From Pseudisothecium myosuroides (lineage: Eukaryota > Streptophyta > Bryopsida > Hypnales > Lembophyllaceae): a stretch of DNA of 64,000 nucleotides. Positions 1-64,000 of the stretch are shown one piece after another. Numbering within the stretch: the stretch's first letter is position 1; every line of letters begins with the position of its first letter. The notes below the pieces were generated by a model that worked only from the letters and a program-made list of their open reading frames with translations, searched no databases and was not told where the DNA came from. The position numbers and the translations under genes are program-made. Location: contig OX637296.1 in NCBI GenBank assembly GCA_951799445.1, positions 17,918,001-17,982,000 on the forward strand. Direction: 5' to 3'.

Positions 1-2
1 AA

Positions 3-1679
3 ATGGTATTTGGGCTTTCTTCTGTTGTTCAGAGGAAAGTTCTTGAGAGAGTAAGGGATTCAAAATTTTTTGGCCTCATGATTGACGAATCTACTGACAT
101 TTCTGTCAAAGGACACCTTGTTGTTTTTGCTACCTTTTTGGAAGCTTCTCTTCCTATCACTGTTTTTTTGGGTTTGTTGTGGATTGAAGATGGGAAGAAG
201 GATTCCAAAATGATCTTCGACACTCTAGTGGCTGCCACAAAGACATGGGGGTTGAATCTGAAGAACTGTGTTGGATTTGGATCGGATGGAGCTTCTACCA
301 TGGTTGGAAAAAATACGGGTGTGGCAGCAAGATTGAAGAAGGTGAATCCGTTCCTCACTTCCACTCATTGTGTAGCTCACAGAACGAATCTAGCTGCACT
401 AGAGGCCTCTAAAAACAAAGATTGTAAAGAAATGTCCACTGCAGTGGATTCTGTGTTAAATGCTTTGGCTGGTCACTTTAAAAAATCCTCTAAAAGGAAA
501 TGTGCCTTGCAAACACTTCAGACTGAATTGAATGATGCTCAGAGAACACTTAAACGGTATCATAAAATACGTTGGCTGTCTAGGTGGCAAGCAGTGACCA
601 CGTTGTGTGATTCGTTGGAATCAGTCCTCATTTATTTACGTGATCATTCTTCTAATGATGATGCTAACATTCCTATTTTGTATGTTAAATTGTGTGACTT
701 CAAATTCATTTACATTCTATACTTTTTGGCTGATATTCTACACATGCTCTCAAAGTTGTCCAGGATTTTTCAATCTAAATTGGTGGACATTTCTATCATT
801 GGCTCTATTGTAAAAACGGAGATTGCAAGTGTTAGGATGTGTTTCTTGCTTGATTCATGTGATTTGAATCAAGATACGTTCAATCCCTCTACAGGTTTCC
901 ACATCCTCCCAGAATTTGGACCCCCAGGCGGTTACCTTCGACGTTTGTCTAGTGAAATTAGGGGGGCCAAATTCCATAGTATCGAAATGACTAGGGATCC
1001 TACAGGCGCTGACCTCGAAGCGGCCCTAACATTTCAAAAATGTTATGCAGAAGCAGTTTGTTTAGCTTTGCAGGTTCGGTTTGAAAACAACGATGTTATC
1101 GATGCTTTCAAAGTTCTTAATCCCGTTCACATGCCTCATAGGCAAATAGGTTTGGCATCATGGGGAGTTGTGGAACTTGATTTGCTTTTGCAGCAGTATG
1201 GACAGCAAAGAAGTGAAGAAGGAAGAACTTTTCTTCCCTTGGTAGATGCAGTAGCTTGCAAGCAAGAGTTTTTTGCTTTCAAGTTGCAGGGGAGTACGGA
1301 GTGGATGGACCGAACTTTTGGAGATATATGGGCTTCAATTAGTTGGAGTCCATCTTTAAAATTGAAGTACCCTAATCTACTAACTCTTGCCGAAATTGCT
1401 AAGTGTCAGTGTGTTAGCACTGCAACGTGTGAAAGGGCGTTTTCTATGCAGAATAACATCAAGCAGAAACTTCGAAATCGTATGACAACATCCAATTTGG
1501 ATAGTGCCATGCGATTGGCCTTGGAAGGACGTGACAAAGACTATGACAATATAATAGAAGAAGCCATTGTCTTGTGGAAGAATTCCTCCAAGTTTCGCCA
1601 TTTGTATTCGAATCCAGAGCGATATCTTACAGGTGCAGCAGAAGAAACATTTGAAGGAGGAGAAGTTGGTACATCCTAA
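3..1679 (+). CDS. hAT-family transposase, 5'-truncated by the window edge
   Basis: This is the C-terminal 558 residues of a hAT-superfamily transposase of the zinc-finger-862-like type, a nuclear cut-and-paste recombinase. The first visible ATG at 3 is probably internal, because no BED zinc finger is seen and the frame is open to the window edge. Visible RNase-H-fold landmarks are MIDESTDIS (Asp at about residue 28), GFGSDGAST (Asp at about 95) and the CVAH motif (Cys123, His126). The C-terminal hAT dimerisation region carries CERAFS near residue 476, followed by KLRNRMTTSNLDSAMRLAL. The frame is intact to TAA at 1677-1679, so this copy could be coding. The ACCGGT-type repeats just downstream may be its subterminal transposase-binding sites. 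Family assignment is firm; activity is unknown. Confidence 0.85.
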   Translation: MVFGLSSVVQRKVLERVRDSKFFGLMIDESTDISVKGHLVVFATFLEASLPITVFLGLLWIEDGKKDSKMIFDTLVAATKTWGLNLKNCVGFGSDGASTMVGKNTGVAARLKKVNPFLTSTHCVAHRTNLAALEASKNKDCKEMSTAVDSVLNALAGHFKKSSKRKCALQTLQTELNDAQRTLKRYHKIRWLSRWQAVTTLCDSLESVLIYLRDHSSNDDANIPILYVKLCDFKFIYILYFLADILHMLSKLSRIFQSKLVDISIIGSIVKTEIASVRMCFLLDSCDLNQDTFNPSTGFHILPEFGPPGGYLRRLSSEIRGAKFHSIEMTRDPTGADLEAALTFQKCYAEAVCLALQVRFENNDVIDAFKVLNPVHMPHRQIGLASWGVVELDLLLQQYGQQRSEEGRTFLPLVDAVACKQEFFAFKLQGSTEWMDRTFGDIWASISWSPSLKLKYPNLLTLAEIAKCQCVSTATCERAFSMQNNIKQKLRNRMTTSNLDSAMRLALEGRDKDYDNIIEEAIVLWKNSSKFRHLYSNPERYLTGAAEETFEGGEVGTS

Positions 1680-1864
1680 ACTCTTTTGATTTTTGCAACC
1701 TTTCCATGACCATCCTCAACTCCATATTGCATGGGTTGGGAGGATCCTTGGCCTTCAAATGGTGGAGGGCTTTGCCAGGTTCAATTCCTGCTAGGGATGC
1801 AATATTCATTAGAAATTTCATTTTCAACTTGATTTTCTATACATTATAGAGATTTTGGAATTTT

Positions 1865-1990
1865 GCCGGTGCCAATTTGAATTTGGAGGAAATTAGCCGG
1901 TGAGAATTTGAAATTGGAGGAAATAAACCGGTACATTTTGTGATTTAAAGGATGCCAACCGGTGTCCATGGGAAAAAAACCGGTTCATTC
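1865..1990. repeat. 31-bp ACCGGT/GCCGGT tandem repeats behind the hAT gene
   Basis: Three 31-bp units begin at 1865, 1896 and 1927, each starting RCCGGT. Shorter units follow at 1958 and 1979, also starting ACCGGT. Clustered short repeats near the ends of hAT elements are usually transposase-binding sites, so this may be the subterminal region of the hAT element. That role is inferred; the repeats themselves are visible. Confidence 0.75.
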
Positions 1991-2564
1991 TAGGAGAAGG
2001 AGGAAATCAGCTGGAGGACCTCCAAAAATTTCCCGAACACTGAGGGGCTCTCCTCCAAAGGCCCTCCTTCCGACCCCGCCCTTCCGTGCCGCTCTGTCGG
2101 AGGCAGGGTGGAAGTTCACGGCCCCCGCCCTTGCCGCTTTCAGCCTCCCGCCGGCTGCCATCCTCCCGCCGGCTGCCATCCTCCTCCTGCCGCCTTCAGC
2201 CGCCGACCGTGCACTTGCTCCCACTTGCTGTTACTGCCACTGCTCCAGTCTGGTGCCACAACTGGTGCACCAGACTTCTGCTTCAAGGGGAAAACAAAAG
2301 GCAACCAAATGAATAAATGCCTCTAGAATTCTGGTCATGTATCCTAGAACATAAAATCAAATTATAAAAAATACTACCTCCAATATAAAAAACATGGACC
2401 AAAAAGAAATAAAAATAAAAGTATGTAAAACAAATATCATTGGTGTATACGTTGCGAGGACTCTCCAAATTTTATTATTTGATATAATATGGCATGAAGG
2501 CTAAGGGAAACATAAATTCAAGAGTATGTCAAATTTCTTACCCATTTTCCTCTAAAATGTACCA
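1991..2564. other. Non-coding: GC-rich block then AT-rich flank
   Basis: From about 2000 to 2290 the sequence is much more GC-rich than its surroundings and contains a perfect 18-bp tandem duplication (2144-2161 and 2162-2179). The short ORFs here are low-complexity Pro/Ala/Ser reading frames on both strands and are not credible genes. The rest is AT-rich with no gene. The GC-rich block might be a captured promoter or exon. Confidence 0.5.
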
Positions 2565-5500
2565 CTACGGTGGTGCATTTTCATATAACATCCACGTGTG
2601 TAGCACATCCATTGAAATGAGCACAATGCGCAATAACTGTTTGTCCTTTTCTTGCATACAACACAAACGCGACGCAAGCGACTTTTTTGCGGGCAATGCA
2701 TTCGGGGGATATCCTTCTACATGAGAGAAATGGTAGCTTTTTGACCCGCCCAACTTCTTGTCAATGCCTTGCACAATGCCACTATAAAGTTGAAATGTGA
2801 CAATGACTCTTCCCCACGCCCTTTCACTTTAAGAATCTTCTTGTGGATAATCCACATGTTCACAACGGTAGTGTCAATGAGAAAGTAGAATAAACGATGC
2901 CACCACTTATGGGATCGCACTTGACAAGAATAAGATCCCCGTAGTTGATCCGGACATCCACACCATGCATATAAGTAGTATACTCCAAATGTATTGGTGA
3001 TGTTTTAATTTCATGAATGCGTTTACCCACCCGTCGTGGGACTTCAACCACTTCACATGGAAATGCCAAAGGCAATGCACTAGTGGATAAAAGAAGGACT
3101 GGTTTTCAAGTCAATCCACTGAACTGCACACATCCGCCGAGAATCATGCATAGCCCATTACAAACTTCCTTGTGCGCATTTCTTGAATGCTTTATTGTCT
3201 TTCACAAAATCCGGAAGTCCAATGCGGTTGCTTCGAAGAGTGCCCGTTGCATATGTCCCGACCCGTTCTAAATCACGAAATAATTGCACGCTCGTGAAGA
3301 AATTATCCATTACTACAATGTGCCCTCTACCCTCCAATCCCACTAGCAATGCCTCCACCTCCCTTTGCCCCATCTTTGGCTCTCCTTTCTTTGACTTAGG
3401 GGCCCCTATGGTTTCTATAGATGCTCCACAATACACATTGAAGTTGCTAACAAAATGTGTCACAGAATCTGCAAGGCACCAAATTTTGAGTCCCCATTTC
3501 TCGGGCTTATTGGGCATGTATTGTCTCACAGGACAATACACACCTTTATATCGAACCATCATTTCATCAATGGTGACCTTTTCCCCATTATTCCATAAGG
3601 CCTTGCAACGATTACGCATCTCAGTCAATAACCACCTCATTTTATTGACTTTGTCATATGTTGGAGATGTCCGGTCCATGCAAATAGAAGATGGGTTGGT
3701 GATGTGAATGCACTTCGATAGAATCAAAAATCGATTGCGTGAGAGAAGTTGGGATATTATAGGACCAAAAAGTAACGGTTCCGACCTCTGCCAATACATG
3801 CGTATATTGGGAAGTTTCTTCAAGCCCATGTATAAAGATATTGCCAAGAAAACCTTCCATTCACCTACGTCAATTGATTTCCACCCAATGCCACCACGTG
3901 TATATGTCTCATAATCAGTTTTACAGGTCGCATTTAGAATCCCCCGCTTCAACCTCCTCAATTTCTCGGTTGCATACCTATTGGTCTCCGAGCATATGCG
4001 TCTCAATGTTTGAATTGTCCAAAAAAGACCAAATAGTTGAAGAAGAGAGGGGATGCGATCCCATTGTTGAGTCAGGCCAAGTGATGGGCCACTGAATTTT
4101 TTGACATGGGGATGGAAGTTCATGTACCTTTGATTCCACGTCGAGGCCGCATAATCTTCTTTTATTTGATTAGAGGAATTTGCAGCTGCTGGATCTGCTT
4201 CAGTACTCTTGCCTCGACCCCTACCATGGCCTTGCCTACCACGACCCCTGCCACGGCCCCTGCCGCCGCCGCTGGTTGTCGTCGCTGGATGCTGGTCGCC
4301 TGTCGTTGCCTCTGGTAGACGTTGGTCGCCGTCGAAGGCCGCCGCTTCTCCCCTCGCGGGCTCTTCTTCAGCCCGGCGTCGACCTCTTCCTTGCCTCCCT
4401 CTGCCGCCTTGCCTCCCTCTCCCGCCTGCCCCCCTTTCTCCCACCTCCGAGGCCTCCGCCTCTCTCATTTCCGCGGCCGCTGGTCCTTCGCTCCGTTTGT
4501 CGTTGTGTCGCTCACCATCAGCGTCAGTCGCCTCTTCCCTTGCCGCGGCTCTTGTTCGTGGACGCTTGCTATTCTGCGCTTGGGTTTGTGGTCCATCGCT
4601 TCGCCGTCGTTGTTGCCGCCCGTTGGAGAGCACTTCAGTTCCTTCGTTGTCGGTCGTGACAACCCCTTCCCTCCCGCTTGATTGATATTCATGTTGTTTT
4701 TGTGCTTCGTAGTCGTCCTCTTCTTCTACGTCGTGTTGTTCTTTGCCTAAACCCTCGTTCTTGTATTCTTTGTCTTGTGCTGTGATGTTCCTGCTGTCTT
4801 TGAAGTCGCTGCTGAGGTAGAAGTTGTCATCGGAGTCTAAGTCGGTGCTGCAGTTTTCACTTGAGTCATTGCCATAGTTTTCTGTAGAGTTGTTGCTGTA
4901 GCTGTCTGTGTCGGAAGAGAAGTCCGTAGCACCTTCACTTTGAGAGGAGTCACTGAGAACGTCATTGCTTTCATCAAGAAAGAGTATTTGCACTTTTGAT
5001 CTAGGCATAGCAACTGTTGTTTTATTGTTCATAATAATGAAATACATTTCCACTTCCGTAACAACCTCGGGGAGTGCACTTAGTTCTACTTCAACAAACC
5101 ATGTGCAAACAAGTGGTTTCTAATAAACTATAATTTCAACCTAAAATTTTGAGCATTGTTTAATAATGACTATAGGTTTCTATTGCCAAAATTTGCAATT
5201 CAAATAAAAAATGAAATGATTTCTAGAAGAAGTTGAAAATGAACTAAAATGGTATGAATTTCAACTCAAATATTTATAGAGAACACATTTAGATGACTAT
5301 TGCATTAATATTCAACTCAAAATGAGCTTTCAATAGAGATTTATTTTCAAGAATTTTTTGTTCATTTTTTAGATAATTTTTTCTTATATAATATAGGGGT
5401 GTGAAAGTTATTTTTCAGTTCTACAGTGTATCTTTTTACTTCAAAAATTTGTAACTAATTATGATGAAGAAATAAAATATCAATAATTCAAAACATAAAC

Positions 5501-6539
5501 TTTCAAAGTAGGAAAATGTATTCATATTTTTTTTATTTGATTTTATTTAAAATTCAAAAAGTAAATAGGGGGTCCAAAGTTTTGTTCGCACGTGGTTTCT
5601 TATGGACACTCTAAGTGACCCCCCCGAGGTAACAACGTCAAAGTACGAGTAAGTAGCTAGGCCTAAGCTATAGTCACAGTGCTCCTCATCGCCCCCATCT
5701 GAATGGCACCTGTTGTGGTCGGCCAGGCAAGAATCAGGCACTTTGACTGGCATCGGCAGATCCCAAGCTGGTGTCTCGTTCTCCTTGTTCATCGTCTCTT
5801 CGTCTTGAAGCTGCGCGCTTGGGAGGGTTGCGTTCAAGGGACATCGTGGCGGCATTGGCGTCTTCATGCTCGAGGTACCTGGCTCGGCGTTTGCCAACTG
5901 CACCCAGTTCCAAGGCGCCTGCTGTAAGTAGTAAGGTAAAGGTTAATCGAAATCCTAACTTTGCATAACTTGAAATTTTTAATTTGCAAATTTGAGTGAA
6001 GGAAAACAAACCTGGACTGCAGGTGCTATTGGTGCTGCAACGGCTAGGGCTTCTCTCAAGTTGCTGAGCTGCATCCTCGAGGTTGTTGGTTGATGCTGGC
6101 CGCTGATGCAGTCTTCTGCTGTGGTTGATGTTGCTTGAATTGATGTTCCCTTCTTGGTCGTTGGTGCAGACATTTGAAGTGTTGGTGACTTCACAGGTGG
6201 AGTCAGGGAAGACAAATGTGCGCAGGTGGTGGTATACTTCAGCACTGAATCCTTCTCCATCTCCTTCCAGTCGTCGTGATGGACCCCAACCCAGAATTGA
6301 GCTTGCGTTGCGGTAGTAGAGCTGACGGTAGTTTCTGTTGGCAGGCTGTTTTGGTAGTATCCTACTCTTGCTAAGCTTGGGTCTGGCAGCAAGAATTTTT
6401 TGTCTAAACATGCCACTAGAAGCTGCACCTGAGCCTCTGAGGCCCCATGCTCTTTGAGAGCCCACTGTTTAATGACATCTGCAGTGGCAGCAAGAGAAGG
6501 AGGAATGGGGAGAAGCGGGGAGGAGGCAAAAGAGTCCAT
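2565..6539 (-). pseudogene. piggyBac-like transposase gene, decayed and split by a MITE
   Basis: The gene encodes a DDE transposase of the piggyBac (DDE_Tnp_1_7/PGBD) family. Exon 1 is 6539-6012 (ATG at 6539, 176 codons). A 90-bp intron follows (6011-5922, GT..AG). Exon 2 runs from 5921 to 5629, is interrupted by the 563-bp MITE, and resumes at 5057. The N-terminal half has an acidic Ser/Asp/Asn region and an Arg-Gly-rich tract (GRGRGRGRQGHGRGRGK). The catalytic Asp codons are at 3566-3568 (IDEMMVRYKG), 3305-3307 (MDNFFTS) and 2956-2958 (HGVDV). Damage includes TAA at 3158-3160, a frameshift near 3100 and another just after HGVDV. The KWWHRLFYFL region (about 2900) remains in a third frame, and a weak Cys-containing tail lies near 2600. 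Family is confident; the exon 1 join rests on splice sites and frame continuity. Confidence 0.8.
5066..5628. mobile_element. 563-bp MITE, CTCGGGG termini, TSD GTAACAAC (copy 1)
   Basis: The ends are CTCGGGGAGTGCACTTAG on the left and, reverse-complemented, CTCGGGGGGGTCACTTAG on the right. They are flanked by exact 8-bp duplications GTAACAAC at 5058-5065 and 5629-5636. An ACGTGCG-like motif lies 36 bp inside each end (ATGTGCA at 5101; complement of 5587-5593). It has no ORF. It interrupts the piggyBac-like gene: deleting the element and one duplication gives the codon series GAC GTT GTT ACG GAA GTG in frame. It has the same length as the copy at 52073, and its termini match those of the 9.65-kb element. 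Confidence 0.9.
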
Positions 6540-7305
6540 ATTGATATCTTGTGGTGTGTGGATGTAGTGTAGGGTGAGTTCGCTTTTAGCCACTTGTTTT
6601 CAAGAGCCAAGGAAGCAAGTGAAGTCAAATGGGGTTCAATTTTAGCATTGCTTGTTAGAATCATTGAATGTGATCAATTCTATTGTGAAATGAATTTAGC
6701 TTTGCATGATTCTCGTTTTTGCAATATTAGTATTAGGTCAGACCTAAATTCAATTTGCTTTCAATTTGATTGGCAAAATTACTACTTTGTTTTGCTGTCA
6801 TGGGTCTTTTCCTTCATTGCTCCTTCATAGGATCTGTTCAGCTGACATAGGATCCGTTGAGCTGACAACTGTGGTCCAACTGCCGAGCCCGTAGTGTTTT
6901 TTTTAGTTTCTGTCCATTGTCAGCTTTGAGCTTGCTATATGTGAAACTATCTAATTTAGACCCTGACAAACCACTATGCTGAGACGGGTTGCTCTCTCTT
7001 CGGAGAAAGGCAAACACCCTTCCCATGTCCCGGGCAGAAATTTGATCATCCCACATGGCGACTGAATATTGGTTCAAGATTGTGGTCTTTCAAATTTTCA
7101 GAGTTGAAACTGAAGCTTCATATTTCAAAAAATTAATGCAAATCCCTCCCATTATGCAATGTGAAAATACTTCTTGGAAAACTACCATGAACTGCATGAA
7201 GGTAGCTGCAAAAAATTCAAAATATCAAATTTCTGGTTTTTCGATGCTGGGCAGCCCGGCGAAGTTCGACAGCGACCACAAAATGGTCGATTGAGCGTTT
7301 AGGGG
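6540..7305. other. Non-coding flank ending in a TTTAGGGG-TTAA terminus
   Basis: This is upstream sequence of the piggyBac-like gene and may hold its promoter, but no clear TATA box was identified. A diverged 20-bp tandem repeat (GATCTGTTCAGCTGACATAG type) lies at about 6831-6870. The segment ends GCGTTTAGGGG followed by TTAA (7306-7309), a right-hand terminus like those of the TTAA elements further on. That could be the 5'-side end of the piggyBac element, but no matching left end was found before 2565. Confidence 0.4.
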
Positions 7306-7605
7306 TTAAACTCATATTTTTTTGGTGTCCAATTTTTTAGATCTGGCATGTAAAAAGAGGATTGAAAGACTTCAAGTCATTTTCGCAATTTTAACACCTT
7401 TGTGTTCAAACATTATAATCTTTCAATTCATAAGTAATGTCGTTATGTTTTCTTTTCTTATGTGATCTCTAGCATATCTAGTTTGAAGTTGTACGGTTAC
7501 AATTAAAAAAACAAATTGATACAACTTATCAGAATGTTGGCATTTTGTTTAGTTTAGAGCAAATTCCTAGAAGCTCAAAAAAGGTCTTGGGCATTTAGGG
7601 GTTAA
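7306..7605. mobile_element. Relic of a TTAA-type MITE (right half)
   Basis: The segment is bounded by TTAA at 7306-7309 and 7602-7605 and ends GGGCATTTAGGGG. It aligns by eye with the right half of the element at 14074-14709, for example the shared stretches ACATTATAATCTTTCAAT and TTATGTGATCTCTA. The left half is missing or replaced. It is a non-coding relic. Confidence 0.55.
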
Positions 7606-8344
7606 ATAATTTAATTGTCTCCTGAAGCATTTCATCGACCCAAATGGGGGTATGCAATTTTGGGCGAGTTTTTATGAATGCAATTTTTGACAAAAGTTCT
7701 AAGAATTTTATAGAGATTTGGTGGTTCTTTTAGCTTTTCAGTTAGCCAATTGCTGAAAGAAACTAGTTTTGATTTTTGCAACGGATTTGAGACTTGTAAC
7801 ATTCTTTCACTTTCTCTAAACTTCGGGGCAACCAAAACTAGTTTTTTTTTAAATACTAAAAAATAAGTAGTTTGTAGAATTGTCATTCATATCTACAATG
7901 AAAGTTTTTATGCATGACATTTTGATTTATGAGGTGGAGAATATGACGATCTTTGGTTTCAAGGCAATTTATAGAATATCTTTGAAAAAATAATATAGGG
8001 GTAATGTTTAACTCAATTTTCACCATTTAAAAAAAAGGTGTAGTGTATTGCATTTTGATGGTTTGTTACAGTCAACATCTTCCTTTAAAATTAGCAATTT
8101 ACAAATCTCTTTTTTATTTATTAGCACTTTAATTTCCAATTTAGTTTTGTCTATCAACTTATATGTTCTTCTAGATGAAATGATCATATAGAAGATGAAT
8201 TTTTTTCCATCGTGCAATTTCAAATAAATTGGTATTTCAAAACAAAAGATTTTTTTGTTGAAAATGATTTCATAGATTCTAAACTCAATTCTCCAACATA
8301 ATTACTATTAAATTACTCAATTTGTGAGAAAAAAGTTTTTTTTT
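7606..8344. other. AT-rich non-coding sequence
   Basis: The only ORFs are short and AT-driven, with no recognisable product. No repeat end or RNA gene was seen. Confidence 0.5.
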
Positions 8345-9270
8345 TCTTTCAAGTTTCAAAGTTGAATGAACTTCATTGACTACTAAAAGGATTAAGATTA
8401 TTCCTTTATTTTAAACTTCATGATCTTAGGGACGCTTAGCAAGTAGGCCTTAACAATTGGTACAAAATCAAGCAAGTGAGTTAGTTACAAGATCCTAAAC
8501 TTTGAAGTTGCAAATTAAGTTAAATTTTTTTACTGCAATTTTTGGGCAAGAAAACCAACCTGTACAATTTTTGCATATAAACTTTTATTTATGCTTGCTT
8601 ATGTTTTAGGATGGATACATCTATTCTTAGCCTTTTCAGCATTCATTGTTTGTTTCTAATGGTGTCCAAATAGTACAAGCTAAGTGAATCTAGATTTGTC
8701 TTTTGAAGACCCAACAAAACATAGAGAGCTCAATAATATGAACTATACACAAATGCTTTTTTTGACAATTGTAGGTGTAGTTATTACTTACCTTTGCAAT
8801 GCATAGAATAGGTTTAATTACCTTACAATTGATTTTGGATAAGGACTTGTATGAATTGCCCAAGATCTTTTTTCAATGCCTAGAGTAGAATGACATTAAA
8901 ATCTCTAATCTCATGTTGAGCAAGATTTATTTTGTAAAGAAATTTTTGCTCAAGAAAATTTGTTTAAAGGAAATATTCAACAAGTTTTTTTCTATTTAAA
9001 GGTGGATGAAATCCTTAATTTTAAAATGATATTACTACCTTTGGGATGAATATGAATGCTTTTGGATGAAAAATTGCTACTTCATTCATATTTTCCATAT
9101 TTTCATTTAGATGTAAGGATGTAAATAGCTTCATTTCTTTGTAAGGTAACTAAATTCATTTGGGGCACCAATGGGAGAAAGCCTATAGTGGACAAAATTG
9201 TAGTGATAATTTGTATTCAGTTAGAACTTAAATATAACACCATAGCAGTAGTATAGAATCTTCTTTACAA
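8345..9270 (+). repeat. Dispersed repeat, copy 1 (copy 2 at 56565-57520)
   Basis: About 0.93 kb aligns with 56565-57520 in the same orientation. Shared landmarks include GCAAGTGAGTTAG, AATGGTGTCCAAATA, GGATGTAAATAGCTTCAT and GTAGTATAGAA. There is no coding potential and no terminal inverted repeat. The origin is unknown; it could be part of a long non-coding element. Confidence 0.7.
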
Positions 9271-11482
9271 TTTAACAAAAATATGTAATGTAGAAACACC
9301 CAAAAGCATCCTTGTTTCCATTCATGTACACTAAATTTCCCTTCAAGTGTCTCTAAAATACATTAAAGTATCCCTGAAAAGTGTCATAAAATTGCTCCTT
9401 TATTTAACTACTATTAGTTGCATGTTGATTTTGTCATATTTTAGTTTCAATCCCAATCCTTATGCAATCCCAATCAAGCATGCCCAAATTGCAACTTCAA
9501 AAAAACAAAAATCCATTTTTGGTGACTTATTTCATTGACAATTTGTGATTTTACATTATCATTGATTGATAATCATTGGTGATGAATTTTTAAAAGTTGA
9601 TTGCATGTATATGTAGGAAATATCTACCGTAGTTGTAGGGTAGGGTCGGCGGAAAATAATTCTAAAAATAGATGCCAAAATCTATTTTTAGCATTTGCTA
9701 AACTTTATTTTTTGGAAATAAATAAATATTCGGCAGAGAAGTGCTGACCCTGCCACCAATGTATGGGATATGCACGTCTTTCCTTTTAACAAGCATCTCC
9801 AAAAGATCTTCAAAATTCCCTCTATAGAGATTTTAACATTGAGGTGATCGTATCCAAATTTTGTAAAACAAATATCTCTTTATTGTAATTAGATTTTTAT
9901 TTGCACCTCACATGGCAATTAATTTCATACATTTGAGCATGATGGTACAATTACTTTGCCAAATTCAAGTTAAAATACAGAGATATCCATTTCTTCAAAG
10001 TTAGATTATATCTCGAGGATTATATTTCATTGAATTCTTCATTGATTATATTTTTGTTACTTAAGGGGGTGTTTTTTACTATGAAAGATATGTAGATGGA
10101 TGTTCCCTATGTATTCATGCAATTGAACTAAAAAAATTCATCACAATTGTATTCAATAAAATATGATGTAAAACCACAAAAAATGACTTAAAAAATTTAC
10201 CAAAAATGAAATTTTTCTTTTATGAAACTGAAATTGGTATGCTTGAATGAAATTGGGTAAGAATTGAGTGGTAATTATGCAAGACGGAAGAAGCCAATTT
10301 TACTCTATATTATGTACAAATCTTTGAATGACTCCAAAAGGCAGTTTGTAAGCTTTTTGTACAAGAAGTTTCATTTATCATCCATTGTACAAATTAAACA
10401 AATTATATTGAAGATTGAATTTTTAATAGCAATTTGAAATAGATTGGGTCAAAAGACCAAAAGACATTGAAATTTTCATTGAATACATCCTTATTTATGC
10501 GTGGGACTTCAAATCTATTACAACCTCCTACTAGTTGATATTTCCTTTATTGCAATTAGTAGCCATGTTTCCTTGTTTTGGAATTGATAGTGATCATAAC
10601 ATGCATTAAAAAATTGTTGCCAAATCCTTAATGCTTTCATTATTACAAAAAAACAAGACTATCAACTCCAAAACAAGACATTTTCACTATCAACAAAAAA
10701 ATCTATAAAAAGTTAGGTAAGTTAAGTTAAGTTAAATTTTGTGCTTCCTCTGATTGTGTTTTGGGTATTGTCAAAAAACTCTCTACAAGGAGGGGTGCAC
10801 GGACTTTGTTTTATGGCGTTTGCATGTACAATATGAAAGATATTGAATTTTGAAGTTTTAATGAATTAAAAAATTACTTGCTTACTTTTATTTTGACTAT
10901 GGCAACGTCACAGAGTACACTAGTGACCATTACGGATACGCTTTTTGCTGGGTTTGGGGTAGACTAGAGACTCTTTTGGGCCAATTGGGCAACTCACTTC
11001 AAAAATTTGTAACAAAATCAGACTTTGTCAAAAAAAAAAAAAATTTCAATTGCTCTCTTTCATTTCACATTTGTCTTTGTAAGGAAAAAAATCTGATTTT
11101 TTTGCTAATGGCAACAGGGCAGACCACTTGCTCTGCCCGTCATAGTTTGGTTTAGCTTATTACCAATATCCTTTGCACTTTGGGATTCTTAAATATGGAC
11201 TCTGGATTGAAGCGGTGCCGGAATTTTTCATCCTTCAGGAATGGACGGCAGTACCAGCACAGTGAGACAACTTTACAGGCCTTTTCGTTGTAGCAGGCGT
11301 GCTCTGAATTCTCAGGCAGTTCAATACTCAAAAGATGCATACAACTGGAAATCTTCGTTCGTGTATTCCCACAATCCCAATGAATCATTTGCCCTTTTCC
11401 CGTGTCTGCCACCATTGGGTGGTCGAGTTCTATGGCAATCTCCTACCTTCATTGTTCCTCGTGTGCCTTCTGTGACCAGTGG
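9271..11482. other. AT-rich non-coding sequence
   Basis: No gene is visible. An 11-bp perfect inverted repeat (CTAAAAATAGA/TCTATTTTTAG) with a short loop lies near 9661-9691, inside a weaker outer pairing (GGGTCGGC/GCTGACCC). Another inverted pair (about CTTGTTTTGGA/TCCAAAACAAG) lies near 10570-10680. I assign no function. Confidence 0.5.
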
Positions 11483-11522
11483 TGACTATACTATACCGGT
11501 AACTATGCACATTTAACACTCG

Positions 11523-12878
11523 CTAAGGAACAGCATCCCATCGAAGCTCCAACATATCATCTGCAGAATCATGAGGACTCCACTCTGGAATCTGAGAGAT
11601 TATTTGCCACTGACTTGTAGACAAGTCGAAAAGCAATGTTCGCTTATGCAGATAATCATCATCATTATCATCATCATCATCTTCATACGCATTTACTACC
11701 AAAAAGTCTTGGCATCCAAAAATGTGCGTCTCCAACTCGACGTCTCTTTGATAGTCAGATATTCCATCAATTCCATAGCACTGGTGCTGCTTCAGTCGAA
11801 TCCAATGCGGCTGGCAACTTTGGGCTTGGTATTCGTTCAGGAGGTATTCATCATTATCATTCGTATGCAGGACAAACAGGCGGTCTTTCACGAGAACGCT
11901 GCTGACCCCTAAACTACGCGGATAGCTATCATCATCAAGCTCAAGCAAGGTACTGCTTGCACAATCATAAGCACAAGGACCAACTTCCACTTTCTCCACA
12001 TTTTGATTACCAGGGCCATAACTCTTCCACGAGTACTGACAGCCAAAAATGAGATCTGAAAAGATGTTCGGCTTACTCCACTTTCCAGTGACGGAGCTGA
12101 AAATCCTTGCTACCGCATCGCCTCCGCGTTCTTTCTTGGGGCCCACGACTAGCACCTTGTAGCATTTGGAGTCCTGGTCCATCACCAATTGGACCATACG
12201 AGGCTGAATTCGGCTCAGGGAAGACAACGACGGAAGTTCTCTCCACTGTCTTGTCAACGGATTGAACACTACTATGTTCAATGGAAACTTCTCTTTGACT
12301 GGGGCAATGGAAACAAGGCACACTAACCCTCCATCGCCAGCAAGCATTTTCTCACAAGTCTCTGGGGCAAAAGTCTCATGCACAAGTTCGTGCCATCTAT
12401 TTTCCTTGCTATCATATAGCTTTACATCCACAGGCCCATTATCACTGTCATAATCACTCCAGGCTTCACTTACCAGAGCAAACATGTTGGGATTTCGTTC
12501 TGCACATAACTTGGTGAATCCAGGAGTCACTCCTGTCACATACCTGTCTTAGGTCTTCGAAAGAACTCGAAGGCGAATAATATCAGGCAATGGCAGGCAA
12601 GAAAAAATGAGTTGCAAGAGCTCCACTGGCAGCATGCTCCATACAGCAGGGCACAACGGAGAACACGCACACACATGTGCAACTCCAGTCAGGTAATTCT
12701 GAATGCCGATGGCGGCCAATTCGTTCTTGAACGTGTCAATGTCATGCTTAAGAAGCGCACTTTGTTCCATAAGGTGTCGAGATCTTTTCTCCAAAGAACG
12801 ACGGGTCTCACGAACTTGGGCCTTCTTTCCTTCTCGAAGTCTGGCAAATGCAGAGGCATCCTTCTCTGTGAAGTCCAT
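11523..12878 (-). pseudogene. F-box protein pseudogene (in-frame stop at a Trp codon)
   Basis: The reading frame runs from ATG at 12878 (MDFTEKDASAF) to TAG at 11523-11525. It is 1,356 nt, the same length as the intact twin at 39010-40365. It has an N-terminal coiled coil (Glu/Arg/Lys-rich), an F-box (AVWSMLPVELLQLIFSCLPLPDIIRLR, shown here as the region around 12600) and a C-terminal beta-rich F-box-associated region. In the F-box the twin reads SKTWDR; here the Trp codon is TAA (12549-12551), leaving 109 residues upstream. The C-terminal part carries an Asp-rich insertion from a GAT-type microsatellite (about 11650-11690), absent from the twin. An intact version would act in an SCF ubiquitin ligase. 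Confidence 0.85.
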
Positions 12879-13893
12879 TTGTTAAGGCTAGGATCCAGCA
12901 AGTGATTCTTTGTGTGCAGGCCTTCTGTCCATGCAGCCAAACATGAAACCAAAAATTAGGGAGACAAGAGATAGATCTTTGCAGATCCAATACTTAAGAC
13001 CATAGACAGAAGAAAAATGTGAATTGGAAGAAAGTGCGTACTACAGGAAACCACGTACCAAATTGAGAACTCGAAAGCCTTACTTCTCTTCTGTCCAAAC
13101 CTAAAATACTACAATCGAGTGGAGGGCCATGGCCAACTGCACCCAAACACCACTGCAACAGAAGGCCCCAATTCTAAACTCCGACACCAAAATTACATGA
13201 CATGTTGGGGTAATAGAAAGAGAGTCAATCTTTATTACCAAGGAATATATGGTTAATCTATATATACAAGGTGACATTCCTCGGGAATATCAAGCGACTG
13301 GAGTTGTCATGCCTCGGGGAATATCAAACAGCTCAAGCTATCAAGATATCCTTATCTTCTACTTTTACATGACAGAGTCAGTATCTACTCTGCTATACAC
13401 TATAGGTTTTGTCAACAAAAAAACTAGAAGTTCTCTAGAAGTTATCTGACATATGCATTTTTCCAAGATAACAAGCATAATGCAATGCACATGAAATACT
13501 AGTGACCACAATTCTTTGAACTCACATGAGCAAGCGATCAAACAAACCAATTGAAGTCCTGTGTAGTCAAGAGATGACAATTGCAACATGCCAAGCCGTC
13601 CCCGCCATTTCCGTCAGCTCCATCGCCGAAGCTCCATTCCCTTGTAGGTTTGCAATAGAAGGAGCACAATGCATTGATACGAATCAAGCTTGTGTACTCC
13701 ACATCCAAGCAATATCTAGCTGTTCAAGCAAATTGAAACGGAGCTTTCAAGGAGGTGCGCATGGGATCGGAAATTGGAAAGTTTCATCCAAATCAGAAAC
13801 AACAAAAATTGGAAAGTTTCAGCAAGGAAAGAAAGTAGAAGAAAATGAAAGAGCGGAAATCTTGAACTGAAGCGTCTTACTGATCGGCAAGCT

Positions 13894-13917
13894 CTAGAAG
13901 GGCTGGCACGGCGCCAT
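13894..13917 (-). promoter_or_regulatory. Possible upstream ORF of the F-box pseudogene locus
   Basis: A seven-codon ORF reads MAPCQPF then TAG. The twin locus keeps an equal-length ORF (MAPCRLF) at 41326-41349. A donor-like GTAAGA follows within about 20 bp on the minus strand, so this may be a 5' UTR exon. Transcription is not shown. Confidence 0.3.
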
Positions 13918-14045
13918 TGGAAGGCAGGTGAGAGAGACGGATCGACGAGCAAGTTTCGGTGGCAGACTACCAGGACTGTCGGTGGGATTAGGCGAGACTT
14001 GAACCACCGAAATTAGGGTTTAGCCAATTGCGAGAAGCCCTCAAG

Positions 14046-15007
14046 GTAGGAGGTTCAGAAATCGCTCATTTAACCCCTAAATGTCCAAGGCACTCAAATG
14101 TGGTGTCGAAGAAACTTTGAAGTTAAATAAAGCCTTACCCAATTGCTATTTTTAGTAGTTTGTATTTTTGAAAGATTCGTTTTGAAGTCTAGTTTTAGCA
14201 TCAAAAATCTGATTTTGAAAATGAATGAATATGATTTTTCTATTCAAGGTTTTGTGCAAAGGTACCCATTGCAATCTTGACTTTTTGTAGTGTTGAGGGC
14301 TCTTGGAAATGAGCCTCAAATGCACTAGATCTTGGAGAAAAAATCACATTAGAAACTCATTTAAAAAAATTGTAGAGTAGATTTTGAGAAGTCATAAATT
14401 GATTGGGGTTATATTTGTTAGGCCCTTCAACCTCATATATTTTTGGTCTTGAACTTTTTAGATTTGAGGTGCAAAAAGAGAGTTCAAAGATTTTCATAGT
14501 TTTAACACCCTAATGATCAAACATTATAATCTTTCAATCTTTAAATGATGTTGTTGTGTTTTCTTATCCTATGTGATCTCTAACATGTCTAGTTTGAATT
14601 TGTACAGTTACAATTAAAAAAAATTGATTCAACTTATCAAAATGTTGGCTTTTTGTTCAATTTAGAGCAATTTTCAAGAGGCTCAAAATAGGCCTTGGGC
14701 ATTTAGGGGTTAAGAGCTGAAACTGAATTTTGGGGAGGTGAAATTTCTTGAAATGTTTTTCAAAAGTTTCCCTTGAAAGACAAGTGGAATTGACATCTAT
14801 CCCAGGTTGTTTTTATATTTTTTGGAGCTTTGTGGAATTAGTTATGAAATTTTGAAGTTGAAATGGCATAAGACTCTAAAATCGCCCACCTCTCAAATGT
14901 ACAGTTTTTGTACATTGTTGAAGGCTATGAAAAAGCAACATATACAAATAGCGTACATTTGAGGAAGTGAGCGATTTAAGAGCATGAGCGCTTTTAGAAC
15001 CTCCTAC
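14046..15007. mobile_element. Inverted-repeat element (GTAGGAGGTTC ends) with a nested TTAA MITE
   Basis: The left end GTAGGAGGTTCAGAAATCGC pairs with the complement of the right end, GTAGGAGGTTCTAAAAGCGC. Near the right end a second inverted pair (CAAATGTAC at about 14896 against GTACATTTG at about 14953) forms a hairpin. The TTAA element at 14074-14709 lies just inside the left end. No target duplication was recognised, so the superfamily is open. Confidence 0.5.
14074..14709. mobile_element. 636-bp TTAA-type (piggyBac-like) MITE
   Basis: TTAA lies at 14070-14073 and 14710-14713. The left end is CCCCTAAATGTCCAAGGC and the complement of the right end is CCCCTAAATGCCCAAGGCC, giving a nearly perfect inverted repeat of about 18 bp. 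TTAA target sites and CCC-starting termini are hallmarks of piggyBac transposition. There is no ORF. Confidence 0.8.
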
Positions 15008-15044
15008 TCTAATCCTATTTTTTCTCACACATTGCGTGCATATT

Positions 15045-15560
15045 TGTTTTTTAGGCTATAAATCTTGTATTATGACTTCAAAAGACTCAAGATTCATAAG
15101 TAAGGTACTTCTAACTATTATGCACCTTAACAATTATTTTTCCTATACAAAAAAATATTTTATTATCTAAAAATAGTCGTCAATTTAAATTTTCTTGGTA
15201 CTGTGTTTAGCTCCCGCAATTTTGGCCATAACTCTTGAGCTATGATTTCAAAAGACTCAACATTCATAAGTAAGGTATTCATGACTATTATGCACCTTGG
15301 CAGTTTTTTTCTATTAAAAGAATTTGTTTTATTATTTAAAAATATCCTTCAGTTTGAATTTTTTAAGTATTATATCTAGTCCCTCTAATTTTGGCCATAA
15401 TTCTTGCGTTATAGTTTCAAAAGATTTAAGATTCATAAATAAGGTGCCCATGACTACTATGCACCTTGGCAATTTTTTTCTATTAAAAAAATGTTTTATT
15501 ATCTAAAAATAGCCCTCAATTTGGATTTTCTTAGTACTATGTGTGGCCCCCCAATTAAAT
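15045..15560. repeat. Three tandem copies of a ~170-bp unit
   Basis: Units begin near 15050, 15220 and 15390. Each has the order TTTTGGCCATAA.TCTTG, TTTCAAAAGA, CATAAGTAAGGT, TGACTATTATGCACCTT and a T-rich tail. Diverged single units occur at about 41508-41700, and in the opposite orientation inside the elements at 22854-23576 and 35287-36021. The unit therefore belongs to that element family and was amplified locally. Confidence 0.7.
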
Positions 15561-15689
15561 TTGGAATTGAAATGTAGAAGGAAAGGTCTTCTAAAAGATT
15601 AGCAGTTGTTGCTTGAAGGAATTTTAAATTAGTTTATTCTACATTGTATAGAAGTCCACAAAGAGAGCTTCTTTCTACTTGCATTTTAA

Positions 15690-16607
15690 CCCCTAGAGGA
15701 CCATTGTCCGTTCGGGGGACAAATGGACTTGGGGCAGGTACCTACGGGCTGAAATTTTCTCCTAATTTTTTGAAACTTTTTGTGAACATGAAGAATTGAG
15801 AGAGGTACGTGGTAGAAAAAAAAATTGAAATCGGACCTTTGAGCGAGAAAGTATGCCATTTCTTGGAATGCGTGGGGACGAGGGGCAGCAAAAAAAAATT
15901 TGCAAAATTTTAAATTTTAAATTTTTTTTTTTTTCTCATAGATTATATTTTTTTCTATCTGGAAAGCTTTGATTCATCTCATTTGGATTTGTTATGAGGA
16001 AGTTATGGACATTCTTGTTTTTCAGGCAATTAGAGCATCTTCTTGAAAAAAATAACTTGTAGGATGCATTTCGGAATGCAATTTTTGTAATTTTTCAATT
16101 TTTTTTTTTTTGGAATGGTTTAGTTTACTTGCTAGAACAATCTCACCATTGGAATTAGTGCATTTTAATGCCATCTAAAATATATGAATATTTTAGATTT
16201 TCCTTCTATCTTGTACCTACTTCTACTTAACAATTTTTCTTAGAATGATAATTAAGTTTTTTTGAATTTTTTTTTTTTTCTAGACTCTCAATTCAATTAT
16301 CCACTATAAAGATTTAAAGCTCAAAACGCAGTAGTGCAAAAATTTTAAGTTAAAAATGTTTAAAGTCAAAAAATCTGGTCCCGCAATGTGCTGAAAAGCT
16401 TGTTTTTTCCACTTTAAACGCAGATATCTTGCAATCTGTGCGGTCAAAGATTCTGAAATTTTTTACACACATTCTCATACCAATTAGGTGTAAGATCCTA
16501 CGGTTAGATGTGAAAAAAAAACAATTAAACTTTTTTTTTACTCTTTGCTATAGAAATGGCAGTTTTGAGTGTTTTTTGGCAGAAAATAGGCCTCGGAACT
16601 TTAGGGG
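15690..16607. mobile_element. 918-bp TTAA-type MITE, copy 1
   Basis: It is flanked by TTAA at 15686-15689 and 16608-16611. The left end is CCCCTAGAGGACC and the complement of the right end is CCCCTAAAGTTCC. It is equal in length to the copy at 20850-21767 and highly similar along its length. It lies inside a degenerate repeat whose related copy near 41815-41870 lacks the insertion and keeps a single TTAA, which supports precise TTAA insertion. There is no ORF of note. Confidence 0.85.
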
Positions 16608-16611
16608 TTAA

Positions 16612-18740
16612 AACATGAAAAATATAATTTTGGTGGTTCTTTTGGTGAATGACCATCTCCATAGAATTGATACAATTGGAATTTTTAATTTTTTTTAATT
16701 TTTAATTTTTTACAAATTGAAACGTCAAAGTATCTAATTTCTTGGATTTTTGCATTTTTAATTTCCCTGCATAGAAAAATTTTCTATGCTTTATCTTCTA
16801 AGGAACAATCTCCATAAACATGTGTACATTTTCCATATTTAAAAAATAAATAAAATTGAATTTCTAATTTTATTTATATTCAAGAAAAAAATTCATAAAT
16901 ACTGTGAAAACATAACAAACTCAATAAGTTGTTTTGTGCAATCATCTAGTTTTGGAATTTTCGGGTTTTGTTGGGTTATTTAATTCTTTCATGCTTAAAT
17001 ATTTTTGGGGGATATTTTTCACATTTTTTATTATATATTTGAATGATTATAGTATTTACATAGATTTCATCAAATAGGTCATAAAGAAAGGCTATCTTTT
17101 TTAATATACAAAGAACCTTGGGATGAATGAGAAGGTATTTGATAACACATTGGCCTCATGTACTCTCTTCATCATTCTAAATATAGATGTTGGAGCAGTT
17201 AGGATTTAAATGGCACATTAAACAATTCCATAGAGCTATTTGGGGTGATGACCAAATAGTCTGCTAAAGGATGATTGCAAAAAACCGCACTTGTCTTTTT
17301 TGTCCCCTTTGACCTCGTACTATGGGATTTTGTTCATGACTTTTGTGTCATATGTCAATTTTGCATGAAATTTGGAATACAAATACAAATGGTAGATGTA
17401 GACATTTCATAGTTTATTTCAATTTTTAAAGATTATTTTTAAATTTTTAAACAACGCCCAATGGAATGTCTACCTTTGTCATTTGGAGGGAGGAAGTAGT
17501 ACTATTTTTGATCCCAAAATGCAAATTTGAAGGTCAAAATTGGGAGTCAAAAATTTCTACTAAAGTTATATAAGACTACAAACAAAATATTAAAGTGTCA
17601 ACCCACTAGAAGAAATTTGCGTTGAACTCAACAAAAACTACCCCATGTGTTTGTTGTGTCTAGTGACCTTCTAGTGACCTTCCACATGTGCTCAAAGTAA
17701 CTACTTTTGCACAAGTGCAAAGAACACAATTTTTTTTCTCCAAGGATGCAAATGGTTGAGAAGGTTAGAAAGAGCACCTTTAAGTTAGAAAAAATTTAAT
17801 TTTTTAGTTTATTTTTTTGAATTTTTGTACTATTTTCTAAAAAATCAAACATTCAAGTATCTATTTTCTTGGCATTTTTCATCTCTCTTTTTTATTAAAA
17901 AAACTTTTCTAGGTCTAAATTTTTAAACACATACTATTTAGAATAATTTACAAGTAATCTATATTTTTTTTCTATTTTATAAATTTTATTCCAAAAGTCA
18001 CAATACTAATTGAAATAGGCCATTTTGATACATATAATGGCATATATTTCTTGCGACAACCCTCAATTTCCTCGTTATGTAAATAAATAGACTTGTCTTG
18101 CAACAAAAACAAGTAGTTGCATTATAAGTTCCTTGCGACAACCCTCAATTTCTTTGTTAAGCAACTAAATAGGCTTACTTTCGACCTCAACCACAAGGTC
18201 CGAGGTTCAAAACCCCTTGGTGGCACCTACAAGCATGGTGGACTGCCTAGGTGGCGCTGCCCAAAAAATCCGGGCAACAAATAATAATTTTTTAGTTTTT
18301 TAATTTAAGTTTGTCCAAAATGACAAAAAAATACATGGATACATTGGTGTACAAAACTGTCAAATCTCCATGATTACACTACATGGTTCAATGATGTGGA
18401 AGAGGCACAACTTCCATTCATATCAATCTAACACGTCAAATGCACGGAAGTTGTAGTTATCTTTAACGCAAGGAATCCGTGCGGAAGTAGTAAGAACCTA
18501 TGAATGAACAACTTCCTTATGATATCTATTGAAAAATCATTATCTCTCAAGTTTAAAATGATGTCATAAATAGTAACCATATATAATACACCATATACGT
18601 CATACATGTGTTTTAAGTAAAATTTTGCTGAAAATCTCCTTAAAGGTAATTACTTAAAATATGTGTCTCGGACTATACTGAAAAACTCACTTAAAATATC
18701 CTTTTCTCTTGTAGTGTACGTTTCTGTGGAGGTAGCATAC
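16612..18740. other. Non-coding repeat-rich stretch; SINE-like fragment near 18185-18290
   Basis: The first part (to about 16800) continues the repeat that hosts the MITE. Near 18200-18216 the sequence GGTCCGAGGTTCAAAACC resembles an RNA polymerase III B box, in a context suggesting a tRNA-derived SINE fragment. A related sequence at about 34200 carries an A-box-like TGGTTAAGAGT. At 18700-18716 CTTTTCTCTTGTAGTG resembles the right terminus of a CACTA element, but no left partner was found. No gene is visible. Confidence 0.4.
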
Positions 18741-18753
18741 AAATGTCCAATAA

Positions 18754-19318
18754 GGGCCGCTTTACACCTAGAGGCCAGGCCAATTCTCTTCTAGGCCAAT
18801 TGCACAAAATTTCAGCCTGTTTTGGGCTAAAGGCCGACCTCAACTACTCATTAGAATAAGATTATGATGGGGGCCAATTCTCCCATATGTAAAGGCCTTG
18901 AGGCCAAGAAGCAGGGCCGATTCAACAAAAACATGAAAATTTCAGCCCAATTCTCTAATTTTGCAGGGCGGCTTTACAACTAGAGGCCGGGCCAATTCCC
19001 CTTGAGGCCAATTGCACAAATCCAATGAATCCGATTTGTTGAAAAAAATAATATTTTATTAAATAAGTTTGTTTAATTGAAATTTGAAATTGGCCCTAAG
19101 GCTAAGAATTGGCCTCCCATTCTTGGTGCATCCAATTCACTAAGCTCGGGCCATGTTAGATCATATCTTTTTGGATTAAAAAACTCATTCCACTAAATTG
19201 GCCCGGCCTTTAGGTGTAAAGGGGTTGGGGCTAATTTTAGCCTTTTGTCCAATCACAAGTGAGGATTCTTGGCCTCTGACACAGCAAATTGGCCTGGCCT
19301 CTAAGTGTAAAGCAGCCC
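18754..19318. mobile_element. PIF/Harbinger-like MITE, TSD TAA, doubled termini
   Basis: The 565-bp element is flanked by TAA at 18751-18753 and 19319-19321. The ends are GGGCCGCTTTACACCTAGAG and, complemented, GGGCTGCTTTACACTTAGAG, with similarity extending through GGCCAGGCCAATT. A second inner pair of the same termini occurs at about 18966 (GGGCGGCTTTACAACTAGAG) and 19198-19226. A 3-bp TAA duplication with a GGG-starting terminus fits PIF/Harbinger (Tourist-type). There is no ORF. Confidence 0.75.
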
Positions 19319-19321
19319 TAA

Positions 19322-20060
19322 GATGTCAAGGGGGACATCATGAGGATAGAGTGGGTTGTCCACCTCTATGTCTTCTGGAGTACTAGTGTCTTTCAGACAT
19401 TCATTGAGGGACAAAGGTAGTGGTACTTGATGCTGAATGTAACATGCGTTTGACATTATTGTCATATGTAGGCTTGCTTACGTGAAATGTATGCATCATT
19501 TTCTCAATTGCCAAAAAAATTGCCGTATCCAAAATGTTCTCACTAGTAGTGCAAATATAGTTCATTGCATAATTTCTCCTTAGAGAAATTGAAGCCATCC
19601 TAGACATGATTTAGCTACAAAATGACAGAGAATTTGCTAGTCTGCAGCCACTAGCATAGGAGGTAGACCATGTTCGACGTCCTCGAGACCATGTTGACAA
19701 CTTTAGAGACATACTAGGCAACAAAGTTGTATGGGAGGACAAAGGTTAACGCTTACCAGTTTTGTATGTTCTAATGGGGTTGCATGCAAACGTTTAGGAG
19801 GATGTCAACATGACAGAATGTGTGGTCCACTTGTATGTCTGCCAAGGCATACCAATGTACTTTCAACATTCATTGAAGGTGTGTATGTGTGTCACAAAGG
19901 CAATCGTGCCCACTGTTGAGCAAGACGTGTTTGATACGCCAATGTTGTGTTGAGGATCACTTATACAAAATGCATGTATAATTTTTTGAATGGACCTGCA
20001 AATTGACCCGTCCTGTATATTGACAGTAGTATTCATAAATCTCAATCATTATATTGGTGA
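19322..20060. repeat. Diverged tandem duplication (period ~490 bp)
   Basis: 19330-19620 resembles 19815-20045, for example TTTCAGACATTCATTGAGGG against TTTCAACATTCATTGAAGG. The weak minus-strand ORFs in both copies share the pattern MN.....T..NI.D..I, so a small degraded coding fragment is possible. I do not recognise it. Confidence 0.4.
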
Positions 20061-20845
20061 AATGTACTATCCCTCAATCATTATATTGGTGAAAAATATC
20101 CAAAAAATATGATAGAACTATAATCTTTTTATGTAGCCTTAAGTATAAGTGTTATGGCAAACCAAATATAATTCCTAAATTTGTTTACTTTAGCCCAATT
20201 TGGCCCACAACACGTGACACATAATCGTATAAGTGTTTCTTGCAATAGCCCTTCACATTATTGTAGTTAATGGATGATTTTCAAGAATAGTGTAGAAATG
20301 CACAATGCACTTATTGGTCTATAAATTGGTTCATTTTTGACAAAGTATCTCACTGATAGGTCTCGTCTTTTCAAAGTTAATACCTAAGTAGTATTTTTTT
20401 TTCATTTAATTTAGCCAATGAAAAAAGTGGTCTTCCCTAGGGATTGTCTGGACGCAAAGCAAACATGCTCGCAGACATATGGAGTTATAGGAAGTTGTCA
20501 CAGTTATGAAGGCAAGCTGTTTTGTACTGGTTAATCTCCTACGCATAATATGTACAAGCTTACAATCTGTTGCTTTTGGATGTTTTTGTGACCACCTGTG
20601 TGTTAGTCTATAGTCTACAGTAGGTGCATATACGCATTTGTTTCCACAAATTTGTATTATATTCATACATGCTTAAAAAATTATAAAACTAATTTTGTTA
20701 GTTTCTAAAACCATTTCCTAATAAGCACACATCATTTTATTCTATAGCTACCCTCAAGATGTGCAAATATTGAACAAGTGTTACTTTTAGGTACGTCTAC
20801 TTTAGTCACACCTTCGAGGACAAAACTTTTATGACAAATGAAAAA
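20061..20845. other. AT-rich non-coding sequence
   Basis: No gene is visible. GTGTTTCTTGCAATAGCCC at about 20235-20253 resembles the right end of the GGGTGAWTGC element family described at 34369 and 35287, but no complete element could be delimited. Confidence 0.4.
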
Positions 20846-20849
20846 TTAA

Positions 20850-21767
20850 CCCCTAAAGGACCATTGTTCGTTCGGGGGACAAATGGGACTTGGGGCATGT
20901 ACCTACGGGGGGACAAATTCATACCATTTTTTTAAACTTTTTGTAAATGTGAAGAATTGAGAGAGGTACGTGGCAGAAAAAAAACTTTGAAATCAGACCT
21001 TCAAGTGAGAAGTTATGCCATTTCTTGGATTGTGTGGGGACGGGGGGCAACAAATTTTATTTTGCAAAATCTTGTTTTTTTTTATATAGTTTTTTTTATA
21101 GATTATATTTTTTTCTATCTGGAAAGTTTTGATACATTTCATTTGACTTTGTTATGAGGAAGTTATGAACATTCTTATTTTTTGGGCAGTTAGAGCATCT
21201 TCTTGAAAAAAATAACTTGTAGGATTCATTTCTGAATGCAATTTTTGCAATTTTTCAAAAAAAAAAAATTCTCATGGTTTAATTTACTTGCTAGAAAAAT
21301 CTCACTATTGGGATTAGTGTATTTTAATTCCATCTAAAATATATAAATATTTTAGATTTTCCTTCTATCTTGTACCTACTTCTACTTAACAATTTTTTGA
21401 AGAATGATAATTAAGTTTTTTTGAATTTCTTTTGTTTTCCTAGACTCTCAACTCAATTCTCCACTATAAAGATTTAGAGCTCAAAACTATGTAGTTCAAA
21501 AATTTTAAGTTAAAAATGTTCAAAGTCAAAAAATCCAGTCCCGCAATGTGCTAAAAAACTTGTTTTTTCCACTTTAAACGCAAATATCTTGCAATCTGTG
21601 CGGTCAAAAATTCTGAAATTTTTTCCACACTTTTTAATACTAGTTAGGTGTAAGATCATACGGTTAGATGTGGAAAAAAAAACAATTAAATTTTTTTTTA
21701 CTCTTTGCTATAGAAATGGCAGTTTTGAATGTTTTTTGGCAGAAAATAGGCCTCGGTCCTTTAGGGG
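20850..21767. mobile_element. 918-bp TTAA-type MITE, copy 2
   Basis: TTAA lies at 20846-20849 and 21768-21771. The 13-bp terminal inverted repeat CCCCTAAAGGACC is perfect (right end GGTCCTTTAGGGG). It is the sister of 15690-16607, with identical length. The better-preserved termini suggest a younger copy. It is presumably moved in trans by a piggyBac-type transposase. Confidence 0.88.
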
Positions 21768-21771
21768 TTAA

Positions 21772-22853
21772 AGAAAAAATAAGAGCTAGTACGGAGCAAT
21801 TTTGCATGAAGAAGGTGTGACACCCCTTTTTGGTGTGCATTACAAAAAATTTGAACCTTGCAAAGAGTCTTGAGTTTTTGTTTTTTGGCACCCTTGCGGT
21901 GCAACTACAATTTTTTTTTTTTTTTTTTTTAAATTAGATTTTTTTTTCTTGGAAAAAAAATACCGAAAAAATAGTCATCTGACATGGCGTTGACGTGGCA
22001 CCAATAGTGGCACATCAACGCCCAAATTTTAAAAATAAAAAATAATTTTTATTTTTATTTTTGTTTAATAACTACCTTGCAGGGTACAAGACTTGCAACC
22101 TTTTTGAGGCCTGAAATTTTTGTAATGTCGAGCATGGAGAGTGAAAACTAGAGAACTGGAAAATTGGAGAATGGGTTCACTTGCAAAACTGGATGGGATA
22201 ATTTTGCAGGGTTTAGAGACCTAATCAAATAGGCTTGAGTTCCTGATGCCACATCGTAACATTTTTGTTTGGACTTTTGTTTTTTTGTCTTGACTTCTAT
22301 CAGTTCTTTGCACATTATAATGGGCTCATTTAATTTTAGCTGTGTACAACATGATGTTATTTAAAAGTTGGAATTCATATGATTTTTATTTGTTGATTTT
22401 CTTATATCATAGTCACTACAAAATCTTTAAATAATATTTCTTTTCTATAAAAACTGATTGGGTTCACGGTGAGGTTAATATACACATTAGCTTTCTTGGA
22501 ATATAATTTTGATTTAAATGGTGCTCAAGTTCTACAAGTATACTATGCTAAGCACAAATTTGAACTGAATGGGCATCAAATAGAATTCATGGAAATTTCA
22601 AATAAATATTTTCAATATTTAAAAGAAGAAAATTATGCAAACTTTTGTTACATGTTTCTAAGAATATAATCAAATAAAGTAAAAGAAGAAAAGCAAAAGT
22701 AACTAAAAAAATATAGTAACCAAAATATTTAGTATAGTAATAATAATGAACTAAAAAAAGTAAAAGACTAGTTTCAAAATTGTATGTAATACTCTACAAC
22801 ATTTCTTCCACATCATTCTACATCATTTCATTACAAGTTCCAATTCAATGGAA
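21772..22853. other. Non-coding; poly-T tract and short hairpin
   Basis: A T-tract of about 20 lies near 21911-21932. A 15-bp stem (GGCGTTGACGTGGCAC against TGGCACATCAACGCC) lies at 21983-22021. The rest has only short AT-rich ORFs without a recognisable product. Confidence 0.5.
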
Positions 22854-23576
22854 GGTGATTGCACGAAACACCTGACAATTTTGTTGAGTTTTCAAAATAT
22901 TCATGTTTTTTTTTCTAGAGTACTTTAAAATTAGAATTTTATTTATTTATTTTTAAATATGGCAAATGTGTATACTCATATATGATGAAGGTAACCACAA
23001 AAGGAAAACCATAAAAAAAAATTTTAAGAAGGAGAACTAGAAAAGTGCCAAATCTCATGAAGATAGATACTTTGATGTTTTAATTAGGAAAACCAGGAAA
23101 AACCAGGAAAAAATTAAAGAAAAAAAGAAAAATTAGACATTTGTAGCAATCATATTCTATAGAAATGGTCATTCACCAAAAAAAACACCAAAATGTTTTT
23201 TACATGTTTCAAAATGCAAATAGAAAGAGGCTCACTTTGTAAACTTCTACACGACATATAATTAATTAATTTTAGAAATTTTCTGAATAGAACTAAAAGT
23301 CTATTATAAGAACATCTCCTCCAAATTTCAGCTCCAAATTTGTTTCTTTGAATACTACTTTCTTCAAAAAAAAATTTGGATAAGTATGACATCAAATTGG
23401 AGGGTATTTTTAAACAATAAAATATTTTTTTATTAAAATTCCAAAAATTTAGAGTCATGAGTACCTTGCCTATGAATTTTGAGTCATTTGGAGCCAGGAA
23501 ACAAAAGTTATGGCCAAAAAACAGATCAGCTAGAGAAATGTAACAGAAAGTAGTACAAGTGTTTTGTGCAATCACT
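22854..23576. mobile_element. Inverted-repeat element of the GGGTGAWTGC family (diverged copy)
   Basis: The left end GGTGATTGCACGAAACACCTG pairs with the complement of the right end, GTGATTGCACAAAACACTTG. The interior matches 35287-36021, including AGTCATGAGTACCTTGC and TCATTTGGAGCCAG. No target duplication is left. The 155-aa minus-strand ORF inside (23150-23617) is fortuitous AT-rich sequence. Confidence 0.6.
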
Positions 23577-23801
23577 TGGCTTTTGAAAGCAAAGAAATAC
23601 ACTAACTTTTGTTGCATAGGTTCTAAGAGTACAATTTAACAAAGAAAAAGAGGAGAGGTAAAAGAAAAACAAATGAAAAGCAAAATTTGATAAAGTAAAA
23701 AGTAAAAACAAAGAACAAATTAAAGTAAAAGGTCTATTTCAAAATTATATATGAAACTCTACACCAACTCTTTCAAATCATTCTACATCATCAAAAATTC
23801 C

Positions 23802-23876
<75 letters not shown>

Positions 23877-24464
23877 TGTCTTTTACTTTATCATTCTTGG
23901 TAAGCACTCTTCAATCTTTGAAGATTGAGAATGGGGTGAAGAAGGCCTATTGTGTCAGAACTAATGGAGGAATGAGAATGTGAATTAGATATGTTGTTGC
24001 ATGACTGCTTGTTTCTTGCCTACTAGAATTGTCTCGATGCAGTTGCTGACTGGTCCTTTGCAAGCCGGGGCTTATATAATATTATGATATCTAGAGACTG
24101 GCTGCAAATTGAAACTATTACATTATATTAAGGAAGTTTTTTCTCAATAAACTAATGTAGGAGATCTGCTTTGCCTAAGAAACTGGCTTGTTTGTTGTAA
24201 ATGATGAATTGGAATAAGAAAATTGATGTCTGATTTCTTCAGATCGTAGCAATTCGTTTGAGCAGTTATCGGATGCAGTCGTTCGATGTCTGAAATGGCA
24301 GTACTCTAAAGCCTAGAATATCTGAAGTTTTCCCAACTGTTTCAATTCAATGTAGTTCTATTAGGTCATATCACATCCTATTTGTGTAACTCTGATTTGG
24401 GTTTCTAACTCGGTGCATAGGCAATGTGAATTTGGCCTGTTTACAGAGCAACGTGCCAAGAACA
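23577..24464. other. Upstream region of the F-box gene, with an (AT)n microsatellite at 23804-23876
   Basis: It contains an (AT)n microsatellite of about 73 bp, then unique-looking sequence leading into the F-box gene. A plausible splice acceptor (CTCGGTGCATAG, 24420) lies 45 bp before the ATG, so a 5' UTR intron is possible. Confidence 0.5.
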
Positions 24465-25666
24465 ATGGATTCATTTGTTTCGGAGACAACTTCGAATGCT
24501 TCTGATGATTTTACTGCTAGAGACGAATTCTTGGGAAAAAATCGTTCATTGAAGCCCTCTGATAGAAATGAGGTTGACTCTGAGTTTGGAGATGAGGGCG
24601 AGGCCAAGGTCTGCTTGATCATGCCGTGTGGTGCAAACTCCCGGAAGAGTTGTTGGTAAACATTTTTGCAAGACTGCCTGTGAAGAACATCCTCCAAATT
24701 CGTTCTTTGAGCAAGTCTTGGAGATTTACCATAACTTCCCCTCAATTCCAGCAAGCATTTTCTGAGTCTTCCTTAGTGAGGATTTCTCTGCTGGTCGGAA
24801 GTGATCAATGTGACACAATCTTTTTCAGCCAAGAGAACAAGGAGGAAGGCTTTCGACTTGGTTTTAATCCTCGCAATTCAGAGAAGCCGTTTGACGATTC
24901 CTTTGATATAGCAGGTACTGCAAGTGGCCTCATTTGTGTCATTGAGCATGAAGATCAAGAACCTAATTTTTCATATAGCTTTCTCAGAGTTTTTGTTATG
25001 AATCTGGTGATTGGTGTTCGTCGTGAACTACCCTCTCCTCATATCACGACCTTGAGACCCAAATTGGTCCAGATGAAGGCAAATGTCCACGGCGGTTATA
25101 CCATCACGTTCATGTACTCGAAAGACCGTGAAGAGCTTCAAGTGACCTCATGGCAAGTCTATGATTCTGTGAAGAACCTATGGAGCAAAGATGAGGGAAG
25201 AGCCATTGCAGACTTCAAAGGTGTGGAAGCTTTCAACATGTGTTTTTCTTTAGGGGAAGGTGAACAGTATGATGTTCCAGCAACTTTCCATAAGGAGACC
25301 AAGGCGATCAATGTATTTAATCTTCATGAAGGAAATGAAAGGTGCGATCCTTGGGATTATCTTTCAAATCCCAATGGACATGTGCATAATGTGTCTGGAG
25401 AGTTGTACAAGCTTTGTACGCGGGAAGGGCGGCATGGTGTTTGGAGGCTATTGTGCTCAAGCCAATGGGAGATGGTATGTGAATGCCCTGATTTGGAGGG
25501 GGTGTGGACTTGCCTTCGCGTGATGAATGACCTGGTTGTTTTGATTATTGAGTTACCGGTGCCTTTCGAGTCTACCAAATGGTATGACAAAGTTCATGAA
25601 GTTGATGGTGATTATTGTCGTCATAGTGGTATTGTGAAGGTTTTTCACATGCCCACAAAGGTATGA
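24465..25666 (+). CDS. F-box protein gene with probable frameshift
   Basis: This is an F-box protein, a substrate adaptor of SCF ubiquitin ligases. ATG at 24465 opens a 65-codon frame (MDSFVSETTSNAS) running to 24659. The F-box (CKLPEELLVNIFARLPVKNI, then RSLSKSW) lies in another frame that is open from 24596 and continues to TGA at 25664-25666. That frame has no ATG before or within the F-box, so a one-base deletion (or two-base insertion) between 24596 and 24659 is the simplest explanation. The C-terminal ~300 residues resemble F-box-associated beta-propeller regions. The layout matches the F-box genes at 11.5 and 39 kb (AVW..LP.ELL), but it is a distant paralogue. It is either a young pseudogene or a sequence error. 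Confidence 0.7.
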
Positions 25667-26327
25667 CATAGTTTTCCTAAAGATGAACACTTTACTACAC
25701 ACTTCGAGTTCTGTAATTGGCATGGTTTAGTTGATGAGTATCCTTTTTTGGTGGAGATTTGATTTGATTCCATTCCTTGATTTTCTTAGTCTGTAGTGGA
25801 AGGAACTCTTTATAGATTTTTATAGATTTTTATAGATTTTCTTATGATTCGGGTTGAGTACCATAGATGATGTTGATTACTGGATGCAAACTTTATTGAA
25901 GAACATTGAATAGTCTCTAATTTCTTGAACATTTCCATGAGTTTTGTACGACTCTTGTTATTTTTGTTGTTTTGTAAACTTAAATACTCCGTTATCTTTC
26001 ATCATATCAAGCATCTTGCAATTGCTGAATCCCGGAAGGACGAGTTGGTCTCCATGGAAATCATCCTTTTGTTTTGGTATCTACTCAAGAGCACTTGTTG
26101 GATGTCAAACTATTGTACAAGACCTCTTTTCACACATAATTATGAGGATGGACATCTACACTTCTATCCTATATAAAAGGATTCTTTGTCATCCATCATA
26201 CACCAAGTATCTATAGTGTCTTTTTAGAGTTAAGGATTCAAAAACTTTTTGTATCTTGCAAGTGAGCAAGTGTCATTTTTTTGGACAATATTACACCTTT
26301 TTATATCATAAGATTGCAAATATGGTA
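25667..26327. other. 3' flank of the F-box gene, non-coding
   Basis: A triple TTTTTATAGA repeat lies near 25812-25840. No other gene is visible before the Stowaway-like element. Confidence 0.5.
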
Positions 26328-26918
26328 CTCCCTTTGTCCCGAAAAAATCTAGGGTATCTAAATCTACTTGTCCCAAATTAAATTTGACATTGACTCTCCA
26401 CAATTTGATGGACAACAATTGAAGCTAGTTCGAACATGGTGAAGCAAAAGAATTCACAGATGTCATGTTCCAAAGACTATATAGCAATTCAATTCCTACA
26501 AAGTGAATTGCTATACAACTTCTAACTAACCAAAGGTGAAGAATTCATCCCAAGACTATACAAAAATTGCTACTAACAATTCTCTTGTTGAAAATTTTTG
26601 TAAGTTAAATCACAAGACATTGTCAAAATTGAATACAGAGGACATCAATGGATGTCATTGCATCAAAGTTGCTTGGAAAATCATCAAAATTAATATCACT
26701 GGAGCAATTCTAAAAAAAAAAAAAATTTGTCACTTTTTTCACAAGTTTTCAACATGTGCCGGTTCACTATTGACTTTCATTCTTTTACACCTAGTGGGCT
26801 TACAAGTGGGCTTTAGTAGAAGCTATGGTAACTATAAAATTCCTTAAAAATAGGAACATTTCATGTGTTAATCTAGCCATTTCTAGAAAATCCCAATTTT
26901 ATTTCAGGTCGAAGGGAA
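26328..26918. mobile_element. Stowaway-like MITE relic (TA target)
   Basis: The left end CTCCCTTTGTCCCGAAAAAA, preceded by TA (26326-26327), resembles the CTCCCTCCGT terminus of Stowaway MITEs. The complement of the right end is TTCCCTTCGACCTGAAATAA, followed by TA at 26919-26920. The inverted repeats are imperfect. There is no ORF. It would have been moved by a Tc1/mariner transposase. Confidence 0.5.
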
Positions 26919-26920
26919 TA

Positions 26921-28335
26921 TCAAAGAATATAATAAATATAAATTAGCCTTCATAAGGACATACCACTTTTCAACAAGGTTGGAGGTTATTCACAATTGA
27001 AGAGGCAAAATTATCATCATTGATTGTTGATAATTCATCGAATATCTTAGGAAGGAAGAAAAAAACATCATTGCTATGCAAATACAATTGAGAAGAAATT
27101 AAACAATAATTGGCAATGGTTGAATAATATTTTTAATCTTCATTAAAGTATGGGCTAGTTAAATTAATTATTATTTTTTCAATAAATTCATTTGACCAAG
27201 CTCCATTGTTGTTGAATATTGTTAGTTAAATAATTTAAATTACCTCTTCAATGTTATATTTGTATGCAATATTAACATTGTCAATATGCAACAAATTTTC
27301 AAATTATCCATTTTGGTTAACTAGGTTGACATTGAAGAGGTGTGAGTGTCTGACAATAGTTATAGGTATTGAAATATCGACATTGATAATGTCATAGCAA
27401 ATAGTATTTGGTTGGTTGTATGTAGGATAAATTACTTAATAGATAAATGACTAATTTATAATTTGGATTATTTTGTCAATATGCAAAGAAGTCATTAGCT
27501 TCAATTCTCGAATGCAAAATGGCTTTACAAAATTTTCTAAAACTTTTACAATGTGAATTCCTAGAATTTCAAGGAATTTAAAAATTTAAATGAATTTCAA
27601 GGAAATAAAAAATCAATAATTTCTCTAGTAACACTTTATACATAGCTCCCATGGTCCCTATGCTACACAAACTTCACCCTTAAGGGGTGCACTCCGTGAA
27701 AAAAAGAAGGATATGGGTAGGAACACCGAGTAATTAATGGAGCATTATTTTTTGTCTATTGTTTATTTTGCATTTTATCATTATGTATCTTTTTAATTTG
27801 GTTCATTAAAAAGGGGTATACATTAAATATAATTTCCAATTGCCATAAATATATCTTATGCTATATTAGTTCAATTTTTTTGCACTACCCACAATTAGTC
27901 CTAGAATTTGGTATAAGGTTTAGGGTTCACAATTAAGGGGCTTCCTATCCCCTTAGCGTTCCAACATTTAGAAATTCATATCTAATCCCACAAAGCTCTA
28001 AAAAAATATGAAATGACTTGGATTAGATGCCAATTCCATTTTTCTTTCAAGAAAAAGTTAATAGAAAATAATTCAAGAAGTCCAAACCATATATCAAGAA
28101 GAATAAAAACACAAACAAAACCTAATAGTTTCATGTAGATTGAGTGAGTAGAAGCCAACTTTGATAAAAATGCTCTATTCCAAGCTTATTTTTTAGTAAA
28201 TAGTAATGTTTGTGGAAACAACAAACAAAGGCTAAAAATGTGAGCCTTAGTTAAAGACAAAAGATTCAAGCAGTTGTGCATTTTCAAAGCTTTGTGATCA
28301 TGCAGCCTAAGCATTCTCAGCTTTTTGTGAGATAT
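26921..28335. other. AT-rich non-coding sequence
   Basis: Only short AT-rich ORFs. GGGGTGCACTCC at 27685-27696 looks like part of the terminus of the 46543-56194 element, but it lacks the CTCGG start and any partner. Confidence 0.45.
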
Positions 28336-29005
28336 CACTATAAGAAAACAATGTTTGTTCTAATCCCTAAATTTTGCATGTTGATGTCGTATGTAATGTC
28401 TTGAAATGTCTACGTAGATGTCCAAAATTTTGCGTTGCCTAAAACGTGCCAAAAGCGTTGAAAATCTCGACGGACATCCAAGTGTTTTCAAGAAGACATT
28501 CAAAAAGACATGGGTCAATAGGGTCCTCAAAAGCCACCATGTGGCTGCTACCTAAGCGCCAAGTGGACACAAGCAACCACGTAAGAAGTTTTTCATCCAT
28601 TCTCGTCTATGATGTGCCTGGCATCTAAGGAGGCATGTGACGTAGCGGCAAAAAAAGTGACGTAGCATCCAACAAGGATGATGTGGCTTGCCACGTCAAC
28701 ATAGTTTTTTGTTGTTTAAGAATTTTAATATTGTCTTTGAAGACGTCAAGTTAGACATCTACACGTTTTTTGAGGCATCAACTTAGACGTCCAAATGTCT
28801 TGTAACATCAATGTAGACGTCTACATGCATTTCATCATGAATATCTCTAGCAATGTTTAATATGATTTTAAGAGAACAAAATGATGTCACGTTAGACATT
28901 CATGTGATTGAATGCACTATTTGGCATGTTATTAATATGGACAGTCTCACATGTCCTACATGATGTTCACATGCATTTTATAATGTCCAATACAACATCA
29001 TCTCA
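28336..29005. mobile_element. CACTA-like left end and subterminal repeats
   Basis: CACTATAAGAAAAC at 28336 matches the CACTA-superfamily terminus. It is followed by many short related motifs (ACGTCTACATG, GACGTCCAAATG, GACATCCAAG) of the kind that line CACTA ends. The right end was not found. The complete CACTA element at 29009 may have inserted here. Confidence 0.4.
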
Positions 29006-29008
29006 AAC

Positions 29009-32000
29009 CACTGCAAGAAAATGGGGATAAATGTGACTGCGCAATCACAGGAATCCGGAATTGCAGTCGCGATCGTGACTGTCCCTCTCTAATTGTACGC
29101 TCTGCCTTTTGTCGATCGGGTCCAAATCAGTCTGCAGTCGCGGCCACGACTGGAGGATGAAAATTGGATGAAAAATAGACTTCCTGCTTGTTATTTCTTT
29201 CCCGGTTCATTTCTTTTCCTTTTGGAAGGTGAAAGTCATATTTTGTGACTTGGCATCACTGTGATACAATTGCATCCTGACTTCTTGCTCACCGAAGGGG
29301 TTTTTTGAGCCAATTTGATGGTGCCTACGTGGATCACGTCACGTTGACATGTCTGCAGTTTAGAAGTGAGTCATTTCAGAGTCACGTTCAGTCGTCGTAC
29401 GCCACTGCAAGTCACTTCGGGACGACTAGAACATGAGTTCTTCAAAATTGCAAAGCAACTTCAAAGCAATTTCATGCCATGTTCGAGTGGAGAGTATTCA
29501 TTCTAATATTGTGAAGCTACCAAAGTAGGTAAGCAAAAAAAATACAACACAACTGACTACAGCTACGCTGTAGACATAGTTCATGGGGATGATTTAATAA
29601 TTGAAGGATTGCAAAAATACTAAAGACAAAGTGCTTTACTTTCTAATGACAAATTGAACATCCTAAGACTATCTAATGTTGTGCACTTTAGGAGCGTTGG
29701 AAATCTGTGCCCACGACACAACTCCGTTGCAACTCCTTCGACTAAGTTAGGACTTCTCCAACACTACAATATGATTGCGTAGCCAAGGTGACTACTAATA
29801 ATGTTCTTGCACCAACTGTATACTAAGACCTCCGTAATCTTGCAACAATATATCTTTGAGTACTCCAACTTAATTTACAGATAAGTCCCCTTCATTTTCC
29901 GAAGGCTATTCAAAGACCGATACCATATTGCTATTGTTGTTTTGCAATCCAGCACTAGTTGCATCATCCATTTGGAAGTGGTTCTCAAAAGCCATGATCT
30001 GGAAGTACCTTCTGGCTTTTTGTCAGGATTTTGCACTTAGCAATAAGCAATCCCGGTCCTCAGTCACATATCCAGATCAAAATTGCGGATGGAGCTCACC
30101 ATCCAGTCCATTAGCATTGGAGTGGCTGGATTCGCCCTATGTTCACCCCGCCATTTTCTGCAAGTGCACTTGGCTATATGATTAGACGATTGTAGGATGA
30201 ATGCAATAGGTGAGACTATAATAGATAGACAGTTTACGGTCTTGTAGTTGTTGCAGGACTTTACAGTGAGGTTGTGACAATGCCAACACTATCACCCAAC
30301 TAAATGCAGTTGAGAGAAAGTTGTGTTTTGCTACTGCGCACTCCTCCTTGACACATAAATGACTTTAGAACGACTCTGTCACAACTTCCCATCACTCTTT
30401 CACTACTGATGCAAGAACTGAGTCCCCTAGACCTTTGCTATGAAGTAAAAGACTACCATACAAGTCTATGAAGTACGAATACTTGTGCCTAACTCTGAGG
30501 AGAAGAAATTCAATCGCATGTGGAAGGTGAAAGAAGCTCTCACACATAGAAATCTTCCATAATGGCCGTGTTCATGAGCACATATTGATGTGCTGTATCT
30601 CGTAGCGTAGCGGACATAACATATGGCTTCTCTGCGCCTTGAGGAACTTCCTTGCCTTGTTTCAAATTTTTCCATATTTTGTCATTCATTGTGTCCTATA
30701 AACATACCTCACTACCTGCAATTTGCCACACAACAAATCAAAATGGACCTAATTATAAGAGATCAAAGAATGGAATCAAGCCTTTCAAAAGGTAAAAAAT
30801 GTGAACATGAGCTTCTATAAGATAGACAAGTTGCGGAATTGACAGAGAGATTGAAGCCTATCCAAGAGACCTGCATTGACTTGTAAGTGCTACTCTTGTT
30901 CCTCCGAAGATCTTTAAGCACTTTGTGAAAACTACATGAAAAGAATTTGGTAGCAAATTTAGGGTGCTCAACTTTTGTATACAATGTTGTTCATGTTGGA
31001 CACAAAGATGTTTTCAAAGTTGTACATAAGTCATTTATTAGTTGGTTAGTAGTCACTTCTGAGTTCCAGAGCAGTCATTGGTCAAGTTGTGAAGCAGTCA
31101 CTCTTTGACACGTCATCGACTAGTTCATTTATAGTGCAATAAATGCAACGGCTGCGGCGCAACGTGGCGGCCACAGAACCTACCAGCGCCAATCTTAGGT
31201 TTTCAGTGGCCTAGATTTCGTCTCTCCCGATTTGAAAGGTTTGTTCTTGTGCTCTTGTCTATCATTGTGCCTCTACCTTTGTTTTTGCGGATGTTTTGTA
31301 TTGCTTGCCCCCTCCCTTGCAGTTTGTAGTGTCTTCTTCATTTCAAACTCAGATAGTTTCTTTCCTTCTTGCCTCTTGCTGTAGAGTGGAGTATTTTTGG
31401 TAGAAAGATCAAGTTGTCTAGGGACTCCCGTGGCAAGCCCCATATCTTGTTGTGGAAGCATACGATCAAAAGCTAGGGTTGTAAGTTCTTTGGTAGAGTA
31501 ATGCGCTGGCAAGGGTTCCTCCAAGACAACTCCGCTGTCAAATGAAGCGTGTCAACGGCTAGAGGATTAAGGGTCAGATTTGAAGGAGATGAAGACCAAC
31601 TGTGACTTCTCTGAAGAAGGTACGATCAATTCCTATGTTGTATTTGCGCCTTAGGATTTTGCTGTAGGATCAATGAGGACACCCTAAAGTAGTTTTTGCT
31701 TAGGGTTTGATGTCTTGAGTTGTAGTCATTTTTTATTGTGGGATAGCCTTGCAGGGGAGCTACTATTCTCTATGGTTTTGTTGAAGGGATGATTGAAACT
31801 TTGCAAAACCTCTCCTAGCTCTTGTAGTCACTCTTTCTCTGTATTGTAGTCATTCTTTCTTGGTGTAAGATTATTAGGGGGACTTATACTTTAGAGGGGG
31901 AGTTCTTTAGCATTTGGAGTTGTAATTTTTTGAATTTGTTATTGCCAAAGGTTTGGCTTTTTTTGCACTCATGTAGATCTTCTTTGGATCACAATTTAAT

Positions 32001-33465
32001 GAAGTCTTCTAATGCTCTTCCTGCTATAATATGGTATTGTTTTTCAATTGTGTCATCAGGTACCTAAATGCTGCTGAATTGGGGATTTTTTTTAATTCTC
32101 AATGATGTATTGAAGCTTAGAATGTCGTTTTCAAATTACAAGGTAGTGAACTTACATTTGGTCCAGGTAAGAAGTCGCCATGAAGTCAAGTACAAGTCAC
32201 GCACTAGTCACAAAAATGTAGAGAACCAGTAGAGAGTTTAATAATTTTCAATTTTGTAAGTACTTCATGGAAGATTGCAAAGGCTAATTTGTTGCCTATT
32301 GCAGATCAACATCAGCAACAAAGTCTTCCTCGTGAATCCTTGATCTGTGAAGCAAAAACTGGTTGTGGGGAGCATTAGCAGATTGCCATGTCAACGCAAG
32401 TTCTGAACTTTCAAGTATACAGAATTTATGACTTGATGCAGCCTTTGGCTTCCTGCAAATGAATAGGCAAGAGAAAGTAGTTCATTCTATAGTGTAAGTA
32501 GAATTGCATACAATATTGTTGTAAGTGCTGAGAGCCTATGGACCACTCTTCCTTTTGGAAATGTAAAAATTCCATTTTGCCATCACTATTCTTAAGTTGA
32601 ATGGATTGCATGATATCCAAGCTTAGTTGTTAGTGTCGAGTGTCTATCCAGCTTGCAATGTGAGTATTGTAGGAGTGCATTTAGAAGTCAAAGATTTATG
32701 TTTGAGAGTGTTGTCTTCCAATTGCACTGCATGTTTCTCTACTTGTATGGAAATCGTTGTATCACACACAATAGCAGCACTATTGACCACCAACTAAATG
32801 ACAACTCCTACTTGACTTAGTCAATTTAAATGACTAGAGCACAATTCAAAATGTATTGCACAACAACTTCAAAACAACTTCTCCTCAGTTAAAAGGCCCC
32901 ACATTCCTTTCTGCATACATTGTAGTAACCAGAAAACAACTAACAAATGACTTCTGACATCACTATATACGACGCCTTGGTAACTTTGTGATGACTTATA
33001 AATTACTGTCGCACAACTGCATTGCAACTTTGAAATGATTGTGACCCTCACCCCGACGTCGCAATCCACGTTAGATTTATTAGGGGTCTGACGCAATTGA
33101 TAAATGATTGGCTAATGATTAGCCACGTGGCCGTCCATGTCAGATTTATCATGGGTCCAACGCAACTCGGAAGTGATTGCCAAATGACTGGATACATGGA
33201 TGTCCACGTCATATAGTCTCTTGAAGCACTTTCCACCTCAGAGTTTATCATCCATCTCCCACCCAGAAAGAAAAAGAAAGAAAAAGATGGTGATAATAGT
33301 TTTCTTCATTACTTCAAAAAATGTAGATTTTAGACCAAAACATATGACATTCTGATGACTGCAGCAGTTGCAGTCATGAACCAGTCACATTTTGCAAAAA
33401 TGACTACTGGAAGTCACGTTACAGTCATTTTTCGCACTCACGTTTACCCCCATTTTCTTGTAGTG
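29009..33465. mobile_element. CACTA (En/Spm) element, 4,457 bp, TSD AAC, no transposase seen
   Basis: The left end CACTGCAAGAAAATGGGGAT and the complement of the right end CACTACAAGAAAATGGGGGT form an inverted repeat of about 28 bp. It is flanked by AAC at 29006-29008 and 33466-33468. The 3-bp duplication and CACTA start define the superfamily. Both ends are rich in repeats of the GTGACTGC/GCAACTTC/AGTCATTT type, probably transposase-binding sites. The longest internal ORFs are under 90 codons and none resembles a transposase, so the element is non-autonomous or decayed. No captured host gene was recognised. Confidence 0.85.
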
Positions 33466-33468
33466 AAC

Positions 33469-33802
33469 CTCCTATATGGCTAAATGTCAAGTTTTGTTGT
33501 ACAAATTTCATTGGTTCATATAAACGAACAGATTACGTGGGCTTTGGAGTGTCTCATTTGCACGTAAACGACATCCATTATGACAATACATATATTGTGT
33601 CTCCTTTGTATATTACCATCGTGTTAATGGCGCATAGCAACCGTGTGTAACCAATTCTGTGTGGATTCCATGTATAAATAATGCTTGACGAAACCCTCAT
33701 GGATTATATATTGAATCAACTTGTACGGAATCCGTGCAATATATAACACTAAGTGAAGGCTTGGCACGGACTTCTTGTAATTTCACCATGATAGTCCTTG
33801 GT
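33469..33802. other. Non-coding flank of the CACTA element
   Basis: No gene. CGGAATCCGTGC at about 33730 resembles sequence at about 18470, so it may belong to another repeat family. Confidence 0.4.
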
Positions 33803-34100
33803 CTATAGTAAAACAACTTTTTTCAAAAAACTTTAAACTAAAAAAAGTTGTAAAATCAAGTTAACTTTCATCTTCAAAAATTCGTTTGAGATTTTATTCC
33901 TCCAATCAAAAGTTATGTACAAAGTTCAGAGAGGGGTTGGAAGGGGCATTTTTTTGACATTTTCAAACATCCTCTCTGAAATTTGTCCATAACTTTCGAT
34001 TGGAGGCTCAAAATTTCAAATAGTTTCTTGGGGATGAAAGTTAACTTGATTTTATAAATTTTCTTAATTTAAAGTTTCAAGAAAAAGTTGTTCTACTATG
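33803..34100. repeat. Long inverted repeat (foldback, ~125-bp arms)
   Basis: The left arm (from 33803) and the complement of the right arm (ending 34100) share AAAACAACTTTTT, AAAATCAAGTTAACTTTCAT, AAAGTTATG and TTCAGAGAGG in the same order. They are separated by a loop of about 40 bp. A transcript would form one long imperfect hairpin. It may be a foldback MITE or a small-RNA precursor. Confidence 0.7.
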
Positions 34101-34199
34101 TCCAAATAGCCTCCAAAGTCTGCTGACTTTACAAAGCAAATGAAAAGCAATTGCAAAAAATAAATATATAAAATTCTACATGCCATTTAATCACTTAGA

Positions 34200-34364
34200 G
34201 ATTTGCATGATGCAATGGTTAAGAGTCTTGCAACAAAAACAAGTATTTGCTGTATAAGAAGTTTTGTCCTTGTGACGACCCTCAATTTCCTTGTTATGCA
34301 AATAAATAGACTTGTCTTGCAACAAAAACAAGTAGTTGCATTATTAGAAGTTTTGTCCTTGTAT
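34200..34364. repeat. Partial tandem duplication with A-box-like start
   Basis: The unit CTTGCAACAAAAACAAGTA followed by AGAAGTTTTGTCCTTGT occurs twice (about 34229 and 34315). A similar pair occurs near 18090-18140. The start GCAATGGTTAAGAGTC resembles a pol III A box, so a SINE fragment is possible. Confidence 0.4.
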
Positions 34365-34368
34365 ATAA

Positions 34369-35132
34369 GGGTGATTGCAAGAAACACTTATACTATTTGT
34401 TGCATTTTGCATTTTTGTACTTTTTGTATTATGAGTCACCTTTAGTACCATTGAAGGCATGGAACCTAAAATTTGAATGGTCAATTAGATTTCAAATTTA
34501 CTATTCTAACAATATGTGATGTTCATCATTGGATGACAAAAATGGATGGAAATACTTAATTTGCCATTAAAAAACAATTTACATTGGCAGATAGAAGGTA
34601 TTAAGAGCCCCATCAATACTTTTGAGTCTTTTTGTGTATCCTAAAGTACTATTTTGAGCCACATGCTACAATTTACCTTAGAAAATGAGACTTTCACATT
34701 TCTATTTTTGAAAATTAGGAAATGAGTTTGAAAACATTTTTAATTCAACATAAATTCAACTTGAATATAGCACACTTTAGGCCAATATAAAACACACTTG
34801 GAAAATGTTTTTGGAAATCCCTCTCCTAAGAAGGTATATTTCTATTAGAAGAGCTAGCCTACCAAATTTGATGATGTAACTCTTCAAAAAAGGTACTCGA
34901 TAGTACTAAAAACCACCAAAATCGCATGTGTGACATATATTCAAATTTTAGTTTTAGCTATTAAATTAATTTTGAAAAAATTGGGATAATTCAAGTGCAT
35001 TTTCTACTGCTATAGGAAGCTTGCTTTTGAATTTCATGTTCATTCAATCATTTTTGCAATACTTATGGCACAAAACAACTTCTGCATTGAATGTGTGATA
35101 GAAAATAGTACATGTGTTTCTTGCAATCACCC
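34369..35132. mobile_element. 764-bp element, TIR GGGTGATTGCAAGAAACAC, TSD ATAA
   Basis: The left end GGGTGATTGCAAGAAACACT and the complement of the right end GGGTGATTGCAAGAAACACA match closely. The element is flanked by ATAA at 34365-34368 and 35133-35136. Same family as 35287-36021. Non-coding. A 4-bp duplication would fit Sola-type transposition, but the assignment is open. Confidence 0.75.
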
Positions 35133-35286
35133 ATAAGATCAACGAAGCAAAGGTTCATGCATGAAGGACAATGATCATATGAGCAATACATGTAACCAAA
35201 TCAAATCTGCCATTAAACATGTTCCCCAAAATTATACTAAGTATGTACAATATAGAACAAGTATACAAGACAAATGTGCAAGAGTA

Positions 35287-36021
35287 GGGTGAATGCTAGA
35301 AACACCTGCCAATTTTGTTGCATTTTTATAGTACTCATGATTTTTCTTCTGGAGTGCTATAAAATTAGGAAAATAATTTTTTTTTTAAATTAAAAAATGG
35401 CTAACGTATACACTTTTAAGATGAAGGTAACCACTAAAGGAAATGCATAGAAAAATTCTTTAAGCTAGAGAACTAGAAACTAAGTGCCAAATCTCAAGAA
35501 AATAGATACTTTGATGTATAAATTAGTTAAAAATAGGAAACAAAAATAAATACAAAAAACAAAAATTGGCCATTTGTAACAACTCTATGGAGATGGTCAT
35601 TCAGCCAAAAAAACTCCAAAATAATATTTTATATGTTTCAAAATGTGAGCAGAAAGAAGCTCTCTTTATGGACTTCCACACAATACAAAATTAACTATTT
35701 TTAGAATTCCTTTCTTGCATAGCTACAAGTCTATTAGAAAACCATGCCCTCCAAATTTCGGCTCAAAATTTGTTTTTTGGGGTACTAAATAGTACTAAAA
35801 CCCTCCAAATTGGCAAGTGTGATATAAAATTGGGGCTATTTTTGGACAGTAAACTATTTTTGAAAATTACCAAAAACATTAGTTAAGGTGTATAATAGTC
35901 ATGAGTACCTTGCATACAAATCTTGAATCATTTGGAGCCAGAATGCAAAAGTTATAACCAAAAAACAAATCAAAGTGCAAGGTGTGACGCAAAATAGTAC
36001 AGGTGTTTCTTGCATTCACCC
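35287..36021. mobile_element. 735-bp element, TIR GGGTGAATGC, TSD AGTA
   Basis: The left end GGGTGAATGCTAGAAACACC and the complement of the right end GGGTGAATGCAAGAAACACC match. It is flanked by AGTA at 35283-35286 and 36022-36025. The interior is related to 22854-23576 and, inverted, to parts of 15.0-16.8 kb and 41.5-42 kb. There is no ORF. Confidence 0.78.
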
Positions 36022-36039
36022 AGTAATGTTTATTATTGG

Positions 36040-36890
36040 AAGACAAATGGCTATTTGAAGAACAATGGGAGACGTTTAATGCAACACTTGATCATACTTG
36101 TATTTTCAAGATAGTGAAAAGCACACAAAACTTGTTCTATTGTCAATTCAATCTAAAGACCTTGCACACACTAACGCCATCTGTTGCACATGATCATCCA
36201 AACCTTCTTTTAGCTCATTCACAAATTCCAACTAATTTTGTATTTATATTGAGACATTTGTTCTATTGTCAATTCAATCTAAAGACCTTGCACATACTAA
36301 CGCCATCTGCTGCACATGATCATCTAAACCTTCTTTTAGCTCATTGACAAGTTCCAACTAATTTTGTATATATATTGATTGTCTCATTGAGGTGCATAAA
36401 CTGTATAAACAGCATGGTGTAGTGCAATTTCTTCTCTAAATGGATTCTAACTAAATTTGGTCACTTCTAATATAGAAAATTCAAATAAAAAGTTTCATTT
36501 GGGATATGAATTCACAATAGACTCATTAGTTGCAAGTTTTTTGTACCATACTACATTTTAGAGCTTTGCTAACTCTAAACAATCAATCTCTTGCCAAACA
36601 ACTCATCAATCAACTTCCTCTTCCATATCAATTTGAACCCCTCCTGCTAGGGTCCCTCCTGTTGGGGACCTTTGCAACCCAAGTATGTAGGAGGAAATTA
36701 GATGAGAAGGCCATGAATGAGTGATGCATACAAGGGATAATTCCTGTCTTCAAGGTTGTGTTTGTAGACTTTCTACAATGCTTTGGGGAGGCCACATCAA
36801 TGGTATAGTATGTTATGAGACACACATAACAATGGTGAGAAAGAAGCCACTTCATCCTCTTCAAATGTTAGACAAGCATGGCTCCTCAGG
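36040..36890. repeat. Duplicated non-coding block (partner 43590-44255), internal 118-bp tandem repeat
   Basis: The block aligns with 43590-44255, sharing AACTTGTTCTATTG, AATCTAAAGACCTTGCACA and CTTTGGGGAGGCCACATCAA. Within it, about 36136-36245 is repeated at about 36258-36370. The short ORFs are not conserved between copies, so it is probably not coding. Confidence 0.7.
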
Positions 36891-36892
36891 CT

Positions 36893-38835
36893 CCCTAACA
36901 TCTTGCATATTGACCAAATTTCTTCTCGCCATACTCAAATGGAAGAATGACAAACTTACTCAAAGGCATGGTCACTACAACTCAGATGAAATGGTTATAG
37001 GTGGGGTACACATTGTTGGGTCTCATACTCTCATAATTGCAAATTTCAATGTCTTTAAGGTCAGCATGGTGAGTGAGGATGGTGATTGGTGGTGATGCTC
37101 TAAACCCCTGATTGAACAGACGTTGGCTATCGAAAATGCACTCTTGCCTAATGCAATTGGATGCTCTCCTTTTGAACGTTGTGCCGAGTTTCTAAATTAT
37201 CATTTAAGGAGAAAGGAAGGTGTGCGGTATTGTAGGAATGCAACTCATGATTATCACCATTGCACCCCTGTTGGCTTTGAGTCCTCTACTTATAACGATT
37301 GCCTGTCTGTGGTGGGCTGTGAATATATAATGTAGTAGATTCAAACAAGTTGATTAAAATCTTTGTATAACTGATGCGCAGGTGCATGTTCTAGCTAGGC
37401 TGATGGAGGATGAGGGAGTGTCGCAGGGTTTCCGCGCAACTGCTTTGAACGGATTTACTGCAAAGATCATTCCAAGAATTAGCTGCATCCTTCCTGACAT
37501 CCTCCAATATGATTGTACAAGCCTCATAAGTTAAAGAGTCTGGAAGGGTCTTTGACAACAATCAACTCAAATTGAATATTGAATAGAACAATCATCATGA
37601 AGCTTAGAATCTTTCGAGTAACCATACCTTGACTATTGCTCAGATTACCTGGAATGCAATTGGGAAGAATCAAAATCATTCCCAAATACGTTGGGTTACT
37701 TGGATAGGAATCCTGGCCAACTTCAATAATTTTCTGGATAAATTGTCTCACCAACTTGCTCATATACTTCATAAACTGCAGGTACACAACATTGTAGAAT
37801 TGGAACATACCCTTACCAAACTACAAGACTCCAGATGAAGAGAACCATGATGAATGAAGAAAGACTCGGAAGAAGAAATTCCCATGGACAGGCGGACACC
37901 ATAACAAGGTACAAAAGTTATACATAACCTCTTTTGAGAGAGCCCTTCTTCAACAAATTTTACCCTACATAACTACAAATGACTTAACCATGTATCCACA
38001 TCCATGACTATGAGTATTGGAATGCTTTACAGATACAGCGTACCCAGGTACATGGAGTGATCTATCACAGGGTTACAAAGTTGCAATCTAAGTCGTACAA
38101 AGTATCAAAGACAACGAAAGGATACGACCTTTCAAAGACTAAGTATCCTGAGCGACTTTGAAATTCCTTAGAGCAAATCAAAAACTTTGAGTCTCTATGA
38201 AGGTTTCCATTCATTCACATGGACCAACCGACGGTCTACAGCCATAATCCTTTGCAGTTCGTTCACATTGAATTGACCTTATCTTTCAGTGCACATGGGT
38301 CAACCAAGCAAATCCATGTCATTGCAAAAATGTGCACAAAGAACTTGAAAAGTCTTCTTTTGTAGAACATCACAAGTCTGCCATGATAGAAACATGAGGT
38401 TCGTGTTCAAGTTTAAAATACCAAGATCAAGGAGAAAAGAGGTGAAATTACTACCCATTTTCAAAACACTGTATCGAACCTAGGTTGAGAAAGCAAGCAT
38501 GGTATAAACAAAGCAAGAGCCCCTGTAGATACGATATACAAAACAAAGTCGGGTCTAGTTTTTTTACAACATCACTACTACATTGAAATATCGCAGCACC
38601 AAAGCATCCCTGCAAATTGTAAATAACTCTTAGCTCCATCCACAAAAAGGCTAAATCTACTACTTTAATTTGCTGCAGCAGGCTCCTGCCTCAAACATGA
38701 GACAATGCAAGAGCCCCAAATGTAACTTTGTGGATGTAACATTTCTAGTGCACCACATTTATACTCAATTACTCGGGTTATACGCAGATGTTGGGGACAC
38801 TTTGTCGAGTTTAGGGTCGCTCAAACACAGATAGA
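36893..38835. other. ~1.94-kb segment absent from the related block at 44.25 kb
   Basis: In the partner block the flanks are joined directly near 44257-44262 (GACAAGTATGAAGCACACAC). Here about 1.94 kb separates GACAAGCATGG from AAGCACACGCC. An exon-like stretch begins after an acceptor at 37381 (GATGCGCAG) and encodes VHVLARLMEDEGVSQGFRAT and onward to about 37527 without a stop. I do not recognise it. No terminal repeats were found, so insertion here or deletion there cannot be told apart. Confidence 0.4.
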
Positions 38836-39009
38836 GCAAAGCACACGCCAGGAGCGCTTGGATCAACACTTAGAAGGAGGCTATATGGAAATCCTACCTT
38901 ACAAGATATAGAGGTTAGAAATTGATTGTGAGTGCATTTAACTTTGGAGGCTGCTACAACAAAAAATGGTGACTATACTATAACAGTAACTATGTATATT
39001 TCACAACCG

Positions 39010-40365
39010 CTAGGGAATAGCATCCCATCGAAGCTCGAATATGCCACCTGCAGGATTAGTAGAAAAGCACTCTGGAATCTCAGAGATTATTTGCCACTGA
39101 CTTGTAGACAAGTCAAAAAGCAATGTTCGCTTATGCGGATAATCATGTGCGCTTACTTCAGACGCAGTTACTACCAAAAAGTCTTGGCATCCAAAAAGTT
39201 GCGTCTCCAACTCGACGTCTCCTTGAATTCCAGATACTTCATCCAGTAAACAGCACGTGTGCTGCTTCAGTCGAACCCAATGCGGCTGGCAACTTTGGGC
39301 TTGGTATTCCGTCAGGAAGTATCCAAGATTATAATTAAAATGCAGGACAAACAGGCGGTCTTTCACGAGAACGCTGTTGCCCCGAAATCTGCGTGGATAG
39401 CTACCATCATCAAGCTCAAGCAATGTACTGCTTGCACAATCATAAGCACAAGGACCAACTTTCTCTTTCGCCACATATCCATTTTCAGGGCCATAACTCC
39501 TCCAAGAGTACTGACAGCCAAAAATGAGATCTGAAAAGATGTTCGGCTTACTCCACTTTCCAGTCACGGAGCTGAAAATCCTTGCTACCGCATCGCCTCC
39601 GCTTTGTTTCTTGGGGCCCACGACTAGCACCTTGTAGCATTTGGAATCCCGGTCCATCACCAATTGGACCATACGAGGCTGAATTCGACTCAGGGAAGAC
39701 GATGACGGAAGTCCTCTCCACTGTCTTGTCAACGGATTGACCACTACTATGTTCAATGGAAACATGTCTTTCTCTAGGGCGGTGGAAACAAGGCACACTA
39801 ACCCTCCATCGCCAACAAGCATTTTCGCACAACTTTCGAGTACACAAGCCTCATGCACAAAATGATGCCATCTATTTTTCTTGCTATCATATAACTTTAC
39901 AACCATCTCGACATTCTGAGGCCCATTATCACCTGGGGCATATTCACTCCCTTCATTTATCAGAGCAAACATGTTGGGATTTCGTTCAGCATATAACTTG
40001 GTGAATCCAGGAGTCACTCCTGTCACATGCCTGTCCCAGGTCTTCGAAAGAAGTCGAAGGCGCATAATATCAGGCAATGGCAAGCAAGCAAAAACGCGAT
40101 GCAAGAGCTCCGCTGGCAGCATGCTCCACACAGCAGGGCACAACGGAGAACACGCACACACATGTGCTACTCCTATCAGGTAATCTTGAACGCCGATGGC
40201 GGCCAATTCGTTCTTGAACGTGTCAATGTCATGCTTAAGAAGCGCACTTTGCTCCATAAGGTGTCGAGATCTTTTCTCCAACAAACGACGGGTCTCACGA
40301 ACTTGGGCCATCTTTTCTTCGCGAACTCTGGAAAATGCAGAGGCATCCTTCTCTGTGAACTCCAT
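39010..40365 (-). CDS. F-box protein with N-terminal coiled coil
   Basis: This encodes a 451-residue F-box protein, presumably the substrate-recognition subunit of an SCF E3 ubiquitin ligase. ATG at 40365 (MEFTEKDASAFSRV) is preferred over the in-frame ATG at 40428. The twin locus differs by three single-base indels in the stretch between them, which is the pattern of untranslated sequence. Order: charged coiled coil (residues about 5-55), Cys-rich linker (VCACSPLCPAV), F-box (WSMLPAELLHRVFACLPLPD, then RLLSKTW), and a ~330-residue beta-rich region with NPLTRQWR and VTGKWSK motifs like F-box-associated/kelch repeats. The stop is TAG at 39010-39012. A 5' UTR intron is likely, since donor- and acceptor-like sites lie upstream. 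The substrate is unknown. Confidence 0.88.
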   Translation of the reverse strand: MEFTEKDASAFSRVREEKMAQVRETRRLLEKRSRHLMEQSALLKHDIDTFKNELAAIGVQDYLIGVAHVCACSPLCPAVWSMLPAELLHRVFACLPLPDIMRLRLLSKTWDRHVTGVTPGFTKLYAERNPNMFALINEGSEYAPGDNGPQNVEMVVKLYDSKKNRWHHFVHEACVLESCAKMLVGDGGLVCLVSTALEKDMFPLNIVVVNPLTRQWRGLPSSSSLSRIQPRMVQLVMDRDSKCYKVLVVGPKKQSGGDAVARIFSSVTGKWSKPNIFSDLIFGCQYSWRSYGPENGYVAKEKVGPCAYDCASSTLLELDDGSYPRRFRGNSVLVKDRLFVLHFNYNLGYFLTEYQAQSCQPHWVRLKQHTCCLLDEVSGIQGDVELETQLFGCQDFLVVTASEVSAHDYPHKRTLLFDLSTSQWQIISEIPECFSTNPAGGIFELRWDAIP

Positions 40366-41325
40366 TGTTAAGCTAGGATCCAGCAAGTGATTCTTTGTGT
40401 GTAGGCCTCTGTCCATGGAGCCAAACATGAAACCAAAAATAAGGGAGACCAGTTAGAGATGGATCGTTGCAGCACCAATACTTTCGACCATAGACAGAAG
40501 AAAAATGTCAATTGAAAGAAAATGCGTACTACAGGAAACCACCAAATTGAGAACTCGAAAGTCTTACTTCTCTTCAGTCCAAACCTAAAGCACCCAAACT
40601 GCCATGGCCGACTACACCCAAACACCGCTGCAACAGAAGGCCGCAATTCTAAACTCCTACAACGAATATCACAAACAACCGAAAGTACATGACATGTTGG
40701 GGTAGTATAAAGAGAGTCAATCTTTATTACCATTCAAGGAACATTGGTTAATTTATATATACAAGGTGACATTCCTAAGGAATATCAAGCGACTGGATTT
40801 GTCATGCCTCGGTGAATATCAAACAACTCAAGCTATCAAGATATCCTTATATTCTACTTTTACACGACAGAGTCAGTATCTAGTCTGGTAGTTACACCAC
40901 CATACATGCACCATAGGATTCATCAAAAAGAAAACTAGAAGTTCCGTCTGCAATTATCTGACGTATGCAATTTTCCAAGATAACAAGCATAATGCAATGT
41001 ACATGAACTGCAATTCTTTGAACTCACATGAGCAAGCGATCAAAGAAACCAACTGAAGCCCCCTTTAGTCAGGACATGATAATTGCAACATAACAAGCTG
41101 TCCCCGCTATTTCCGTCAACTCCATCAGATTGATACGAATCAAGCTTGTGTGCTCCATATCCAAGCAATATCTAGCTGTTCAAGCAAATTAAAACGGAGC
41201 TTCAAGGAGACGCGCGTGGGATCGGAAATTGGTGGCACCAGAAACAACAGAAATTGGAAAGTTTCAGCAGGAAAGGAAAGAACGGAACTCTTGAACTGAA
41301 GCTGCGTCCTACTGATCTGCAAGCG

Positions 41326-41349
41326 CTAGAAGAGCCGGCACGGCGCCAT
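41326..41349 (-). promoter_or_regulatory. Possible upstream ORF of the intact F-box gene
   Basis: A seven-codon ORF (MAPCRLF, then TAG) has the same length and position as in the duplicate (13894-13917), with two amino acid changes and the frame preserved. It could dampen translation if it lies in the mRNA leader. Confidence 0.3.
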
Positions 41350-41452
41350 TGGAAGGCAGGTGAGAGAGACGGATCGACGAGCAAGTTTCGGTGGCAGACT
41401 ACCAGGACTGTCGGTGGGATTAGGCGAGACTTGAACCACTGAAATTAGGGTT

Positions 41453-43131
41453 GAATCTGAAATTAGGGCTGGGCAATAGCAAGGAACACTTGTCCTATTT
41501 TTTTGTGTTTTTTGGCCATAACTTTTGTGTAATGACTCCAAAACACTCAAGACTTATAATTAAATGAGGTACTCATGACTATTATGTACCTTGGTGAATT
41601 TTTTCCTATTCAAAAAAATGTGTAACTATCAATATATAGCCTCCAATTTTTTGTTACATGTCAATTCGGGATTTTCTAGTACTATTTCTAGCCCCCAAAA
41701 ATGAATTTAGTGCTAAAATTTAAAGCATATGGTCTTCTAGTAGAGTAGCGCCTATTATTCAAAGGAATTTTAAAAAAATAGGTAATTCTATATTATATGG
41801 AAGTGAGCTTCTTTCTGCTTGCATTTAAAAACATAAAATGTAATTTTAGTGGTTCTTTTGGTGAATGACCATTTTTACAGAAATTATTCTTGTGGAAAAT
41901 TCTTATTTTGATTAAAAGAATTTTTTTCCTATTTTTCACAAATTGAAACATCAAAATACCTATTTTTTGAGATTTTGCTCTTTTTTGGTTTTCCTATAAA
42001 GAGGAATTTTCTATGTTTTATCTTCTGAGAGTACAACCTTTATCATACATTGTCTATTTTTTAAAATTGTTTTAAAACTATTTTTCTAATTTTATAGCAT
42101 TTGAAAAAAAAAAAAGCATAAGTACAATGAAAACAAAACAAAAATCAATAGGTGATTTATAAAATCACTTTGTTTCAAGTTTTTGATCTTTCAATAGGTG
42201 ATTTAATCCATAAAGCACCAAACTACGTTTTTTGGCAACACAACAATTTTGGGCAACTTACTACAAATGAAATTTTTTATTTTTTTTATTTGAAATTTTT
42301 GCACAACATGTGGGTGAGGTTTTTTTTTAAGGCCTAATTATTTTCATTACTTTCGATTACATGGTTAAAAAGTTATTGTATGATACGCAATTTTCATTGC
42401 TCAACAGGCTTTTCAAAAAGTTCTTAAAAAATCACTTTTTTCTGAAACAAAAATTGAAATTGATTTTCTAGATTTATGTATACGAGGAAAGCTTTAAATC
42501 ATTCCATTTTCATTAATGAGATGAAAGTTATGAGGAGTTTTAGTTTGCGGGCAACTATGGATTCTCTACTCTAAAATAAAATTTGAAGTCCTTTATTTAA
42601 TTCAACTTTCAATATTTAAAAAATAAATAAAATCATTGGACGTAGATTGTTTATTACAACATTACAACCATTCAATTGGCATTTTTCAATTCTATAACTA
42701 GATTCTTAACAATTTAGTATTTTTAATCATTTTCTACTTCTTTCTACTTATTATTTTTTTCCTATATGTTGAATAATTCAAAATGATTTTGAAATATTTT
42801 AAGCATGTGTCCAACTTGCCTTAAAGAATGAATCAAAAAGAGCACCACCATTTTGGACATTTTTTCATTCATATAAATGTAACCTTGTGAAGTGAAGCTA
42901 TTTTGTTTTTTGCAAAGCCAAAAAAAATTTCTAGCAATTCAAATGCTATTATCTTGCAATCTATATAGTGGAAATTTTTGAAATTTTTTCTACATCTTCT
43001 CAAACCAATGCACTATAAGATCCTATAGTTCCGTGTGACCAATAATGTTTCTAAAAATTGGTAATTGTGTTAGAAATGGCAATTGTGGAGCATTTTTGGT
43101 GAAAATATAATAAAAAATGTTTAGGGGTTAA
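41453..43131. other. Degenerate repeat sequence ending in a TTTAGGGG-TTAA terminus
   Basis: 41508-41700 is a diverged unit of the 170-bp repeat. 41810-41870 matches both flanks of the MITE at 15690 without the insertion, so it is an empty-site relative. 42880-43127 resembles the right half of the 918-bp TTAA MITEs and ends GTTTAGGGG then TTAA (43128-43131); its left end was not found. No gene is visible. Confidence 0.5.
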
Positions 43132-43589
43132 CCCTTTTATTTTTGAATATTTTTTGGATGATACTTTTTATATTTTTTATCATATATTTGAATGAACATA
43201 TTATTTATATTAATTTCATGAAATAGGTTATTAAAAAGGTTATCTTTTAAAGATCCAATAAGCGATTGGGACGAATGAGAAGGTATTAGGATAACACATT
43301 GGCTTCATGTATTCTCTTCATCAGATTACTAGAGCTACATTGGGCTCATGCAAAGAAAAAGTCAATAGAAAAAGTTCAAAAGTGGTGTATTTTGAGCTTT
43401 CAAGATGCTGTCTTCAAAGTGTCACAAAAATTGTAATTTTAACAATTTTGAAAAAAATTAAAATGGAGTAAAAATTAGATTATTGGAGCTACTTTTTCTT
43501 AGTCAAGCTTAAAAAACATTTAAAATTAAGAACAATGTGAAAATTTGGATTTTCACTTTCGAAATTCCCATGGAGCTTGCAATGTCCTT
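43132..43589. other. AT-rich non-coding sequence
   Basis: No credible ORF. Part of it resembles 17000-17160 (GAATGAGAAGGTATT, ATAACACATTGGC), again the same repeat background. Confidence 0.4.
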
Positions 43590-44390
43590 TGAGGGTAATG
43601 CAATGCTTTGTTGTACTTGTATTTCTAAGATAATAAAAAACATGCAAAACTTGTTCTATTGTTGATCCAATCTAAAGACCTTGCACACACTAATGCCATC
43701 CGTTGCACATGATCACCGCCAAACCTTCTTTTAGCTCAAGTTCCAACTAGTTTCGTATTTGTATTTACTGTCTTGTCGAGGTGCATAAACGGCACGTTGT
43801 AGTCCCTCTAGGATTTCTTATTATATTTGGTCCTTGACATAATTCAAAAGATAAGTTTCATTTGGAACATAAATTTACAATAGATTCATTAGTTGCAAGT
43901 TTTTTGCACCATACTACATTTTAGAGCATTTCTAACTCTAAACAATCAATCTCTTGTCAAACAACTCACCAATCAACTTTCACGCCTCTTCTTCCATAAC
44001 ATTCTAAACCCTTCTTGCTAAGGTCCTTTGTAACTCAAGTATATAGGAGGAAATTAGATTAAAAAAAAGCCATGAATGAATGATGCAGACAGGGATAATT
44101 CCTTTTTTCTATGCTATATTTGTGGACTTTCTACAATGCTTTGGGGAGGCCACATCAACGGTATAGAATGTTATGAGTCTCACAAAACCACACACACAAC
44201 AACGGTGAGAAAGAAGCCACTTCGTCCCCTTCAAATGTTAAAGATACATAGACAAGTATGAAGCACACACTAGGAGGACTTGGATCAATACTTAAAGCTT
44301 AGAAGGAGGCTTCATGGGCACAATACCTTACTAGATATAGAGGTTAGAAGTTGATCGTTGGTGCATTTAACTTTGGAGGTTACATGAGAA
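43590..44390. repeat. Duplicated non-coding block (partner of 36040-36890 plus 38840-38960)
   Basis: The left part matches 36080-36890 and the right part (44262-44390) matches 38838-38960, so it is a shorter version of the 36-39 kb locus without the 1.94-kb segment. No ORF is shared. Confidence 0.65.
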
Positions 44391-46256
44391 AAAACTTAAA
44401 ATGTACATTCAATTTCAAAGCCCTTTTAATTTATTGGAGACTCTACAAATTCATCTTTTGATAGGAGGCAAGAGATTAAAACTTGGTTTGAACAAAATGG
44501 AGTGTAAAATTTAAAACTCAAATCACATGGATCAAAATTGAATTTTTTACTTTAGTTCATTCAATCTTCTTTTTTTGTTTACTTTGCTTTACATGCAATT
44601 TTCAAAGTCAGATGAATTCATGATGATTTTTGACCCCCATATTTCTTATTCTATTCCTCTATTTTTTGAATTTACTAAAAAATTGAATTTGCAAGGATCA
44701 GTTACAATATGTCAATAGTAAAATTGGCATATGATTTCTATCAAATGTTAAGAAAAAAAAATTTAATATTTTTGTTGGACGCTAAAAATTAAATTATTCT
44801 ACAAGATTTTCTTAAATATAGAAATTTTATTATGATTTAAAAAAATTTCAATAATTTTGACATGTACTTTAAAAATAGTTTTAAGCTCAATCTGCCCTTC
44901 AAATACAATGGTCTAGATTGGTAAGATGTGCATGTTTGAATAATTAATATTCTTATTTATAAAAGATTTCATATAAACTAGATTTGAATTAACTTAAAGG
45001 TATCTCTATTATTATTTAGATCCCACATTTTTTATTTAATATACAATTTTTTGTTCACATTTAAATTTTTTTTATTATTATTTATTAAAAGAATTTCAGT
45101 TTGTATGAGGTAAGCCATCTTATCTATACAACAATTAATTCACTAAAGCCTATTTGTGCCACTATGTACGGATAGGCTATAGGTTAAATTTTGAAATGTG
45201 CACTACTAGTAGAACATAGAGGACAAATAAGAAAAATCTAGTTGTAGTATAGAGAGGATTTAAATTCTAACCATAGAAAAAGGAGGTGTATTTGGTTGTA
45301 TTGTAGTATGTTAAATTTGGTGGGCATCTAGTATTGCACTTTACAATAAATTTTGTACATTATATATTGTTGCAATTGGAATATTTGTGAAGTATTGTGT
45401 GACCTTTCATCTTTTCTACCACATAGAGTTTGCAACACCTTTTTATAGTAAAGTGATTTCAATTTATACAAAATTAGCATTAGGCATTTTAATGTTATTT
45501 TACGAGCACATTGCAAGTTTTTCCAATATTTTATTGAATTTTATTTGAGTTTCAAAGTCATGGAAACGCAATCTATATACAATTGAAGGTAACCAAATGC
45601 TTATACATGCCTCAAGTACTACATGTAACTACAAATCAAAATGTCACTATTAATAGCTAAACATCAAGTTTATGCTCTTTATAAAATGATACATCCAAAT
45701 TCCCTTGTATATGTTGGAAATATGCAATAATTTGTATATTATCAAATATGACTAGTGTATATTGTGGCATTTGAGGATCTATCACTACTTCAAATGCAAT
45801 AATTTGTGTGTCATTTGATGGTCAAAGACTTTTAACATTCACTTAGTCTGCACAAAGTTTTACATTTACATTACTTTAACATTCATTTCTTTACAATTAC
45901 ATATTTGAATTGACCACATTGGACTCTTTAGGCATTTGAAGGTTGAATATAATTTTTAGGTTTCAATTGAGTTTTATTGAAGGTCAACTAGTTTGAAATT
46001 TGAAATCTTTGCTTCTATCAGTGAACAAATATAGCAAAATTTGAAGTTTTGTACCTAATACAATAAATGTGTATAAATTAATTATTCAAAGAATTTTGAA
46101 TTCTACTCTATTTCTTTTTTGTTGAAAATTTATTTTGAAAATACTAATGCGCCCTCTACATCTCCACCAAAAGTAGAGCCAACATATAAATGAACGTTTT
46201 AGGGGCCACCTAAATTACTTCATTTAAAAAAATCTAAAATAAATCTAGATAGAGTA
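44391..46256. other. AT-rich non-coding sequence
   Basis: 1.9 kb with only short AT-rich ORFs. No gene, RNA or transposon end was recognised. Confidence 0.5.
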
Positions 46257-46493
46257 GGTTGGGGCAAACCAACCTCCTCGCTTGTCCTTGAAGAAAAACG
46301 CTGAAATTTTTTATTTGCCACGCAAGACAAAATTTGCAAATTTTGAATTCTCATTTGAAATCAAATGCCCCAAATTAGCTATGAAAGGTGTAGAAAGTAA
46401 ATTAATCAAACACAAAATAGGAGGTCTTTTTTTATACGTGCACCCTTTGAATGACCTTGGAGGGACAAGCGAGGGGGTTAGTTCATTCCAGCC
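46257..46493. mobile_element. 237-bp inverted-repeat MITE
   Basis: The left arm (GGTTGGGGCAAACCAACCTC then CTCGCTTGTCC) and the complement of the right arm (GGCTGGAATGAACTAACCCC then CTCGCTTGTCC) form a 31-bp terminal inverted repeat. The ORFs inside on both strands are by-products. No target duplication is clear. It lies 49 bp left of the 9.65-kb transposon. Confidence 0.6.
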
Positions 46494-46856
46494 ATGGTGT
46501 ACTAGTTTGAGTTGATAGAACAAAGAAAGCATGATCTTTAATCTCGGGGGGTGCACTATGTAGGATGTTCATTGGTAACGTGCGTTCAAGCTCCTATTCT
46601 ATAGGGGCTATGTAGGTAAATTTTTTGAATTTCTATAGGGCTACATTTACCTAAATTTCTAAATTGGGGCTATATTAAGTACCCTATATTTCATTTCAAA
46701 TTTTTTTTTGGACTATTTATGTGTACCCTATGTTCATTATAAATATTGAACATTGGCAAAATTTTGTATTGGCTCATATTCAAATCATTAATTGAAAACT
46801 TGGCATACAGCAAAATAGTGTACAAAATGAATGAACTTCATACACTACTTGGAAAC

Positions 46857-47098
46857 ATACAAAACGAGTGAACTTCTGAAGCGGTTTTAGCAAACATACA
46901 ACAGTTTGAAACCCAGTAACCCATAGTACACTACATTGTTTTATATACTAAACGAGTGAAATCCTGAAGGTATTAGTGAATATACAACAATTTGAAACCC
47001 GAAGTACGGTGTACTCAACTACATACTAAACGAGTGAACTTCAAAAGCTATTACCAAACATACAACACTTTCAAAACCAGAGTATACTACATTCAATT
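46857..47098. repeat. Three subterminal tandem repeats (~80 bp each)
   Basis: Units start near 46857, 46944 and 47022, each with AAACGAGTGAA, then ACATACAACA.TTT and AC.ACATTC. They lie 0.3-0.55 kb inside the left end of the transposon. A shorter direct repeat (CTATAGGGGCTATGTAGGTA and CTATAGGGCTACATTTACCT) lies at about 46599-46665. Confidence 0.65.
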
Positions 47099-47385
47099 AG
47101 AGGTAGTTTAGGAAGTGCAAGTAGTTTCTAAATAAACTACTTTCATCAAAAATACTATTGAAGCCACAGTTACTGCATACATTCAATGCAAATTGAAAAG
47201 CACCGTGAAACACAAATTGAAGGAGTTTGAAAACCGTATTGAAACTAGTCAGACAGAGAAAGTTGAAAATCAGGCACAAAGGGATGAGAGTCCGGAATTC
47301 AAACCAAAAAAGAACCTGGAATTGCTAGGAAAAATGCATTGTGCACAAACAAAAGAATGTGTTACCAAACACAGCACAAAAGCAT

Positions 47386-48348
47386 TCACAAAGTTCCAAA
47401 AGTTCCCCGTTGCAGTGTGACAAAGTTCATTTCCAAGGTCCACAACTGAGCATGCAAAGAATCAAAAACTGGTTGCAACAAAACTTGTAGCCTGTTGAAA
47501 CTCCTAAACTTTACAGAAACTGCATCCCACGTGAATGTGCAAGTTGGGGATGCAATGCAAAACGAGGCACCTGCAAGTGACAAAACACAAGCCAAATGAA
47601 TGACATTGAAGACAACCAAAATGAAATTCAAACAAGAGTTACTGAGCGGCTTCAAGTTTAGGGTCTGTGCTGTTACCTGAGGCGCGTGAACATTGGTGCC
47701 ACGACTAGAATCAAATGCGCCACACCTGCAAATTCAACCATGAACACAAGTGAATCAATACAACTAAAGAGAAAACTGGAATTCACATACAAATGATTGA
47801 GTGGGCTGGGATTCAAGTGCAATGTTACCTCATCGCACTGATGGGGTCACCTAGATGTTTGCACACTGGAAATGCCCGTCTCCCTTTATGACTTGAATTT
47901 CGTGACACCACCCTCCAAAAATGAGCGACCGCAGTTGCTGGAGCTCGCTTCCCGCCAGGTCTGCCAATGCCGTTGTTCGCAGCTTGATCGGGATGGGCGC
48001 CTCAAACATCCAGGACTTCGTCAAGAAATCCAAGTTGCAATCAAAACCCTGCAAAACACTAGAGCACTTGCGGTCCCCTGAAAACGAGAGCGCATCACTG
48101 GACCACTCCTTCTGCTGCTCAAGACATGCCATCCTGAGCGCCGCATACTGCACACTCAACTCCACGCTGGCTCAAGTGACCTTTGATACATTAGCGAGCG
48201 TGGGAATCAGGTGCAGAAGAGCAATTCGGTTCCCATCTCTGCGATCCAAACGAGCCCATGGACAAGCGGGAAGACAGCAGCCCTCCAGCACAAAGTCAAG
48301 AAGCGCATGATTCACAATATCCTCACAATCGGAAACTGGCGACTTCAT
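47386..48348 (-). pseudogene. Decayed unknown coding sequence inside the transposon
   Basis: ATG at 48348 opens MKSPVSDCEDIVNHALLDFV and continues in one frame to TAG at 47851-47853, broken only by TGA at 48172-48174. The predicted peptide is helical (VELSVQYAALRMACLEQQKE; IPIKLRTTALADLAGSELQQ). Downstream, a GCAG acceptor near 47574 precedes an open stretch (FTWDAVSVKFRSFNRLQVLL) ending at TGA 47386-47388, and a 49-bp exon-like piece lies between AG and GT at about 47679-47727. This suggests a multi-exon gene or captured host fragment. I do not recognise the product and the exon joins are not proven. Confidence 0.35.
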
Positions 48349-48948
48349 CGTGCAGCACGAAAGTGACAAACAAGCAACCCACAATCACAAGAATTTGCAA
48401 GAAACAACAGGCGTGCTTGTGCACAAAGGAGAAGACACGAGGAATTGCAAGGAGCGCCCAAATTTGTTAGCAAAACTCCAGCACCGTCGAACAGCGCGCA
48501 TCCCCAAATGAAGAAGGCTGCAATCCCGATGAGAAACTCCAATTGCTGAACCTGCAATGAGGAACTGGAGGTTCTGGAATCTCATGACATTTCCAAACTC
48601 AATGACGATGGAAACCCAGCAGCGTCTATGAGAAATTGACATTTCTAGAAGTGAAGTCACAGATTTCAAAGGCAATGCAAGATCTGCAATCAGAAAAAAG
48701 AAATGCTGAGGGTCTTGTCTATTGTGCCTCCAAACTCCCAATGACTCATTCAGTCATTCAAGCTTTTCAAAAATTTGGGCTCCAAATCTTCTCCAGATTT
48801 CTTTTTCGGGTCAGTCATGTCAAGCAGACCTGAAATTACTGCGGGTCACACTTCATTAGAAATTTTAAAAAACAGTAGTTATAGGAACCCTCAAATCAAA
48901 ATGACATTTAGAAGACGCTGAAGAATACTGACGTGGAAATTCACTTAC

Positions 48949-50119
48949 TTTGTCGTATTCAGGGTACACGTGGAGTTCCAAGAATTTGGCAACCTGGAAA
49001 CACAACTTGGTCCGTGAGAAAGGAAAGAAGGGGCAGCTGAAAAAGGTAATCCTGCCCGAGATCCAAAAAAAAGGGAAGCTGAAGACCAGACCCTGACTCA
49101 GGGGAAAAAAAATCGCAGAGACTGAATGACAGTCCACAGTGTAGGAAAAACAAAGGAAAGCTTGGTATGATAAACCAGATTGTAGAAACACAATGACAAG
49201 GTCGACATGAGAAACAAGACTGAAAAAAAAAATTGGAAACTCAAACAAAAGAATCTAGACTACAGAACAAAAAAATGGGAAGCAGGGCATGAGAATCCAG
49301 AGTCGACGAAAAAAGGGTGGCAAGCTGAAAACCTAAATCCAGACCGAAGAAAAGAAAATGGGAAGTTCGAAATGATAACCTAGCGTGAGGGAAAAAAAAT
49401 GGAAAGCTCATCTGCAGTGAATTCAGACAAAGTCCAAAAAAATTGGAAGCTAAAACAAAGAATCCCCGGTGGCTACCAAAAAAAGGGAAGCTCCAAAATA
49501 TAATCCCCAGTGACGAAAAAATAAATGGAAAGCTTCCAAAACATAATCCCCAGTGACAAACAAAAAATTGGGAAGCGAAGACAGAGAATCCAGGTGGAGG
49601 AAAAAAAAATTAGTTACCAAATAACTACAAATTGGTATCACCTAGGTAAGCATATTCATATCAGGAAATCCAAGAAAGTAATCGATAAAAGAAAACGTCC
49701 GAAGTCAAAACAATGGAGAGAATAGGAGTCGCAAACATTACCTTCCCCGCTGGTACTTGGAAATAGGGAATCTGCAAAATAAAATGCACACAATGAGAAC
49801 CAAAGAACGCTTGCACGGAGGACACATGGATATAAAAATTCTGGTAGGAAGCAGAAACGGCTACTAAGTGATCTGGAAAACGATCATGCTAGCCGAATTT
49901 GAAGATCAAGCGCTTATCTCAAAAGAGGATTGGGATATCAGAGGGGGGAAATGGAGTACAATCAGTAAAAATAAAGATTTCTGAAGCTCAACTACATAGT
50001 TCTCAAGAACCACAAACCTGGGTTACGAGAAGAAAAGGGAGTTCCTGCTCCAGCAACTTGAAGGACCTCACAGAATGACAACGTATTTCACAGAGGATCT
50101 TAAAAAACGGCCACTTCAT
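48949..50119 (-). CDS. Putative spliced small gene inside the transposon (unknown)
   Basis: Three exon-like pieces share one phase. Exon a is 50119-50018 (ATG; MKWPFFKILCEIRCHSVRSF through LLVTQ, donor GTTTGT). Exon b is 49771-49742 (IPYFQVPAGK, acceptor TTTTGCAG, donor GTAATG). Exon c is 48993-48949 (VAKFLELHVYPEYDK, acceptor TTTCCAG, donor GTAAGT). After the next acceptor (48830) the frame ends within four codons (VCLT, stop), giving about 63 residues. Alternatively the pieces are a transduplicated fragment of a host gene. The second intron holds the 51-bp repeat array. The product is not recognised. Confidence 0.35.
49000..49616. repeat. Degenerate ~51-bp tandem array (A-tract plus GGGAAGC)
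   Basis: About a dozen degenerate units alternate an A-tract, TGGGAAGCT and AATCC..AGTGAC. The clearest are between 49440 and 49610 (TGGAAAGCTTCCAAAACATA region). The array lies in the predicted intron between exons b and c of the preceding feature. Confidence 0.65.
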
Positions 50120-50445
50120 TATTGGATTCACGGTTTCACTAAAACAATAGCAGTCTCAAGAAACTGTGCTTTGCCGGGTGCTGCTCCAAAACTTCCGTTA
50201 GAAGCACATAAGTGGATCACAGTCTCCAGAAACCAGAATTGCAGACTTGTGATTCACCTTAGTCTATATAGGAAAGAATGAAGTTACTGGCGAATTTTGA
50301 GTTCTCTTGTTTCCACATACATCACCCAGGTAGTTATAAAAGGAGGCCTACAACAGAGCTATCAATCTTAAATGAAGAAGGACTGAATCACCGTCATCTG
50401 AAAACGAGAACTTCCTAAACCCATGGTACTTGCAGCCAAATGTTG

Positions 50446-53400
50446 CTATTCAACTGAATTGCTAGAAACATATTCATTCAAATTACCTGCATCAGCGTAG
50501 TCCAAGGTATAAACTCCAGTCTCAGAGTTATAGGACAAAGTGACATTCGTGATTATCGCCTCAAGGCTAATCCATTTAGAGTCCGTTAAATCGTACTTGA
50601 ATTTATACTGACCCGTGGTTTTTGTATAATAGTGGAGTATCACTTCAACATTTGCAACCATGACCCCTTTCTTACCTGCACTTACCTCACACTTTGTAAG
50701 ATCCACGGGCTGCTTCAAGGCTCCCCACGAATTCCCCCCGGCACGCCGACGCATCTTCTGAATTCTGCCAATCCACCAAGTACCCTCATCCCTCCCAGAA
50801 GTTGTGGACATTGGCCTGCCAGACCTGGAAGCTAGAGACTTTCCCCTTTTCTTTGCTGCCTTCACCGTCGAGGCCCTAGAAACTGTGGAGCGCTGTACAA
50901 AATAGACTCCAACATCCGAGCCAATCCCCACAAAGCACGTATTGGAACATTCAGCAGCATTGAGGTAATCCTCACTATTGTTAAAGTACATTGATTTCTT
51001 CACGCGAGTCAGCCTATCCTTGGATAAGAATGGGTTACCGTTTAGTTGTCCTCCCAACGTTGACTTGAAGATCCTATTTCCATCGAACTCCACGAACGCT
51101 TCCACTTTCACTGGGACAGTTTGTGCCTGAACATGCTCCTCGTGGTGGCTTAACATCTCGGAGATGACATCGCGTGTTTTGGACTCCACGACTGTGATGG
51201 CAGGTATTCCATCATCAAGTAAATCTTCTTCCACCTCCTCCCCTGCAGCAGGTTCCACCTCACCCAATTCCGCACAGCGCTGGAGCTCCTGCTCCTTGGC
51301 ATTCAAATCTTCTCGTAAGACTTTCATATCGCCATCCTCGCCACGAACTGGTTTAGAACCTGCAGCAAAGGCAAAAGATTGTTTGTCCGCCATTTCTGCA
51401 ACCCACGGTTTGTCAAACCAAACCTTGTTCTTTGCACTCGCAGCAGGATTTGGAGCCATATTTAGGCTGTTAATCATTCTCTGCGCCTCCTTCAAACCTT
51501 CTTTCAAGGCTGTGACAACATCTTCATTAGACGAAACTGTGCTGTAGTCTCCAAGGTCAGCCTCCACCTCGCCGTCTTGTAGTTTGTGGAGTTTTGCCCA
51601 AATGTTGTTCATCTTATTATGAGCCCTTGCAAATTTCAAACCATTCCCTCCATACTCAATCTGTGACAACTGATTCACTGTATTTGCAGCACCCAACAAT
51701 TCCTGGAAGTCATATGCCCTCTCCATGCCTACCATCCCTCCTATCTTGGAAAAAAACCCTTCACAGGAGTCACTGCCAGTTAGGTGCAACGGCACAGGCA
51801 AGTGAGGATACATATCCCGAAAATGGGAAATAAGTAAAACAACAAAATGGCAGGAAAGTTGAACATCCAAAAAACACTGCTGACTAACAAAGTGCAGCTT
51901 TGGATTCACAACTTCAGTATTACCCAGCACACCCGGATTCCCAAACTTCATCCAAAGCTTCCAAATTCAAAAGAAAAATGACACCTTACCTGCTTTCACA
52001 ATCCTGGCACGGAGGTCGTGACGGGGGGATAGGAAAATGTCGATGTAATCTGCGCAGATCTCAAGGTACATCCTCGAGGGGGCACCTAGTATTTTACTAC
52101 AAACCACGTGCGAACAAGTGGTTTCTAATGAACTATAATTTCAACTTAAAATTTTGAGGGTTGCTTAATAATGACTATAGGTTTCTATTGCCAAAATTTC
52201 AAACTAAAATAATAGTTGAAATGATTTGTACAAGAGGTTGAAAATGGCCTAAAACGGCATGTTTTTCAACTCAAATATTTATAGAGATCACATTTAGATG
52301 ACCATTGCATCAATACTCAACTCAAAATGAACTTTCAATAGAGAGCTATTTTTAGGAATTTTTTGTTCATTTTTTAGACAATTTTTTAGGATATAATATA
52401 GGGGTGTGAAAGTTATTTTTCAGTTGTACAGTGTATCTAATTACTTCAAAAATTTGTAACTAATTATCATTAACAAATAAAAATAAAAATAATTCAAAAC
52501 ATAAACTTTTGAAGTAGGAAAATCTAGTCATATTTTTTTAATTTCATTTTATTTAAATTTTAGGATATAATATAGGGGGTCCAAAGTTTTGTTCGCACAT
52601 GTTTTCTAATGGACACTCTAAGTGACCCCCCCGAGGGTACATCTCCGTCCCCAGAGTGCGCTCACGGTGCAAATCAGTGGACAAGCGAAGGGAGCGCAAG
52701 CAAGTGCAAACTTTTTGAGAATATAATCTTTGAGCACTAGCCCAATTCTGCTTGTCTTTTCTATCGTAGTCTTCTTGCAGTAGTCCGTGCTCATCAACAG
52801 TAAATCGATTGAAAACTTGACAGATCTGTTGGTGAAGTGCCATATCCGCACCTAATCTCAAAGTTTTAACATTGCTGTCAAGCGGGTTTAGCAGTTTCTT
52901 ACCGTTGTGAATGTAGTCCTAGTCATGCAAGCCTATAGGTTCTCCTTTGGCATTCACTGCAGAGCTAAAAATCCAGCCTTCCCAATCCACGGTTAACCGT
53001 TGGCCGCCTAAGCCCCTGTAATCTATAAGCATCAACTGTCGCCTCCGGGAGTCCCCATCACTGGCATGTCCAATTAATGGACCCACTGCAGCATAGCAAT
53101 GCTTGGTCCACAAGTCATCGATTCTTTTCCATTGATCTCTTACCCACCCTGAATCAAAATAGCCACAAGTACAACAAGCAACAAGGACTAATCGAGGTAG
53201 TTTAGGGTGCAAAGGGTTCACAACAATGACTCTTGCAAACCCACCTACTTTGTCTTGCCTAAACGAGTCTACCATTTTGTTGTAACCTACCTCCCCTACT
53301 CCAACACCAGGCTTGTAATCCGTTATGCATCTGTGATTCTCTTTTGGCCCACAGAAACCTATAAGAGTATTCTCTTTCAGCCCGGGCCTCCCACGAAACC

Positions 53401-55517
53401 CGCCCCCTAACCTTCGTTTCATCCTCCGCAAGAATGACAGGGCCAGGGCCACAGATCCCATGCGCACCTTTTGCATCAATGTAGATGCTTGCAATTGACT
53501 GGAATATTTCAGCGTGCTCCCCGGAAATGAACGTGACTCCCTTTCTAGATTCCCTGCAAATGGTGTCATAACTAGGACCAGCAAAATTGAGAGCAAACAA
53601 ATCACACAAACGTCGACCGCCATAGATCCTCATCGCTTGGGAAAAACATTTCGTATTTTCATTGTAGCGATTCCCTGAATCCTTACGGTTGAGATTAGCA
53701 GCAACGTCCTTCATGAAGTCCCACAATGCATGTTTCCCTCCAAAGGCTCCGATCCTGTGCGCACTGATAATGTTGTTACAGAATTTTACCAGATTATTAT
53801 CGGAAGACGCATTCATGGCACTTTCACGCAAGGTTGGCCTTCTAGCCTTCAACTGTGCAATTCGTGTTCTAGCATGCCAGTAGTGCAATTTCTCTAAACG
53901 CAGCTTCTTTGACAGATTTCTAGTATGTTTACTCACTTCGCATGCAGACAAGTAGCCTAAGCGTATGCCTCCAGCGGTGCTTCGGTGTCCCCTCTTAATG
54001 AATGCCTGCTCTTCTCTTTTAATTCTCATTCTAAAATCATTTTCAAGTGGTATTGAGGCACACGCAGGGCAAGTGAAATTTTGAAAAGGCTCCCCAAGCG
54101 CAGACAGGCGACTACATTTTGTATGCCGAAACAGTCCAGTGACCTGGACTGAAACACCTTCAACAGCAAGTGACGCACTAAGATGTGGTTCCGGATACCA
54201 GTCAACACCACGGTGGCGATCATTCAGCAAAGCATTCACAGCATATGACAACCCACCATACTCCACAACAGGACCACAGAATCCATAACACATCAAGGAC
54301 GCAATGAAGGTTTTATCCACGGATTGAGACAAACCTGGCAAACTGGCTGACGAAGTTGGCACGAACCAGGAGTGGAGGTCACCTTGATTAGAGTGGGAAC
54401 TAGTTGTCGTGGACCTGCTTGGGCGCCCTGGCCGAGCAGTCCTTGCTGCTTCTTTCGCTGGTTGCTTCGAATCCTCCACCGCCTTCTGGTGTTTCAAACC
54501 CGACAAATGATTTCGCAAATTCACTTCTAGTGTCTTGCGTGGTGGGCAGAGGACCATCATGTCACTGCAATACGGGCAGCGCACTTTGAACCAGTAGCAC
54601 CTGGTATTCTGCGCCTCCAAATTTCCAAGCACTTTGAACTTATTATGCCCTTCCGGAAGAGTAGCGTTCACCCGGTCGATGATGCTAACCCCCTCGGAAA
54701 TGAGTTCTCTGTGACCCTCGGGAGTCAAGGTAATCGCTCCTCCGTATTTGGCCTGCGACTGCGGGTGGTCATCAAAGTTGATATTCTTTGCAGCACAATA
54801 ATTTCTAACATGCAACGTGCTCACAATGTGCGACCTCCGGAAGTTGTTGAACAAATTGTCGATTTGAGCTTTAGTATGGTCCCTGCTTCCACCTCCGCAG
54901 TCCTTTTTGCATTCGGCGCACCACAATTTCACCACTCCACAGCCATTCAAATCGAATGTTTTCAACCACCACAGGTGATCATCCATGGAAATCCGTTTCA
55001 ATTCGGCCCTCAACTTCTTCGCCCGTTCAAAATAACGATCCATGATATCATTGGGCAGAAGCTCAGATCTCATGGGATTGTTGTCCACCTTGGCCGACTC
55101 CGCAGTGCCGCTCACCCTCGATGATCCAACCGGCAGAGCTACTGCATCGTCACCGTCACCGTCAACCTGCACAACTTGAACTCCTTCTTCCGCGGCAGGG
55201 CCGACCTCCCCGTCATCAACAGAGAACGATCCATCACCAATTCGACGGCGTTTGTTTGGATCAATTTCCACTTCTCCCAAACAAATGACGTGAACTGATG
55301 TAGAAAAACCGTTGAGGCGCTCCAATTTCTTCCTCACACGGCGTTTGTCTTCTTCATCCCAAAAATCAAACGGCCATTCTAGAATGTCATTGCTTTCCAA
55401 TGTAAATCGCAGAGCCTCCAGCGTAGAAGCACCTCCCACGTCGACCTTACCAAAATACTCTAAGTCTACACCATCCGCTTTCAAAGTCCACAACGTGACC
55501 CTGTCGGGGGTAGCCAT
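50446..55517 (-). pseudogene. Zinc-finger transposase of the P/THAP9-like type, decayed
   Basis: ATG at 55517 (MATPDRVTLWTL) opens a 752-codon frame. Zinc-binding patterns lie at residues about 200-241 (WCAECKKDC ... HVRNYC), 314-343 (CPYC ... H..GLKH) and 483-486 (CPAC). The motif order fits the P-element/THAP9 catalytic core: AEDETKV with VSW (D699), then ASDGDSRRRQLM, then D..H..KKLLNPL, then DSCEGFFSKIGG. Damage: a 1-base indel near 53370, TAG at 52919-52921 where a sense codon fits (HD-stop-DYIHNGKK), a 563-bp MITE at 52073-52635, and TGA at 51967-51969 (SFFF-stop-IWKLW). The final 501-codon part ends at 50446. Restored length would be roughly 1,400-1,500 residues. Transposase identity is strong; the superfamily is inferred. 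Confidence 0.75.
52073..52635. mobile_element. 563-bp MITE, TSD GGTACATC (copy 2), inside the transposase gene
   Basis: The ends are CTCGAGGGGGCACCTAG and, complemented, CTCGGGGGGGTCACTTAG, flanked by GGTACATC at 52065-52072 and 52636-52643. The ACGTGCG motif is at 34 bp (left, 52106) and ATGTGCG at 36 bp (right). Its length equals copy 1. On the minus strand, removing it plus one duplication gives GGG ACG GAG ATG TAC CTT GAG ATC, continuing the transposase frame (GTEMYLEICADYIDIFL). Confidence 0.92.
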
Positions 55518-55518
55518 A

Positions 55519-55532
55519 CCCTAAACCCTAAA
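55519..55532. promoter_or_regulatory. Telo-box-like motif at the transposase start
   Basis: CCCTAAACCCTAAA lies directly upstream of the transposase ATG. AAACCCTA telo-boxes are common in plant promoters and leaders. A regulatory role here is inferred from sequence alone. Confidence 0.35.
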
Positions 55533-56202
55533 TGTGAAGAAACTGGCCACCTGAAATCTACAGACCTTCTTTGTTGCCCTCAAGCGCAAAAACCTCAGTC
55601 GCTGCTTTCCAAAACGTGAATCCGTAGCCAGACCAGCCGAAGCACTTACAAAAATCTGTGTCGCAAACCACTCTAAGCATTCAAAAGACACGCAACAAAA
55701 ATGAGAACTCCAACGGCAACAGAGCCTGCAACCCTAAACACTTTGAAAACGTCTTTCCCTCCACGTGCAGGTGCGATCATCCATGTTGGTGCTGTCATCC
55801 ACCAAATCCACGGCAATGTGTATGTTTCTCTGTTCATCCTGCAGGCGCATTGGTATAGTACTGTACAATAATTGATCACATACAGCTGAGATACAGGAGA
55901 CATTGGATCCACCTTTGGATACTCTTCAGTCTTCACTAACGTATAGTACTTATAATACTTCTAGTAGAAGTTTTGATTTTTTTTTTAAAATTTTGCCAAG
56001 CTATTGTAGAAATAAATAGTTGATAAAATTCACTATTATCCCCTAACCTTCGTTACTTATACAGACCCCAATCCTATTACAATGATGCTAGTTTATTTCC
56101 AAGGCATGTCGAAAATTTAGGACCAAGGCAATTATAATAACCCTTCGTTAGATTGCACGTGTACCACAAAAAAATTGGGAGTGCACCCCCCGAGTCTTTA
56201 AT

Positions 56203-56564
56203 TGAAAACTATTTTTTTATTTTGAAAAATAGATCATATGAAGATTCTGCTACAAAATGTTATAAGTAGTTTGATAATTACAAGCTCAAATGTTATCATG
56301 AAACCTCAAAAGAAGTAGAGCCATAAACATCACTATTTTAAAAACGACACCTACATTTGGATTTTAAAAAATAAAATAATCTAAATATTGATTTCAAAAG
56401 TATACACAATCAAGACATGAGAGTTTCTGAGAGTCAATGTCAAAATTTTAATACAATCAAGGATAATACTTGGAAAATTCATAACCTATTTATATAGTGT
56501 CCATATAATGCATACCAACAAATTTTTTACAGATTTTTTTGGCATTCTACACCCATTTTTTCCT
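56203..56564. other. Right flank of the transposon, AT-rich, non-coding
   Basis: Host sequence beyond the right target duplication. No ORF or repeat terminus is visible. Confidence 0.5.
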
Positions 56565-57520
56565 TTCAAGTTTCAAGGTTGAATGGACTTTAGTGATTGT
56601 GCAAAAGATCAGAAGAAGCGTGTTCCACTACTTTGAACTTCATAATCTTAAGAGATGCTTAGGAAGTAGGCCTTAAAAATCAGCATAGAAGCAAGCAAGT
56701 GAGTTAGGTACAAAATCCTGTACTTTTACGTTGCAAATTAAGTTACAATTTTTTAATGCCATTTTTGGGCAGGAAAACCAATCTCTATGATTTTTGCCTA
56801 AAAACTTCTATTTATGCTTGCCTACATTTTAGAGTGGAGACATCTATTATTAGTTTTTTCAACATCCATAGTTTATTTCTAATGGTGTCCAAATAATACA
56901 AGCTAAGTGAATCTAGATTAGTCTTCTAAAGACCCAACAAAACATAAATAGCTCAATAATATGAATTGTATGCAAATGTTTTTTCTGACGATTCTAGCTG
57001 TAGTTATTACTTACCTTACAATGCATGAAATAGGTGTTGTTACCTTATAGTTGATTTTGGATAAAGACTTGTATTGGAGTTGTCCCATATTATTTTTAAA
57101 TTTGCAGTGCCTAGAATAGAATGACATTAAAATCTCTAGTATCATATCGAGCAAGACTTATTTTGTAAGGAAATTTTGCTCAAAAGAATTAGTTTAAAGG
57201 AAATACTTAAGAAGTTATTTTCCATATAAAAAAGGATGAAATCTTTAATTTTAAAATAACATTGCTACCTTGGGGATGAACATGAATGCTTTTGGATGAA
57301 TATTGCCACTTCATTCATATTCTCTATATTTTCATTTAGATGCAAGGATGTAAATAGCTTCATCTCTTTATAAGGTAATTAAGTCCATTCAGGGCACCAA
57401 TAGGAAAAAGCCCATAGTGGACAAAATTGTAATGATAATTTACATTTAGTAAGAATTTACATTTATAATACCATAGTAGTAGTATAGAACCTTCTTTACA
57501 ATCTAACAAAAGTATATTGT
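56565..57520 (+). repeat. Dispersed repeat, copy 2 (copy 1 at 8345-9270)
   Basis: Collinear with copy 1 apart from small indels. Non-coding and without terminal repeats. Confidence 0.7.
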
Positions 57521-59500
57521 CTCATTGTCACTCATATTGCCCTTCTATTTTATTTGCTGGATTTTAAGTTGAACAAACTCTTAATTAATGCAAATTTTTA
57601 AAAACAAATTAGAGTTATATCTCTACACCACCATTACAATTTTGCTCACTATAGGATTCCTCCCATTGGCGCCCACAATGGGTTCAATTACCTTCACACA
57701 TCTCCACTATTACACAACTAAAATGGCACGCCAAAGCAACTTGGCTGGACTCATTATTTTAGTTTGTGGAATGAGTTGGATTGGTCCTACTACTTATGAT
57801 GAGTGTCATGGCCTAGCAAGAATTAGATTCAATCAAAGCAAATGCTAAAATAAGACTGTTGTTTGAGTGGAGGGAGTTACTACTTATTGTCTTCAGTTTC
57901 AAAGCCACACGGTTCACTACAAATTTGGACTCCTAGACAAGAAATAGAGTAATGACAAGAGAATGCTCCCCAAAATTGAAGCTGTAAAAAGTCATATTTT
58001 GTGGGTATGGCAAGATGGCGTTCAGAGGATCTCCACCAGTTGCCTGTAAATCAGGCACGCCACATGGACTGTGGCATGTCTTGACTAACAGACAGGCCCC
58101 GCTGAAATTCTGGGCCCCCATTGATTGGCTTGTTCCATGTGCCAGAACCCTGAACCAAGGTGCTGCAGACCCGATCTTCAAGTGGGCAATTAATAGGCGC
58201 ATCAGGGGTTCCAAATTTTAAAAAATTGAGCAAATCTGGTGGCTCGCACTGTGATCCAACCCCACTCAACCCTCAATAATTGGACAAAAGTATTGATTTC
58301 TTGTCATAATGTGGTGCAAGTTTAAATGCAAGAGACACTATAGTTTGATGTGTGGTGATTGATTTGTGTTGTGCCTTGCGTTGACATATCCATGAGTCTG
58401 TAATTGGTGGGTCATATAAAAACAACTGGGCACACCAAATCATTTGCCAGGGACAGTATAGCGTGCCCTGATTGAGATGCTCTCAGAGCTTGATTTTTGA
58501 GGGGCCGAGGAAGTTAACTAAGCCTTGGGACAAAATCAAGGCCAGGCGCAGGGCCGGGCCTTCTTGCAGTGAAGCAGTGGCGATGCTCATATAGTCTAAG
58601 CTGATCGGTCCCGGACCGGTCTGATAGATTGGTTTATAGAGGTTTATTGACTAAGAAAGGGTTATTTATAGTCACAGCCTTTGTTATGTGGCCCAGTCCG
58701 GGACCGGTCTGACATGATTAGTTTACAGAGGTTTATCAACTTAGAGAGGATCAACTTGGAGAGGTTCTACTGTAGAAGCACAACTTGCACTGCCAAATAA
58801 AAACTAAACTAAAATTGAAATCTCAGCTGCTGGGATCTGCTGAGTGGGTCAAGGCTCACATGCAGATGTCGGTTGCCGTCTACAAAACTCTGGTTTCTCC
58901 GCCCACACGCATGTTTTTCGGCACCTTCTGAACTTCGGAGTGTCCATGAAACTCACGATTTTAGTGCAATTGAAGCTCCATTCCGCACTTCTCAGCAGCT
59001 CGAGCTCAGACTTGGAATTGGTGGAGGACAACTAACTTTTTCAAGGACATGTAAACTACTTACAGTAGTAGCTGTGGGCAATGGCCTAATTCGAGAGTTG
59101 GGTTGTAAAGAATTTGACGAGAGCAAATCAAGGTCTCTTTGCAGTTCCTTTTCAGTTTTTCCAGCGCGTTGCTTTTGAGCGACAGTGCTGTTGTTTGTAC
59201 GTCGATGTTGTTAGGGTGATGAGTGTGAACCGGCGGAGATTCCAATACGTGATCGGAAGTCGAGGTTTTGAGTCAATGAATGGGGCTACTTTAATGTGCA
59301 GTTTTTTGGGATTCTAGGGCTGCGAACGTTTTTGATTTTAGCAGGAGGGTCTTTCAAAAAGATCCCTGGGGTAACAATGTTTAGTGTTCCTGAGCTTGGA
59401 AGGTAGCTTTTGTAGTTTGTTTCTTGCAGCTGCGGATTGTGTATTCGATTTTCCTTTTTTTGCTTGAAGATTTAGGGTAGAGATTGTTTTGAGATTAGGT
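57521..59500. other. Intergenic region and probable promoter of the G3P dehydrogenase gene
   Basis: No convincing gene. Two diverged 88-bp tandem units start at 58607 (GGTCCCGGACCGGTCTGA) and 58695 (AGTCCGGGACCGGTCTGA). The 101-codon frame at 58873-59178 begins with TTG rather than ATG and resembles no known protein; it may be leader sequence or an exon of another gene. The core promoter should lie in the last few hundred bases, but no TATA box stood out. Confidence 0.45.
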
Positions 59501-62500
59501 ATGAAGAGCTTGTGGAGTGGACTTGATGTATTTCCAGGGGCAATGAGCGAATCTGCCATTCTTTTCAGGGCGAGAGGTATTGTAGTATTCCCAAGAAGAC
59601 GCTCAGCTGGGTACGACCTAATTCAAATTATGTCGATGCGGACGACACCTGGGAATGGCGAAGAGAGGATGAAAAAGGAAAAAATTGCAGTGATTGGGAG
59701 TGGAAACTGGGGTTCTGTAGCTGCCAAGCTCGTGGCGACAAATGCCATTTCAAACTCATGTTTTCATGGTATGTGGGTTACAACATTTGCGTGAGAATGT
59801 GCTTGTGGGGAACTAAGGCAACCACAGTTTAAGCTTGGATTGTACGTCCAAATTTTTATTTATTCGTGTTAGCAATTGTAAAGGGACTCCAATGCACCAA
59901 AGTATGCCTAATTTGGAGATTGTATGCAAAAGTTGTAAGGGTTCGAAGGTAGAGGATCTGAATCCAACATAAATGTTTTGTTGTATGCAGTAATTAGATG
60001 AATTCAAAGCTTTACCAGTTGATGACCTAAAACCAGCATGGATTTTATCCACGGAACAATTGCAATGTGTCAATGTTTTGTTGGTAGATGACCTAAAAAA
60101 GACATGAGATCTGATGTTAACTCAAAATCAATATGTATTCCTTGGCTAAATTTGTGACAGATGAAGTGCGTATGTTTGTACACGAGGAGATTTTGGACAA
60201 TGGAGCCAGTCTGACACAAGTCATCAATGAGAAGAAGGTTAGCATCACGCCCTTTCTTGGCTTTGTGATGAGTAATTGGACAGAGAGACCATTTTACATG
60301 CAGTATTATAAAAAATTTATTTCAAAATTCCCAATGAAAGGTTCTTTCTTCAGTGCATTTTTGACCTTGCTTGCTTTTCTTTTTCATTATGTTTGTTCCA
60401 ATTTTTCTCTTTGATTTTGATGGTTATGTTGTTTCTACTGTTTCTGTTCCATGGGCAGCAAAATGTCAAGTATCTACCGAATGTAGATCTCGGTTGCAAC
60501 GTCGTGGCGGACTCAAATCTGGAGAGCGCCGGTACCTCGTCAATTTTTTCTAAAATTTCAGGAAGTTTTGGGTGGTCTCTCTTTGGGACATGTTGGACTG
60601 CCCCTACATATGCCTAGTCTTGCTTGACCCTAAACCGTTGTTTGCAAGGGGAGATCAGTGAAGGATGCAACAATGTTAGTATTCTGTACGCCCCACCAAT
60701 TTGTGTACCCGATTTTCGACCAACTCAAGGGCAAAGTTGATCCTCAAGCCAAGGCTATATCTCTCATAAAAGGAATGGAGGTATTGGGATACTTTCCGTA
60801 ATCGTCAGATTTCTGCTGCAACTTTTGTTCTTATTCAAAAGCAAGCCCTTGAAAATTGAGTGTATGTTGAGTTTCCCCATATCTGTTTTGGAAATGCAGA
60901 GTTTGTAATTGTGATAGCCTGCAGAAGTACAATCTTGGCCTATGTTTTTGATTACCAGAAATATGCATCGTTGTAGTAGTTCACTGATTTGTGGATTCCA
61001 CGTGGTATTGAAGGTGAAACCAGATGGGCCAGTCATGATGTCAAAGTTGATCACAGAGAATCTGGGCCTTGACTGCTCGGTACTCATGGGAGCGAATATT
61101 GCGAATGAGGTGTGCGTTGCTCTATTTTCCTGGTTAAGAATCTACCATTAGAAGGATTTTTTTTTCAATTTAATAACCTTCAACACAGCAGTTGGTATTT
61201 TTATACAAGAGGGTTGGAGTTATGTAAGGCCTCTATATGATCACTGTGACCGTAGGGAGACCTTTTCATGGGAAATATTCTCATTATGATGCTGACTAAA
61301 AGTTCTTGAAATGGTCTGGTTTTAAAGAAACCCCTATTTTGACTAATGATGGCATAAAGCATCCAGTCATTCTGCATAAACTGCTGTTTTATTTCAAAGA
61401 TCCGGCAATTGTCTTCACTAATAGTACAAGCGTGTATTCCAGGTGGGCATGGAAGAGTTTAGTGAAGCAACTGTTGGTTACCGATCAGATAAGAGCGTGG
61501 CTGATGCTTGGGTTCAAGCGTTTCACACTCCCTACTTCCGCGTTGCAGCTGTAAGCCCATCTCATTAAATCTAAGCGAAGCTCTGACAGTTGATGAAATT
61601 AACAAAGGTTTTGGTTTTTGGTTTTTAGAGTTTAGGGTTTAAGAACTTTTACGTAACATGTGGCACAGATGTCTCCTTATGGTCACAATGTTTTTACAAA
61701 GGATTCCATATGGATCATAGGGAGACCTCTATGCAATCACTGTGAGACTATACGGATTCCTTCCTATAAATCATGGGAAACATTCTCTTTATGATGTCTT
61801 TTTGAAAGTTCCTGAAACTGTCTTGAATGTTATCTAACTTTAATGAAACCCCTGGTATATTCATCATGGTTTTTTTTCTTCGAATCCCATGATGAATATT
61901 TTCCAGATATGGTTTTTGTATATTCACTTCTCTTGACAGCATTTGTAGCATCTTCCTTTTGTAGGTGCAAGACGTTGAAGGGGTTGAGCTTTGTGGTACA
62001 TTGAAAAATGTAGTCGCCTTGGCTGCGGGTAATTTTCGATTCTTTTTGTATGGATCAGTCATTTTATCCAGTAATTGTCCAAGCTACAAATATACAGTAT
62101 ACTTTGGAGGAAGCTTATAGTCAATTATAGTAGCTTTCAAACCATATATCTATCGTTCAAAGATGGAAGGCATGTTCTCTACTGGTACATTTTTTCACTT
62201 TCTTGAAGCTTTCTCAATGATTTATTCAAACTCCTATAGATATGGAAATTTCCGCGTTTGGCCATTTGGCAATCTGCTTCTTGACGATTAAACCTAGGTG
62301 CCTTAGGAAATTGAAAATGTGCAATACACCATAGTGACAATCCAAACAAAACGATAATGATGTGCAGGATTTGTGGATGGCCAGGGGATGGGCAGTAACA
62401 CCAAGGTCTGGAAAACTTTGGTTTTGTATGATGCCAAATGTACTTCGATACCTAATTTGCATTCTTGGCGCAGACTTTTTAATTTTGATAAGAGTATGAC

Positions 62501-63601
62501 TTTGTGATAAGTGTATGTCGTTGGAAACTGAATGGAATTCAGAGACCAAATTTTGCAGAGTTTCCTGTTAATGAGTTTCCCTGTTGACTGATTGCAAATT
62601 TTCTGTTGCAAATATTCAGGCGGCTATCATTCGAATAGGACTGAGGGAGATGATGGGATTTTCGAAGTTGCTTTGTCCAACTGTCAAGGATGCAACCTTC
62701 TTTGAGAGTTGTGGCGTGGCAGACCTCATCACCACTTGCTGTATTTTTCTCCCCCAATTTGAAATTATGACATAAATATATTGTAAGCAAGTATTTGTAG
62801 ACTAGATGAGAATCTGCAGCGATCTTGCGAAACCAAAATCCAGTGGTATCCCACATGAACATTTACGTGGTATTATTCTCATCTGTACTGTACTATGGCT
62901 GCAACATTTTTTTTCTTGTTGGACTTGTTTGCCTGTAGTTTACAAGTTGCAATAGAAACAAATTCGAGTCATTTGACCTCGAAGACTAGTAGTTCCTTGT
63001 ATTCACTGCTCCACAAGAATTGCTTAGAGAATTGTGGTTTTGCAGACATGGTTTGCATATAGAAAAAGCTTGCTGGCAGTCTCTAAATCGTGATTAGCGT
63101 GACTTTTTGACTCATAAATGGTCAACTATTTGGGAATGAGTGGAACTCAGGGACCAAACAATCTTCAAAGTTATTTTCTAATGTCAAGGGAATCACAAAA
63201 AGTCAGGCCACTGAGCTTTTGAATGCATGTTTCTTGCAGTTGGGGGACGCAATAGAAAAGTTGCTGCAGAATTTTCCCGAAATGGTGGAAAGAGGTCAGT
63301 GGATATATGAATCTCATTGCTTCCAGAATTTTACACATTATCTTTACAGTAGCACCGATGGTTCCAAGGTAATGCTATACTAATTTTGTTTCATTCATTA
63401 AGGTTGCACTTGTTCCTTGTGCACTACCTCCAACCGACTTTGCATTCACGATGGTCTTTGGGTCAAATGGTTACTCTACTTATTTTGTACATTTCAGGAC
63501 GATGACGTTTAAATTTCACGTGACAAATCTGTGTATGGTGATGCTGTGCTAGGTCTTTTGATGAGCTTGAGGCAGATTTACTGGGAGGCCAAAAGCTTCA
63601 A
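59501..63601 (+). CDS. NAD-dependent glycerol-3-phosphate dehydrogenase, 3'-truncated
   Basis: The enzyme interconverts dihydroxyacetone phosphate and glycerol 3-phosphate with NAD(H). Exons: 59501-59768, 60161-60237, 60459-60531, 60659-60780, 61014-61109, 61443-61550, 61965-62028, 62368-62405, 62620-62740, 63240-63294 and 63553-63601. All junctions are GT..AG and phases agree. Visible features are the NAD-binding [11 protein letters not shown] motif, [26 protein letters not shown], the substrate-site [39 protein letters not shown] and GGRNRKVA. Homologues extend about 60 residues past [15 protein letters not shown], so the last exon(s) lie beyond the window. The ATG at 59501 adds about 43 residues before the conventional start at 59630 ([10 protein letters not shown]); that Ser/Arg-containing extension could be a targeting peptide, but cytosolic forms start near 59630. 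Confidence 0.92.
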
Positions 63602-64000
63602 GTGAGTTCCTTGTCGAAGTCTCTAGATTTGGAGTTGAAATTTAAGGCTTAAATGCCTCTCCATGAGTAGTGCAGATTTGTCTTGCAATTGAGGGCATAG
63701 TTGTCACATTAGACAGACCGTCCGCCCAAACTGTTTGATTTATCTGCATGTTTGGGATGTTCAGTGCCTTTAATTCGTCCGATGTAATTACTTTAAGATA
63801 GTCACATTAACCGTTCGGTCCGTTTAAACCGTCCGATGTGTCCGCCCGTCTAAGATGTCTAGTGATCCTAACTCGCCCAACGTTACAACAATGATTGAGG
63901 GTGCCTTTCAATTCTGCTTATTTTGTTTGTGATTATCATTCTCTAGTGGAATTTCAAACGGTCTTTTTCTTTTGTGATCACAAGGACCATTGTTGGTTGA
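63602..64000. other. Intron of the G3P dehydrogenase gene running off the window
   Basis: It starts with donor GTGAGT at 63602. No further dehydrogenase exon was recognised before 64000. Short repeats of the CCGTCCGATGT/CCGTCCGCC type lie at about 63717-63850. Confidence 0.6.

Follow-up and report, generated by a model that had tools for sequence, protein, structure and literature searches.

Among animal transposons the P element is the classic one, and it serves as a main genetic tool in flies; an older classification may list the P superfamily for plants or algae. The Drosophila melanogaster P element, for which we draw on passages of PMC7776569 and PMC8230255, is 2.9 kb long, carries terminal and subterminal inverted repeats, makes an 8-bp target duplication and has non-autonomous copies; its transposase (DmTNP, PDB 6pe2/6p5a) combines an RNase H core bearing a DDE triad with a D(2)H motif and a helical insertion domain. 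THAP9 and zebrafish Pdre2 are animal and THAP-bearing, with an 8-bp duplication, terminal repeats of 13 bp and subterminal repeats of 12 bp described in passages of PMC10983969, which mention no second gene. Rust-fungus P elements (P-1_MLP and others), also with 8-bp duplications, place the superfamily outside animals (a passage of PMC3164196). Elsewhere, the superfamily has been called mostly restricted to Drosophila (a passage of PMC5791352), one plant genome has been stated to be without it (a passage of PMC11939994), and Table 1 of a 2022 land-plant transposon review gives six terminal-repeat superfamilies (Tc1-Mariner, hAT, Sola, MuDR, PIF-Harbinger and CACTA), with P absent from that table (PMC9033089). 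In the passages that our searches of open-licence full-text literature covered, we found no description of P elements in bryophytes or ferns.

Here we compare these systems with a locus in a 64,000-bp window, the whole stretch of DNA analysed, from the moss Pseudisothecium myosuroides. The element at this locus very probably belongs to the P superfamily of cut-and-paste DNA transposons and has a P-type catalytic core, and our verdict is that it represents a two-gene variant of that superfamily in a land plant. It shares with the Drosophila element the 8-bp duplication, both classes of inverted repeat and non-autonomous copies, and its modelled transposase shares the DDE-bearing RNase H core, the D(2)H motif and an insertion domain of nearly equal length. 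In contrast, elements of the plant group are 8-9.4 kb long, and their transposase of about 1,500 aa is encoded without introns, has a longer spacing between the first two Asp residues and contains no THAP domain that we could find; a long Cys/His-rich N-terminal part, a BAH-like C-terminus and a second gene set the plant element further apart from it. The likeness to THAP9 and Pdre2 lies in the 8-bp duplication, the terminal and subterminal repeats and the same predicted catalytic core. With the fungal elements, compared by published description, the plant element shares the 8-bp duplication and a place in the superfamily outside animals.

Table 1. Features of the element and of related miniature elements, in window coordinates
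Feature	Position	Strand	Remarks
P-superfamily element, defective copy	46543..56194	.	9,652 bp including nested miniature element
Left terminal inverted repeat	46543..46557	+	15 bp, CTCGGGGGGTGCACT
Right terminal inverted repeat	56180..56194	-	15 bp, CTCGGGGGGTGCACT
Target duplication, left copy	46535..46542	+	8 bp, TCTTTAAT
Target duplication, right copy	56195..56202	+	8 bp, TCTTTAAT
Left subterminal inverted repeat	46578..46589	+	Consensus ACGTGCG[T/A]TCAA; candidate transposase site, putative role
Right subterminal inverted repeat	56149..56160	-	Diverged in window copy; putative role
Transposase pseudogene segment 1	53376..55517	-	N-terminal region, Cys/His clusters, HTH region, first catalytic Asp (EDET); tblastn of P0003 and P0017
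Transposase pseudogene segment 2	52637..53377	-	SDGDS motif, D(2)H motif, start of insertion domain; frameshift at start; tblastn
Stop TAG inside segment 2	52919-52921	-	
Transposase pseudogene segment 3	50446..52071	-	End of insertion domain, catalytic Glu (GSDSCEGFFS), C-terminal part; tblastn
Stop TGA inside segment 3	51967-51969	-	
Two Cys/His-rich clusters, zinc-finger-like	54478..54930	-	By eye from translation and alignment
C-terminal domain	50473..50943	-	BAH-like predicted fold
ORF2, second gene	47833..48348	-	Broken by stops 48172-48174 and 47851-47853
Nested miniature element	52073..52635	+	563 bp; ends CTCGAGGGGGCACC / CTCGGGGGGGTCACT
Its target duplication, left copy	52065..52072	+	GGTACATC
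Its target duplication, right copy	52636..52643	+	GGTACATC
Second miniature element, same group	5066..5628	+	563 bp; duplication GTAACAAC at 5058-5065 and 5629-5636

The ends of the element can be read directly from the DNA. A first-pass annotation had described perfect 15-bp inverted termini within an exact 8-bp target duplication, and both descriptions hold (Table 1). The 15-bp end occurs five times in the window at up to two mismatches, against a mean of 0.01 in shuffled sequence, and the subterminal repeat, as built from 11 aligned element ends, has one mismatch between its left-end and right-end consensuses. When the window was scanned for an exact 8-bp duplication flanking inverted repeats that agree at 12 or more of 15 positions and lie 150 bp to 12 kb apart, three pairs were obtained: 46543-56194 (15/15), the 563-bp element at 5066-5628 with ends similar to these, and 63696-63893, whose ends are unrelated. 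In the host genome, the 15-mer was found 556 times at up to one mismatch, compared with eight times for a reversed-pattern control. Among the first 100 matches listed, all exact, we examined all 14 converging pairs less than 10 kb apart, and 12 carry a duplication, identical at 8/8 positions in seven and at 7/8 in five, whereas none of 182 mismatched cross-pairs reached 6/8. This was the genome search that the first-pass annotation had proposed as a check, and it bears that reading out. The two pairs that lack a duplication are locus L015 and locus L020, the latter an inverted duplication; a matching duplication is likewise missing at three (L028, L032 and L033) of nine stop-free copies examined. 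Over 14 exact sites, no clear target preference emerged apart from A/T richness. The group comprises several subfamilies in the host and shows signs of recent movement.

The copy in the window is dead: its transposase gene has suffered a frameshift and two stops, and a 563-bp miniature element is nested in it. Thus, "complete" is a fair description of its ends, but not of the transposase gene, which is broken in four places, and the quoted 9.65 kb stands as a span of which 571 bp are the nested element and its duplication. Locus L027, 98.2-98.7% identical to the window element over three aligned blocks, is a natural empty site of the nested element, with one copy of GGTACATC. In sister copies and relatives the transposase is a single intronless ORF with about 1,500 codons; the apparent splicing in the window is therefore damage, and the "extra spliced ORFs" reported earlier are pieces of one gene. 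A spliced transposase gene is rejected on the one continuous frame of intact relatives and sister copies. The earlier mention of a zinc-finger transposase is right as to a transposase gene inside the element, but the fingers are seen by eye only, and Pfam recognises no zinc finger in the window or own-genome proteins. By eye, we also suspected a ubiquitin-like N-terminus. Nine other ORFs in the element (eight in the left 3.9 kb and one at 55673-55960) gave nothing above cut-off, and an Rfam scan of the element gave no match.

Modelling and alignment indicate that the transposase core is that of the Drosophila P element, with an HTH region followed by an RNase H fold bearing a DDE triad. As in the solved P element transposase, a helical insertion domain is predicted to split the RNase H fold after the fifth strand. 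The predicted triad (P0003 numbering) consists of D588 on strand 1, D707 or D709 at strand 4, and E949 on the helix after the insertion. D588, D709 and E949 are kept in all 23 aligned proteins and D707 in 22, while among 34 distant proteins D707 is invariant, D588 and E949 are conserved at 90% or more, and D709 falls below 90%. The spacing between the first and second Asp would thus be 119 or 121 (with D707 or D709 as the second), compared with 73 in DmTNP and 88 in Galileo (a passage of PMC4168063). A D(2)H motif, as defined in a passage of PMC8230255, lies just after strand 5 (D754-x2-H757, 23/23), and D856, our guess at the counterpart of DmTNP D444, is kept in 18 of 23. The predicted fold of the C-terminal domain weakly resembles a BAH chromatin reader; the chance that this is a coincidental match of a small beta barrel, uninformative on chromatin, is only a little short of even.

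The second gene, ORF2, encodes about 185 aa where intact. It lies downstream of the transposase on the same strand at 33 of 39 transposase matches, a genome search scored 150 matches to it, and it accompanies subfamilies whose transposases share only 49-55% identity. Among four copies dN/dS is 0.26-0.36, although selection leaves no trace in two recent pairs (dN 0.012/dS 0 and dN 0.011/dS 0.007) and several distant pairs are saturated. From these sequence comparisons ORF2 appears to be kept by selection, and its product would therefore most likely assist or regulate transposition. Alternatively, it could derive from a host gene of which a piece was picked up a single time, and would then be a passenger outside the element's machinery; its absence near six of the 39 matches and the recent pairs would suit this, as would the lack of a Pfam family and of a meaningful PDB match by sequence (best E for the ORF2 profile 0.4). 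Against this reading stand its position, its company of divergent subfamilies, the dN/dS among four copies and the 150 genome matches, and we consider it unlikely. A loose likeness of ORF2 to F-box proteins, noticed by eye, was dropped when four copies gave no F-box Pfam match at E <=10.

Assignment of the element to the P superfamily draws on its ends, its duplications and the modelled catalytic core, which together support the original reading of a P-like transposon in a plant. At the sequence level, the link appears to run through distant relatives: PF12017 matches seven of 34 distant relatives and PF21787 one, PF21787 also matches two of 33 nearer relatives, and P0053 is the only relative shown above the Pfam cut-off for P-element models. 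The transposases of the window and of its own genome have no P-element Pfam match at E 1, and PDB searches by sequence found no P transposase, the best E being 0.35 for the window piece and 1.1 for the profile of the family; NCBIfam gave nothing of note for three relatives. Pfam scans found no THAP domain in the window, the own-genome copies or 73 of 84 relatives, and the element is therefore not filed in the animal THAP-bearing P element/THAP9 family. P might also be merely the nearest solved relative of KDZ or another superfamily that makes 8-bp duplications and has no solved structure. No Pfam family scores above cut-off on the window protein, the structure lists could not favour KDZ because no KDZ structure was among the rows listed, and one protein from the last homology search, P0082, which the alignments do not include, has a Harbinger-type DDE_Tnp_4 domain (E 1.4e-18). 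Pfam scans of the window, own-genome and some relative proteins returned no KDZ match. We judge this reading very improbable. A divergent hAT transposon, which would share the 8-bp duplication common to hAT and P, an RNase H fold with a helical insertion and abundance in plants, is less credible still, since in the structural comparison that the first-pass annotation had called for the model matches hAT much more weakly, Hermes is not the best match among the structures listed, and no hAT transposase or dimerisation Pfam domain occurs in the window, own-genome copies or relatives scanned.

Since unbroken copies carry a predicted P-type enzyme together with a second gene, the P group would be present in land plants in an unfamiliar form. 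Such a multi-copy group in a land plant, in which some copies are free of stops and recent movement has left signs, would widen the range of the superfamily, and would offer a route to ask whether GTP dependence and the THAP domain are ancestral or animal additions; the part of ORF2 in transposition can be tested directly. A viral or prokaryotic origin was set aside, with no confirmed relative among 49 pattern matches in viral contigs or 172 in GTDB genomes, no relative in phage records, and no match at E 0.001 among predicted viral structures. The order in which liverwort, fern and host copies branch would agree with inheritance from an early land plant. More tentatively, and with the balance against it, the lineage may be as old as land plants, an old, deep P branch with two proteins, a giant transposase whose chromatin-reader-like tail chooses sites and an obligatory ORF2 of undescribed fold.

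As to mechanism, the Cys/His-rich N-terminus of the transposase may bind the terminal and subterminal repeats, and the DDE centre would cut the element out and join it to sites 8 bp apart. ORF2 may help or regulate this process, and the BAH-like C-terminus, at a guess, may anchor the enzyme on chromatin that bears marks. Short copies that retain only the ends would be moved in trans, and the window copy is a dead passenger, a miniature element having jumped into its transposase gene. That nested element is 87.5% identical to the second miniature element of the window.

At window positions 46543 and 56194, the element ends in perfect 15-bp inverted repeats with TCTTTAAT flanking both sides, as the first-pass annotation had described. 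In the 387.9-Mb host genome (222 contigs), the 15-bp end, allowing one mismatch, occurs 276 times in forward and 280 times in reverse orientation, compared with 3 and 5 times for a control pattern; because of these counts, and of shuffles, a chance origin of the ends is excluded. We surveyed all 14 converging pairs closer than 10 kb among the first 100 places listed, all 100 exact. The search proposed for further copies with these ends and 8-bp duplications succeeded: duplications are exact in 7/14 pairs, 7/8 in 5/14 and absent in two, including locus L020, whereas left and right flanks of different copies never agreed at 6/8 or better (0/182). L020 forms a large palindrome of a P-like left end plus flank, with near-perfect 3.1-kb arms (99.8% identical).

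Long and internally deleted copies have about 200 bp per end in common and unlike middles, and the consensus of 11 of them contains a subterminal inverted repeat, ACGTGCG[T/A]TCAA. L013, which has P-like ends but lacks a transposase match, contains a 321-aa ORF (1783-2745, no Pfam match), possibly cargo or a nested element.

Features of the window and classes of the surveyed copies
Feature	Position or size	Strand	Detail
P-superfamily element	46543-56194		9,652 bp
Transposase start	55517	-	read right to left
Frame change	near 53376		
Stops	52919-52921; 51967-51969		
Nested miniature element	52073-52635		563 bp
ORF2	47833-48348	-	
Imperfect internal repeats	46857-47084; 49226-49610		within the element
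Second miniature copy	5066-5628		overlaps upstream end of piggyBac-like frame
piggyBac-like transposase ORF	3158-5119	-	DDE_Tnp_1_7, E 1.7e-54
F-box or kelch-type ORF	11523-12548	-	domain match
F-box or kelch-type ORF	24596-25666	+	domain match
F-box or kelch-type ORF	39010-40452	-	domain match
Long, with transposase (3)	L010 9,383 bp; L014 8,490; L018 9,026		
Long, without transposase (2)	L012 6,698 bp; L013 8,972		
Internally deleted (5)	1.3-2.1 kb		
Miniature (3)	566-581 bp		
L020 (1)			inverted duplication; completes the 14 pairs

The window copy is dead. It had been called complete, which holds for its ends only and fails for its transposase gene, with its frame change, two stops and 563-bp insert bearing its own duplication, GGTACATC. 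The extra spliced ORFs once proposed are not borne out; relatives have one continuous gene, here shifted, stopped and interrupted. The sister copy L027 (98.2-98.7% identity over three blocks) carries the empty site of the nested miniature element, with a single GGTACATC. The second miniature copy, duplication GTAACAAC, is 87.5% identical to the nested one; both terminate on the right in CTCGGGGGGGTCACT, identical to the ends of subfamily L029, with which they have only ~42 bp in common.

Searching the host genome with the related transposase P0003 gave at least 40 matches, a lower bound because scoring covered only 39 of 521 candidates and the matches listed do not include the copy in the window. 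Ten of the 40 listed have no stop within the matched stretch, and the nine fetched have open frames of 1,299-1,518 codons. Exact 8-bp duplications and repeats of 14/15 or 15/15 bound L029, L030, L031 and L034; the duplication is 7/8 in L027 and L035 and was not found in L028, L032 or L033. Ends vary between subfamilies. Low transposase dS in L028/L029 (0.011) and L030/L031 (0.007) points to recent movement.

The second gene, ORF2, is a common reading frame 3' of the transposase on the same strand (window, L010, L014 and L018 compared). Of 39 transposase matches, 33 have it within 7 kb downstream on the same strand and one has it upstream; in no case does it follow on the opposite strand, and none is present near six. 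ORF2 of L029 gave 150 scored matches (248 candidates), the window's included. Among the stop-free copies it reaches the conserved end in six of nine (L027-L031 and L034), where it spans 184-211 codons from stop to stop; L033 and L035 carry a shorter version, and that of L032 contains a stop. Between subfamilies its identity is 20-40%, versus 49-75% for the transposase; ORF2 in the recent pairs is 97% identical. The rates support probable coding selection: dN/dS is 0.26-0.36 in all six pairs of four copies, pairs that are not independent and whose larger distances near saturation, and codon position 3 is least conserved. Against this reading, several distant pairs are saturated, and the two recent pairs show no sign of selection. 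ORF2 has no convincing relative in Pfam or PDB.

A fully supported clade of 20 emerged in a tree of 28 proteins, midpoint-rooted and with some long outer branches; within it a fern plus two sequences branch first, then liverworts, then the host group. This order is compatible with, without proving, descent within land plants. Table 1 of a land-plant review gives six terminal-repeat superfamilies, P not among them (PMC9033089), and our searches of the open-licence literature turned up no account of the group from bryophytes or ferns. An amoeba and a chromalveolate alga are known to have distant homologues of PF12017 (PMC3985635), and P elements of rust fungi have 8-bp duplications like those of the moss element (PMC3164196). 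We read the element as a variant with a P superfamily core, without THAP and with a second gene.

Around the observed ends, duplications, deletion copies, empty site and ORF2 placing, a mechanism can be proposed. The transposase, to which model and alignment assign a predicted P fold and the conserved acidic residues, would drive cut-and-paste through its DDE centre and recognise the ends through its N-terminus; short copies would be mobilised in trans, ORF2 could have an accessory role, and insertion might be targeted to chromatin.

Among the relatives, the distant P0049 has a PTM/DIR17-type Tudor domain at its C-terminus, fused to a P-like transposase. The homology match P0082, excluded from alignments, has an N-terminal Harbinger-type DDE_Tnp_4 domain (E 1.4e-18) and is perhaps a chimaera or nested element. 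In the window, the two minus-strand F-box or kelch-type ORFs resemble each other on visual inspection and perhaps arose by duplication.
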